From NCBI RefSeq assembly GCF_000003815.2, contig NW_023365757.1, forward strand, positions 116,751 through 180,750: 64,000 nt of DNA, read 5' to 3'. The notes beneath the pieces are model-generated. The model was not told where the DNA came from and did no database searches. It worked only from the letters and a program-made list of their open reading frames with translations. This stretch comes from Branchiostoma floridae (taxonomy: Eukaryota; Chordata; Leptocardii; Amphioxiformes; Branchiostomatidae). Below are positions 1 through 64,000 of this stretch, piece by piece; within the stretch, counting starts at the first letter, position 1; each line of letters starts with the position of its first letter. A program made the position numbers and the translations under genes.

Positions 1-24
1 AGTGCAGATGCTCCTACTGTGCTT

Positions 25-127
25 CTACTTTTCTGAGATGACCTGGTAGCATCCCTGGTCAATCAGAATTTCATGCTTGTCAAAGACTTTGTCCCCAGTG
101 TAAGGGCGTCCAGCTCCAGCAAAACAT
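25..127 (-). CDS. Possible last exon of an unidentified minus-strand gene (partial)
   Basis: Read on the minus strand, a TACAG acceptor (complement of 128-132) is followed by a 34-codon open stretch ending in TAG at 27-25. It begins in phase 2 and reads ...GRPYTGDKVFDKHEI... and ends ...GCYQVISEK. The composition looks protein-like rather than like the repeats beside it. The polypyrimidine tract before the acceptor is poor and upstream exons lie outside the window, so this could be chance. I do not recognise the family. If real, the gene converges on nothing and lies back to back with the paralogue array. Confidence 0.42.
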
Positions 128-195
128 CTGTATAACAGCTGTGTCCATAGATATAGGTCAAAATGAGATATATAGAGCACAGTTTATTTCTGTTA

Positions 196-1240
196 ATAAG
201 TTTTGTTGCAGTACCTTAGGAAGCCGCTAGGGGGGCCACTATCATATATATTATCTTCGTTTTCCTGACCCCTACCCACCTACCAAATATTATCAGGATT
301 TTTTCAAGGCTTCTCGAGTTATGCATTCCACAAACAAACGGACGCACACACTCGGCCCGCTACCGTCCTAACGGAAAATGCCACGTCAACCATTTTCGAA
401 CACAACCTTCCTTTCCGCAACCGCTACTTAAATACTAAATATCATGAAAATCCATACACAGCTTCTTGAGTTATAATGCTGTTGGAATGGATTTATGAAC
501 TTTCCTCATTTATTATGCAAATTACATTGTATAAGTCATCACTCATTCTATCTACATACTGAAAATCCTGATGATCCGTTTACACGTTCTCGAGTTATCC
601 TCGTCCAAAGTTTGAACGGAAATCGGTGTCAGCAGTTCCCAAAAAGCCGCTAGGGGGTCCAAACTCACAGCAGTTACTCTCTGTTCCAAGGGCTATCTAC
701 CACTCAAAAATCATGACCACAGCATGTCCAGAACACGAAGTGTCAAAATTAAAAGTCTTGCTGCAGTACCTTAGGCAGCCACTAGGGTGCCCATTATCGA
801 ACTTGACCTTCGTTTTTCTAAACCCCATCCACCTAACAAATATAATCAGGATCCATTCAAGGGTTCTCGAGTTATCTTGCATACAGACAAACGCACTTAC
901 ATACAAATCCCGCTACAGCACCGTAGGTAAGAGCCAGGTAAACCATTTTCGCTCTTGACCTTTCTGTCCAAAACCGCTACACACCTACCAAGTTTCGTGA
1001 AAATCGCCCAGCTAGATTTTGACTTATGCTGCCCAAAACAAACCGCAAAAAACATACCAAGCTCGCTGCAGTACCGTAGGAAAACGCCAGGTAAACCGTT
1101 TTCAAACTTGGCATTCCTTTCGACAACCGCTACACACCTACCAAAAATCACAAAGTTCCATCCACAATTTCTCGAGTTATATGCTGTTGACCTACATACA
1201 GACCCAAGTCAGCAATCTCATACTCTTCTTGGCGAAGAGA
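196..1240. repeat. Dispersed repeat family R1, several degenerate units
   Basis: Units share the phrase GCCGCTAGGGGG followed by CACCTACCAAATAT and CTCGAGTTAT. Related copies occur at 40985-41610 (same orientation) and at 26434-26650 and 51393-52200 (opposite orientation, with AACTCAAGAACGG). Open frames here (for example 626-958 and 955-1347) are translations of repeat units, with no recognisable domain. Nothing else is visible in 128-1339. Confidence 0.7.
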
Positions 1241-1339
1241 ATCAGATAACCAATATTCCTTTTCTATTAAGGTCTATCAAAACCTTTACGTTCTCATTCT
1301 TCTCAAGGAGGTTAGAAAGACCGTGTTCTCTTCATGTAC

Positions 1340-1555
1340 TACTGTAAATGCATTTAAGTTCGCGAGGATTTAATGTCGCGGTAGCGGGAAAAGGCCTGAG
1401 ACTTTTCGCGGTAGTTTTAAGTTCGCGGTAGCACCATGCACTGTATAGTCTCTTGCCATGGAAAAATGTTCGCGGAGGTTTTAAATTCGCGGTGAAGCGG
1501 CCACCGCGAAAACCGTGAACATTAATCCACCGCAAAAGTTTTTGCATTTACAGTA
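1340..1555. mobile_element. Foldback MITE, GCGGT family, copy 1
   Basis: Begins TACTGTAAATGCA and ends TGCATTTACAGTA, with an internal string of TTCGCGGT/ACCGCGAA blocks. Two further copies are at 2814-2970 and 58226-58450. It is non-coding and lies just upstream of the P1 promoter. Confidence 0.85.
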
Positions 1556-1590
1556 CTAGTATACTATTTGGTCACTTGGCAAAACATTGG

Positions 1591-1600
1591 GTCACGTGAC
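1591..1600 (+). promoter_or_regulatory. E-box GTCACGTGAC upstream of P1
   Basis: A palindromic CACGTG E-box in the 10-base form used by bHLH-ZIP factors (USF, TFE/MITF type) lies 80 bases before the P1 ATG. The same CACGTGAC core is found at a similar distance before all six paralogues, which argues for function. Confidence 0.6.
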
Positions 1601-1670
1601 AAGGCAACTTCGCCTCAAGTTTCTTCAGACTGTAGGCTTGAAAGGTGTTAAAAACGACGGCCCTAACGCA

Positions 1671-4600
1671 ATGACCGAAAACTCGAATACTCTGCTGCTG
1701 CATGCTGCTAAGAATGGCTCACTTGAAGGCGTTAAAGCGGCATTAGAAGCTGGTAAGTCGGACCAAGTCTGTAGGTATTTTGGTAGTTGGGAGTTGTTCG
1801 AATCGCCTGTTGCTAGTATTAGTAGTAAAGTTGATATAATATCGTTTGTTCCCAAGACTAATTAATCATCCCACATCCTTCTTTCGGTGCACCAAAATCG
1901 TTCTACTCTCCAGGCAGAGGCTGGTTTTTGATGCCTTTCAAAAAAGGTCGGGCTTCCTATTTGTGACCGGGTTTCGTCTTGTTTGGCTCGGCTGGACTCA
2001 ATTTATTTTGACATTTCTTGCCTCAGATCTCCCACTGAGAATCCCCCGGTCTCGCCAAGCCGACCACCGGAACCGTAAACAGCAGGAACATCTGTGCACA
2101 GTACTTTAAATACCGCCTATGTGTATTTTTTCAGACGTACGTAATTTACTTATATTATGCTATTTGCAGTCACATGAACTCACATTTTAATACTACTGTT
2201 TTATCTTAGAAATGGTTTACATTTTGAAACAGAAATGCAGTTGAAACTTCTCTCCAAGTTCAATTTTCTATTAAAGAGCGTTTTTCTAGGGCTTTGAATC
2301 AGTAGACGATTATTCAATTATTCAAATGACATGTTGGGATTATAAATACACCTATGTGAAGTACAGTGCGCTAGTGACACATCTTGATCCTTTCCGTAGC
2401 GATCAGTGTCTGAAAAGGAAAGTCTAGCAAGACTGTTGTGGGCCATAATTTGTATCTTAAAGTTGTACTAGCAAGGTTGATGAAGGCTCATTTGGTACTA
2501 GCGAATCGTGCATCACAAAAACAAACCTGCAGTGCGTGTGTGTGTCTCTTGGGGGTGGGGTGGGGGGTGGGGGGTGGCTGGGATTTCTTACGGCTAGCCG
2601 GCTACCCTCGAATGTGTGTCTCTTCGAAAGAACTCGACGGTCGGACTGTACTGTATTGTATATAATTATACGATTTGGAGTCCTTGCCCTTCGAAACTCC
2701 GAATCGACGGACGGAACCGTTTGGTTTGATCTACCCTCCCTTCGTTGAAAAAAAGAAGTTCTGAACTGCGTAAAATCCACCCCGCTGCTTGGTCATCTGG
2801 ATCTAATTCCATGTACTGTAAATGCAGAATTGTTCGCGGTGGTTTAATTTTTCCATGGCAGTAAGAGACTACAGTGCTTGGTGCTACCGCGAACTTAAAG
2901 CCACCGCGAAAAGTCCATTTTCCCGCTACCGCGAAATTAAATCCCCGCGAACTTAAATGCATTAACAGTATCTGTGGGCCTGAGTTCGATCCCAGGTCGG
3001 CTCGGCTCGGATATGTTGTAACTAATGAAAGGGCTTCTTTCGGAAGGGACGTAAAACTGGGGTCCCGGGCTAAAATGAACTACAGTCAAACCTGCCCGAG
3101 CGACCACCTCTTCTCAGTGACCACCTGGCCATTTCGACCGCTTTTTCTCGGTCCCGATTTATTTTCCCATTGACGTAAGCATTAAGCGACCTTTTCTCAA
3201 CGACCACCTGGCCAACGCGACCGCGACCGGCCCAAATTGGGACCCATAACGACCGCATCATTTTCAAAATTGAGGTTTTCATCGATTTTTGATGATAACT
3301 AGCGCGATTTTGTGCCGAAATCGGCCAGTTTGCGTCGGATTTTGGGGTTAAATTTACAGTTTACAATGTGCGTGATGTGATGTGATGTGATGTGATGTGA
3401 TGCGATGCGATGTGATGTGATGTGATATGATATGATAGACACAAACCGATCAGTCATTCAGTGAGATATCAGTCGTCAGACTACGGTACTACTAGTACTA
3501 TCGGTAATTTTACTATCGGTATTTGTTGGACTTCCACGCAAAATCATATCAAAGTAATGAGATCTCACTTGTGTTATTCAATATCTTATGGATCACCAAA
3601 CGCAGGTGCAGACATTGACTATAAACAGACAGACAGCGATCTTCAGAGCACTGGCACAGCGTTGTTCAGCGCTTCCACCGCTGGACATGTCGACATAGTG
3701 AGACTGCTGCTCCGCCAGGGGGCGTCTGTGGTGGAAAGAATGGGCTCATTTGCCCCCCTTCATGGAGCAGCGTTTGAGGGTAGGTTAAAAAAATATTACA
3801 NNNNNNNNNNNNNNNNNNNNNNNNNNNNNNNNNNNNNNNNNNNNNNNNNNNNNNNNNNNNNNNNNNNNNNNNNNNNNNNNNNNNNNNNNNNNNNNNNNNN
3901 NNNNNNNNNNNNNNNNNNNNNNNNNNNNNNNNNNNNNNNNNNNNNNNNNNNNNNNNNNNNNNNNNNNNNNNNNNNNNNNNNNNNNNNNNNNNNNNNNNNN
4001 NNNNNNNNNNNNNNNNNNNNNNNNNNNNNNNNNNNNNNNNNNNNNNNNNNNNNNNNNNNNNNNNNNNNNNNNNNNNNNNNNNNNNNNNNNNNNNNNNNNN
4101 NNNNNNNNNNNNNNNNNNNNNNNNNNNNNNNNNNNNNNNNNNNNNNNNNNNNNNNNNNNNNNNNNNNNNNNNNNNNNNNNNNNNNNNNNNNNNNNNNNNN
4201 NNNNNNNNNNNNNNNNNNNNNNNNNNNNNNNNNNNNNNNNNNNNNNNNNNNNNNNNNNNNNNNNNNNNNNNNNNNNNNNNNNNNNNNNNNNNNNNNNNNN
4301 NNNNNNNNNNNNNNNNNNNNNNNNNNNNNNNNNNNNNNNNNNNNNNNNNNNNNNNNNNNNNNNNNNNNNNNNNNNNNNNNNNNNNNNNNNNNNNNNNNNN
4401 NNNNNNNNNNNNNNNNNNNNNNNNNNNNNNNNNNNNNNNNNTACCAGGTTTAGATATTTACATGACCCTTCGTCCTGCCAACTTGACTCCTGACCTTTAG
4501 TTTAGGTACTGTGGACCTCAAAACGTTTGCTGTGGTTTCAGTTTCATGGTTTTTCTTATCACCTCTACACCACAAAATCATGACAATGCCTAAGTGTATT

Positions 4601-7600
4601 TCCATTGCATCACTACTGCACTATAGAATTGTTTCAACAGCAAGCTTTAAACAGAGTGGAAATCTCCTTTCCACTTTTGCTCCTATCACGAAATCAGGTT
4701 CCCAAGAAAATCAATGAATCTAAGAATTATCAGACATAATTTGGTGCTTTCAAATTACTTATGAAAATAAACAAAAAATCTCCAGGTACGATACTCTTAA
4801 AAAAGTTAAATATTGTGAAGAAACAATGACCAAAATGTGCTCTCTATATATATATATGGCTTGTACATGGTGAAAGTTTAAAAAATTTCAAACCCTCATT
4901 CACTCCAATTACAAGTAAATATAATGAAAAGCGATCACATATTTGTAAATTTCATTTATTGCAGCATGATTGGCTGTGAAAATATTCATAATGCAGCTAT
5001 AATGCATAACAGTACTAAGTTTGTGCATGGCTCCATTGATAGCCAAACCTGCAGTACACATCCAGGGTGCCAGAGGGAGCTGTTCACACCTACAGTTCCA
5101 CCACTGGCACAGGTACATGTATGCACACAGACCATGTTCGGACATGACTGGATCCGTCTAGACATGTCTTAGCTACAGAGTCAACAAAAAGTGGTCCGAC
5201 CAGAACTGTAATGTCTGACAATGTGATAAGTCACATATGTGCCGAATAAAAACTGCCAATTTCTTGCTTCGATGGCTAATCTCATGTGACATGTGTATGT
5301 TTTAGTCCAAATATAAATACTCCAAATCAATATATCAAATGTCTGCCCCATGGCCATTGCCAATTTTATCATCAAGGAATATCTATGGATGTCGTAATAG
5401 TTTTGAATTTGAAGAACAATACAAATTACTAATCATGTGACCAGCGTTCCCGCCAGGCATACGTCTTTACGTCTTTGGACGCATTTTTTTCTGGAAAGAC
5501 GCACTCGGCTCGGCTGAATGCGTCCATAAAAAAATCTGTAAGAAAGGCTGACCTGTACCACCAGTGTACAAAATGTATCTGGAATCTTTAAAAAAATCTG
5601 TCCTTATTAGAAGGCATCCTACCTTTACAATTTATACTTCAAATTCTTCACTTTCCGGTCATCCCAATAGTCTGGGCATGGGGCGGAGCGCGGCACATTT
5701 TACAACTAGCGGACCCATGTTCGACACACCCAGCCACGCGTCAGTCTGAGCCGTCCGTTGCATATAATGTAATTTTTTGTAGTCCGTGAAATACATCTGA
5801 CAGTCAACATTCTTTAACACTCGAAAAAATCTTATGCAGATTTTATTTTCTGATATTAACATGATACTTACTTGTCCTAGCTCATTTTCACGTATTTGTT
5901 AAAGATTTGTGGGTAATACTAGTATGGAACAAACAAACTGTTCTGCGCGAGTGATGCACATCTCAACAAAAGTTCTCACGCTGTGGGCAGTTGATTGGCA
6001 GTCGGTATCTTTGACAACAAGCCGCCGGCGCCAAGCAGTCTAGATTGGCCACCAGGTCCAAATCCAATCATCTTAATAACCAATCAGCGTTTGATAAATG
6101 TGATGTTATACTCTGTCATTGGTCACCGGGAAAAAACAAAAGTTACCGAGTACTAGCGCACGTGACGTTGTAGCCCCCCGTGTCGTCTGGAAACTTGAGT
6201 TTCTTCCCTAGCTGCTAACAATTTACTATTAAGGTTTCCCCATTTATCCAAGTTTAAAAGACGGTGCGCAGTAAATAAGTGAAGAATCCAAAACTATACA
6301 CTTTATTTCTTATTTACAAAATTTCTTTTATTTCAAAAAGACAAAATTTGCGACAGAAAAGGGGCCGCAATATTGTTGTCAAGCGTCGATCGAGTCGGCT
6401 GTGCACTAGCGTTGGCCTCCGTGGCACATGGCGCGGCACGCCCCCCTCCCCAGACGGACCGTCGATCGCAGCGCCCAGCACGTTGGGACGTCTTTCTGGC
6501 TACTGCTTCAAGGCTACACCGGCACTGATCACTGCCAAAGAGGCAGCAGATCGTCCTCCTTCGAGTAATGTATAANNNNNNNNNNNNNNNNNNNNNNNNN
6601 NNNNNNNNNNNNNNNNNNNNNNNNNNNNNNNNNNNNNNNNNNNNNNNNNNNNNNNNNNNNNNNNNNNNNNNNNNNNNNNNNNNNNNNNNNNNNNNNNNNN
6701 NNNNNNNNNNNNNNNNNNNNNNNNNNNNNNNNNNNNNNNNNNNNNNNNNNNNNNNNNNNNNNNNNNNNNNNNNNNNNNNNNNNNNNNNNNNNNNNNNNNN
6801 NNNNNNNNNNNNNNNNNNNNNNNNNNNNNNNNNNNNNNNNNNNNNNNNNNNNNNNNNNNTATAGACATGTCTGGACAAATAATACCCGGGCCAGATCACG
6901 GAAGGCTGATTCCACTTTTAAATATATATATATACGTATTTTGATGAAGAGGTTGGTCGTCGATAACTGAAAATGGCAGTAAAAGAGGCAACCGACATCC
7001 AATCTCAAGCGCATGATTATCCTCTCAAATTGCAGGAAATTGTGTTCTAGAGGGTTTGAAAATCCAAATTTTCCCGGGGGAGCATGCCCCCGGACCCCCC
7101 TAGAATGCGAGCGCCTGCGGCGCTCGTCTCGCGCCTACGGCGCTCATTACGCCCCTCCCGAATATTTGGACGCATACTTTCAAGAACCTGGCGGGAACGC
7201 TGCATGTGACCTACAGTGTTTATCTAACACCCAGAAGTTTATCAATGTTTGCTTCTGACCGATTTTTTAAATTAGTGCAACCCTCAAAAGAGTAAAAAGG
7301 TTATCAGGCAAAAGAAAATCTAGGTACCAGTACAGTCCAGGTCCAGAGAATCAGGTCCAGGTTCAGGTCTGGACCTGATCCTCTGGACCTGGACTGTACC
7401 GGTACCTGAATTTGAATTATCTGACATTGAAAATTGTGAATGGGCAATACTCAAAATAATGGTTCATTTTAGTTTTTTTTTTTACTACAAAGGATTCTGT
7501 TTCGTGGAGTTTTTATTTTTAAATCCTATTAGAGTCACATTAACAACACTAACTGGCGCTATTTTAGACCAAGTTTGACTGTAGAAGCTTGGTAAAGAAT

Positions 7601-10600
7601 AACTATCAACTCTCCTATACTTAACTCTTGTTAGTTTGTTGGACTGGTAAGCCCTAAAACACATGAACACCTGGCGGTATAATATAATCTGTTCATTTTC
7701 AAATCGGTCCTACATCCGGTCTACTGATTTTTTCAGGTCTGGTTTTTACCGGTTTGTACTGGTCCCCACTCCTTCCCCCATCCCAACAAAATGCAGGTTA
7801 CGGCCTGCACCTTGACCTCTAAAGGCTAAAAGAACAACAGTTGACCTTGACTTGACCAGACAGGCGGATATGTACACCTAACCGTCACCTCTCTCCGTCA
7901 GGTCAACACAATGGGCTTCGTCAAAACCAGGCCAGGTAATTGTTAAAGATAACAGCAGACTTCCAGCTTTACATACCATCAGAAAGAACATTCCTGACAG
8001 AGGCTAGGTACTCATGTTCACCTGAGTAGAGTGAGGAAGTATCCTCACAACATTGGGGACAACTCAAGAGATTTGAACACACTTCAGAACCTGTAAGATC
8101 CTAAGTCAGTTATAACCCAAATCCTCCTTAAAGTTAAAGGTTGAAGAACAACAGTTGACCTTGACTTGACCAGACAGGCGGATATGTACACCTAACGGTC
8201 ACCCTTCTACGTCAGGTCAACACAATGGGCGACGTCAAAACCAGGCCAGGTAATTGTTTAAGATAATTACCGACATCCAGCCTTAACAAAGGGCTCAACA
8301 TAGTGGGAGACTGAAATCACTTAGGGATAGTCCACAATGGGTTAGGAATAGGGGAGGATAGGTTGTCACAATCTGTACATACCATTAGAAAAAAAAGGTG
8401 TACAAGTTACTACAACAAACATGTTTGCAAATCTCAAAAGTCTTCCAAAAGTCTAACATAAGCATTCACTGAAAACACTTAGGGGTAGTCAGTCCACAAT
8501 GAGTCAGGGAAGACAGAACGTCATATTTTGTATACCTTTGGACATAAGAGGCGTACAACTACATGTAACAGTAACAAGCAGGAGACTTGCAAATTCCAAA
8601 AGAATTGCTTAAGTCTAAAATTCCAGTAAGCATTTCTAAAAATGATTCATATAGAGCTACATGTAGACTATGATGCCTTCGAATGATTGATAGAGCTAGC
8701 CAGAAACAGCAAGTATATTGTATATGTATTATATCTACCAAGAGGTATGTTTGCAAATTTCAAAGTCTTCAAAAGTCTTCCAAAAGTCTAACATAAGCAA
8801 TTCTAAAAATGTTTTCGCATAGAGCTAGCCAGCAAATAAATCAGGATCCATCCAGGTGTTCACAATAACAGATGAACATGTATATTGAATCAGACAGGTG
8901 TATTCTACATAATAGTCCTAACTGTTTGACGTCTGACAATATATTAAGCAGAGTTCATCAATCAAAATGCAAAATGTCAAAGGTATTTCAGTCATCTATT
9001 ATCATATCAAAGTGATATGAAAATATTTGACATGAAATTGTAAATTGTTTCAACCTTCATGAAAAACATGAGTTTTTACTCGTAATACTAATAGTAATAC
9101 AAACTCTTCAATCTTCTTCTAAATTTGATTCAGGTGTATCTTCACCTATATCGATAAAGTACATGAAAAAATCTACTCTAGTATACTGTTCTTCTATGGA
9201 GTGCTTTATTAGGAAACTATAATTCAATATAACTTATAAGTATAAAGCCAAAGAAGAGCAAACTTGTAATTCAAGTCTTGTAGAATATTCAACAGAAAGC
9301 GAAGAACTTCAACGAGGCTTGGTTAGCGTGAAGAGCGTCACGTGTGGAAACGCCGCTCCACCCGATACCCGTGGGACTTCCACAATTTACGTAGGCCCTT
9401 TCTCCCTCGAGTGTCGTCCACGGAAAGTCTGACCGGACTTGCCGACACTCGACGGGCGCTAGAAAGAATGGTATTGCCTTCTGTGCACGGAGAATCCCCG
9501 CGAGTGTATGGCACTAGTGGGGGCAGGCATGCGCGTCTATTGTGCGGAGTCTGGTTAGACCATGGGAAACATTCCCAATCAATACAGCTTGGAAACACAA
9601 CGACTACAAGTACACTCCACTTGCTATACTCATAAGGACAGCCTGCTCACCCCTATAACATCATGGTATGGTCCACTGTTAACCATAGGTTGGACCATTA
9701 CAAACAGAAATGGGGGTCGTTTCCAAATTTGTTGCAGTGGTAAGTAGCCTGGGTACCATCCATATTCTACCGGGGCTCCTTACACTTGCTACCCCGGTAG
9801 AAATAGGATGGTACCCAGGCTAGTGGTAAGAGAATTGGACATTTCTAAGATCGCAAGGATAACCTGCCCACCCCTACACCAACATGGCATGATCCATAAC
9901 ATTGAGAACATCAACCACAGGGTTGGACCATTCCAAAACTGAAATGGGGGGGTCATTTTCTAAAAGTGTTGCAGGTGGTAAGAGGAATCGGGACATTTTC
10001 TTAAAATTACCTGGAGAACACAGGGTAGACCTTTGGTCGAGGAAGTTCCTTAAGCCATCCAGGTTGAGAGTATGGTGTGACAACACTGACCTTGTCTTAA
10101 CAAAGAGTACTTAAGTTGAAAGTCAGATCAAGGCAAATCAGTGGGCCAAAGTTCAATTCTAGCAATGTATAGGCAATTGGTCCCAGCGCCGACATGTCAT
10201 TTTGTACTGCATTTGTAATTTCGGATGGTGACGTAAAGCTGGTGTATGAGGGAGCTTCAGGTATGAGCCTCAGTGACAAACCTCTGCACGTAAAAGAGCC
10301 CAACACACTTATCCAGAAGAGTACATGTGACCCGTGTGTTTGGCTAAAACATGCGAGCCATAACGAAGCTGTATTAGACTACTAGTTATAACCGAAAAGC
10401 GTCGTGCTTTGTCCCAAGTCTCAATTTAAACAAAAATACTGAGTGCTAACCTGAAAAAAACGTTTTCAAGTCTTTGGTATGACTCATACCCAGCATCAAA
10501 CTCAGGACCAAATGCAAGGCATACACTCTACTCACTTGGCCATTCCCCAGGTCCAAACCTGTAACTAATCTAAAATTGCTGCCAAGAGGCTCCCTCGGCA

Positions 10601-13600
10601 GGGGAGGGTTTAAACTTTAATACTACTCAATGAACCATCCTTCCACACAACACCCACCCCCTCCCCTGATCTGGGTTTGTTGTTATGTCAAATTGTTGCC
10701 AAAAAAAGCTCCCTAAGCAGGGTAGGGTTAAAGACTCTTTAATGAACCTTCCTTCCCCACATAGGGCTCGAAATACTTTTCTGCATACCTGCACTGGTGC
10801 AGGTGGCATTGAAAATTACCTGCACCAGACAAATTCTACCTGCACCACTCTGAATATAGAAAGTATGGATCCTACTAAAATTGTTCAGGAACCATTGCTA
10901 TTTTTTTCTTTTATATTTCATAGGTGGTAACAGTCAATATAGCTAATAACAATCCACATACACCTACATCATACTGGGACATTTATGTATAAAACCCAGT
11001 ACATGGACCAGTGCAGGTTAGGTGCAGGTAGACACCAAAAGTACCTGCACAGCTCCAATTTTACCTGCATATGCAGGTGGTATTTTGAGCCCTGATGAGC
11101 CTTTCTTCCACCTAACACCCACCCCCTCCCTAGATCTCCAGTTTGTTGTTATTTTTGGACGTCTCCTTTCCCATTGTGGCCAGGCTGATTGGTTTTCTGT
11201 TCAGGGTGGTTTAATGAAACATCTTGTTTGGGGTGAAAACTTGACCCAGGGGAGAAGTGATGACCCCTTGACCTTGAAAACATCACTTAGAACATGCCAG
11301 GAGGTTATGGGATACTAATGGTTTCCAGCAGTGGGGGAGAGTAGTTACTATTCCACACCCAAACCACACAACAACTTGAGGTCTATTCCACACCCATTAC
11401 GTTTAACCATTGGATAAAGGAGATTTCTTTTGTACAACTACTAAAGCCAACCTGCTCATGTTTAGGCCTATCGGACTTTTTCCTCAGACCTACTGACTGG
11501 AGTTCTGCTTCTCACTGCTATATGTAGGTGATTACAGTGAGAACACAATCCCAAACATGGCTAAGTTTGTATCCCCCCTCATCCCAGTTCATCACTGGGG
11601 TACATTTGAGACTGTGTTAGCGTTGCGAAAGCACCACCTACATCGGCTATATACAGCAGCCAGAAGTAGCACTGAAGTTAGAAGCTCTGACTGACGAAGA
11701 TGTCTAACAGGCATTGCGTCATATTACTAAGGTGAGAAAGAGATCTCCAATATCCTAGATGGACTGGTCAGTTGGTGGCCTTGAAGTTGAACCCACAGTC
11801 ACAACTACATTGATGGACCATTGGATATTGGTTGACCCTTTGGGTAATGCCTTGCCACCAATAGATCTGCTTGGAGACTAATGAATATCAAGTGCTAGAG
11901 AGATGAGACTGAATTCATTCCCATGCATCGCTCCCCACAGGAGTAACCTACATAGTTTAATGGTGCAGTTCCTCAGTTAAACTGGATCACAGCAAACATT
12001 ACATTACCATCTTTATGGGTAGGGGAGGGCAGTCTTGACAGGACCAGCTCTAAACAAGTGACTGTAGGTAACATAGGTAACCTTGACGTATTTATGGTTT
12101 CTGCCAAATTAGTTGCAACGATATAAAATATATTATGCCGATGATACTGACAGTCCCAGACAGACAAATAATGACTAACAGGTAAGAAAATGAAGCCCTA
12201 ATATTACTGATAGCTTACCAGGACAAAGTATGTACTTGTTTATTACACTCTGTCCTCAGAGGTTACCCACTGTCACAGAGTAACATGGAACAAACGCTTA
12301 TCACAAAATTAATCTACTGTAAATCTTCAGATATTTGCAACAGTTTTAATTTCCCAGTAATTGCAAATCAACAAAAATATTTCCGCCGTGCCAATATGCA
12401 TTTTTAAGACATTACAACTGTATATCTTAAGTTCTTAACAGTATCAACTGCAACCTTAAAACACTTCAAAAATCAGTGACCATGAAACCGTGTCCCAGCA
12501 AATATAGATGAATTTACAGTCAGTGGACACATTTGATGCATCGCCCCGAAGGGAACATGCCTTGTTCCAGGACTTTAATGAAAAGCATTTCTCGGAAACT
12601 ATTGGGAGCAAACCCCTAAAAATAATCTGTTTCTTACTCTAAGGCTATATCAATTCATTATTGTGGTTCTTGGTAAGGATGAAAAAAAAGGGCTGGGAAG
12701 AAAACTTTTCATAACCATTATCACACAAACTGTGTGTACCAAGGAATAGACTTTCTCCTTGTAATTTAAAATATTTATTCTGACTTTCTAGTTCAGCGCT
12801 ATCTTTTTCCAAATCAGAGAAGCAAGGAAACTAATAAGAACGAGCTGAACTGATACAGAGATGTAGGCCAAGGCTAATATCATGTACAGGTGTGATAAAC
12901 ACAAGATAAACACTTAACAAATAACAGAAAATCAAGACGGCTTTAGAAAACCGATTGCCAAATCTTCTGTGATGCCTCAATGTTCAAATACTTAGAGTTA
13001 GACTAAAGGGATAAAGAGAGAGAGAAAAGATACATTTTTACGGCTTAACCAACATCTCTGCCTGTGTTCACATAAAAAAACCTGCATCTTGTTTTCTTTT
13101 CCATTTGCTTTCTCACCCTCCTTTCTATTTTCAGCCGAGAAAACCGGTTTCCAGATCTTCTGTGGTGCCCCACAGTAAAAAAACTTTAGTTAGAGTCTTA
13201 GACTAAGGGAGGGAGACAGAGAGAGAATGGATACATTTTCACGGCTTTACCAACATCTATGCCTGTGTTCACATCTAAAGAAAAGCATCTTGTTTTCTTT
13301 TCCCTTTCCTTTCTCACCCTCCTTTCTATTTTCGGCTGTAGTAAAACTGTGCCAAACAAATCCCCGAGCCTCTTCCTTCCCGCATCTTCCTACAACAGGA
13401 TTTTCTGGGCCGGTGAGCGAGTCCTCTCTACTCCACACCGCCGATCGTCATCCCAGCAGGAATTTTAATCGCTTTGTCCACTACAAGGTTGCTGGGAATT
13501 CCGTCTTCTGTCCGGTTGCCATGGCGACGGTCACGGTCGACCTCAGCTCAACTGGTGCTTGTGTGTTTGCATCAGGTTATGCCGCGGATGATAGGGCCAC

Positions 13601-16600
13601 GCCAATATGATTTCCTGGTTGTTGGGATTTGCAATTGTGGATATTTAATGGAGTGAGCAAACAATTAAGATCAAAGAAGAAACAGACATGATGGTCTGTG
13701 TGCTCTTTACCATAAGGCATAGGCCGTTCCTTTTTATTTCCCGTTCTTTGTGGGAAAGGCCGACGTATCTTTGGAATTCGTGGTAAGGCTGCCGAACTTT
13801 GCGCAGTCGACTCCTTGCTTTTGGCATATTATGAAGGGGTTCTATCCACATTAGTGTAAAGCGTTGTATGGACCCCATGCAGACCCTTGGACATGTCAAG
13901 GTTTGTGATATATAAAAAAGTCTCTAGGCACATAGCAAGAGACAAAGGGACACCCTCCTGCAATACTAAACACTGCCATCTTGGCACTATCCCAAGCTTG
14001 ATTGACAGCACCTTGGCACAACATCTTCACATCTACAGTCCTGAGCCCTGACCAAGACAAACAATCACATGGTCTGAAAACTAAACCTCCATTTTCACAG
14101 GAGGTAAGAAGTTTTCTTAGTAACTTTCTCAGCACATAGCAATCATAAGTTCCACGGCCAGGACAAAGTGCCTAGGGTACAGAACTCTTTCATATACGAT
14201 GTCAACGGACATTACAACAAGTCAGTGTAAAAGTTTGATCCACTCTTGTTTTTCTTCCCCTGCATTTCAAGGTTTGTGATATACGTGTATAAAAAGTTTC
14301 TAGAAACATGGTGGGAGACAAAGGGACAGACTCCTGCAATACTAAAGGGGGCCCCAATGCCCTTTTGCGTAGAGCGTAATCGGCCGTTTTAATTCTACGT
14401 AGAACGTTGTCGGACGCTCTAATTTAACGTAGAACGTAATCGGTGCATTTTGCGTAGAGCGGAATCAGCCATTTCAATTCTACGTAAAGCGTTGTATCTA
14501 CCCCGAATTTACCGTAGAACGTAATTGATGAATTGTGCGTGTAGCGTAATCGGACCTGACCAAAAAACCAACACTTTCCCTGAGGTCCCGTCCGTCTTTT
14601 TTTGTTATCCTCCCCTTCTACACAATGGAACAATCTAATCCACTCGTTCCCAGAGCGTTGTACAACACAAGGGAATGATGCCACGGTGCCCTGGACTCGA
14701 GATTGTCTTACCATCGATGACGTTTAAGATGACCATTGGCCGTCGTGGAACATCTTGACCATCTTGCACAGACAACCGCAGGCCTGTCACAGATGGAGAT
14801 TTGAAATCACATGACCCACGAGGCCCTATAGGGTCTAACTAGATTTTTCTTGGCGGGAACATCCTCACTCAAGATGGAGGTCCCGGAGCAGCGCATCATC
14901 CCCATCATCGTGCGGGTGATGGGAAACTCGGGGCCGGTGTTGTCCCAGTACCGGTCGAACATCACCCTGTCAGTTTTGGGAAACGACATGCGTGAGATCC
15001 CGAAGATCTTGGACCAATACCTCGGCCTGAAGGAGGTGGCGGGGAAAGTTGGGCTGAAGTGTTTTGATGTAACCCTGGCCAGATATGACGTTCGGTCTCA
15101 GTCCACGTTCACCATACACACCCAGCAGCAGTTCGATGTGGAAATGGGCATTCTAAAGGATGCGAAAAGTGAACTTGCCGGTAGGTCATCCTTTTTAACT
15201 TTCCATGTGCTTACACTATTTTTGGCCTATTGTATATGCTTCTAGTCTGTATCAAATGATCTGTAAGGACGTGTGTGCGAGCGAGCGCGTGTGTGTGGTA
15301 TGGTCATGTTTTCTTCACTCTAAGACCATATGTGGCATGGCTGACCACATGGGTTGTGACATCGGAGATGATAGACGACCATAGACAGGACAGGCGCCAT
15401 GTCCTCCCCTTACGATCGCTTTGCCTCAAGGAGATGATAAGTTAATTAGTTCAAGACCCGTCAGCTAGGCTAGGAGGCTTTATTTTCCAAGCAGAGGTTA
15501 GGAGAGAGGAGCGAGCCGGTAAAAATCCTGACTACTACACTACTACACACTAATCTTTGCAACTCAACCTCTGCTTGGAGAATAATGAGTCTTCCCTATT
15601 TTTTTTCACGTGTCTTGAATGAACTTTTTGAATTTTCATAAAAAAACATCATCAAATTTTCCGAACTACTTCAAACCAACTGTTCTGCAGAACATTGCTC
15701 TCATGGCGCGTACGATACATAAGAGTCATAAGATAAGACTACATTATGTAGTACATAACAAAAGTTACAGAACTTTGTCCATTTTGTTTCTCCCTCAGTG
15801 ACAGTGAAGGAGAGGAAGGTGTTGCTCACCAACGACAACAGTCGTATTGTGGTGCAGGTTGGCAACTGTTCGCAGCATCAAGGAAGACAAGGTATTCCCA
15901 TTTTTTAAACGTTACAAGATAAAATGTTGTTGATGGATGGCTATAAATCACAGCACGTGAACGCCTTGGTCTTCGGTTTCTAGCGTAGTACCTGTATTAG
16001 TTCTAAACACTTTACATCACTTCAAGTGTAGTGTTAAGGGCTACATTAATATCTTCAAAACTTAAAAATAAAGCCAAATTGAATCTTATCTCGCTGTATA
16101 GAGTCACGTAATCAATGGGCGTGGCGTGTGCGTGGCGAACGCCTTCCACGTGCTTTTGTTTGTGTTCCATGTTTAACGGGTGGTCTCTGACGGGCGCCCA
16201 CAGTCCTGATAAACTGCTTTCCCGTGGTGACTAGAGTAGAGGGACAATTGACAGCCAGAATCCCGACAATTTTGTCAGAAATAAAAGAAAACAACAACGG
16301 CTTGTGGTCTTTAACCATAGACTGTTGCCTTCTAAAACTAGTAAAAGTGAAGTCATTGAAAACAGGGACGTACTGACAGGACGATCGCATATCGAACCCG
16401 CTGGTCGCGTTAAAACCGTAGGCCACATGTCTATATGAATTATGCTTTTGTCTTTGTCTTTTTAATTGACAGTCTTTCGTAATGAGTGTGAAACAGACTG
16501 AAAAAGAAAGAAGTTAACACTGTTCTATGATGTACTTTAACTATATTACTCTTCTGTACCTAGTCTTGTCCAGCAACAAACGGGGTCGAAAGAAGAAAGT

Positions 16601-19600
16601 AAGCACCTTGGAGGATGGCTGTCTTCTTGATGCCATCAAAAACGGCCGCCCCATCGTCAGGAACCAGAGACAGGCGGAAGAGTTTAAGAAGTTAACTGAT
16701 GGTAAGTCGACAATCTATTCATCTATGGCAACCGCGTAACGGTGTACAGCATCTTGATACTGTTTACATCTTGAATAGTGATGATTTAAGACAACAGGTA
16801 AATGTAGTGAATGGTGCGTGAAATTTTTAACGTTTATAGGCGTTTTGTGTGTGTGCAGGGGGGGGGGGTGTTTGGCAATTATGAAAACAAATGTTTCACC
16901 CATGTTTTTTCAGGGCTAGCTGAAATGAATAGCACAGCCAACAACGAACTGCTGGCGAAATGCGGATCCTGCCACCAACCCATCAAACTCCCTACAGATC
17001 GTACCTGGAAAGGACGAGTCAAGTTTTTCAAGCGTGAGTCAAACATTTTCTAAGCTTACTATATTTAAGTATCTACATACATGGTCTATAGATATAACAG
17101 GGGTGTTGGAACAAAACCTATTAGGACCATTGTGGTTTACATTTGGTCATAACACGAACAAGACGTCCATACTCGTAGTCTCGTACTATAATTTCCTAAC
17201 CCAGTGTCAACAATGTTATTGTATACAGTTCACTATGAGAAGTGCAGGGAGCGGCAGAGGTCTTCGGAGAAGGGAAAGCAGCTGATCAGCGACAGCAGGA
17301 ATGCCATGGCCTCCTGGCTCCGGAACGCACCAGCATCCTCCAGTTCCTCCTCCTCCGCTGGTCCAGAGATGCCTTCTCCTGAGTTCCCTGACCTCGACAA
17401 TACGAACATTCCAGACTTAGATACCATGTAAGACCATATTACAAAGCTATGTACATATATGCAACATCACTATTCCTGTACAATTCAGTCTTCTTGCCTT
17501 AACCAATATTATAGAATAAAACATTTGTCTGAAATCTTGTCTTTTTTTCTTCTTTATCCATAGTGGTGTTGGTTATTTGGACGACAGCTTCCCCAATATT
17601 GATGAAGACATTTCCATGGAGTGTCATTCCTGTGAGTCCATTTTAGGGAATGAAGGTGAAGCCAGACAGCGAATGAGTACAAGCGATAGTGAGTCTAATA
17701 TTGATATGAGTAGTTCAGAGGAACAAGAAGAAGACGAATCCCCAACACAGTGTGTTGTAGACATACCAGTGTGTCTTCAAGAGATAGACCCGTTGGCACG
17801 TAAACTGCACGAAGCCCGTCAGGCAGGCCTTGTACCAGATGACCGCATATTCTTTAAGTGGCTCTCGGGCAATCTGGACTACCTGCTCAACAAACAGCAG
17901 TTCGAGTGGGATGAAGATGTCGTCGAGTTTTGTAGATCGATAAAATATCACGGTGGGGAAAGAACACTCAACTTCTTGAGAGGGCCAATGCATCTCGGGC
18001 AAGGTCGTGGTGGCACAAAAGACCCGACGTCCGCTAAAATGAACCTTGGTGGGCCCTCAAGCCATGCTGTTGCCAAAAAGAACGCGGGGTACACCACCAG
18101 AAGTGGAATCCTCCATGACTTGATTCTCGCATTCCATGCGTTAGCTTGTGATCATCCCACAGACGTCATACCCGTGATCGACAATAGCACAGTCAAAGTA
18201 ATCCCTGTCGTGATGCAAGGCGACGGGACATCCCTCAAACCAGCAATCCAGTTCGACCCACTCACAAAGACCAACGTAGGCCTGACCTTTCCCGTCGACT
18301 TAGAGTACGTGAGGGAAAACCAGGAACCTGACCTCAAGGTGCTAGAGGAAAAGATCGTGTCCGAGGCCCACGTAATGCTGTTATACAGCTTGGACGGGAA
18401 CCTCTCCATGCCAGTAGCCGTAGACTACCTTGCGAAGAAAGGGAAGACGGGGGAGGTGATGCAGCAAATGTTTACCAACAGGGTGAGGACAGTCCAGACC
18501 TGCCGCAGGTGTCTTCAAACAGCACAAGTCAGAGAATTAGTTGTCGAGGACGCCCCAGACTGCGAAAGCCACTGTGACGCTTGCCTCACCAACGGCTTTG
18601 TGTGTGAAGAGTGTGAAACACGTGGACATGACGCAATCTACCCGGCAGCTAGGGCATGTTCCAGGTGCATTGAGGAGAAACGACAGTGCCAGAAGATACT
18701 TGTCATGGTTCTAAGCACAGATTGTGAAGAGGGAAACAAGAAAGCCATGAAAGGACTTAGTGAAATCGTCGCTGTAGACCCTTACTTACAACTTCTTGTC
18801 CACATTCCCGACGCAGTACATGTGGGAAAGTCGTTGAAGGGTGGCTTCGCCAACTGGTTCCTGATTGTACAAGGCGTTCGTGTCTGTCTAGCAGTTCTCT
18901 ATATGCTGCGGAAGAGAGGCGACGCAGTCCTAAAAAGCCAACTAAGGAAATTACTGCGTGAGGATGATGTCAGAAATCGAGACCGCATGTCCGTGGAATC
19001 GGTGAGCCGACTCACTCAGCCTGCGGTTATCCAACTGCTGCGTACCACCGGGTGGGTGGTATACACGATCGTACCGGACCTACTGAGAAACCCTGAGACC
19101 AACAGACCAGGGATGTATCCCCACATCGTTGCAGTAACCCCCGGTCCGTTCGGGTTCTACTTGGCGCTGGACTTCAACCCATTAACAACACATTACCGCC
19201 TCATCAAAGTAAGAACACATAATCCAGCAGATGTAGTGGTCATAAAGGACAATTTGAAAGACGCTCATTCGCTGGCGTATATGGATGGTGTAGCATATGT
19301 GTGCGAAGCCACTCAAATCTGTGTTGTTGCGGTGGAAGGAAAGTTGTCCCTGAACATCTCTTCCTTGAAGAAAAAGGCGGATGTGATAGCAGAGTTGGAA
19401 AAACGTGGTCTAAGCTCAAATGGCAGCATGGCGCAGTTAAAGGTTCGCCTAAAGAAGCACCTAGCTGAGGTCTCGACAACATATGGGCCTGATTGTCAGC
19501 ACAGAAAGACAAACCTGAACATCATCGGTGGCGGTCAGATGTCTCCACGGGCCATTTGCTGTTCAGGTACTGACGCACTGATGGTTGGAGAAGACAGAAG

Positions 19601-22600
19601 CCGTACTATTTTACATATCCAGATCGAGAAAGATGGAGTCGGTTTGCTTGGCCACAAGGAAAGTATAACTCCGTGCCCTTCTTCTTGTAGGAACATCGTG
19701 TCAATTTCATCAGGTATGGGTGGCCACATTTACGCCACGTTCCGTGGAGATATGGGTGGTGTGTACAAGCACGACGAAACATGGCATACAATTGCGCTGA
19801 ACAACACGGATGCCTGCACAGAAGCCCACAGTGTCACCTGGTACGGCGTCGGGGAAACACTGGTGGCCTTTACAGACAGCGCCAGCCACCAGGTAAAGGT
19901 CGTAAAGCAAAGCGGTGAGATACAAACACTGGCGGGCAACGGCAAGCCTGGTCTACAGGACGGTACACTGCCGTTTGCAGAATTCCACCAGCCTCGTGGC
20001 ATTTGCAAAGACATGCAATGTCTTCTGGTTGCAGATTCAGCAACTGGCTGTATTCGTATGGTTACAGATGTCGGCGCCGCAGCTCTGTTCCCAGAGAAGG
20101 TCGGTAGGCTGTACAGGGCCTTCGGTATGCATTGTCCACAAGAAAACGCTCCAAACCCATCGACCAACCAAGCCGTACAAGCCGTGAAAGAACTGAACAC
20201 ATTTTTGAAGACCTGCAAAGATGACGTCAATGCCATACGAGGTAAGAACGGCGCAACAAATGGTAGAGAGGGAACAGTTTCCAGCAAGACTCAGGAAAGC
20301 GTCGAAATTTTAGAAGAGGGTCTGGAGAGGTTCCATAACAACTTGATAGCATTAAACAACACGTTTGTTCCACACATGAAGTCTCTACTCACACTGGCAA
20401 CTGAAAACGTACATGCCACCCACCACTTCAGACACCCAACCGCCACTCTGCTGGAGTATGTTCAAGACTTTGGAAATACGATGAACGAAAGTCTCAAACG
20501 AATGGCCTTCTGGAGTGTATATTATCACACACATTCAAAGTCGTATTACCCAGTTGAAGCGGCAAAGATCCACCTGTCTGGACTCCCGCTAATGCGCTCC
20601 AGGAAACCAACACACATGAGAGCACCCGACACTGAAGTCATGAGGCAGTGGGCTGCTGACTTCGGCAAAGCTGTTCGGCAAAGAACAGTACGGCAAGAGA
20701 CCACCATGCATAAGGCTGGGACTCTGCCTCTGACTCTCTACCAACAGAAGATGCCTAACGCCCGGCCTTTGACGGACGCCGTGATATATGCACCCAACGA
20801 TGAAACTGATCCGCCCCGATCAACTCCGGATAATACACCTGCACAGGAGGACGACATGGAAACTCGGGAAGGAACAGATGCGCTATCGGACCCTGGAGAC
20901 GTCCGTTCAGACAGTGAAGACGAAGTCGACAGTGAGAGTGACAGTGATGCGGGAGATACCGTTAGAGGAGAGGAATCTGAAAATCACACGTGGAGATCTA
21001 CATCACTGATGACAAGATCTGGACGAATGGTGGCCGCTAATCGCCGTCTACAAGGTTACTTTTTCTTTTAGCCAGACGACAAAGAAATGCCATTAATCCA
21101 ACACAAGACGTCCATTCAACATACAAACTTGTGACCGTATGTGACGCAAAGAAAGATGTACAGTTAACAATGTGTATATATTCAAATGTTTAAAATTGTG
21201 TCAAATGAGGCATCGAGCTTTTTGCACACGTGGAAGTGAATTCAGCAAAAATCGAACTCGGCAAGTGCCTTCGTTGTTACAGTGAGAACTCGTTCCCTGG
21301 ATATTTTGGACACTGAGCGTGGACTGCTGTCGCTTGTCAGTAACCGAACAATGAACGTTCAAGGTAGCAACCCACGTGCCATGAAGGATGAATAGCCCGG
21401 CGCATTCTAGCCCCACGTGTTTCAAGTCAACAGGTAACATACATCAGTTAAGTTCACTTATCTTCTTCACTACTTGACATATATGTGTTACATACATTTG
21501 ATTCTATTTACAAGTGAGTTTGTACCTATGCGCATGCAACTGAAACAAGCTGTTTATTGATATGAGTGAATTGGGACAGTGGGTTGTTTTTGTATCCACA
21601 TGTTGGGAGAGTTTCTTGCGCGATAAGTTGCGCGATAAGTTGCGCGATAAGCTGCGTTGACCGAAGCCAAGTTTTGGGTTGACAGTATAAAACAGGGATT
21701 GATGCCTGCGACGGTGACATAAATTTTGTGTTGGTGTTGAGATACCAGAACTCCTCTTCGCGTATTCTGCTGTCGGCGATTGAGAGTTTATGTTCGACAT
21801 TTTGCATTAAGTATAATTATAGAACGTATTAGAAGATAGCTAAGGTTTAAACACCGCTTAAACAGCTTTTTACTTCTTAATTTCCCAGAGATTCCTCCTC
21901 TAAGGATCTTCGCTCCCTTTGTCTTGATCCGCTGCTTATGCATATATGGCGTCAAAGTGTTCAGATCATATTGGCGGCTCAGCCCTGTTAATTTGTAGCG
22001 GTCCTTTGGTTATCAACGGAGTGTGATAATCACTTCCCTCCCCCTATTTTCACCAATCTCCTCAATAAGCCACAACCCTACTCTCCAAGCAGAGGTTGAA
22101 TCGCGCCGATATCATGAGTGGAAGTCGGCAAAATTACACGGGCGCCCAACCTCTGCTTGGAGAGTACATAACCCCCCAACTTATATCCTTTGAATCTAAG
22201 TGTAGACAAGCATCTTGTTTCATGGACGGCCGTATTCCTGACCCTCCCCGAATGTTGAACGTCGAGGTAGTTATCACCACCCTACTCGCAACGTTCAAGA
22301 CGATGCTATTGTCACCTCCAGGCCTCATAGAATCACCAGCATTGGCCTAAAAGTCAGGCAGAAAACGATTAAGATTTCCATGATGTGTTTGGGAACTTCG
22401 TAATTTAGCGTAGAGCGTAATGAAGCGTCCAGAATTTAGCGTACTACGTAGACGGCCTCCCGAATTTAGCGTAGAGCGTTGTCGGGACCCCCCCATTGGG
22501 GCCCTCCTTCATGGAAGGCAGCATTTACCTGACATGCATTTTTCATAATGCAAATCCTACTTAGGATCGACAGAAATAGTGGACTTGTTGGTGCAGCATG

Positions 22601-24162
22601 GTGCAACAGTAGACGTACGGGACGGCTGGCAGTTTACACCACTCCAGTATGCATGCAACTACAAAAATGTCGACACAGTCCGGCGACTGATTGAGCTCGG
22701 AGCAAGGCCTGATTTTGTCGACGAATATGCAGTAGCCCATATGCAAGTGTCATATCCTTCACACAGTCTATAGAATCAGCAACTGTTTATGTATATAAAC
22801 AAACATTTACTAGTATATAACTTGACATTGAAATGAAGCTGGAACAATTGGTCTGCTTGTGTTTCTTTCTATCTTTTCTATCTTTCAGCCATTAGTCGTC
22901 GGAAATGTAGACAGTAGTATACGTAGAGGCTTGCCTATTGACTTAAATGAGTTATATCTTCCACTAGCTTGAGAAAATATGGCGGAAACATTGACAATGA
23001 CGAGGGTTTTAAGCTGATACAAGAGGCGAGGAAGACCAAGCTGTTGAGATGCTGCAACCCTAAGTGTGGCAAACCAGGCTACAGGTAGGTTTGCTACTCT
23101 CCAAGCAGAGGTTAGACTCCGGCTGTTTTTTTTCAGTCGTTTTAGTATCGAACTTTCATTTTTGTATTGTATCTTGTACTGTCAAAACCTAACGTGCGTT
23201 TGACTGGCGTACTCCAAGAAAAATGGCAAAATAGAAAGCCCGATAAAAAACGACTAATAACAGCCGGAGCCAAACCTTCGAGAGTAAGGTTTTGCTACTG
23301 GCGGTTCCTCTGCTATTAAACGTTAATACTTCATTTCATGTTATCCGAGTGATAGAATCTGTACACTTTGTAACGCCAAAGATATTGAAAATGAAGTTCA
23401 TTTTGTATTGGAGTGTGAGTTATATANNNNNNNNNNNNNNNNNNNNNNNNNNNNNNNNNNNNNNNNNNNNNNNNNNNNNNNNNNNNNNNNNNNNNNNNNN
23501 NNNNNNNNNNNNNNNNNNNNNNNNNNNNNNNNNNNNNNNNNNNNNNNNNNNNNNNNNNNNNNNNNNNNNNNNNNNNNNNNNNNNNNNNNNNNNNNNNNNN
23601 NNNTAGTATAGCATTACATATTTGACAATTTTGTAAACGATAGATGTACTTATAGTGTAGCATAGCATTAGTTGTTCTGTCTCTCCCACTGACACTGTAA
23701 AGATTCTTTACAGCAACGTTTTATGTAACTACTGCATTTAGCCCATATGGGCAAGGTCATGCAAATAAAGATCGTTGTCATTGTCATTGTCGTTATCTGA
23801 TAAGACCATACCTTGTCATTGGGCATTATGTTCAGACGTTGTTACCATAAGGGTATACGTATAGCCTGCAAAATAGGACTTATCTGAACAGCTGTTGTAC
23901 CTGTCATATCTTCTACAGGTCAACCGGAACCCTGAAGCTGTGTGGCCGGTGCAAGCTGACCCGCTACTGCAGCCGTGACTGTCAGAAACAACACTGGTCT
24001 GTCGGACACAAGAAGTGCTGTGGGCATGACGCGTTCACTGGCAAGCGAGCCGAGTTCTTCCAGCATTGGGCTGACTCACTGGCAGATCATGTTCAAGAAC
24101 ATGGACTCTTTTCAAGTGTACAACATTTAGAACGTTCATTAACGACATATGTTAACTTATAA
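1671..24162 (+). CDS. Ankyrin-repeat/MYND zinc-finger protein, paralogue P1 (five exons, giant intron 2)
   Basis: Exons: 1671-1752, 3606-3779, 22565-22742, 22968-23084, 23919-24162; 795 nt, 264 residues, in frame throughout. Exons 1-3 encode four ankyrin repeats (first half-repeat LLLHAAKNGSLEGVKAALEA; then TALFSASTAGHVDIVRLLL, PLHGAAFEG and the exon-3 repeats). Exon 4 gives the first zinc pair of the MYND finger (CCNPKCGK). Exon 5 gives CGRC, YCSRDC and GHKKCCGH plus a long acidic-amphipathic tail ending TTYVNL. MYND fingers with ankyrin repeats are protein-interaction modules; a target is not predictable. Intron 3 uses a GC donor (22743). Intron 2 is 18.8 kb and contains transposons and a whole nested gene. 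Six first exons and six of each later exon in the window support joining these parts; the alternative is two broken genes. Exon 5 has a two-residue insertion (STGTLKL) relative to the other copies. Confidence 0.78.
2814..2970. mobile_element. Foldback MITE, GCGGT family, copy 2 (short)
   Basis: TACTGTAAATGCAG at the left and ACTTAAATGCATTAACAGTA at the right, with TTCGCGGTGG/CCACCGCGAA arms. It is a shortened version of the 1340-1555 element and lies in P1 intron 1. Confidence 0.8.
3372..3436 (+). repeat. (GTGAT)n microsatellite
   Basis: About a dozen tandem GTGAT/GCGAT pentamers in P1 intron 1, 170 bases before exon 2. Confidence 0.95.
3801..4441. other. Assembly gap (N) in P1 intron 2
   Basis: 641 unknown bases starting 21 bases after the exon-2 donor. 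An exon could hide here, but the exon-3 to exon-5 set at 22565-24162 already completes P1. Confidence 1.
4442..5441. other. Intronic sequence, no gene seen
   Basis: AT-rich DNA with only short open frames of repeat-like composition. No domain, RNA gene or clear inverted repeat was found. Confidence 0.6.
5988..6168. promoter_or_regulatory. CCAAT-box cluster with E-box inside the hAT-like element
   Basis: Five CCAAT motifs in both orientations (GATTGGCAG, GATTGGCC, CCAATCATC, CCAATCAGCG, CATTGGTCACC) fall within about 130 bases, followed by GCACGTGAC. This resembles a promoter, possibly of the element's lost transposase. Confidence 0.4.
6576..6859. other. Assembly gap (N) in the hAT-like element
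   Basis: 284 unknown bases, placed where transposase sequence could lie. Confidence 1.
7322..7408. repeat. Near-perfect hairpin with GGTCCAG repeats
   Basis: The left arm AGGTACCAGTACAGTCCAGG is mirrored by CCTGGACTGTACCGGTACCT, with inner GGTCCAG/CTGGACC units and a very short loop. A single arm of the same family recurs at about 24889-24925. Confidence 0.85.
7409..9744. repeat. Repeat-rich intronic stretch with direct duplications
   Basis: About 140 bases at 7830-7972 (containing GACCAGACAGGCGGATATG) recur at 8143-8285. Phrases TTAGGGATAGTCCACAATG and CTTCCAAAAGTCTAACATAA also recur nearby (8330/8480 and 8440/8780). A GC-richer patch at 9330-9560 has a CACGTG at 9338 but no recognisable coding domain. 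9637-9744 is repeated at 9855-9990. Confidence 0.6.
9745..9822. mobile_element. 78-bp foldback MITE with target duplication
   Basis: Left end TAGCCTGGGTACCATCC and right end GGATGGTACCCAGGCTA are perfect complements. GTGGTAAG flanks both sides (9737-9744 and 9823-9830); reading the last A as shared gives 9 bp. It belongs to the TAGCC...GGCTA group seen repeatedly in this window. Confidence 0.9.
9831..10762. other. Intronic sequence, no gene seen
   Basis: Holds the second unit of the 9637-9744 duplication and a degenerate CACCCACCCCCTCCC/GTTTGTTGTTAT repeat that continues after the next element. No coding signal. Confidence 0.55.
10763..11094. mobile_element. Probable hAT-type MITE
   Basis: AGGGCTCGAAATAC at the left mirrors GTATTTTGAGCCCTG at the right; CAGGGCTCRAAATA is a common hAT terminus. 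The interior repeats ACCTGCA/TGCAGGT. No clear 8-bp duplication could be read, because the element interrupts an older direct repeat. Confidence 0.6.
11095..12944. other. Intronic sequence, no gene seen
   Basis: Unique-looking DNA with no long frame, RNA gene or inverted repeat that I can support. Confidence 0.5.
12945..13335. repeat. Two tandem units of about 195 bp
   Basis: 12945-13138 and 13139-13335 align along their length, sharing ACATCTYTGCCTGTGTTCAC, CATCTTGTTTTCTTTTCC and TTTCTCACCCTCCTTTCTAT. The open frame at 13227-13610 runs out of this repeat and has no recognisable domain. Confidence 0.8.
13515..13528. promoter_or_regulatory. RFX X-box-like palindrome
   Basis: GTTGCCATGGCGAC matches the X-box form GTNRCC-N2-RGYAAC at all but one position. 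It lies 800 bp before the nested transposon-like unit; function unknown. Confidence 0.25.
13895..14346. repeat. Direct repeat flanking the left end of the 8-kb unit
   Basis: 13895-13968 (AAGGTTTGTGATAT ... GACAAAGGGACA ... CTCCTGCAATACTAAA) recurs at 14266-14346, where it stops exactly at the GGGGGCCCC terminus of the next element. The first copy continues into unrelated sequence, so it may show what the insertion site looked like on the left. Confidence 0.65.
14366..14553 (+). repeat. Left subterminal iteron array of the 8-kb unit
   Basis: Seven degenerate direct units of about 27 bp around GCGTAGAGCGTAATCGG or ACGTAGAACGTTGTCGG. Arrays like this next to transposon ends usually bind the transposase. 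Confidence 0.75.
14850..14859 (+). promoter_or_regulatory. E2F-type site before the nested gene
   Basis: TTGGCGGGAA, a canonical E2F/DP core, lies 15 bases before the ATG at 14874. It would couple expression to S phase if used; it could also lie in the 5' untranslated region. Confidence 0.4.
14874..21071 (+). CDS. Nested six-exon gene: CCHC-finger, Cys-cluster, SAP and NHL-repeat protein (transposase-like)
   Basis: Exons: 14874-15180, 15799-15891, 16564-16701, 16914-17033, 17229-17427, 17564-21071; 4365 nt, 1454 residues, all junctions in frame. Visible: basic NKRGRKKK (about 138-145); zinc finger C196-x2-C199 ... H221-x3-C225 split by an intron; Ser-rich and acidic stretches; Cys-rich cluster about 597-662 (CRRC, CDAC, CEEC, CSRC); then D672 (LSTDCEEGNKK) and D702-x2-H705-x2-K708 (PDAVHVGKS), resembling metal-binding strands of DDE/D transposases; a SAP DNA-binding motif about 885-920; an NHL propeller repeat about 1076-1120 (GKPGLQDG, FHQPRGI, LLVADSA, CIRMV); and an acidic Ser/Asp/Glu tail. 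The combination suggests a nuclear DNA-binding protein. Transposase identity is inference from the D-H-K signature and the flanking inverted repeats. Alternative: a host gene captured in the intron. I do not know a named family with this order of domains. Confidence 0.72.
15481..15584. mobile_element. Foldback MITE, CTCCAAGCAGAGG family, in intron 1 of the nested gene
   Basis: TATTTTCCAAGCAGAGGTT at the left mirrors AACCTCTGCTTGGAGAATA at the right. No target duplication is readable. Confidence 0.75.
22079..22166. mobile_element. Foldback MITE, TACTCTCC family (88 bp)
   Basis: TACTCTCCAAGCAGAGGTTG mirrors CAACCTCTGCTTGGAGAGTA. Flanks CACAACCC and CATAACCC differ by one base, consistent with an aged target duplication. 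Inserted in the 3' part of the 8-kb unit. Confidence 0.88.
22406..22485 (+). repeat. Right subterminal iteron array of the 8-kb unit
   Basis: Three units TAGCGTAGAGCGTAAT, TAGCGTACTACGTAGACGG and TAGCGTAGAGCGTTGTCGG, in the same direction as the left array rather than inverted. Confidence 0.75.
23095..23286. mobile_element. Foldback MITE, TACTCTCC family, in P1 intron 4
   Basis: TACTCTCCAAGCAGAGGTTA ... AAACCTTCGAGAGTA, with internal CTCCGGCTG/CAGCCGGAG. It splits the conserved intron start; AGGTTTGC and AGGTTTTGC on the two sides are the duplicated target. Confidence 0.88.
23325..23795 (+). mobile_element. 3' fragment of a non-LTR retrotransposon (with gap 23427-23603)
   Basis: From 23354 one frame reads RICTLCNAKDIENEVHFVLE followed by CELY. 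This is the C-x2-C...H-x4-C motif at the C-terminus of many LINE ORF2 proteins. After the 177-base N gap the sequence ends AATAAAGATCGTTGTCATTGTCA, a typical LINE 3' end with a short tandem tail. Lies in P1 intron 4, same strand. Confidence 0.75.
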
Positions 24163-24445
24163 TTCTCTATGAAGCGGTGTTGATTGCATGATGACACCAC
24201 AGCGAGGATGTAATGAAAGATCAGTGGCTTGTTCATCTCCCTTGGAATACTCATTGTGATGCTTCTTAGAAAATAACATGGCATGTATTCTTGTCTTTTC
24301 GCACATGTTTTTTTGTTGAAATGTTTATACAGTTTGATTTTTTTATTCGCCTTACCTTGTTGAAGAAAGTTAAGTTAAAGCAGGGTGTAAGATAGAAAGC
24401 AGGATTTCTTTGTTAACAATCTCACTTTTGTAGTGAACACTTTTC

Positions 24446-24619
24446 TAGCCTGGATTCAAGATTGTTTCAAAGGCATACACAGTCTTACTACTCGGTCGTA
24501 GAGTCTAGGGCCGACAGACCCCAAAGACCATGAGGGTACTAGTACCTTGTGGGCATGTTGTCCCCACAGCTAAGGAGTTGACCTGTGTAGGCCCTTAAAA
24601 CAGTCAAGCATCCAGTTTA
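24446..24619 (+). repeat. Foldback element in the P1 3' untranslated region
   Basis: TAGCCTGGATTCAAGATTG at the left and AAGCATCCAGTTTA at the right form degenerate complementary arms. Equivalent elements sit at the same place after P2 and P3, so the insertion predates the duplications. Would form a long hairpin in the mRNA. Confidence 0.65.
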
Positions 24620-24719
24620 CCACATTATCATTTTCTATCTGTAGAGTGTTAGAGCAATGCCACTGTATAATTACTGAAGCGTGTTTCACCAAGAAGCTAA
24701 GAGCTCCTTGGTTTCACAT

Positions 24720-24725
24720 AATAAA
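24720..24725 (+). promoter_or_regulatory. P1 polyadenylation signal
   Basis: AATAAA within TTTCACATAATAAAAGTAACAGAG, about 560 bases after the stop. The same block follows P2 and P3, marking it as the shared 3' end. Confidence 0.7.
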
Positions 24726-25131
24726 AGTAACAGAGTGGACTGATGAGTTACTGTGTGGTTCTAACAATCTGTGGTATTGCTTAACCATCTTATATTACTT
24801 CAAGGCAGCATGGGTGCCACTTCCTTGATAGTTTAAGGTAGGAAAAATACCTGGGTGTAGGGGTGGGTACCCAAACAGAAATTACAAGTACGGTCCAGGT
24901 CCAGAGAATTAGGTCCAGGTCCGCTCTTGCTATTTTCTTGGACCAATAAGGTCCAATAAGCCTCAAATCACGTGAACGCCTGCTGTTTTTTCTATCAGTA
25001 CAACGTCATAAAAGGAATAAGGAAAAGAAACATGAGAAAAGCAGACGGTCCTCGACTTTCAAGCGTACAGTCCTCTTGGAAAGCAGACGTTCCTTCCTTT
25101 ATAAGCGTATAGCCCTCGGGAATGGTTACAG

Positions 25132-25450
25132 TAATCTCCAAGCAGATTCCTCCGTGGCATAAGACAGTAACATAAGCTAGGGAAGGAGTTAAGCCGACAG
25201 AGGAGGCCAGCATTACTCCTCTGCCGGCTAAACTCCTTCCCCAGCTTATGTTATTGTCTTATGCCACGGAGGAATCTGCTTGGTACCCTGGGAGCCAGCC
25301 GGGATCGGGCAGCTAGGACAGTTTATCTACCCTTCGATAACTCCCCGGAGCACTAATGTGAGATCTGCGGGCTGACTGCCTTGGATCCCCGAACAAAACT
25401 CGCTAGCTACCCGGTCCTGTCTGGCTCTCAGGGTATCTGCTTGGAGATTA
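25132..25450. mobile_element. Foldback MITE, TAATCTCC family, interrupted by another MITE
   Basis: TAATCTCCAAGCAGATTCC ... GCTTGGAGATTA, with long internal complementary arms (AGACAGTAACATAAGCT and AGCTTATGTTATTGTCT). Flanks GGTTACAG and GGTTATAG look like its target duplication. Its right terminus is split by the 25284-25435 insertion. Confidence 0.85.
25284..25435. mobile_element. 152-bp MITE nested in the TAATCTCC element
   Basis: Left end TACCCTGGGAGCCAG, right end CTGGCTCTCAGGGTA. TCTGCTTGG stands perfectly repeated on both sides (25275-25283 and 25436-25444). A 9-bp duplication is typical of Mutator-like elements. Confidence 0.9.
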
Positions 25451-26210
25451 GGTTATAGTTCTCGGGAAAATTAAAGCGGACATTCCGAGAACACCCCCGC
25501 CGGCCCGTGGAATTTTAATATAACCCGGCAAATCGCTTCCCAGTTCATCTAAATCACAACATATAAAACATTCACCCCGCCAGTGCTCTTGACAATGGTC
25601 TAGCTCGCAAGGTAAGTATAGTTTTTAGTTGAAAATTGAGGCATTTTGGAAATGAAGCAGAACGCGCAACAGACAATCACTTCTGTTCCTAAAATTCAAC
25701 AATTTTCAAATTAATGTATATCTGATGTATGCCCGAAGTGAAAATGAAGTACTGTGGGCGACTGAAATGTGAAAATACGAAGATCAAACAGACTTGAACT
25801 TGAAGTGTGAATTTAAAGTAGAAAAGATTAGACAGACACTTTTAAAAGGCTTTTTTATCATCTCATCATTTAATCTGTCAACAATGTGGAAAGTATAGTT
25901 CATATTGTCACTCTCTTTCGTTTGTTACACCCGGAGCAAGCAAGAAGGTAGCAATCCCCTGTCCAACATCTGCTTGAAGCAGCAGTGATGATAGCAGCCA
26001 AGCGCAAGAGGCACAAACCCGGAAGGGCGAGTAATAGCGATTTCTTCGCATATTTCTGCATTGATCACTTGACACAATAGTAGTACCTTAGTAGAAAAAT
26101 ATGATAATCATCGTTAAAATTAGTGATAGAATAGAAAACAACTAGGTTTTCAATTCGTCCTTTTCTAAACCCTTACGTTCTCATGTCGCTCTTATCTGTC
26201 AAAACAAAGG

Positions 26211-26220
26211 CTCACGTGAC
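26211..26220 (+). promoter_or_regulatory. E-box CTCACGTGAC upstream of P2
   Basis: 98 bases before the P2 ATG, in the position conserved among the paralogues. Confidence 0.6.
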
Positions 26221-26308
26221 CAAACTCCCACCCATACCCACGCCTCTTCAGTTTGGATCCAGTCATAAAGTTTAGGCGTAAGAGGTGTCGACAACGGTCC
26301 TAAACGAA

Positions 26309-29043
26309 ATGACGGCAACTGCGAATGAAGCTCTGATGCATGCTGCTATCCACGACTCACTTGAAGGCGCTGAAGCAGCATTGAAAGCTGGTAAAGTCCG
26401 ACCGAGTTACCTATTGTTGGAATCTCGGCTTCAAATAATTACCTCCATGAAATGTCATGGAATGGAGGTTATATTTTCTGTTAGGTGTCTCTGTCTGTGT
26501 AGATGTTTACTCAAGAACGGCTGGATGGATTGGTTTCATACTTGTTGTGTTGGTGCGGTGTGATAAAAGCTTGAAACGATGAGATTTTGGAAGCCGTATC
26601 TGTCGTTATAATCGATGTAATAATGTCAGAAATCACCCCTATATTTGAGATATATTGGTACAGGCATCGTGCTTTATGTGTTTGTTAATGGGCTTAGCTG
26701 CAAGCAGATGGTGAGGTGATTTCTATGACAGCTGTATGGGGAACCCCCATTAGTTTTATTTATGTCTGCTTAGGACCGTTTCAAATATTTGTAGCAGTTG
26801 GCACATTAGTGCCCCTGTTTGCCCAGCCCAACATTCTAGAACATCTGTTTTGGGCTGCGTAACCCGGAAGTTTCGTTAGTATGCTGGGCAACTGTTTCCC
26901 GATGCTGGGCAACTGTTCCCCGATGCTGGACAATTTGAATATGATAAATAACTTTGTATTTAGCCACTTGTGCCTTTGGGGACCTGGTGTGTTATACTTT
27001 GTTTGCGCTGTTAGATTTTGTGGTCCGTGTGGCTTATGCTGATGTTGTGTTGGTAAGTACTTGCATTATTATATATCGGGCACCAACTTGTCCCCGTATC
27101 CTACATGTAGGTATTGGTTGTCGGATATTTCATGTCCTTTTGGTTGTGTTGATGATGTGTTTGTATCCTGTATTGTATTTCTTGTATTGCAGTAGTGTTT
27201 TTGTCATATGTCATATTATGACAAATCATACAGTTGCGATTTATCCCAGTATGTAGAACATAATGCCTGTCTTGGAAAATGAGTGGTTACTGTCTGTGGT
27301 TTTCGCACCAATATTTTGTTCCCGTTTGCGATATTTAAATGATTACACCACTTCTTTCCCATAACATACATAACTTTTAATCTCAAATACAACCAACTAT
27401 AAACATACATACCATCCACAAAAAAGCAATAAATATTTTATGGAGGTATGAGGTCCCCGAACTCTAGTTTATGTCATTGTTTCCATGAACTTCAGTCTGT
27501 GATCTAAATAAGTTGATAACGACCTGTCTTTTGTTCCTTAAAGTATCGTCGGTGTCTCTACCAAAATCATCTCTACTCTCGAGCTCGCCGCAGAGCTTAT
27601 GAAGTTTTTGTCCTTCGCTGTATTTTGGCGTGTTGTGTGGTTCTAGTTTGCCATGTTATTTTTTGTTCTTGCTTATTTAACAGCTTGTCTGGCCAATATG
27701 GAGTGGATTATGGACACGACTTATCTTTTGTACATAAGGATCCTTCACATATCTTCGGTGTCAAAGTTGACATTTCTTCTTCTGGTTTTCAACGTCTTTT
27801 TATGCGTTTTTGTCGGGGGTTTCTATTCTTTTAGGATTGTTTGTGTTTTGCTGGCCTGGGCCTAATTAGTACTGAATGTTATTTCTTGCCTCCAATCCCC
27901 CACTGAGCACCCCGCCAAGTTGACCACCGGAATAGAGTAACATCTGTGCACAGTACCGATGTGTTGTTTTCTCCAAGCGTAGTTTTTAAAAAGACCTAAA
28001 TTAGTACTATTTGCATTTTTGTATTGCTGTTTTATTTTTACAAGCACTTAACTGGTGTAGATTTTCAGTTTACAGCAGAAATGCACAGAAAAGTTTAACC
28101 AAGCGGGACCTTTTATGAGTAGGTGATTATTCATAGCAATTTGTACATAAGTGCGAAGTACAGTGCACGACTGACTGATCTTACCGCCACGAGCCAGTCG
28201 GACTCTTCCGGCAGCAAAGATCTACCTGATAGGCTACGGATGTTTTTTTATATTTGTTAGGCGTTTTTATAGGGCTTTCTATTTTAGCCGGCTAAACTCC
28301 TTTGCCTGCTTATGACTTTAGCTATAATACATGTACTATCTTATGCCACCGTTGGATCTGCTTGGAGGTTATCTAAAGGCTACTATCAGTATTTGAATTT
28401 GTTTCACTTCCTCATAAAATCGTCATGCAATATCATGAATCTTCACCAAACCCAGGTGCAGACATCGACTTCAAACATACGATAGAAGATTTCTCAGGCA
28501 CAGCACTGTACATCGCTTCCATCGCTGGACATGTCGGCGTAGTGAGACTGCTGCTCCGCAAGGGGGCTTCTATGGTGGAAAGAACGGGTTCATTTGCTCC
28601 CCTTCATGCAGCAGCGTTGAAAGGTAGGTTAATTCTAGCCTCCTTGACCGGCGTCTCTAGGGCCTTGGTGAAAGTTGTTCTTTTTTTAGGATTCGGGAAT
28701 ACGACGGGAAAGAAAAATGTGCCGGGAAAGGCAAAATGCCGGGAGAGGAATGTACTACTACTAGTATACCGGGGGGCTCGTACCGGCCCCTAGTACTAGG
28801 ATAAAAAAAAAAAAATCTCCAAGCAGATGAGATCCTACGGTGCCATAAGAAAGTATCAAAGCTGGCCAGGGAGTTTGATACTATACATAAATAAATAAAG
28901 GTTCAAACAAACAAAAACAAACAAACATACATTACGCACCGTGGATCTGTTTGGAGATTTTTAAAAATGCTTGTCTCTAAGGTACAAATGCTTGTCTTTT
29001 GGGTAGTGTTTATGAATTATATGTATGTATCACAGTGTATGTA

Positions 29044-29091
<48 letters not shown>

Positions 29092-29950
29092 TGCGTGCGT
29101 GTTCGTATACGTGATTTTTTTATGTGTAGATGACGTTTGATAAAATAAGACGGCAACTATGCAAATCATGTAAAAGGATGAACAGCCAGACTACACAAGC
29201 GCGTGATTTAAGGAATTTGCAATAATTTGTAACGGTTTAATAGATTTTCGTGTCGTATACGATGTGAAAAAGTAACTTGTGTTTACATGTGTTCCATTCA
29301 TTGCATATTAGTTCCTGGAACGCAACATTCACCGTATGACGATCTGCATTTTTCTTGACCAAAATCCTACTTAGGGTGGACAGAAGTGGTGGACTTGCTG
29401 GTGCAGCATGGTGCAACAGTAGACGTACGGGACGGCTTCCAGTGCACACCACTGATGTATGCATGTGGCTACAAGCATGTCGACACAGTTCGGCGACTGA
29501 TCGAGCTCGGAGCAAGGACTGATAATCTCGACGGTTTTGTAGCCGATAGGCAAGTCTCACATACGTCCTCCATCAGACTATAGAATGAGCGAATGTTGAT
29601 GAATCTAAATAATTATCTATACAAACCTTGTTTGTTTCTATGTTTCAGCCAAGTCGTGTATGAGAGTAGCCTGTGTGCCATCCAGTTACTACCGGGGCTC
29701 AAGCTTTTTTTCATGGAAGCGAATGAGGTCTCTGTCTGTTTCTCTCTCTCTCTCTTTTTCTCTCTCACGGTCTCTCTCTGTGTCTCTCTCTTATGGTCTC
29801 TCTCTCTCCCTCTCTCTCACTGTCTCTGTCTCCCTCTGTCTCTTTCTCTCTGTCTCTATGACTGTCTCTATCTCTTTGATGGTAGAAATCGGCCAGATTG
29901 ACTGATAGTAGAGTATTAGATGCTAGCGAATGAGGTCTCTGTCTGTTTCT

Positions 29951-29990
<40 letters not shown>

Positions 29991-30589
29991 TCTCTCACAC
30001 GCTCTCTCACGCTCTCTCATGCTCTCTCACGCTCACTCACGCTCTCTCTGTGTCTCTAAATGAGTTATATTTTACACTAGGTTGGGGAAAGCAGCCGGAA
30101 ACATCGACGAGGGTACTAAGCTGGTGCAGGAAGCGAGGAAGACCAAGCTGTTGAGATGCTGCAATCCTAAGTGTGGCAAACCTGGCTACAGGTAGGTTTT
30201 GCTGCCGTTAACGTCATAATGGTTTATTTTCACCTCGGTAACAACTTTGTAATCTGTCCTATGTGCAGACGTTGACCAAAATAGAATTTCTAGCATGCAA
30301 AAAAAAATTGAAAACTTATCTGAATAGCTCATGCATCTGTTACATCTTCTGCAGGAAAACCCTGAAGCTGTGTGGCCGGTGCAAGCTGACCCGCTACTGC
30401 AGCCGTGACTGTCAGAAACAACACTGGTCTGTCGGACACAAGAAGTGCTGTGGGCATGACGCGTACTCTGACGAGCAAGAAGACCCCTTCGAGCATTGGG
30501 TTTCGTTAATGGAAGGTTTCGCTCAAAAACACGGATCCGAATTATGTTTAAAACATATACAACAGTCACTGAAGGCAATATATGGCTGA
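26309..30589 (+). CDS. Ankyrin-repeat/MYND zinc-finger protein, paralogue P2
   Basis: Exons: 26309-26390, 28456-28623, 29375-29549, 30081-30191, 30355-30589; 771 nt, 256 residues, no internal stop. Exon 1 (MTATANEALMHAAIHDSLEG) and the glycine codon split at the first intron start ankyrin repeat 1. Exon 2 carries TALYIASIAGHVGVVRLLL, exon 3 [19 protein letters not shown] and [11 protein letters not shown]. The MYND finger is split between exons 4 and 5 (CCNPKCGK / [14 protein letters not shown] / GHKKCCGH). The long tail with HWVSLMEGF and QQSLKAIYG is of the P1 type, as is the 27-codon exon 1, pairing P2 with P1. Intron 3 has a GC donor (29550). Intron 1 contains an R1 repeat copy at 26434-26650. 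Confidence 0.88.
26391..28455. other. P2 intron 1, contents
   Basis: R1 repeat fragment (26434-26650, with ACTCAAGAACGGCTGGATGG) and a right-half TAATCTCC-type MITE remnant at 28303-28366 (ATCTTATGCCACCGTTGGA, CTGCTTGGAG). Hydrophobic open frames at 26954-27256 and 27625-27865 are T-rich translations without domains. Confidence 0.6.
28813..28960. mobile_element. TAATCTCC-family MITE in P2 intron 2
   Basis: AATCTCCAAGCAGATGAG ... GGATCTGTTTGGAGATT, with internal CATAAGAAAGTATCAAAGCT. Its centre is replaced by an AAATAAATAAAGG/AAACAAACA-rich stretch. Confidence 0.75.
29037..29103 (+). repeat. (GT)n microsatellite, P2 intron 2
   Basis: Near-pure GT/TGTA run. Confidence 0.95.
29733..30056 (+). 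repeat. (CT)n-rich low-complexity tract, P2 intron 3
   Basis: Two blocks of TCTCTC with the phrase GAATGAGGTCTCTGTCTG starting each one, so the tract itself was duplicated. Overlapping open frames are artefacts of the repeat. Confidence 0.95.
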
Positions 30590-30870
30590 TAATTCCATAT
30601 GAAGCGTTGTTGACCACAAGATACCACTTCAGCCATACTCAACGTAGTAATGTATGAATACTAGTGCATAGATCGTAGTTCAGGCGTTATTATGTAGAAA
30701 TAACGTGCCATGTTTTCTATTTTCTCACATGTATTTTGTCCCAAATGTTATGCGTCGTTATGTTTTTTGATTTGCTAACGTTAATCTTAGAATCGTAGAA
30801 AAGAAGTTAAAAGTTTAACATGGAAAGTAGGATTGTTTTAACGAAGCCACTTTTGTAGTGGTCACTTTAA

Positions 30871-31206
30871 TAGCCAGGATACCAGCCTGTTTCAAAGGGT
30901 TACACAAGCTAGCCTGGATGCCAGACTGTTTCCTGGACTTAGACAGGCCAGCTCCTCGGCTCTAGGACCATCATTCCCCCAAAGAATGCTATCACTGGGC
31001 CCCTTGTTGGCCAGTTGTAGAATTTCCCTTCGGGGTATGTTGGACCTGGAGCCAAAGACTTTGCTTGTGCAAGCCCTGGAAATAGTCTGGTATGCAGGCT
31101 ATACGTAAGCCTGCTCCTCCGCTGCCAACAGACATGTTGCCGGTCCTAGGCTAGAGCGGAGGAGTTGGCCTATGTGTGCCCTTGAAACAGCCTGACACCC
31201 AGTCTA
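30871..31206 (+). repeat. 3'-UTR foldback of P2, containing a second nested foldback (30910-31101)
   Basis: The outer element equals the P1 and P3 3'-UTR foldbacks (TAGCCAGGATACCAGCCTG ... CAGCCTGACACCCAGTCTA). The inner one has TAGCCTGGATGCCAGACTG mirrored by TAGTCTGGTATGCAGGCTA. Confidence 0.75.
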
Positions 31207-31281
31207 CCATATTTTTGTTTTCTATCTGTAGAATGTTGCAAGATTAATATCACTGTATAATCACTGAATCGTGTTTCACAT

Positions 31282-31287
31282 AATAAA
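31282..31287 (+). promoter_or_regulatory. P2 polyadenylation signal
   Basis: AATAAA in the block GTGTTTCACATAATAAAAGT shared with P1 and P3, 693 bases after the stop. Confidence 0.7.
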
Positions 31288-31289
31288 AG

Positions 31290-32018
31290 TAACAAAGCGG
31301 ACCAATGAGTTTAAGTGGTTTTATTGTCATAAGCTGGGGAAGTGTTTAAGCCATGTATTGTAATAAGCTGCAAAGTGGCACGGGTAGCGTTAGTGTGGTC
31401 ACTTTTTGGGTGTCTTGAAATCTTGTCAGGATCCCTAAAATACCCCGTAACAATTAGCAGATATAGAAATATATATAAACAACGGTCAATCCGTCCGACC
31501 TCAAACGCTCTGCTTTAAGAGTAACGATGATGATGCCATATTTTGCCCGAAGGTCAATTGCAAATTTGCAAGTATATGTACTAGCAGATAAACGAAGAAC
31601 ACATAGCTTATCAGGTTTGCCTTCTTTTTAAGAAACTAGAAGACGAAGGATCCCGCTTTTCTACAATGTGTGCCTGTTAACTTCGTTGCCTCTTTGAAGA
31701 GTAACGTAAAGTCATTAAATATTGCAACCAAAAGTGAACAAGCCTCTATATGGATTGTTTCAAGTACTGAGGTCAAAGTTTGAGTTGTGTAGGATTGTGC
31801 CAAACTATTATTGCAAATAAAATTGTTGAAACTTTTTTATCTTAAATTTGTCCCAAATCGGAGCCTTTCATGTTAAAAGGAAGAGGTAGTGTAGCTTTAT
31901 CCTTGGCTTTACCAGTTTGGTGAAAATTTATTCATTCATGATCAGTTAATCATTTCTTCTTTTTTTTCTTCAAAGGCAGATCTGATTTGTGTTCTCTCAA
32001 ATCAAACAAGGTTGAACG
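31290..32018. other. P2-P3 spacer, no gene seen
   Basis: AT-rich, no domain or repeat recognised apart from the MITEs that follow. Confidence 0.5.
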
Positions 32019-32143
32019 TAGCCTGGTATCGATATCCAGCCGTATTATATTTATACTAATTATAGCTCCCGAGTCTCTTCTGTCCTCTCCGCAAATATAG
32101 AAGAGACTCGGGAGCTATATATAATACGGCTGGATACAGGCTA
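32019..32143. mobile_element. Foldback MITE, TAGCC...GGCTA group
   Basis: TAGCCTGGTATCGATATCCAG ends mirrored by CTGGATACAGGCTA; the inner arms are AGCTCCCGAGTCTCTTC and its complement. Flanks GGTTGAACG and GGTTGGACG form a 9-bp target duplication with one change. Confidence 0.88.
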
Positions 32144-32210
32144 GGTTGGACGGGGAGATCACATAATACATCTTTCACATCCGGACATGACAGAATTGTT
32201 TAAACTCCAA

Positions 32211-32367
32211 GCAGATCTTGCGGTACCATAAGATAGTATCATAAGGCTAAGCTGGGGAAGGAGTTTAGCCGGCAGAGGAGTTGGCGGCTAATAAAACTCC
32301 TCTGGTGGCTAAATTCCCTCCCCAGCTTATGATACTATCTTATGGTACCGCAAGATCTGCTTAGAAG
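32211..32367. mobile_element. TAATCTCC-family MITE upstream of P3
   Basis: ACTCCAAGCAGATCTTGCGG mirrors CCGCAAGATCTGCTTAGAAG; the inner arms GGTACCATAAGATAGTATCA and complement are almost perfect. Confidence 0.85.
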
Positions 32368-32670
32368 TGTTGGCGTTGACGTTGACCATATAATGTCCTA
32401 GCTAACAACAAGGGATTTAGAACACACCTACTTGCTAAAAGAAAACAGCCGAAGGGGGTCTGCAACAGCCTAGAAGACAGCATCCAAGCGCAAAATTCAC
32501 ACGACCCTACTAAAGCGGGATTGATAGCAATGTCTTCGGATATCTGTGCAGCAATCACTGAAAGAAAACAACAAGTACACACATTTAAATATGTGTACAT
32601 ATATATTGAAGAGAAAATCGGCTAATCATACATGTATTAATTTTCTGAATATTTATGTTCACAAGCTATC

Positions 32671-32713
32671 CACGTGACAATAGCTTGCGTAGCAAAACAA
32701 ACGCTCACGTGAC
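32671..32713 (+). promoter_or_regulatory. Paired E-boxes upstream of P3
   Basis: CACGTGAC at 32671 and again at 32706; the second is 97 bases before the ATG. P5 has the same pair. Confidence 0.6.
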
Positions 32714-32802
32714 AAAACAACTTCTGCCCATGCCCCGTCACTTCAGACACTGACAGCACTCGCGCAAGGTGTTGACAACGGCGGTCCTGACTGACAAAAA
32801 AC

Positions 32803-35800
32803 ATGGCATCAACATTTGTAACTCCGAAGGCAACGTTAAACGCGGATGAATATCTGGTGTATGCTGCTGATAACGGATTCTTTGGAGGCGTAAAAGCGGC
32901 TTTGAAAGCAGGTAACACAGATTGGAATTCTTTCTAGGTCTTTCTTATAATTTGATTAAAATTTGGAGAGCGGCCAAAACTGTAAACTGAAATTACTGCC
33001 CGGCCGAAGAACTCTACTGTACTATTCCGAAAGTGTACTGTGCACATGTACTAGAGTCTCTATTCTATTCTGTTCTACTCTAAAAGTGAGTAGACTTGCA
33101 ATTGCGTCATGCAGTCAGGTACGAATTTTGGTTCAAAATAGCAAAAGTCGTGTGTTTCCGTTGTCAAAAGACGATAAATACGACTTTACGACTCTTTAGT
33201 GTGAAATGTTCCTAAACTAGGCTAAAGGTCACTCACAGTGTAGTAGAATTTCGCAAAACAGTGAGAATATTAAAACTGCGTGGAGTTTGTTTACCATACC
33301 ATATGGTTTTATTTAAAACACCATAACACAAAATCTATCCAACCCATTTTGCCGAATTTTGCCATTCATAACCTGGTCTGTGTTAGCCATACATTCCATG
33401 TTCAGCACTTCAGTTTAGTTTGGGCAAGGAGGGGTAACATTCTCATCGACAGTCTAGACCTAATATTTTGTAATTTCTTGGCCTAATTCTCCCACCAACT
33501 ACCCATCGGAACTGTTGATAAACCAGTATCTGTGCACAGCACTGTTAGTACCTGTAGATAGTCTTTTTTCCGGCTCCTAGGGTCTCCTAGTACTAGTTGC
33601 AGTTACGCCACAGAAGTAGTGTTGTTTTGTTCTTTTCATATTTAGTTTTCAATTGTTGTTTACATTTTGATCAGAAAAAGAAAATACAGAAACTATATTT
33701 CATACAATCATTTTGAAAACAGGGATTTAGACGTGTAGATGATAATTAAAATGTAAATGAACAGATAAAGGGTCATAAAGACTTGCACAGAAGTGTGAAG
33801 TTCAGTGTAGCAGTGACACCCTTTGATCTTTTTCATGCTACGTGATCATTTGCATAAGATCTCGGGCTGAAAAAGAAACCATATGTGTGAATGGCTGTGT
33901 GCAGGGCCTGGCTGTGTGGGACCATTGCTGTCGTAAATGGACTGTTCCAAACAACGACAGGGAGGGATGGAAGAGGTGCAAAGTCAAATGTTGTGCCTAC
34001 CCTATAGTTTCCAGTCTAAATTGCTCAATCCCTGCCTAACACTATTTTACCGGCTTATCTTACCTAAGTTCCCAATCCGAAATGCTTGAACTCTACCCCC
34101 TTCCAGTCCATCCTCTCCCGTCCCACACCCCTCTGTCGTTATCTTTTCGAACAGCCCAATTGCAGTGACAACTATTCCCAGGAGTTTCATTCACAAATTG
34201 AATTGTAAACTAGTGTCGATCTCTATTGTCATGTGTATATCTTTGCACTTGTCCATTTTGATTCGATTACATGAGTGACATCCTCTAAGAACCCAAGACT
34301 GATGTGAGCGTGTGAATAAAAAGTTTGGCAAAAAAAGAGTTGCCGCACGCCAGAGCCAGCAAAAGACTGTGTCAACACAGGCTTGCGACCTAATCTCCAA
34401 GCAGATCATACGGTAGCATAATATTATCAAAAGCTAGCAGAAGAGTGAAGCCGACCTAGGATTGTTTATGCGACCGGTGCCCGTCTGACTCCCTTTGGCC
34501 GGCCAAGGGGGTTGAAAAAGAAATTTTCAACCTCCTTGGGCCGGGTATACTCCTTGGTCAGCTTTGATACTATCTTATGGCAACGTAGGATCTGCTTACT
34601 CTCCAAGCAGAGGTTAGGCTCCGGCTGTTTTTTTAACGTCTTTTTTTTATATCTTACTGTGTCAAAACGCTGGCGTACTTCAAGAAAAATGACAAAATAG
34701 AAAGCCTGATAAAACGACTAAAAAACGTTAAAAAGACAGCCGGAGCCTAACCTCTGCTTGGAGAGTAGGATCTGCTTTGGGATTATTGAGCCCCATGGAG
34801 TCTGGTAGAGACTAGTGATAGGTTTACTAGACGTTGTATATGAACTACATTCTTTGTACTCATGATGACATCAATGAACAGCGAAAATACTTTCCTTTGA
34901 ACTTCATTGGAACACATTCAACTTTGACTTCCTTGCCACCATACCTATGTCAATATGAAATCTCACTTGTGTAATTCTAAATCGTGGTTCACAAAATGCA
35001 TACAGGTGCAGATATTGACTTTGATACGCGGCACTGTGAGATCTCACCCGCCATCATGGCCATACCACCCTGTACGGCACTGTACGCTGCTTGTGTCAAG
35101 GGGTATGTGGACATAGTTAGACTGCTGCTCCGCAAGGGGGCGTCTATGGTGAAGAGAACAGCGCAGTGTCTCGTTCCCCTTCATGCAGCAGCGGCAGAAG
35201 GTAGGTCAATTCAAATCCATGGCGGTTTAAATCTCATTCAGTCGTTGTCAAAACAAATGCTTGTCTGTGAAGATAACATAATTGACAATCGGAGCTACAA
35301 AATATAACTTAAAAAGTAGATATAACTTTTAATTGCGAACAGTTCACGCCTTCACAAAAGGGAGATGATAAGTATATAACGTTAGGCTAGGCTCAGTAAC
35401 GTATGACACGTATATCAAGGAATGCCGTTAAAATACTACTTAAATACATGTACCTTGTTTGCAAGTAAAGTTACACAAAGTCATGTGCATTGCATTATAG
35501 TATTCTTTCGTGAAAGGCAACGTTTACAACTCTCCAAGCAGAGATTTTGACAATACAAGATACTACTAATACAAAATAGAAAGCCCCCCAGAACGACTAA
35601 AGAAACATTGAAAAACGGCCGGAGACTAACCTCTGCTTGGAGAGTAAACGTTTACATGATATGCATTCTTTCTGGCAAAACAGTTACTAAAGCATGATTT
35701 TGAACCATATCCAGTTGCTTGAGTAGTAGTTTTTTGTGAGTACCTTATTACCTAGTGTGTATCTTATTACCTGGAGGCCTAGTCTGTAGCCTGATTAAAT

Positions 35801-37229
35801 CTCGCTCATAGCAGCCCGCCCAGCATCCGCCGGCCTCCTCCGCGGGGATGGGCCAGTTACAGCCCCGGACAGAAGAATTTGTGTAACACAGGCTATCTAG
35901 CCTTCATCGACGTATTTTTCTTTTGCCGCAAATTCAACACAGGGTGGACAGAAGTGGTGGAACTGCTGGTGCAGCATGGTGCAACAGTAGACACACAGGA
36001 CGAATCCAAGAACACTCCACTCATGGCTGCATGTGGCTACACTCATGTCGACACAGTTCGGCGACTGATTGAGCTCGGAGCAAAACCTGACTGTTTGGCA
36101 GACTGTTATATAGCTCCTATAACCCCCAAAGCAGCCAAGAGGCAAGTGTCATATCCTTCTATCAGAAATATACAATGAAAGATTGTTTAACCTTCATGAA
36201 AAATGTTCGTCCGTTTGTTTGTCTGTCGATCTGTCTGTTTGTGTTCAAGTCAGATTATTTGTGGTTAGAATCTCTGGATGGATTGTAAAGACATTTTTTA
36301 TGCGGTTAGGTGTTGGTAAGATGAAGGTCAAGGTCGAATTTGGTCCCGTAGTGTGTGATTTTGGTACTGCAGCAGAACGTAATTATTTTGTATCTTTTTT
36401 TGCTATGGTCTTGATTTTCAGGTGGCAGATAGCTTCTGATGCCACCCACATGCACACAACGCACACACGCACGTACACATGACCATTCATATATGTAACC
36501 TAGGTCGACACAACATGTATAAGGTATGAGAGGGAGATGTGTCCTCACTGCATTGTAGTTCTGGCGTCCTTAACTTAAGTCATACCCATCCCACTTCCAC
36601 TAGGTTGGGGAAACAACTCGGTACCCGCGAAAACGAAGAGTGTATGAAGCTGATACAAGAGGCTATTAAGACCAAGCTGTTGAGATGCTGCAACCCTAGG
36701 TGTGGCAAACCAGGCTACAGGTACGTTTAGAAAATGATTTGTTAAAATGTCAGTAGTACAGCAGTACATTATATTGATACATCAGTTGTACATATAACGA
36801 TACTGATGGTCAAACCGTTAGAATATCTTATTTTCACTTTGTCTTAGAAGACAAGCACACTTTGCCATCCTCCCAAGTTCCATAGTATGTGCCAATGTTA
36901 CTAGTATATAGAAAGAAATTACAAAATGTTTATGATTCTGTCTAAAGTTTTTTTAGTTATAGACGGGAATTGAACAACCGTTGAGCGTTTCTGAATTCTG
37001 CACAGTTCCTGAATAGTTTTTTTTTACCCTGTACAGGAAAACCCTGAAGCTGTGTGGCCGGTGCAAGCTGACCCGCTACTGCAGCCGTGACTGTCAGATA
37101 CAACACTGGTCTGTCGGACACAAGAAGTGCTGTGGGCATGACGTGTACACTGACAAAGGACCACCACCCTTCCCTGATAGGGTCGCGTACATAGCAAAAC
37201 GCCTCCTAGAACATTTCGTCCAAGGGTAA
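32803..37229 (+). CDS. Ankyrin-repeat/MYND zinc-finger protein, paralogue P3
   Basis: Exons: 32803-32911, 35006-35200, 35943-36141, 36604-36720, 37037-37229; 813 nt, 270 residues, the longest copy. Exon 1 is the 36-codon type shared with P4 (FVTP...NADEYLVYAAD). Exon 2 has an extended loop with ISPAIMAIPPC before TALYAACVKGYVDIVRLLL. Exon 3 is eight residues longer than in P2/P4/P5/P6 at its end (APITPKAAKR) and has a GC donor at 36142. The MYND finger is intact ([26 protein letters not shown]). The short tail ends RLLEHFVQG like P4. A MITE (35787-35895) sits 47 bases before exon 3 and a partial duplicate of the tail follows the gene (37272-37492). Confidence 0.87.
32912..34390. other. P3 intron 1, no separate element seen
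   Basis: Diverged match to P4 intron 1, for example CATAACC...TTCAGCAC and TTTGCATA...GCTCGGGCTGAAAA. No gene. Confidence 0.5.
34391..34790. mobile_element. TAATCTCC-family MITE, interrupted
   Basis: Starts TAATCTCCAAGCAGATC; the right end GGATCTGCTTTGGGATTA is split by the 34597-34767 insertion. Internal arms around AGCTTTGATACTATCTTATGG. Confidence 0.8.
34597..34767. mobile_element. TACTCTCC-family MITE nested in the TAATCTCC element
   Basis: TACTCTCCAAGCAGAGGTTA mirrors TAACCTCTGCTTGGAGAGTA. GGATCTGCT is duplicated perfectly at 34588-34596 and 34768-34776. Confidence 0.93.
35528..35646. mobile_element. TACTCTCC-family MITE in P3 intron 2
   Basis: AACTCTCCAAGCAGAG ... CCTCTGCTTGGAGAGTA, flanked by perfect 9-bp AACGTTTAC duplications (35519-35527, 35647-35655). 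Confidence 0.93.
35787..35895. mobile_element. TAGCCTGATTAAATC-type MITE before P3 exon 3
   Basis: TAGCCTGATTAAATCTCGC at the left and GTGTAACACAGGCTA at the right; an inverted copy is 51189-51274. The target duplication is no longer recognisable. Confidence 0.75.
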
Positions 37230-37271
37230 CTCTAGTTGACATTTTGGCTCGTAATGGCCTATTGTATTGAC

Positions 37272-37492
37272 GAGGAACAACTACCCTTCCGTGATAGACA
37301 TAATCTCCAAGCAGATCCACGGTGGCGTAATATAGTATCAAACCCACCGTCTGACTCCCTTTGGCCGGCTATACTCCTTGGTCAACTTTGATACTATATT
37401 ATGGCACCGTAGGATCTGTTTGGAGATTACATAGACACGCGTACATGGCAAGACGCCTCCTAGAACATTTAATCAAGGGTAACTCCATTTTC
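37272..37492 (+). pseudogene. Duplicated exon-5 tail of a P3-type gene, split by a MITE
   Basis: ACCCTTCCGTGATAGACA (before) and CGTACATGGCAAGACGCC with CTCCTAGAACATTTAATCAA (after) repeat the last codons of P3 exon 5 (tail of the RLLEH type) about 100-260 bases downstream. No zinc-finger codons precede it, so it cannot act as a terminal exon. Confidence 0.75.
37301..37439. mobile_element. TAATCTCC-family MITE inside the duplicated tail
   Basis: TAATCTCCAAGCAGATCCAC ... GGATCTGTTTGGAGATTA; flanks GATAGACA and CATAGACA show the target site. Confidence 0.88.
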
Positions 37493-38151
37493 AACGCTGC
37501 ATCCTTACCGACGGCAGGAAATAGTTTATTATTCCATACACAAAAAGAATTGTTCTGCACATGATACAGCCACATGATCAAATGTAGTCCAAAGTAACAA
37601 GTTTGATGCTACCAGACTTTATGTATAATACAGCTATTTCTCACTATGGATAATGATGTTGGCACTTTTTACGTAGAACATGATAAATATAAAATGTTGT
37701 GGTAAAAGTCATGCTGTGTTATACAGTGTTATACCTTGTTTGGTTTATCTTAGAAACGAAACTAGTCGGCTTTTTATGAAACAGCTTTGAGAGACTGTAA
37801 GGATATGAATCATATGTACAACTTTTACAACGTTCAATGACGACATCATGAAGCACGGTTGACTACACGATTCTACTACAGCCATATACATGTAGAATGT
37901 AGAATGAAAGATCAGACTTTCAGAGCCATGTTTATCTCTCACTATGAATACAAGTATTATTGTGATGGCATCTTTATGTAGAAAATAACATGACATGTTT
38001 TCCTGTCTTCTTTTACACATGTATTCTGTCCAAAAGGTTAGAGACGGTTTTATATTTTTGGTTTGGTTTATCTTGTTGATGATGGTAAAGTTAGAGTGTA
38101 TCATTAAAAGTAGGATTTTGTTTACAAAGCCACTTCTGTAGTGAACACTTC

Positions 38152-38305
38152 TAGCCTGGATGTCAGATTGTTTCAAAGGACCTCCCCTCGGCTCTAGGAC
38201 CAACAGTCCTCAAGGATCACGAGGGTAAAAAATTGGAGACATGCTGGCCCTAGAGCCAAGGAGTTAGCCAGTGTAGGCCCATGAAACAGCCTGACATCCA
38301 GGCTA
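38152..38305 (+). repeat. 3'-UTR foldback of P3
   Basis: TAGCCTGGATGTCAGATTG mirrored by CAGCCTGACATCCAGGCTA, the best preserved of the three equivalents after P1, P2 and P3. Confidence 0.8.
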
Positions 38306-38380
38306 CCACATTATCGTTTTCTATCTATAGAGTGTTGTTAAATCAATATCACTGTATAATCACTGAAGCGTGTTTCACCT

Positions 38381-38386
38381 AATAAA
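38381..38386 (+). promoter_or_regulatory. P3 polyadenylation signal
   Basis: AATAAA in GTTTCACCTAATAAAAGTAA, the block shared with P1 and P2. Confidence 0.65.
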
Positions 38387-38938
38387 AGTAACAGAGCGGA
38401 CCGATGTGTTATGAATGAATTTATTGCTCAACGATCGCACAGGGTACAATGTATGGCAACCAATAACAACTAATAGCTATACAGATAATAGTACTAAGAG
38501 GCTACATACAAAACAACAACAAAACATTATCGATAACAGTACAGTTATGATGTGGTTGTAATAAGCTGGGAAAGTTGTTAGCCACCTTTTATATTATACC
38601 AATCTGATAAAAGCTCCTTGATTATACTAGGTGGCATGAGTGCAGGGACAAGACAGAGTAGGGTTAGGACTTAGGTCAAGGAGGTTACTAGTATATACCG
38701 TGGTTAACCAATGAGATGTAGTAGGTATATAACCTAACTTACTGAGAAAACGGTAATTCTATAGTGTCCTCTCTAAAAGAGCCTGAGGTTATAGAACATC
38801 CCACCAGCTATCACTACTGGTGTTAGGTGACAGAAAAAGAAGGCATATGAGAAAAAGGTCACGATTTCCCCATCAACCTCTGCTGCGAGACTAAGAACGT
38901 CATTGCTAACAACTTGAAATCAGCCGGAGGGGGGGCGG
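38387..38938. other. P3-P4 spacer, no gene seen
   Basis: AT-rich; nothing supported. Confidence 0.5.
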
Positions 38939-39327
38939 TAATCTCCGAGCAGATCCTACGATAGCCTAAGATACTAGTAGTATCACTGATGCTGTCAGAG
39001 GAGTGAAACTGGCCTACGAGTGTCTTTGGCCACTGGCAGCTTTTGTTACTACATGTATCTTTGGCTACCGTAGGGTCTGCTTAGCCTCTACCAGGCTTCG
39101 TGGTTTGATGGTCTAATTGTCGAAATTGGACAAATAGAGTCACCGTACGCTAGGGGAGTCAGCCGGCCGAGAAGGTTCATTTTTCAAACCACAATGTGTG
39201 GTTTGGAGAATGTCCCTAATCGGCCGGCTGACTCCCCTAGCGTAGTATTTACTCTATTTGACCAATTTCTACAATTAGACCACCAAACCACGAAGCCTGG
39301 TAGAGGCTAGGGTCTGCTTGGAGATTA
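38939..39327. mobile_element. TAATCTCC-family MITE, interrupted
   Basis: TAATCTCCGAGCAGATCCTA ... GGGTCTGCTTGGAGATTA, with its right end split by the 39082-39309 insertion. Confidence 0.8.
39082..39309. mobile_element. 228-bp foldback element nested in the TAATCTCC MITE
   Basis: TAGCCTCTACCAGGCTTCGTG mirrored by CACGAAGCCTGGTAGAGGCTA, inner arms CTAGGGGAGTCAGCCGGCCG and complement, small loop. A perfect 9-bp GGGTCTGCT flanks it (39073-39081, 39310-39318). A decayed half copy is at about 46680-46815. Confidence 0.93.
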
Positions 39328-39541
39328 GGGGTCGGGTCAGCAACTGAGGGTTAGAAGATAGCATCCAAGCGCAAAAAGCACACAGTCCTATGTGCGACTA
39401 ATAGTGATGTATTCGTATATTTGTTCATAAATCACTAGAAGCAAAAGCAAGACTTGAATGCGAAGATATGCATTGCCAAGTAGAATATTCATCTATCAAT
39501 ACATGTATTAATTTTCTAAACTTTTACGTTCACAAGCTAAT

Positions 39542-39549
39542 CACGTGAC
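39542..39549 (+). promoter_or_regulatory. E-box CACGTGAC upstream of P4
   Basis: 112 bases before the P4 ATG, preceded by the shared phrase ACGTTCACAAGCTA seen before P3. Confidence 0.6.
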
Positions 39550-39653
39550 AGCAGCTAGCATACCAAAACAATAGCTATTCAGTTTTGACTCTGACAGCTA
39601 CTCGCGCGAGGTGTCGACAACGGTGGTCTTGTTTACCTCCTTGTCCTGACGAA

Positions 39654-42600
39654 ATGGCACCAAAATTTGTAACTCCGAGGGGAACTCTTACTGCAAATGA
39701 ATATCTGGTGTATTCCGCTGAGTTTGGATCACTTCGAGGTGTTAAAAAGGCTTTGAAAGCTGGTAAGTACAGATTGAAATTATCTTTTCTTGAGTGATAT
39801 ATATTAGTATATATTTTTTTTGCTTGAACGTTCAGCGGCCCAAAATTAAAACTGGAATTCCTGCCTGGCAGAAGCGAAGAACTCTAATGTATTGTGCTGT
39901 GCTAGAGGCTCTACTCTGCTATAGACTCGCGTCATGCAATCGATATAAACTATAGTCTTGTACGTTGTAGTTGTTCAAATTTAGCAGGACTCGTCAGTGC
40001 TTCCGTGATCGAAAGAGTTTATAGACGAGACTTTCGTTTGTGATATAACCTCCTTGCTGCTACATAATTTTGTCCACCACACTCACTGGCTGAAAAAAAA
40101 ATGCATGTACGAATTAGGACGGTGTTGGTCTAATCAATGGGGTTAAAAATCCTCGGTCTAATCTAACAGAGGAATTTGGGGAGTTCGGCCATCATATCCG
40201 ATATTATGGCTTCATTTTCATAAATTTATGCCCAAGTTGATGAAAGCTCCTTGTTATACTGTAGCACAAAATCCAGTCGTCCCAATTTGCAGAATTGTGT
40301 TACCGCCATGTAGTCTAAATAAAGGCACAAACAACCCATAACCATCTACGCATTCAGCACGTCAGTTTTCTACAGTGGCTTGCATTTTCAGAAATACAAA
40401 CATGTGTTGTTGTTTTCCCTTGCTCAGAGTTTAATTTGAAAACAGGGCTAGGGCTTGAGACTATTCAAATGTAAATTACAAGATAAGGACTTGCACACAC
40501 GTGTGAATTACCGTGCACCAGTGACACCTTTTGGTCTTCTGTGTTATGCAGACGATTTGCATACGAGCTCGGGCTGAAAAGAATACCGCGGATGTTGTGG
40601 GCCACTTTATCTTTTGTTCCTTTGTTCAAGTAAATGGCAGCAAGGATGTTAAAATCAACCTCCTTGATGGCAGTGGCAACTATTCCCTGGAGTCTCACTC
40701 ACAAATGTACGCCTTGTAATGTGTGTCTCTTCGCATTTTTAGTATATAGAACTAGCCTTCTTCGCAGACTTCTTAGTAGCGCTGACATTTTTTGGCGCGA
40801 AAACTCTCCCTGCATTTAGAGAACCCATGTTTAGAGAGAAACCCAAATACCAGCCTCAAAAAAGTCTGCGAAGAAGGCTAACAAAAATGAGAAAACTGCT
40901 TCAACCAAGCTTCAACGTAAAATGATTTTAATTCTTTTTACATGATTCATGGCTCACAAAATGCAGGAGTTATCCATCTAAAAAGTTACGAAATATAACA
41001 CCCACTGCAATTCCAAACAAGCTGCTAGGGGGCCCAAAATTAGACCATTGACTCCTAGTACCAACAGCTATCCACCAGTAAAAAATCACGAACCTGGCAC
41101 TTCTGGAAAATTTAGGCGCAAAGATTGATGCTCACTTGCAGTACCAAAACAATTTGCCAGGAGGCCCATTATCGAACTTGACCTTCCTTTCTGTGTCCCC
41201 TACCTATCAACCAAATATCATTAACATCCATCAAGAACATCTCGAGTTATCTTGCTTACAGACAAACGCACTTACATACAAAGCCAGCTACAGCACCATA
41301 GGTAAAAGGTAGCTAAACCATTCTCGCACATGGCAATCCTTTCCACAGCCGCTACAGACCTGCCAAATATCGTGGAAATCGCCCAGCTACATTTTGACTT
41401 ATGCCTCCCGAAAAAACACCAAAAAAAATACCAAGCTCGCTAATGTACAATAGGAAAACGCCAGGTAACCCATTTTCGAACTAGGCATGCCTTTAAACAA
41501 CCGCTACACACCTGCAAAAAATAAAAAAGTTCCATCCACAATTTCTCGAGTTATATCCTGTTGACCTACATACAGACCCAAGTCGGCAAAAACATAAGCT
41601 TCTTGGCGAAGCTAACCATAACCATCTACGCATTCAGCATGTCAATTTTCTACTGTAGTTATACATTTTCAGAAATACAAAAAAATGTGTTGTTGTTTTC
41701 CCTCAGAGTTTCATTTGAAAACAGGGCTAGGGCTTGAGACTATTCAAATGTAAATTACAAGATAAGGACTTGCACACAAGTGTGAATTACCTTCCACCAG
41801 TGACACCTTTTGGTCCTCTGTGTTATGCAGACGATTTGCATACGAGCTCGGGCTGAAAAGAATACCACGGATGTTTATCTTTTGTTCCTTTGTTCAAGTA
41901 AATGGCAGCAAGGATGTTAAAATCAACCTCCTTGATGGCAGTGGCAACTATTCTCTGGAGTCTCACTCACAAATGTACGCCTTGTAATGTGTGTCTCTTC
42001 GCATTTCTTAGTGTATCATAGAACTAGCCTTCTTCGCAGACTTCTTAGTAGCGCTGACATTTTTTGGCGCGAAAACTCTCCCTGCATTTAGAGAACCCAT
42101 GTTTAGAGAGAAACCCAAATACCCGCCTCAAAAAGTCTGCGAAGAAGGCTAACAAAAATGAGAAAACTGCTTCAACGCAAAATGATTTTAATTTTTTTTA
42201 CATAATTCATGGTTAAAAAAATGCAGGTGCAGACGTTGATTTCGATACGAGCAGTGATAGTAGGTCATCCAATCCACCAAATACAGCATTGTTCAGTGCC
42301 TGTGTCCATGGGCGTGTGGACATAGCGAGACTGCTGCTCCGCAAGGGGGCGTCTGTGGTGCGGAGAACAGTTTGTGCCTTCGCTCCCCTTCATGCAGCGG
42401 CAGCAGAAGGTAGGTCAACTAAAAGATATTTTAGGATTAGAAAATACCAGTCGAAGCTTTAGACATATATATGAAGCTTCATTACGAAATGTTCACGGAC
42501 ATAAGAAAACATATAATATAGTCCGCATTTGTTTGATTACTAGTACATGTATATGGATGACATCATCTTGGAGTTGGATACCCAAAACTGATGCGAGCGT

Positions 42601-43592
42601 GCGAATGGATTTAAAACAAATGCCATAAAAAAGTTGCTTCATTATGAAATAAGAAATAGTGCTTAACATATGTCTTTAGATATACAGATATACATATCTA
42701 CTTCGTATACCAAGAAATGTCGTTAGAATCAAAGAATGCCTTTGTATTATGATTTACCATGATTACATTCATCATTTATCTAAATGATATACACACATGT
42801 ATTCCTTATACCCTTGTCTCATTGCGCGAAAATCGATCGGACGACGAGTCTGCGATCTCTATTAAAATAAAATACCCACGACTTAAAAATTATCGAACTA
42901 TTGGCTTTTTGGGAGGAACGTTTTGTCTTACGCGTGCAATAGGCCGGGGTGGCATCATTACATGGGAGCTTATTATCACAGTTTTTTTCACAGGCGATCG
43001 CCCGAGCCTCGCGCAATGTGGCAGGGACGTTTTTCAGTCAAGAAATACACGGGACCCTCTGTCGATCTTAAAATCGCCCGACCTTCCAGCAATCGCGAAG
43101 TACGCCCGATGATCGTCGACAGTGTGACAGGGGCATAAGGAGAGAAGAAGCGTTTACATGATATCTATTTTTTCTTGTGTCACAAATCCAACTTAGGGTG
43201 GACAGAGATAGTGGACTTACTGGTGCAGCATGGTGCGACGTTGGACATACGGGACGCCTATAAAAACACTCCACTTATTGCTGCGTTTTGCTATAACCAT
43301 GTCGACACAGTTCGGAGACTGATTGAGCTTGGAGCAAGGCCTGATTTGGCAAACTATTATGTAACCAAGAGGTAAGTGTCAATCGATTTCACATCCTACT
43401 ATAAAAAAAATGAACCATTGTTTCTTGTATGTATTATGTAGGTTTCTTGTTCATAAACCTGGACTGACTCGTAGGCCTCAGCAGTGTGTTAACTTTAGTC
43501 TTTCTTGTGTATGGTCATTGTGATACACACACGCACAGTTCAGACACACATTTCTGTACATGTGTTTGTGTGTGTCAGTGTGTATGAATGTA

Positions 43593-43634
<42 letters not shown>

Positions 43635-44361
43635 TGTGTAAATGAAATCTCATGAACAAGTTTCCTAAAAAAAAGTCAAATCCTCCACCAGGTTGGCTGA
43701 GAAACCAGTAGGAACCCGTGAAAGTGAAGAGTGTGTTAAGTTGATACAGGAGGCGATGAAGTCCAAGCTGTTGAGATGCTGCAACCCTAAGTGTGGCAAA
43801 CCTGGCTACAGGTAGGTTTTGACTAGAACCTCCTTATCTGGTGCTGACATTTTCACATTGTCTTATAAACAAGCATGATGTGTCATCCGTTCTATATGCG
43901 AATGTTATTGACTCCAATGAAATCACCCAGGTCTTTGTAGACTACAAAAGGTAGTTGAAAAACGGATCTGAATTTTACACTGAGTCCTTGAATAGCTGAT
44001 GTACCTTCTACAGGTCAACCCTGAAGTTTTGTTGACGGCTCCATAGCTAAAATGTGCCAAATTTTGTGCAATTTAACTTTCTACTAGCTCACAGAGCGAG
44101 CTTGAAATACCTTCTGAGGTTTGCACAGTCTCTGAATAGCATGTTTACATGTTTCACCCGCTCTACAGGTCAACCCTGAAGCTGTGTGCCGGGTGCAAGC
44201 TGACCCGCTACTGCAGCCGTGACTGTCAGAAACAACACTGGTCTGTCGGACACAAGAAGTGCTGTGGGCATGACGTGTACCCTGACGAGGAACCATTACC
44301 CTTTCAGAATAAGGTCGCGTCAATGTATAAACGTATCCTAGAACATTTAAACCAAGGGTAA
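39654..44361 (+). CDS. Ankyrin-repeat/MYND zinc-finger protein, paralogue P4
   Basis: Exons: 39654-39762, 42227-42409, 43197-43371, 43692-43811, 44169-44361; 780 nt, 259 residues, in frame. Exon 1 ([20 protein letters not shown]) is the 36-codon P3 type. The ankyrin repeats continue with [37 protein letters not shown] and [13 protein letters not shown]. Intron 3 here has a standard GT donor, unlike P1, P2, P3 and P6. [16 protein letters not shown] (Arg to Gly change between the cysteines), [14 protein letters not shown]. The tail ends RILEHLNQG, the P3 type. Intron 1 contains a 0.6-kb direct duplication, and intron 4 holds a fragment of a second exon-5 start (44001-44036). Confidence 0.88.
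40336..42226 (+). repeat. Direct duplication in P4 intron 1 around an R1 repeat
   Basis: 40336-40967 and 41616-42226 are close copies, each ending in a splice-acceptor-like AAATGCAGG. Only the second continues into exon 2; the first continues into R1 repeat sequence (40985-41610). Each copy carries the same foldback (40753-40880, 42025-42151; TAGCCTTCTTCGCAGACTT and complement). Confidence 0.85.
43560..43640 (+). repeat. (TG)n microsatellite, P4 intron 3
   Basis: Long TG/TGTA run. Confidence 0.93.
44001..44036 (+). pseudogene. Exon-5 start remnant in P4 intron 4
   Basis: TTCTACAGGTCAACCCTGAAG, acceptor included, copies the start of exon 5 about 155 bases upstream of the real one and then diverges (TTTTGTTGA puts a stop in it). 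Confidence 0.7.
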
Positions 44362-45720
44362 CTGCAGAAAGTCTTGACAACTTCGTGCATCCAGTTTGTA
44401 TTATCGACGACATGAAACTACTTTTAATTCTATACGGAGAACTGTTGAGCACACGATGCCGCTACAGCCACTTATCAACAAAGTTTGGCTAAGTTTACTA
44501 TAGTTAATGATATTGACGTTCTTGTATGTAGAACATAATGTTGTGTCAAGTTTTAAAGTCAAACAGTTTTATGACTTTGTTGGGTTTATCTTAGAAATGA
44601 AAGTAAATTTCAGTGAAAGTGTCGATCTGTAGTCAGATTTTAACGAAACTAGTTTGAAGAGACCACACTTCATGTTGTTAAATCAATGATGATAGGCTTT
44701 GTTTGTTTGTTTATTCTATTTGACTTGCATAAGTATAGTCACAGTTATCAGTTAACGTTATATTCTCGTTGGATCCTGTTTCGTGTTTTAAAAGTGACTT
44801 TTCTACTGAACTGACTGTTGAGTGTTGTGGTCAGATCAATGATAATACACTGACATAGAGTATAGTCACAGTTATGTCTTATATTCTCTCTGAGTCGCAT
44901 GTTTCATCTGATAAAAGTGACATTCTACTGAACTTGAGAGTTTTAATCTGTTATTTTATTGATGAAGTGTTTAGCTCTCTCAGGTGAATCAGAAAGAATA
45001 CAAGAAAAAGAATTATCAACAAGTTTGTATAGAATGAATTTCCTTGAACATCTATTTTTCCTATACATGTGTAGCAGAATATTTCTCGATCAATGACACT
45101 TTTGAAATCCATAAAACACACCTCAAAAGTTTCTTTCTTTCCTTGAAAATTCTGGTCTATATACGTTTTTAATGTTAGACATAACAGGTACGTGTTAAGC
45201 TTTCCCAGTTTATTGCTGAAGATTTGTTCAGTTCTGTTTCGTACTGTCCATGCAGTTGGCTAGAAAGATCGTTACCCTCTGCTGAATAAACCTGTACGAG
45301 CCGACGATAATGAAAACTGACCGAAAAGACAGATGACATATCAGAGAAGTTAGCTGGTCAAGGAGTACAGCTTGTGACCTAGATAATTTACTTGTCTATT
45401 TGACTTCTGACATGTCCGCCTTTGAACATGTACAAGTCAAAAGTAAGGAATAAGGTTAGTAACGGTAACCAATGGGGTTTACGCGTAAAGAAAGTCAAAG
45501 GGGTTTGCATTGGAGGCTATATAGATAATAGCATCTAAGCTCAAGAAGCGCCCCATGCGCGAATAATAGCAATGTACATGCATTTATTCGAATATCAATA
45601 ACTAGATCTAAAAGCCAGACTTGCAAACTAAAGTATAATTCTTTTGAATAGTATTAAGAAATAGAAAACCAGTTAATCAATCAATACATGTACAATATTC
45701 CTTTCTGTTCGCAATCTACT
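44362..45720. other. P4-P5 spacer, duplicated downstream of P5
   Basis: No gene. Much of it aligns with 54340-55700 (for example GAGCACACGATGCCGCTA, TGAGTGTTGT, GGTCAAGGAGTACAGCTTG), marking it as part of the P5/P6 duplication unit. Confidence 0.75.
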
Positions 45721-46094
45721 CACGTGACAATCGCTCACGCCACTAGTCACTACTCTCCAAGCAGAGGTTAGGCTCCGGCTGTTTTTTTTACGTTTTTTTA
45801 GTGGNNNNNNNNNNNNNNNNNNNNNNNNNNNNNNNNNNNNNNNNNNNNNNNNNNNNNNNNNNNNNNNNNNNNNNNNNNNNNNNNNNNNNNNNNNNNNNNN
45901 NNNNGGGCTTTCTGTTCTGTCATTTTTCTTGAAGTACGCCAGCCAAAAACTTAGGTTCTGACACAGCAAGATATAAAAAAAAAAGTAGAAAGCCCGATAA
46001 AAATGACTAAAAAAAACGTTAAAAAAACAGCCGGAGCCTAACCTCTGCTTGGAGAGTAACTAGTCACATGGGAAGACAATAGAGCTCACGTGAC
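45721..46094 (+). promoter_or_regulatory. P5 upstream region: two E-boxes pushed apart by a MITE
   Basis: CACGTGAC at 45721 and at 46087 (105 bases before the ATG). In P3 the pair is 35 bases apart; here the MITE at 45751-46058 separates them by 366 bases. Confidence 0.65.
45751..46058. mobile_element. TACTCTCC-family MITE in the P5 promoter (with gap 45805-45904)
   Basis: TACTCTCCAAGCAGAGGTTA ... CCTCTGCTTGGAGAGTA, with a perfect 9-bp ACTAGTCAC duplication (45742-45750, 46059-46067). P6 retains the unoccupied site CACTAGTCACTAGACAAG. Confidence 0.95.
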
Positions 46095-46191
46095 AAGACA
46101 ACCAACCCTACTCCCCCCGTGGTTCATCACTAATCAGTTCAAGTCCTGACAGCACTCGTGCAAGGTGTGGAACGACAGCGGTCCCAGGAAA

Positions 46192-49100
46192 ATGGCGGAA
46201 ACTTATTGTGATGCGAATGAATTCCTGTTGCATGCTGCTGAGAACGGCTCAGTCGCGGGCATTGAAATGGCGTTGAAAGCAGGTAAGCACGTATTGAAAC
46301 TCTATCCTAAAGATGGATACTTTATCAGTATTCTTCCATCGGAGGTAGCCTTGACTGTATAGTATAACATGCATATATCTATGTCGTCGTGGTGCTCACC
46401 ATATACCGGATCCAATTTTTGTTCGTCCGGCTGGGTCGGATTCTTCCTTTCCCTACATTCCTCACCCACCTTCCTTGCCGAACGAAAAACAACAACAACT
46501 TCACTCACAACAGGAGGACTCTTAAACAGCAACAGCCTGAATTACAAAAGTCCCATGGGGCACCAACTTGTTCAAGTTGTTGTTGTTTTCTGTGGGCCTG
46601 ACCTCAGACGTGACCCCTAGCTGGAGTTTGGCAAAAAAAAAATTGAACCGAAGAATGAGCTGCTATCCTGTTTAGGATAGGGATGTCTTGCCGCTCGACT
46701 TAGGTCGCAAACTGTACTCCCCGGCCAACCAACCGTTCCTCTGGTGTGTTTTCTGTCTATTTGGCCAATTTCTACCATTTTTCCAGCGACCTGGGGAGCC
46801 TGGTAGAGGCTGGATCCAGAGGGCCAAGCAGCGGGGTACAGCCACGGAGTTACTGTAATTATTGAAGAACTTTTGATTCCGTTGCTGGTCGTCTGTGATC
46901 TGTGAACAGGACTTTTCTTTTGTTTTGTTTTATAAATGTATCCCAGTAGGGTTTTCACAGCCGCTTTCAAGTTCCCTGGAAACGGGGTCAGTTTAGTTTA
47001 TTACTTCCGATTTATCAGTTTACGGGCAACGTCCACGATTGGCTTTGAGTTTGAATATCCCACCACGCGCCTCTCACTGGAACTGCTGCATGTGTAGTTT
47101 TCCCATATTCATTTGTTTATTTATTTTTTATAATTCTTTATTATATTTTCACTGATAAATATAACAGTCACACAACAGAAAATGAAGAACCTCCCTTAGA
47201 TATTAACCTATCCAAGTCTAACAGCCACATTGTATACTTAACAGCTCATATAATATGATTATTATTATGTCATTACTAACGTTATTCATTTTGGTTATCA
47301 AATCATTACATATCATTTTATCACATTACATGTCATCTTTTCATATAAGCATTGTATCATTACTCGCATAATCATTTCAGTATTGTAATCAAATATCATT
47401 ATCACGTCATTTCTATATTCTTTCATGATTATTTCTACATTTTTACATTTCCCATATTTATTTGCAGTTACGCACATTTCCTTGTTTTAATGTGAAAACA
47501 GGGCTTTGGTTGGTCGATGAGTATTCAAATGTACAATGTATATTCCGGTATTGAAATGTAAATCAGAAACTAGAAAGGCCGACATTTGCTTAAGAGCAAA
47601 TACAGCATATTTCAGCCATACCCCTTCCCACGCAACATTGGACTGTTCCAAATCACCCCTGCGCAAAAATGGAACATCCTCTTAACAGTACATTATCCCC
47701 CAAAGTGGACTGGTATTGTGAATTGATTCCAGGTAAAGACAGAGCTTGCTTCTATTTTTCAGAAAATGACAATAATCACACCTTCCATTCAGAAAATTTT
47801 CATCATGACTGAAAATTGTTGAATGACTTCATGTAATGTCATTAACAATTTTCAGTACGATAACTAGGTGTAAGTTTAAAAAAGTATAAGCTCCTTGTGA
47901 TGTGGGTACATTTATTATTGCAGTGAACTTTTTTTATTCAAGTAGGGCATACGATTTAATAATTATCAAGCAGGTGCAGGTACTGTAGGAGCGTTTGTTT
48001 TCTTCAAGCTGTAAAACTGTTAAACTGTTTTACTTTGTATGCAATCAGCCATCGAGCCTATTCTTATTTTAGTTTAACAACTCAGTCCTGCCAGACCCGG
48101 AAGATACGATTGAACCTTGTTCGAGGATTTATTTTCGTCTGTCTGGTCAGTCTGTTCATACCCTGGCGCTGAGAGTGTTTTATTGGGCTGAAACTCTGGC
48201 AGTTTAAAGTTACTTACAATTTAAATGTTCAAAGTTTATGTCAAACAACAACAGCACTAGGAACACATACATTTGCTCTGGAGAAAATACAGCAGTTTTC
48301 GCAAGTTCCAGTCCAGTGATAGAAATGTGGCCACTATAGACAGGTGGTCACTATAGAGAAAAATGCTGATCTATTGACTAGGAGCCATGCGTTACACATG
48401 ATTTCAGTACACTGATCATTAATCATATAAACATTGCACAGGTAAGCCAATTGCTTAGATGTACAATTAAGTTCAAATAATTCTGAAGAGAAATATTGAT
48501 GAGAAAATAATCATTCTCGCCACTGTCTAACTTATAATTACGTATCAAAACTAAACGCAGATTTTCTAACTAACGCACCTTTCGCCGACTTCATCAAAGG
48601 ACCGCCGGCTATCAATCAAACACGGCTGTTGATTAGACTTAGAGTTTCAAACAGTCATGTGCTGTGTGCCAGTTGACAGCGAACTTCATGCTACGTGATG
48701 TTTTACATTGCTTGGACCTTCTTTCCTACAGCGGTGCTTTTACAAAATATTTAGACTGTAACACTGAGTCCCACATGTTTTATAGAATAGAATTTGACGC
48801 AGAACAGCGTTTTTTGCTGGGTATTTTTCTTGAAACATGTCCGTGGGAATATCAGCGAGGCGGCGACGTAGGGATATCAGACCGTCAACAAAAGTCGCAC
48901 GGCGGCTAACGGCGCAGCGAAGATACTAGCGCTATAAATAAGCGCTTCAACTAAGTCTAAGGATGGCAACCCGTACAATATTTTTGTATACTGTTGAGCT
49001 AAGTAAAGTTTGTTGTTTATGAGGTTTTAGTTGTCTTTGAAGCTTTGACCCGAAATATTTTAAAGTCAAACTGCTGAAGAGAAGTAAGTGACTGCTACGA

Positions 49101-52100
49101 TTATCGTAGATATGGCCCTAAAAAAACTGATAAAAGAAGCCTTCTCAATAGTCTAAAATGTAAGAGCTTCCGGGGGGGCTTCGCCCACCTGGGTCCCCCC
49201 CACAGTGGCCCTGCCCCTGGACCCCGCCAGGGACATTCGGCGGCCCATGGACCCCTGTCCGACGCTTTGAAAAAATCCTGGCGAGAAGTCTGTACGGCCT
49301 GAGTCTTTAAGTTAACGTATTGTGTGGTCCCGCTTATGAATATTAATTAGCCTTCGCTTTCCTCTTCGCTGATTGGCTGAACCATTAATTGAATTAACTT
49401 TTCCTGCCGGCTAGACGCAGGTGCAGATGTCGGCTCTGTGGGGTGAACGTCCGAAAGGTCATGGCATGGAGAACGAAAGAAAACCAATTTCCCCTAAAAA
49501 AAGTGCTGTAATTACGCCTTTTACAGTACTTTATGCCAAAAATTTTACTTGGATCATTTTACCAACTATCTTATGCCTATCTATACCAAATGTTACTCAT
49601 ACCAGGGTACAGGGGTGCAAAATATACCGTATAAGACCGTCAACAACAGTCGCACGGAGCTAACAGCGCAGCGAAAATACCATCGCTAGCGTTTCAACTT
49701 CGGATAACAAGTTATAAGTACTGTTGAACTTAGCCTGTGTTTACACAAGCTCTCGCCGGCTGGGCTTAATGACCCCCTCCCCCCGCGGCAATTGTAGGGC
49801 CGGCCGCTAGGGGCTTGATTTTAGTCAGGCTATGTTGAACTCAGTAACGTTAAAGTTTGTTTTTAGTTGCCTTTGACGGTTTGACCTGAAATAGTGTTAC
49901 GCTAAACTCCTGAAGAGAAGTTAAGTGACTGCTGCGATTATCATAGATATGCCCCTAAGAACTGATACAATATAAAGCCTTCTGAATAGTCTAAAATGCG
50001 AGAGCCTTAGGCGGGCTTCGCTCCCCCTGGCGGGAACACTGCTATATACGGGATCATGAGGCCCCGCTTATGAATATTAATTAGCCTTTGGCCTCCTCTT
50101 CGCTGATTGGCTAGGTCTTTGATTCAATTAACTCTCCGGCTGACGCGCACAGGTGTGGCTCTGTGCGGGGTCACGGAAGGTCACGTCAGGAGGCCAAAAG
50201 AAAACAAATTTCCCCTCAGAAAAGTGCCAAAATTAATCATTTTAAAGTTGTTTATGTCAAAAATTTTACTTGAATCTTGTTACCAAGTATCTAATGCCTA
50301 TCTATACCAAATTTCAGGTCATTTAATTGTAATACCAGGGTACAGGAGCCAAAAGTGTCCTTTTTTGGTCAAAAATTGGCCAAAAATTGCCAAAATAAGC
50401 ATTTTGTTGCACTGTACACCAAAAGTGTTATTGAATTTATATGAAGGGATTATCAAGGCACATCTGTGTCAAATTTCAGCTCATTCGGTTGCAATACCAA
50501 GGTACAGGAGCCAAAAGTGTCCTTTTTTGGTCAAAAATTGGTCAAAAAATCGCAAAAATAAGCATTTTGTTGTACTGTACACCAAAAGTGTTATTGAATT
50601 TATATGGGGGCATTATCAAGGCACATCTCTGTCAAATTTCAGCTCATTTGGTTGTAATACCAGGGTACAGGGGCCAAAAGTGTCCTTTTTTGGTCAAAAA
50701 TTGGTCAAAAAATCGCAAAAATAAGCATTTTGTTGTACTGTACACCAAAAGTGTTATCGAATTTATATGGGAGCATTATCAAGGCACATCTCTGTCAAAT
50801 TTCAGCTCATTTGGTTGTAATACCAGAGTACAGGGGCCAAAATATACAGTTTTGGTCTAAAATTGACCAAAAAATCTCAATGAAATCATTTTAGAGGCAG
50901 ATATGAAAAAACTGAGAAAAAAGCATCAAGGTATTGGCCCATTCTACCCCTGTGCCAAATTTCAGGTCATTCGGTCCAGGAACGGCGGAGATGAATCACT
51001 TTGAAGATTTGACAGGAGAAAGAAAGAAAGAAAGAAAGAAAGAAACATTACGAATACAATATATTTCACCATACTATGTATGGCTGAAATATAATAAGAA
51101 TGTGCACACACAAGTACACTAGCAGTACCTTTGCTATTTGTTCTATACCATACAGACAATTTGCATACGACTGTTGTTTGCAACTTTATAGTCTGTGTAA
51201 CACACTGTCCAGGGCTGTAACTGGGGGCCGGTGGATGTTTGGCGGGCTGCTATAAGCGAGATTTAATCAGGCTAGCAACTTTATATGACTCTTATATCCT
51301 TTGTTCTATTTAACCGTCGTGTTTGGCATTGGCCCTGGAGTCTCATTGAATCAGTAAGAATGCAAGAATATTGTGTCTGACGGTTATATTTACCTCCAAG
51401 AAATGTCATGGAGGTTAAATTTTCACCAGCGTTTGTGTGTGTGTGTGTGTCTGTCTGTCTGTCAACAAGATAACTCAAGAACGGCTTGATGGATTAGTTT
51501 CATACTTGATATGTTGGTGGCGTTTGATGAAAGCTAGAAGTGATTAGATTTTGGGCCCCCTAGCGACTTTCCTTGGTATTGCAGCGCAACTTCCGGTTTT
51601 CCTATTTCGTGTTCTGAACAAGATATGGTCCCAATTTTTAGGTGTTAGATAGCTCTTGTGCTCAGGAATAAGTGACATAAGTTTGGGCCCCCTAGCGTTT
51701 AGTTTCGGGATAGCAGGGGCATTTTTGTCAAAAACTTCTGAAGTAGATAACTCAAGAAGGGAACAATGGATTTTCATGATATTTGGTATGTACGTACCTT
51801 AGACAATGTTTTACAAGATAAAATACTAATTATGCAAAATTAGATTATATTTGCATAATTAATGAGCTTATTCTATCATAGCAGTTTTTTTAACGTATCT
51901 CTTGTACTGGACATGATATGGTTTTGATATTTGGGTGGTAGATAGCTTTTAACGTCATGACAAAGTGGGACAAGTTCCAGCCCCCTAACAATCAATTTTG
52001 GAACTGCAGGGGCGTTTTTGTCAAGACACTCCAAAGAGGATAACTATAGAAATGAATGATGGATTGCCATCATTTTTGGCATGCAGGTGGCTTCGACAAA

Positions 52101-53873
52101 GATGTTCATAATGATATACATTTCATGCAAATGAGGACTTAGTTTGCATAATTAATGAGGAAATTGTACAATTCCATTGTTTTCAATAGTTGAACTTCAG
52201 TAAATGTAACACATGTAAGTTATGATAGGTGAAACATAAGCAGATACCAAGTATGCAAATGTGGAACTGATCAGTGGCCTCGATTTGATATGCGATATTG
52301 CTGGCTTGTTCAACTATTTCACTTCCATATCAACGCTTGAGCACTACTGTATTCACCAAACACAGGTGCAGACATCGACTACGATCACGTGGACAGTGAG
52401 GTCTCCAGCACTGGCACAGCGCTGTTCCTAGCTTCCAACAGGGGACATGTAGATGTAGTGAGGCTCCTGCTCCGCAAGGGGGCGTCTATGGTGAAGAGAG
52501 CCAAGAGTGCATTTGCTCCTCTTCACACAGCAGCGCACATGGGTAGGTCAATCCACAACACATGTTGTTATCAATAGAAGCTGTAAAATTGATGTAGACA
52601 TACGGCTTTTCATTGCGAAATATTCCGGTGATTTTCACACGTCTTCGTTCATGGCCATCGAACTTTGCAATGTAGATAATACCATGGGAAAGAAATACAT
52701 GTGAGCAAATAGGTCTAGACTATATGCTAGACCAAGCATGTTCTAGACGTGATAAAATTCGAAAGCGCATAGCAGGGGCGTGAAAATACTCTGTTTACAA
52801 CGTTTGTTAGTTGGTCTGTAATCTCTGTGTCTCATATTGTATATAGGAAACACAGAAGTGATGGAAGTGCTGGTGCAGCATGGTGCAACATTAGAAATAA
52901 AGGACGGCTTCCAGAACACACCACTCATGACTGCTTGCATCTACAATCATGTCGACACGGTTAAACGGCTGATCGAGCTTGGAGCAAGACCTTATGTGCC
53001 AGACGACTATATGGGCGAGATGTAAGTGTCACATCCTTCTATCAGACTATAGAACCAACGAACGATTGTTTCTTATGTAGACAAACTCTTATGTGCGGAA
53101 ATGGACCGGAGATTGGCTTGTGCTCGTTTCTATATTTCTTCAGCGTGTGTATCTGTGTATGGTGCATGTTTTACTACTAGTATACTGTTCCAAATCTGCA
53201 AAACAAGAACCCCGGTGTCATAATTAAGTACCAGTTGAAACGTTTAGGCCTTGCGTCTTTAATATAGATGCGTATGTGTTGATATTTCGTGGCCTAGCTG
53301 TTCCTTAAATGAGTCGCATCTTCCACTAGGTGGGGAGACTTCAGTAGCGAGAGTTTGCAGCTGGTAGAAGAGGCGAGGAAGACCAAGCTGTTGAGATGCT
53401 GCAACCCTAAGTGTGGCAAACCAGGCTACAGGTAGGTTTTGCTACTGACGGTTCCACAGTTAAATTGTTCTGCTATTACTTCCTTAAAAAAGAAATACAC
53501 TGGCCAATTTTGTCATCGATCGCGTCCGATGTTAAACCTGGTACATGTATTGAAATTAACTGTATTTTTTATTTGACTTTCTACAAGTCTTTGTAGCTCA
53601 CAAAATGTGATTGAAAAACGTCCTGAGCTCTGTACAGTCACTGAATAGCACGTTTACCTGTTCGTCTTCTACAGGTCAGCCCTGAAGCTGTGTGGCCGGT
53701 GTAAGCTGACCCGCTACTGCAGCCGTGACTGTCAGATACAACACTGGACTGTCGGACACAAGAAGTGCTGTGGGCATGACGCGTACACTAACGAGGGACC
53801 AACCCCCTTCTTCAAATTCTTCAAGTCCATGGCAGATGATCTGATAGCACAGGCACGTGCACGTGCAAAATAA
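46192..53873 (+). CDS. Ankyrin-repeat/MYND zinc-finger protein, paralogue P5
   Basis: Exons: 46192-46282, 52366-52542, 52847-53021, 53330-53431, 53675-53873; 744 nt, 247 residues, in frame. Exon 1 is the 30-codon type (MAETYCDANEFLLHAAENGS) shared with P6. Ankyrin repeats: [60 protein letters not shown]. Exon 4 is shorter than in P1-P4 (WGDFSSESLQLVEE). The MYND finger is intact ([26 protein letters not shown]). The tail MADDLIAQARARAK is the P6 type. Intron 3 has a GT donor. Intron 1 is 6 kb and repeat-filled. An orphan tail of the P4 type lies 350 bases downstream, so the 3' end is a product of unequal exchange. Confidence 0.88.
46283..48877. other. First part of P5 intron 1
   Basis: Half of a 39082-type foldback (about 46680-46815, ending GGGGAGCCTGGTAGAGGCT), AT-rich DNA, and a block at 47500-47620 (AACTAGAAAGGCCGACATTTG) repeated in P6 intron 1 at 56200-56310. 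No gene; the open frame at 48664-48909 has no recognisable domain. Confidence 0.55.
48878..50345 (+). repeat. Two tandem units of about 0.7 kb in P5 intron 1
   Basis: 48878-49625 and about 49632-50345 align: CCGTCAACAA-AGTCGCACGG, CTGAAGAGAAGT, GAATATTAATTAGCCTT, CTTCGCTGATTGGCT and AAATTTCCCCTMAAAAAAGTG recur in order. The second unit is interrupted by the 49731-49832 MITE. The first unit has GCGCTATAAATAAGCGC, a palindrome with a TATA-like core. Confidence 0.75.
49731..49832. mobile_element. TAGCCTG-type MITE with 9-bp target duplication
   Basis: TAGCCTGTGTTTACAC ... AGTCAGGCTA flanked by TGTTGAACT on both sides (49722-49730, 49833-49841). The uninterrupted site is visible in the sister unit (CTGTTGAGCTAAG). 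Confidence 0.92.
50341..51046 (+). repeat. 163-bp tandem repeat with (GAAA)n tail
   Basis: ACAGGRGCCAAAAGTGTCC recurs at about 50341, 50503, 50666 and 50829. The array ends GAAGATTTGACAGGAGAAAG and a (GAAA)n run. The same array and tail occur in P6 intron 1 (56470-57001). Long open frames across it only reflect the repeat. Confidence 0.9.
51189..51274. mobile_element. TAGCC...GGCTA-group MITE with 9-bp target duplication
   Basis: TAGTCTGTGTAACACAC ... TTTAATCAGGCTA; GCAACTTTA on both sides (51180-51188, 51275-51283). Inverted relative of 35787-35895. Confidence 0.92.
51393..52200. repeat. R1 repeat copies, reverse orientation, P5 intron 1
   Basis: Starts with the ACCTCCAAGAAATGTCATGGAGG hairpin region, then AACTCAAGAACGGCTTGATGG and GGGCCCCCTAGCG, the complement of the GCTAGGGGGCC phrase at the left edge. 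Two to three degenerate units. Confidence 0.75.
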
Positions 53874-54228
53874 TTGTTACTACATGTACTTCTGATCTTA
53901 AACACGTAATGGCTTGTCATCCCGAAGAACTGTTGAGCAAACGTTTCCGCAACAGTCATATGTAATGTAGCAAACAATAAGTGACAATGTAACATGTTGC
54001 CAAACCTGAAGCGTTTTCTATCTATTTCTTATGGTTCTTGTATCCGCTAAATTTTGTTGTTTTGTCGTTTTTGTTTTGCTTTTATTTTGAAGGCTAATAC
54101 TGTTTATAAAGACATTGTTTTAGCTTGGATGGTTTTGAAGTGAACAAGTTGAAATGTAACATGGGCAGTCGGGACTCTACCAAGAAACATTTGCAGTGAC
54201 CACACACATTTCCTTTCGTATCCGTGGG

Positions 54229-54336
54229 TGCTGTGCGCATGACGTGTACCCTGACGAGGAACCATTACCCTTCCAAAATAAGGTCGACGTGGCGTTAATG
54301 GCAAAACGCATCCTAGAACATTTAAACCAAGATTAA
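54229..54336 (+). pseudogene. Orphan exon-5 tail of the P4 type, downstream of P5
   Basis: Open from a [18 protein letters not shown] reading to RILEHLNQD and a stop at 54334-54336; nearly the same as the end of P4 exon 5. The zinc-finger part and acceptor are missing. The following 1.3 kb matches the DNA after P4. Confidence 0.85.
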
Positions 54337-55767
54337 GTCTAGTAGAGTTTGTTTTACAACTTTGTACATCCAGCAGGTCATGTTATCGAAGGCATGAAAC
54401 TACTTTTGTTTCTATACCAAGAACTGTTGAGCACACGATGCCGCTAAAGCCACATATCGAAGTAACAAGTTGCATGTTAAACAAAACCTTCATTTAGCCA
54501 TTCTTTACTACAGGTAATGATGTTGGAGTCTTTAACGTAGAACACGATGTTGTGTCAAGTCAATCATACAGTTAAATGGCCTTGTTTGGATTATCTTAGA
54601 AATGAAAGTAAACTTCAGTGAAAGTGTCCATCTGTACAGTCAGATTTTAACGAAACTACCTTTGCAGTGACCACACTTCCTGTTGTTAAATCAATGATGA
54701 TTGTTTGTTTGTTTTATTTGATTTGCATAAGATATAGCCACAGATATGTTTTAACGTTATGTTCTCATTGGATCGCATTTCATGCTATAAAGGTGACTTT
54801 TCTACTGAACTGACTGTTGAGTGTTGTAGTTAGACTGTTAGATCAATGATAATAGACTGACATAGAATATAGTCACAGTTATGTCTCTCTCTGAGTCATC
54901 TTTTCTATGAAAAAAGTGACTTTCTGATGAATTGACTGCTGAGAGTTGGATTGTGCAATTGATGAAGTGTTTAGCTATTTTAGGTGAAAGAATATAACAA
55001 GAAGAATTATGAATAAGTCCGTACGAAATGTACTTCACTTTCTTTGAAATCTTTGTTTCCCGTAGGAGAATATTCTGCAATAAGTGACTCAATCACATAC
55101 CTCGGAAGTTTTTTTTAGTTTCCTCGAAAATTATGGCCTAGAGACTTTTAATGGTAGATAGAACAGGTACATATTTGGATGTTGTGTTTATTTAAGCTTT
55201 CCCAGTTCATCCCCGAAAATTTGTTCAGTTCTGTTTCCAAACAGCTGAAAGGGAAGATCTTCTTCTGACGAAACTTTTGCGAGCCGGCTTCACAGGTCGC
55301 TGGAAAAAAGTAGAAACGGTCGAATAGACATGTCAAAGAAGTTAGTTGGTCAAGGAGTACAGCTTGCGACCGAGATAAAGGCATGTTATCTGTCTACTAG
55401 TATTTAAAATCTGAATACTTTTGAACAAGTAGAGAGAATGGTTAGGGTTAGTAACAATAAACGAGGGGGTAACGTAAAGAAAACAGGCCAATGGTGTTGC
55501 AATGGACTCCAGAAGACAGCATCTAAACGCAAGAAGCACCCCCTATGCGTGTATGGTAGCATGTTTTCGCATGTAAACGAACTTAAGGCACTTAACTATA
55601 CTTGTATACGAAAGTATAATTCTTCTGAATAGTATTAAGAAATAGACTCAACCAGCTTATCAATCAATACATGTACAACATCAATTTTCTAATCCTTTAT
55701 GTTCGCAAGCAATCTATCCGGTGACAATCTCCGACGTCACTAGTCACTAGACAAGACAGTGGCAGCT
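54337..55767. other. P5-P6 spacer, copy of the P4-P5 spacer
   Basis: Aligns with 44362-45760, without the MITE present there. No gene. Confidence 0.75.
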
Positions 55768-55775
55768 CACGTGAC
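55768..55775 (+). promoter_or_regulatory. E-box CACGTGAC upstream of P6
   Basis: 86 bases before the P6 ATG. The upstream partner E-box seen before P3 and P5 is degraded here to CCGGTGAC. Confidence 0.58.
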
Positions 55776-56199
55776 ATACTACTAGTACTTCACTGATCAG
55801 TTTAAGCACAGACAGCACGCGAGCAAGGTGTTGACAATAGCGGTCCTGACGAAATGGCGGGAACTTATTGTGATGAGAATGAATTTCTGTTGCATGCTGC
55901 TGAACGGCTCAGTCAAGGGCGTTAGAATGGCTTTGAAAGCAGGTAAGCACATATTGAAACTTGGTCCTAAAGACGTATAATCTATTCTCCTAGCGGAGCT
56001 CGTCGACTCGGTGGATAGTAGTGGTCGGGATTTCTTATCAACCTACCCCAACCTCTGCTTGGAGAATAGAATACTCGTGTCAGAAAACACGATATCGTAA
56101 ATCATTGAAGAACTTTCATTCCAGTTCGTATTTTCATATCATTTGTAGTTACGTACATTTTAAAAGTGTTGTTTTATTTCATTTTACAAGAGCTGGTTG

Positions 56200-57180
56200 C
56201 TGACAGGGTTATGGAGTATACAAATGTAAATTCCAGAATTGAAATGCAAATTAGAAACTAGAAAGGCCGACATTTGCTTGCGAGCAAATACAGCATATTT
56301 CAGCCATAATGCAACAATAGGCCTTGAGGTCGTTGGCCATTGGAAAATGACCCCAAAAAATCCCAAATATATCATTTTAAAGTGTTCCATGCCAAAAATT
56401 ATACATGGGTCATTTGGATAAATATCTAGAGCACCGCTTAACCAAATTTCGGGTCATTTGGTTGTAAAACGAGGGAACAGGAGCCAAAAATGTCCAATTT
56501 TTGTCCAAAAACGGCCATAAAATCGCAATATTTAGCATTACGTTTTACTGTATGGAAAACCTGTTATTGAATTCATGCACACATAATTGAAGGGCACTTT
56601 TATACCAAATTTCAGGTCATTTGGTTGTAAAACGAGGGTACAGGAGGCAAAAATGTGCTTTTTTTGTCAAAAAATGGCCAAAAATCGCAAAATTAAGCAT
56701 TTTGTTCTACCGTATGCCAAAACTGTTATTAAATCTGGGTGGGCATATGATCAGGGCACCTCTGTACCAAATTTCATGTCATTCGGCTGTAATACCAGGG
56801 CACAGGAGCCCGAAATATACATAAAAATTGACAAAAAACTCAATAAAATCATTTTGAAGGCAGATATGAAAAAAATGGAAAAAACACCTGAGGGTATTGG
56901 CTTACTGTACCTTTGTGCCAAATTTCAAGTCAATCGGTTTAAAAACGGCGGAGTTGATTCGATTTGAAGATTTGACAGGAGAAAGAAAGAAAGAAAGAAA
57001 CATTACGAATACAATATATTTCACCATACCTATGGTATGGCTGAAATATAATAAGGATGTGCACACAAGTACACCAGCGGCACATTTACTCTTTGTTCCA
57101 TACGGTATACTATGCAGACAGTTTGCATGCGACTGTTGTATCCTGCAACTAAATTTAGTTATCTGTGGAGTCTGTTTGGG
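56200..57180. repeat. P6 intron 1 repeats shared with P5 intron 1
   Basis: 56200-56310 matches 47500-47620; 56470-57001 is the 163-bp array with GAAA tail; CACCATACC...GGCTGAAATATAATAA follows in both. Present in both paralogues, so older than the P5/P6 split. Confidence 0.8.
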
Positions 57181-58225
57181 TTGAGAGAATTTCTGGTCAC
57201 CCTCGGATGGTCATTGAATAACTCATGGTCACCCAATGTGATCTACCGTGGCCGACACGTACAATGAGCAAAACACTTGTTTTTACCTACTAGACATACC
57301 AATTTTGCAAGTTTGTGATTTGATATGTGATTAATCTTTTCAACTATTTCACTTACAATCACGGTGCTTGTACTTGCACATCTTATCAACGCTTGAGCAC
57401 TCTTGTTATCACCAAACGCAGGTACAGACATTGACTTTGACCATGTGTACAGTGAGGTCTCCAGCACTGGTACGGCGTTGTACAATGCTTCCAGGATGGG
57501 TCACGTTGACGTAGTGAAACTGCTGCTCCGCAAGGGGGCGTCTGTGGCGAAAAGGATCAAGACTTCCTTTTCTCCCCTTCATGCAGCAGCACAAGAAGGT
57601 AGTTCTTTCCACATTAAGTCTAACAGATAAGAATTTGTTGTCACAACAAATTCGTGTCTTTTAGACTTTAACAAAAGATACCACTGGACGCTATAAACTA
57701 GAAATTGATATACGACTTCTCATTGCGAAATGACGTTAAAGGTGATTTTCGCACCTCTTGATCATGGCCATATACATGTACATGGAAGTGATGTATGTGA
57801 ACATTGAGTTGTTGTGATTTGAACAAAGAGGCCTAAGGCTAGACCTACCATGTACTTGACGTGATACACTTCGGAAACCACAAAAAGCATAAAAAAAGGA
57901 AACTGCAATAATTTTAGACAGTATGTCATATTTTCGCATCACTTGGCAGGAACGTAAAAAATACGATGTTTAACGTTACATGATATGTGTTTCCCGTGTC
58001 TCAAATCCCACCCAGGACGGACAGAAGTGGTGGACTTGCTGGTGCAGCATGGTGCAACATTAGACATACGGGACGGCTGGCAGCACACTCCACACATGGT
58101 TGCATGTGGCAACAACCATGTCGACACAGTTCGGAGACTGATTGAACTTGGTGCAAGACCTGAATTAACAGGCACCTACTTAGACGAGAGGCAAGTGTCA
58201 CATCCTATTGGATAATAAAATCAAT

Positions 58226-58450
58226 TACTGTAAATGCAGAAACGTTTGCGGTGGATTAATGTTCGCGGTTTTCGCGGAGACCACTTCACCGCGAAATTAA
58301 AACCACCGCGAACATTTTTCTATTATGGTATTTCTATTATGGTATAGACTGCGGTCTATGGTGTTACCGCGAACTTAAATCCACCGCGAAGAGTCCTTTT
58401 TCCCGCTACTGCGAAATTAAATCCCCGCGAACTTAAGTGCATTTACAGTA
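58226..58450. mobile_element. Foldback MITE, GCGGT family, copy 3, in P6 intron 3
   Basis: TACTGTAAATGCAGAAACG ... ACTTAAGTGCATTTACAGTA with GCGGTGGATTAATGTTCGCGG-type arms; the most complete copy. Confidence 0.88.
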
Positions 58451-58862
58451 ACATTTCATGTTAAGTATGCTGAACCAAGGATCCTTAGAAATGTATGTAT
58501 TGATTTCCTGTGGCCTAGTTCCTTAAATATGTCATATCTTCCGCTAGGCGGGTAAACTTCTGTGACGAGAGTTTGAAGCTGGTACAAGAGGCCAGGAAGT
58601 CAAGGTTGTTGAGATGCTGCAACCCCAAGTGTGGCAAACCAGGCTACAGGTAGGTTTTACTACTGAAATGTCCACGGCTAAAATGTCCTGTTATTACTTC
58701 TTGTGAAAAGAAACACCCTACTCAATTTTGTCATCCGTACGTCGCGTCCGATTTGTAATTTGGAACATGCCTTGAAGTTGCATGAATTTCTATCTGACTT
58801 ACTACATGTACAAGTATTTGTAGCTCAAATTGGTTAGCATGTTTATCTGTTTATTTCGGTTA

Positions 58863-60530
58863 CAGGTTGTTTCGCAACAAAGTCACTTCGCAACCGTCAG
58901 TTCGTAACAAGGCAAGTCTTTTCGCAACAAGGTACAAGTCGTTTCGCAATATTTGAATGTTATTAAGCTTGATAGCCTAATAGTAATAGAAATCGTATTC
59001 TTAAAATGGTTATGCTCTTACCTGTGCACGCCGCGTACTCGAAACTGTACCGGTGTGGCAGCGATTTCGCCCCCCCGGGGGGCGAGATCACTAGCGTTTT
59101 CGCCCCCCTTTAGCGTTTTCGCCCCCCCCCCCCCAGAACATTACTAGTATTCCTCGGAGGGGTCTTAAGAGCAGCTGGTTACTACATATTAGGTGCGCTA
59201 CCTGGTACTATACTGCACCTGGGAGTAACATAGTTGGTGTGTTACCTGGTACCTATATGGCACCTTATTACCGTAAGATGCCATACCTTGTTCGGTGCAA
59301 ACACTACATTGAAAAGACAATTTTTTTTTGCAGCTGACATGGCAGAGGTGGCATAGAAAACAATGCTATTGTGAACGTATAAATCAACACTGTCTATGGT
59401 ACGGAATACGTCAGCTATATGTTTTCAATTTGTCACAGTATTTTCTTTCTTGTGCAGAAAACATTTCCAAAGCACTAAGAAAAACACAATTGAATAATAG
59501 TTTCTCATTATAAACACTATCTACGCACAAGTTCATATACCTGTTGCTAAATGCTACAAAAAACTGGTAAAGTACCAGTCTTAAGAAACACGGGTAAAAC
59601 ACCAGTTCCTAAATACTAGAAAAACAGTCATATTGGAGGTGAAGATATCCATAGGGTAGGTGCATATAACGTACCAGTTTCTAAATACTAGAAAAACAGT
59701 CATATTGAAGGTGAAGATACCCCTTGGCCAGGTGCATACACCATAATGTGCATTATTCTAATGAATACCTTATTTGCATAATCAATAAAGACATGGCATA
59801 GTTCTTTTGTGGTCAATTCATAATAGAGACTTCATATTGGAGATATATAGGTTGCTTGAGGACAGGTGAATACAATTAAATATATCTCATGTCGAGACTC
59901 AGGTACATGCAATAAAGGGAATACAAGGGACCCAACCCTCCTTGTCTGAAACAAGTTCAACTATCTTATTGCCATGTACTTACGTTAATATTGATACTAT
60001 GGATGGAGTTATGTATCAACCTCGTGTACTTATATCATTCTGAAACTGCATTGTGTGATTTATACCAATCAACTTCTAAAATATCATGTAAACCCGTTTT
60101 TTTGGGGGGGGGCCAAATCGCTAAAGGGGGGCGAGGTAGGGGGGCGAGATCACTAGCCGGGGAGGGCGAGATCGCTAGTGATTTCGCCCCGGGGGGGCGA
60201 GATCGCTAGTGATTTCGCCCCCGGGGGGGGCGAGATCACGGGGGGGCGAGAACGCTGTCACACCGGCCAGCGTATGAAAATCATCGGGCTGTCAGGGCCG
60301 TGCGGCCCCATGCTCCTCTGCCGCCGGGGTTGTCTTTCGCACCCGGTAAGATTTTTACGCAGTAGGAGTATAATTATGTTAGGAATAAGATTTCTAATAC
60401 TACATTGTATTAGGCTATCAAGATTGATTAATAGCATTTAAATATTGCGAAACAACTGTACCTTGTTGCGAAAGGACTTGCCTTGTTGCGAACTGACGGT
60501 TGCGAACTGGCATTGTTGCAAAACAACCTG
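58863..60530. mobile_element. 1.67-kb inverted-repeat element in P6 intron 4
   Basis: CAGGTTGTTTCGCAACAA at the left mirrors TTGTTGCAAAACAACCTG at the right. TTA stands on both sides (58860-58862, 60531-60533). The arms run about 90 bases at high similarity (to 58953 and from 60441) and further in degenerate form, built from repeated TTCGCAACAAGG motifs. No transposase; the centre is another inverted-repeat element (59050-60266). The TTA flanks could be a 3-bp target duplication of PIF/Harbinger type, but this is uncertain. Confidence 0.8.
59050..60266. mobile_element. Nested element with G-rich inverted termini
   Basis: CCGGTGTGGCAGCGATTTCGC at the left mirrors GCGAGAACGCTGTCACACCGG at the right. 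Next to both ends are repeated GGGGGGCGAGATCGCTAG / CTAGTGATTTCGCCCC blocks with runs of 6-13 G or C. The interior 59150-60090 is AT-rich with a repeated ACTAGAAAAACAGTCATATTG phrase (59617 and 59687). Confidence 0.65.
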
Positions 60531-60894
60531 TTACCTTCATTTCTCCAGGTCAGCCCTGAAGCTGTGTGGCCGGTGCAAGCTGACCCGCTACTGCAGCCGT
60601 GACTGTCAGATACAACACTGGTCTGTCGGACACAAGAAGTGCCGTGGGCATGATGCATACACTGACGATGGACCAAGCCCCTTTTACAAATTTTGCAAGT
60701 TCATGGCAGATGATGCGATAGCACAGGCACGTGCGCGTGCAAAATAATCGTTTTTACTACTTCTGGTCGCTTGATTCCGCAACAGGCATATGAAATGTAT
60801 CAAACAATAAGTGACAATTTAAAATGTTGCTAAACTTGAAGCGTTTATCTATTGTCATGGTGCTTATATCCATATACGTATGTATAAGGTCATT

Positions 60895-63800
60895 TTTTAG
60901 GTGGCGCCCTGTAGCGGGCGGCCGCGGCTGTTATACCTCCGCCCTACAGAGGCGCTACGGTGTCTTCAACCGTTTTCTACTCATCACTAATGTGCAATAT
61001 ATGTGTTAGTGTTACTGTCTGCTGTTTGTATACGTTATCCAAGGCATCTTATACCGCTTGGGACTGGATCTCCGAAGGTTTATCGCCGATCAGCTACGCC
61101 GCGTCTGAAAATGGCGTCCACTGGAATCCGTTGTTACTCACGTGAATTTCTCCAAAGCTTACGTCGAACGACCAACCCGATCCAGCCACACGCCAAGAGG
61201 TCCCTGCTTGCTCACGGATTGCTTCGTCGCTGTCGACCCCGAGGAAGTAAGGCAGGTAGAACTTTTATGAGAAACATCCCTACCATTGTTGGGCATCGCC
61301 CACCCCATTCCCTACAAGGCGTTCTGTCATGCAAATCTGTCAGTGGTTTGCATTCCTACCAGGATGCCATCAACATCAACAACCGGCCAAGGCACCTGCG
61401 TCCCATCAGACATGATCACGTCAAGTGTCCCAAGCCCAATGGTATGCCAAGTATTTTGCTGACGAACACTCGTTCACTGGTAAACAAACTTGACGAGTTT
61501 AGCCTTGTACTTTCCTCCTGCAAATCTGATATTGCTGTCGTAACTGAGACGTGGTTTTCTGAGGAACTGCCAGAGGAAGCAACAGCTATTGACGGCTACA
61601 GTTTGTTCCGCAAAGACCGTCAAGGAAAGAGAGGCGGCGGAGTAGCTGTTTATGTAAGGAACTCTATAACAGCGAAACCTGCCAACGTCGTCGTACCTGC
61701 TGAACTGGAATGTGTATGGATACACCTCCGCCCTCCTTGGCTCCCTCGAGAGGTCACATCTGTTGCACTCTGTGCGGTGTACAACCCTCCAGCGTCACCC
61801 AATGAGAACGCGTTACTCGACCACCTGTCGCAATCGATGGACGCAACAAGAAACTCCCACCCAGACATTGGTTTCCTAGTGTTAGGTGACCTGAATCGCC
61901 TAGACTCCAGCCACCTTTGCCGAAACCATTCGTTGCAACAGGTTGTAGACATCCCCACGCGTGGCAACGCAGTCTTAGACCAGATACTGACAAACTTGTG
62001 TGAATTTTATAGACCATCAACCACAGCACCTCCTGTCGGTAATAGTGACCACAACTGTGTTTTACTATCCGGAGAACGTAGACAGCTGCCAAACAACAAG
62101 CGAAAGAAAGTGGTGCGGCCTATGCGCGACTCCGATCTCAGGGCCTTTGGATCCTGGATAACGTCACACACCTGGGATGAAGTCTTTGAGGCAACCAGCA
62201 CTGAGAATAAGTGCACTACCTTCTACGAAACTTTGAACCGGGCCATTGAAAAGTTCCTTCCAACCAAAACTGTGCGCCTTCACTGTAGGGACAAACCTTG
62301 GGTAACGCCAATCATAAAGTCGTTGATTTTCAAACGACAGCAGGCTTTCATCAAGGGGAACACCTGCCTATGGAAACGCTACAGGAACAAGATAGTGCGA
62401 GAGATCTCCCTGACTAAGAAGAAGCACTACCATGACATCTTAAGTCTGCAGACCCAAAGAAATGGTATCAAAACATCAAACAAATGGCAAATATACGCAG
62501 TGACTCCTCCGCCATTGAAGTTCCTGGCCTGGATCCCGCCTCAACCCAGACTGTTGCCAACGCCATCAGCCAACACCTGGCGTCTGCGTCCCAGCTGTTC
62601 CCGCCGTTATCCCTGGAGGATTTACCATCGTTCCTGCCTGCCCCTGGTCCTCCCCCTCAAGTCACGGTGTGGGACATGTACCACCGGCTCCACAGAGTAA
62701 AGCTGGGCAAGGCATCTGGGGTGGACGGCATTTCTGCGCGGTTGGTGAGAGAATTCGCCTTTGAACTCAGTCTGCCCGTTAGTGACATCTTCAACTCGTC
62801 TCTCCAGGAAGGGTATGTGCCCTCGGTGTGGAAGATGGCTGATGTCGTACCTGTTCCGAAGGAGAAACCAGCACGTCTTGAAAAGCTCCGCCCGATATCC
62901 CTGACACCCATCTTCGCCAAGGTCTGCGAGGGTTTTGTCACGGATTGGTGTTTAAGCGACATACTACCAGCTATATGTATAGACCCCCGTCAGTATGGAT
63001 CGCTCAAGGGCAAATCCACCACGCATTATCTAACCAGCTTAATGCATCACTTGGCAAGTACAACAGACAAGCCTGGCTTCTGTAACACCCTCGTCCTGAC
63101 TGACTTCACACGCGCTTTTGATCGTGTGCACCACCTGACCGCAGTCTCCAAACTTCTGGACCTAGGCGTCAGACGTTCCATCATTCCCTGGGTATGCGCC
63201 TTTCTATCGAATCGTCAACAGCGCGTGAAGTACCGACAAGTTGTGTCCGACTGGGAAACGCTTACTTGTGGCGTACCGCAAGGAACCAAGTTGGGTCCCC
63301 TGGTGTTTCTCGCGCTCATAAATGACGCATCACCGGTGAGTGAAGACTCAGCCGAGACTTGGAAGTATGTTGATGACATGTCGTTGTCGGAGGCAAGGCA
63401 CGTTACACATGACTCCACGGTGCAAACTGACGTGGATAATCTCGTTCATTGGACAGAAGCCAACTACATGCAACTGAACCCCTCCAAGTGCATAGTACTG
63501 CTCATATGCTTCATGCGAAACCCTCCTCCCCCACCTGTAGTGACTGTTAAGTCAACAACACTTGAAGTCGTTGAATTCGCGAAGATCCTAGGGGTGATCT
63601 TTCAAGCTAACCTTAAGTGGGACATCCACGTCAACATGATGGTCAGCAAAGGCAGCCGCAGGCTGTACCTGTTACGGGTATTGAAGAGACATGGTCTGGA
63701 CTCTAGTGACTTGACATTAGTGTTCTGTGGATTTATAAGACCAATCTTAGAATACGCGTGTCCGGTATGGCACCCTGGAATCACTAGTGCCCAGTCCAGG

Positions 63801-64000
63801 GCCATAGAGAACGTACAAAAAAGAGCTTGCCGCATGATTCTAGGTTCCACCTATGTTAGTTACGACATGGCTCTAGACCAGTTGTCCCTTCCGTCTCTGT
63901 GCAACAGACGGCACGAACTCTGTACAAAGTTTGGTACCTCTTTGCTGAGCTCCTCATCTTTCTCAAAATGGCTACCGCCAAACCGTGTGAGCCTGCATGG
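60895..64000 (+). mobile_element. Non-LTR retrotransposon (CR1/L2-like), 5' part, runs off the window
   Basis: Starts about 150 bases after the P6 stop, where similarity to the P5 3' flank ends, with a GC-rich leader containing GGCGCCCTGTAGCGGGCGG and its partial complement. Carries an AP endonuclease and a reverse transcriptase in one polyprotein order, no second ORF upstream in view. The clade call is by overall look of the RT and is not firm. Confidence 0.85.
61111..64000 (+). pseudogene. LINE polyprotein: endonuclease and reverse transcriptase, one frameshift
   Basis: The best start is AAAATGG at 61111. Frame 1 is open to 62700 and carries the AP endonuclease: LLTNTRSLVNK, VVTETWF (catalytic Glu), RGGGVAVYVRN, VLGDLN and NSDHNCVLL (catalytic SDH). 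From 62448 the next frame takes over without a stop to the window end. It begins ADPKKWYQNI, then ASGVDGIS, RPISL, VLTDFTRAFDRVHH, GVPQGTKLGPL, the catalytic YVDDMS, and the thumb region LGVIFQANLKW. One base too many close before 62448 explains the switch. All catalytic residues are otherwise present, so the copy is young; the frameshift makes it inactive unless it is a sequencing error. It is incomplete at the right edge. Confidence 0.88.

Follow-up and report, generated by a model that had tools for sequence, protein, structure and literature searches.

The 64,000-nucleotide stretch of Branchiostoma floridae DNA that was analysed, referred to as the window, contains at positions 14347–22506 a DNA transposon that belongs to a cut-and-paste family of the terminal inverted repeat (TIR) type. 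The single spliced gene of this unit quite likely encodes its own transposase, working by the mechanism proposed below, and the catalytic core of the protein would be interrupted by a SAP domain and an NHL propeller. The earlier proposal of a DNA transposon is strongly backed, because the family has many copies with inverted ends and exact 6-bp target duplications, and other loci contain full-length relatives.

An 8.16-kb unit with short inverted ends had been delimited in the sequence-only reading. It was borne out, with a right limit at 22506 and not 22505. The element has the termini GAGGG..CCCTC. Its 13-bp TIRs are located at 14347–14359 on the plus strand (GGGGGCCCCAATG, the commonest form among the fetched copies being GAGGGCCCCAATG) and at 22494–22506 on the minus strand (CATTGGGGCCCTC). 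The predicted subterminal iteron arrays were found at both ends. A 21-nt unit is present in nine copies as direct repeats, six on the left and three on the right; a second listing of positions has one further unit on the left and a reverse match that overlaps. The left array (14363–14553, plus strand) consists of six or seven units resembling CGTAGAGCGTAATCGG, spaced by around 30/25 bp. The three right units (22404–22485) are on the same strand, the iterons pointing one way at both ends. The spacing is closely alike in the three gene-bearing elements, namely that of the window and two others designated C3 and C8.

Further copies were sought by searching the genome with the element ends. With up to three mismatches, 124 matches were obtained for the left end and 115 for the right end, and none for the backwards control of either. 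The bare 11-mer GGGCCCCAATG was found 159 times versus 78 for its backwards control, an excess of only about twofold. Twenty copies were fetched from 40 scored matches (235 first-look candidates), one of which (L039) was left out as it contains a run of N and has no end pair. The other 19 copies, C3, C8 and the window copy provided 22 end pairs. Exact 6-bp target duplications were present in 20 of these pairs, with a consensus of roughly nTnnAT. None reached 7 bp (0/22), and the shifted controls also gave 0/22. The C3 element, of 9354 bp, is flanked by a perfect duplication of TTAGAA, and the C8 element, of 7803 bp, by one of CTTAAT. The two pairs without exact duplication are those of L046, where one base of six matches, and of the window copy. 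The end matches, their empty controls and the 6-bp duplications rule out inverted ends arising by chance, and the duplications also exclude a Helitron or other duplication-free element type.

The window copy belongs to the family, and it is fairly likely that, instead of being one intact insertion, it combines two insertions as a chimera or results from an assembly join. Its flanking bases, ACTAAA and CTTCAT, agree at two of six positions. The relatives of each flank run on into sequence that is missing from the other side of the element. The identity to C3 is 93.7% over 17685–21644 and drops to 67–76% in the 5′ part, over those stretches of exon and intron that were matched. Against this reading, neither the two ends nor the reading frame is disrupted; it bears in any case on one copy and not on the family. 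The element had also been placed inside an intron. An ankyrin-coding stretch downstream of the right end, at about 22.56 kb on the plus strand, is consistent with an intronic site, but the upstream exon was not located.

The long spliced gene for 1454 residues was reproduced. It consists of six exons on the plus strand, separated by GT..AG introns, and all six were matched in C3 and C8. Exons 1, 2 and 3 span 14874–15180, 15799–15891 and 16564–16701. Exons 4 (16914–17033) and 5 (17229–17427) together encode a CCHC finger (CGSCHQ...LHYEKC), which is a probable DNA-binding domain. Exon 6 (17564–21071), with 1168 whole codons and a stop, encodes the proposed split RNase H core, a Cys cluster, the SAP domain, the NHL region and a C-terminal part. 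The order of CCHC finger, Cys cluster, D-x2-H-x2-K, SAP and NHL region is as first described. The C-terminal part has no Pfam match, apart from a meaningless one to a lysis protein (E 0.022). Coding sequence conserved between the elements sits on the same exons. No hidden second gene was found, the open frames conserved between elements being confined to these exons (or antisense to them) and to the end repeats. Two cross-strand matches between the window and C8, of 28 and 43 residues, were taken as chance.

The SAP domain (19371–19463, plus strand) is matched by Pfam PF02037 with E-values of 3.4e-4 to 2e-6. It is followed by an NHL-repeat region with approximate borders at 19833–20063 on the plus strand, where PDB sequences match; by eye, four blades are proposed to lie between about 19540 and 20080. 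The profile of this region matched PDB entry 6g7w (NHLRC2) with an E-value of 1.2e-9. The Pfam NHL model gave only an E-value of 0.34, which does not pass its cut-off. The SAP motif had been thought to sit between propeller-like segments, and this was not sustained: the profile of the blades following SAP scored −0.2 and −1.0 bits on the stretch preceding it, values that 69 and 216 of 500 shuffles also attained, and a PDB search with that stretch returned no match. In the titles and opening lines of abstracts of the papers listed, no transposase with SAP or NHL was reported.

The D-H-K motif of the protein, DAVH (Asp702 and His705; 18810–18821, plus strand) followed by VGK, fits the DxxH signature known from P, Kolobok, hAT, MuDR and Dada (PMC3706591, PMC8230255, PMC9587614). 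The proposed first catalytic residue is Asp506 (QGDGTSLKPAIQFD, 18222–18224). The second may be Asp672 (STDCEEGNK, 18720–18722), at the position of D303 of the P element (PMC8230255), and the third Glu1233 (TLATENVHATHH, 20403–20405), which is invariant in the three proteins; these two acidic residues were picked by eye. All three codons are on the plus strand, as is the Cys cluster between the first two (18501–18689), which is probably zinc-binding and gave weak, sub-threshold matches to zinc-domain Pfam models. The region of Asp506 is spanned by a match to PF21787, the TNP-like RNase H N-terminal domain, in five pieces of the window protein and one of C3 (E 0.0072 to 0.12), the best score of 17.1 bits being under the curated cut-off of 24.6. 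PF21787 matched neither the untrimmed window protein nor seven C8 pieces from the same part. A profile search of PDB, with E-values allowed up to 10, gave no transposase among its matches. Profile comparison with two P-like proteins of the same genome was not significant: when the Cys cluster was excluded the scores were −0.6 and −1.8 bits, which 314 and 1284 of 2000 shuffles reached, and when it was kept they were 3.8 and −1.3 bits. Taking the motifs and the sub-threshold PF21787 matches together, support for an RNase H fold in the exon-6 protein is graded as moderate. The notion of a transposase fused to a propeller is favoured but unproven, the evidence for RNase H consisting of motifs and a sub-threshold Pfam match.

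It is proposed that the N-terminal zinc finger of the transposase binds the iterons. Cutting at the GAGGG ends would be the task of a DxxH-group RNase H core of the D-D-E kind (Asp506, Asp672, DxxH at 702, Glu1233), and the cut ends would be joined to target strands at a 6-bp stagger, with a preference for nTnnAT. This core would be split twice, the first two Asp being separated by the Cys cluster, and DxxH and the last Glu by SAP and the propeller. SAP and the propeller probably grip DNA of the ends or of the target, or else a chromatin partner, while synapsis takes place. The short copies of 0.6–3.6 kb, which would have retained the ends alone, may be mobilised in trans.

The element is probably a new lineage at superfamily level, the comparison with the nearest candidates having covered their published descriptions, Pfam models and two P-like proteins. 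The more specific reading, which comes close to an even chance, is that of a new DxxH-group DDE superfamily characterized by 6-bp duplications, same-direction iterons and a SAP and NHL propeller in cis as an insertion domain that replaces the GTP-binding domain of P. A possible but less probable reading is that of a divergent member of a named superfamily (P, Kolobok, Dada or MuDR), or of a family listed in Repbase, to which SAP and NHL were added. Resemblance to the P element and THAP9 lies in the PF21787 hint over the proposed first Asp, the D-D-DxxH order, the large domain that separates DxxH from the last Glu, and the short inverted ends. P elements, however, generate 8-bp duplications (PMC7776569), against 6 bp of variable sequence here, and the Cys cluster is inserted between the first two Asp. 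A Pfam search with the 1454-residue protein, at E up to 10, gave no THAP domain; in such a search the HMMER filters drop most matches above 0.1. Nor did Pfam match a P-type GTP-binding insertion domain; SAP and NHL would occupy its place.

Kolobok shares the DxxH motif and the 5′-RR..YY-3′ termini, and in some of its lineages the first Asp is followed by a zinc motif (PMC9587614). Its target duplications are TTAA, unlike the 6 bp of the element, and the main text of PMC9587614 contains neither SAP nor NHL as a word. Dada is described as having 6–7-bp duplications, DxxH, zinc motifs and a big protein encoded by several exons, with 1402 residues in one case, and the families listed include Dada-1_BF, of about 9.2 kb, from B. 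floridae itself (PMC3706591). The same source describes Dada-U6 and Dada-U1 as lacking inverted ends, which the element has, and the Dada families with defined ends as inserting into small RNA genes. No tRNA gene was found in 20 element loci, and no Rfam match in 19 (L059 without the left flank of C3). Dada proteins end with a C-terminal CCHC finger, whereas no such Cys/His set is found here beyond the NHL region, and the first two Asp are 68 residues apart in Dada-U6_DR (PMC3706591) but 166 here. MuDR has a C/DxxH motif and duplications of 4–10 bp, a range that includes 6 (PMC10045372, PMC3706591). No MULE/MuDR-type transposase domain was matched by Pfam at E up to 10, and the duplication length is compatible with MuDR. 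Two further candidates are disfavoured, hAT having duplications of about 8 bp (PMC3706591) and IS3EU having TA..TA termini (PMC10045372), where the element has GA..TC.

In the RAG/ProtoRAG system, the β-propeller protein RAG2 works with the RNase H transposase RAG1, the propeller being separate and of the kelch type. The association of a propeller with an RNase H transposase would be similar, but here the propeller is of the NHL type and would be part of the transposase chain itself. The comparison implies no claim of homology. If the proposal is correct, the lancelet has a single-chain counterpart to the RAG1–RAG2 arrangement. Transposase insertion domains vary greatly and often contain residues needed for transposition, which serve to form hairpins in Tn5, to join the target in Hermes and to bind GTP in P (PMC8230255). 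A propeller and SAP module would be a further solution for such a domain. As the family has full-length copies with clean target duplications, the proposal is directly testable.

The assignment of the gene as that of the transposase draws on its relatives. A search for several near-identical gene copies had been suggested. The copies found to have an intact exon 6 number three (window, C3 and C8), each within such an element, and the exon-6 frame is open in both relatives; the core protein identity to the window is 93% for C3 but 62% for C8. The dN/dS ratio between the window and C3 is 0.285. The TIRs of C8 are unlike those of the window element, so gene and ends have diverged in parallel, and the gene therefore most likely encodes the transposase. 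The other suggestion, that a host gene had been captured together with transposon ends, is disfavoured by this parallel divergence and by the location of all three copies in elements. In its explicit form, a host SAP/NHL gene was captured once as cargo of a non-autonomous element, whose ends are recognised by an unrelated transposase encoded elsewhere; this is quite improbable, for while the three gene copies are few compared with more than 100 matches per end and the RNase H assignment is weak, a single capture with passive carriage explains poorly a gene and ends found together in two families with different TIRs, no intact copy was found outside elements among 38 matches (40 of 52 candidates scored) or 44 (45 of 45), and the motifs fit a DxxH transposase. 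No relative was confirmed among 104 pattern matches in viral contigs and 80 in prokaryotic genomes. Degenerate pieces of the gene are present on C6 and C10; they add no depth to the family, resembling piece by piece the two known lineages.

The unit that the sequence-only reading had placed between inverted ends was borne out at 14347–22506, with inverted ends of 13 bp, as was its one long spliced gene, which comprises six exons and 1454 codons. That the unit is a transposon was confirmed by searching the genome (513 Mb, 431 contigs) with both ends. With up to three mismatches allowed, the left end (30-bp pattern) occurred 124 times and the right end (29-bp pattern) 115 times; neither reversed pattern was found (0 occurrences each). 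End pairs were compared at 19 fetched loci, in the window and in two other full-length gene-bearing elements, on contigs C3 and C8. Identical 6-bp flanks lay directly outside the ends in 20 of these 22 pairs, the duplication reached 7 bp in none, and moving either flank by one, as a control, gave no match in the 22 pairs. In the 22 left-flank hexamers, position 2 was T in 16, position 5 was A in 17 and position 6 was T in 14, and the target is therefore roughly nTnnAT. The window unit is a member of a transposon family. Of the 20 pairs with duplications, 18 belong to short copies of 0.6 to 3.6 kb, whose left ends have a median pairwise identity of 96% (up to 99%). Their interiors did not match the gene-bearing elements at E 1e-5, so that they are non-autonomous. 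A second numerous end subfamily, GGGGGCCCCAAAGCCCTTTTCCG, occurs genome-wide and is nearest to the end of the C3 element; it makes up many of the left-end matches listed with three mismatches, and matching right ends appear in the right-end search. At one fetched locus (L046, 553–8507), the left end is of the common type and the right end, CATGTAGACCCTC, is C8-like; this pair shows no target duplication and may represent two neighbouring elements.

Copies of the gene were sought genome-wide with exon 6. The search, which scored 40 of 52 candidates, gave 38 matches. Three of these keep an open frame along almost all of the query, namely the window copy and those on C3 (93%) and C8 (59%). The other 35 matches are short or broken pieces, 33 on contig C6 and 2 on C10; all those on C6 fall in the interval 19.5–28.1 Mb, possibly a region rich in repeats or low in recombination. 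The same three copies were found among 44 matches to the C8 protein. The C3 element (9354 bp) is bounded by ends GAGGGCCCCAAAG and flanked by the duplication TTAGAA; for the C8 element (7803 bp) the ends are GAGGGTCTGCATG and the duplication is CTTAAT. Both contain counterparts of all six exons, exon 3 of C8 being recognised in one of two comparisons. Over 215 bp, the left end of C8 shares 66–69% identity with the left ends of the short copies, and the C8 core protein is 62% identical to the window's; ends and gene have therefore diverged together. Such joint divergence is expected of a transposase and its own binding sites, and by this comparison the gene is part of the element. Substitution rates suggest constraint on the coding sequence: the core dN/dS is 0.285 between window and C3, and between window and C8 pN is 0.24 and pS 0.84 (saturated).

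The iterons are unusual. Ten elements were scanned, and all ten have CGTAGAGCGTA-like units at distances of 22, 52, 82–83, 137–138 and 167–168 from the left end and of about 36 from the right; most carry additional units. At both ends nearly all units share one direction, giving the element a polarity beyond its short inverted ends. There were seven reverse hits, six of which overlap a forward unit; the remaining one, in C3, occupies the expected position of a forward unit.

For the P element, PMC8230255 gives D230, D303 and E531 as catalytic residues, places a [C/D]xxH motif at D339 and describes an insertion domain spanning residues 339–528. The proposed catalytic set of the window protein would follow the same order, with Asp506, Asp672, DxxH at 702–705 and Glu1233. 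Stretches invariant in the three proteins include QGDGT, VGLTFPVD, STDCEEGNK, IPDAVHVGK and TLATEN. The Pfam TNP-like RNase H N-terminal model (PF21787) matched five window pieces (E 0.0072 to 0.12) and one C3 piece (E 0.0076), all below cut-off; the matches fall between positions 25 and 114 of the 137-position model. It matched neither the whole window protein nor seven C8 pieces covering the same part, which besides SAP gave just weak matches to unrelated families. Profile comparison with two P-like proteins of the same genome, found with PF21787, was not significant. Two P/THAP9-like open frames, at C19:10311000-10313600 (PF21787 E 2.2e-20; WDEMKIKS, DVPHLMKTTRNN) and C11:17075000-17077600 (E 3.4e-19; FDEMKVKS, DVPHLLKTTRNN), were recorded. 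Given the sub-threshold matches, the C8 null result and the non-significant P-like comparisons, the RNase H assignment is probable.

The first two proposed catalytic acids are separated by a Cys cluster, which zinc-type Pfam models match weakly (E 0.02 at best). The SAP domain (19371–19463, Pfam) passed the cut-off of 23.9 bits in three of the four sequences scored: whole window protein 20.6, window piece 24.1, C8 core 26.0 and C8 piece 27.7 bits. The NHL region matches NHLRC2 (6g7w) with a whole-sequence E of 1.2e-9 (best single stretch 2e-4), and also SOQ1; the Pfam NHL model gave E 0.34. By eye, four propeller blades follow SAP. The earlier placement of SAP between propeller-like segments was not supported, nor was a six-bladed propeller split by SAP, as the two extra pre-SAP blades failed the profile test; a complete propeller is therefore something we infer. 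Should Glu1233 be catalytic, the SAP and NHL regions would stand where the P element has its GTP-binding insertion domain.

Among known superfamilies, Dada resembles the element in its 6–7 bp duplications and DxxH, but the described Dada families are without inverted ends, target RNA genes and have a C-terminal finger (PMC3706591), whereas the element has inverted ends and its protein lacks that finger. No such targets were found here: there were no tRNA genes at 20 element loci (ARAGORN) and no Rfam matches at 19. The 4–10 bp duplication range of MuDR (PMC10045372) takes in the 6 bp seen here; Pfam searches with the whole window protein and with window, C3 and C8 pieces gave no MULE-type match. 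Kolobok duplicates TTAA (PMC9587614), unlike the variable 6-mer here, the termini differ from those of IS3EU (PMC10045372), and duplication length rules against P (8 bp, PMC7776569) and hAT (8 bp, PMC3706591). No report of a SAP or NHL transposase was found among the titles and openings of abstracts listed in the literature searches. The element is probably a new superfamily-level lineage of DDE transposons, which Repbase may already list under some name.

The flanks of the window copy differ (ACTAAA and CTTCAT). On C17, a left-flank relative extends beyond the junction into sequence that the right flank lacks, and in a right-flank relative on the same contig (95% identical) other sequence precedes CTTCAT. 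Identity to C3 is 93.7% over 17685–21644 and 67–76% over matched 5′ exon and intron stretches. The mismatched flanks, their diverging relatives and the patchy identity suggest either a chimera formed when two copies recombined or a join made in assembly. A further left end, with 98% identity, is located at C199:25343 and is followed by a run of N. Ankyrin-like stretches occur in the window at 22560–22772 and at 1683, 28494 and 52912, and the flank with one such stretch is found many times over on contigs C199 and C7, which makes the host locus resemble an array of duplicated ankyrin genes. The window also has a recurring short inverted-repeat element, its ends similar to CCAAGCAGAGGTTNGG, that gave 10 matches versus none in shuffles (15480–15585, 22079–22166, 34597–34768, 45750–46058 and others), and two copies lie inside the window transposon.
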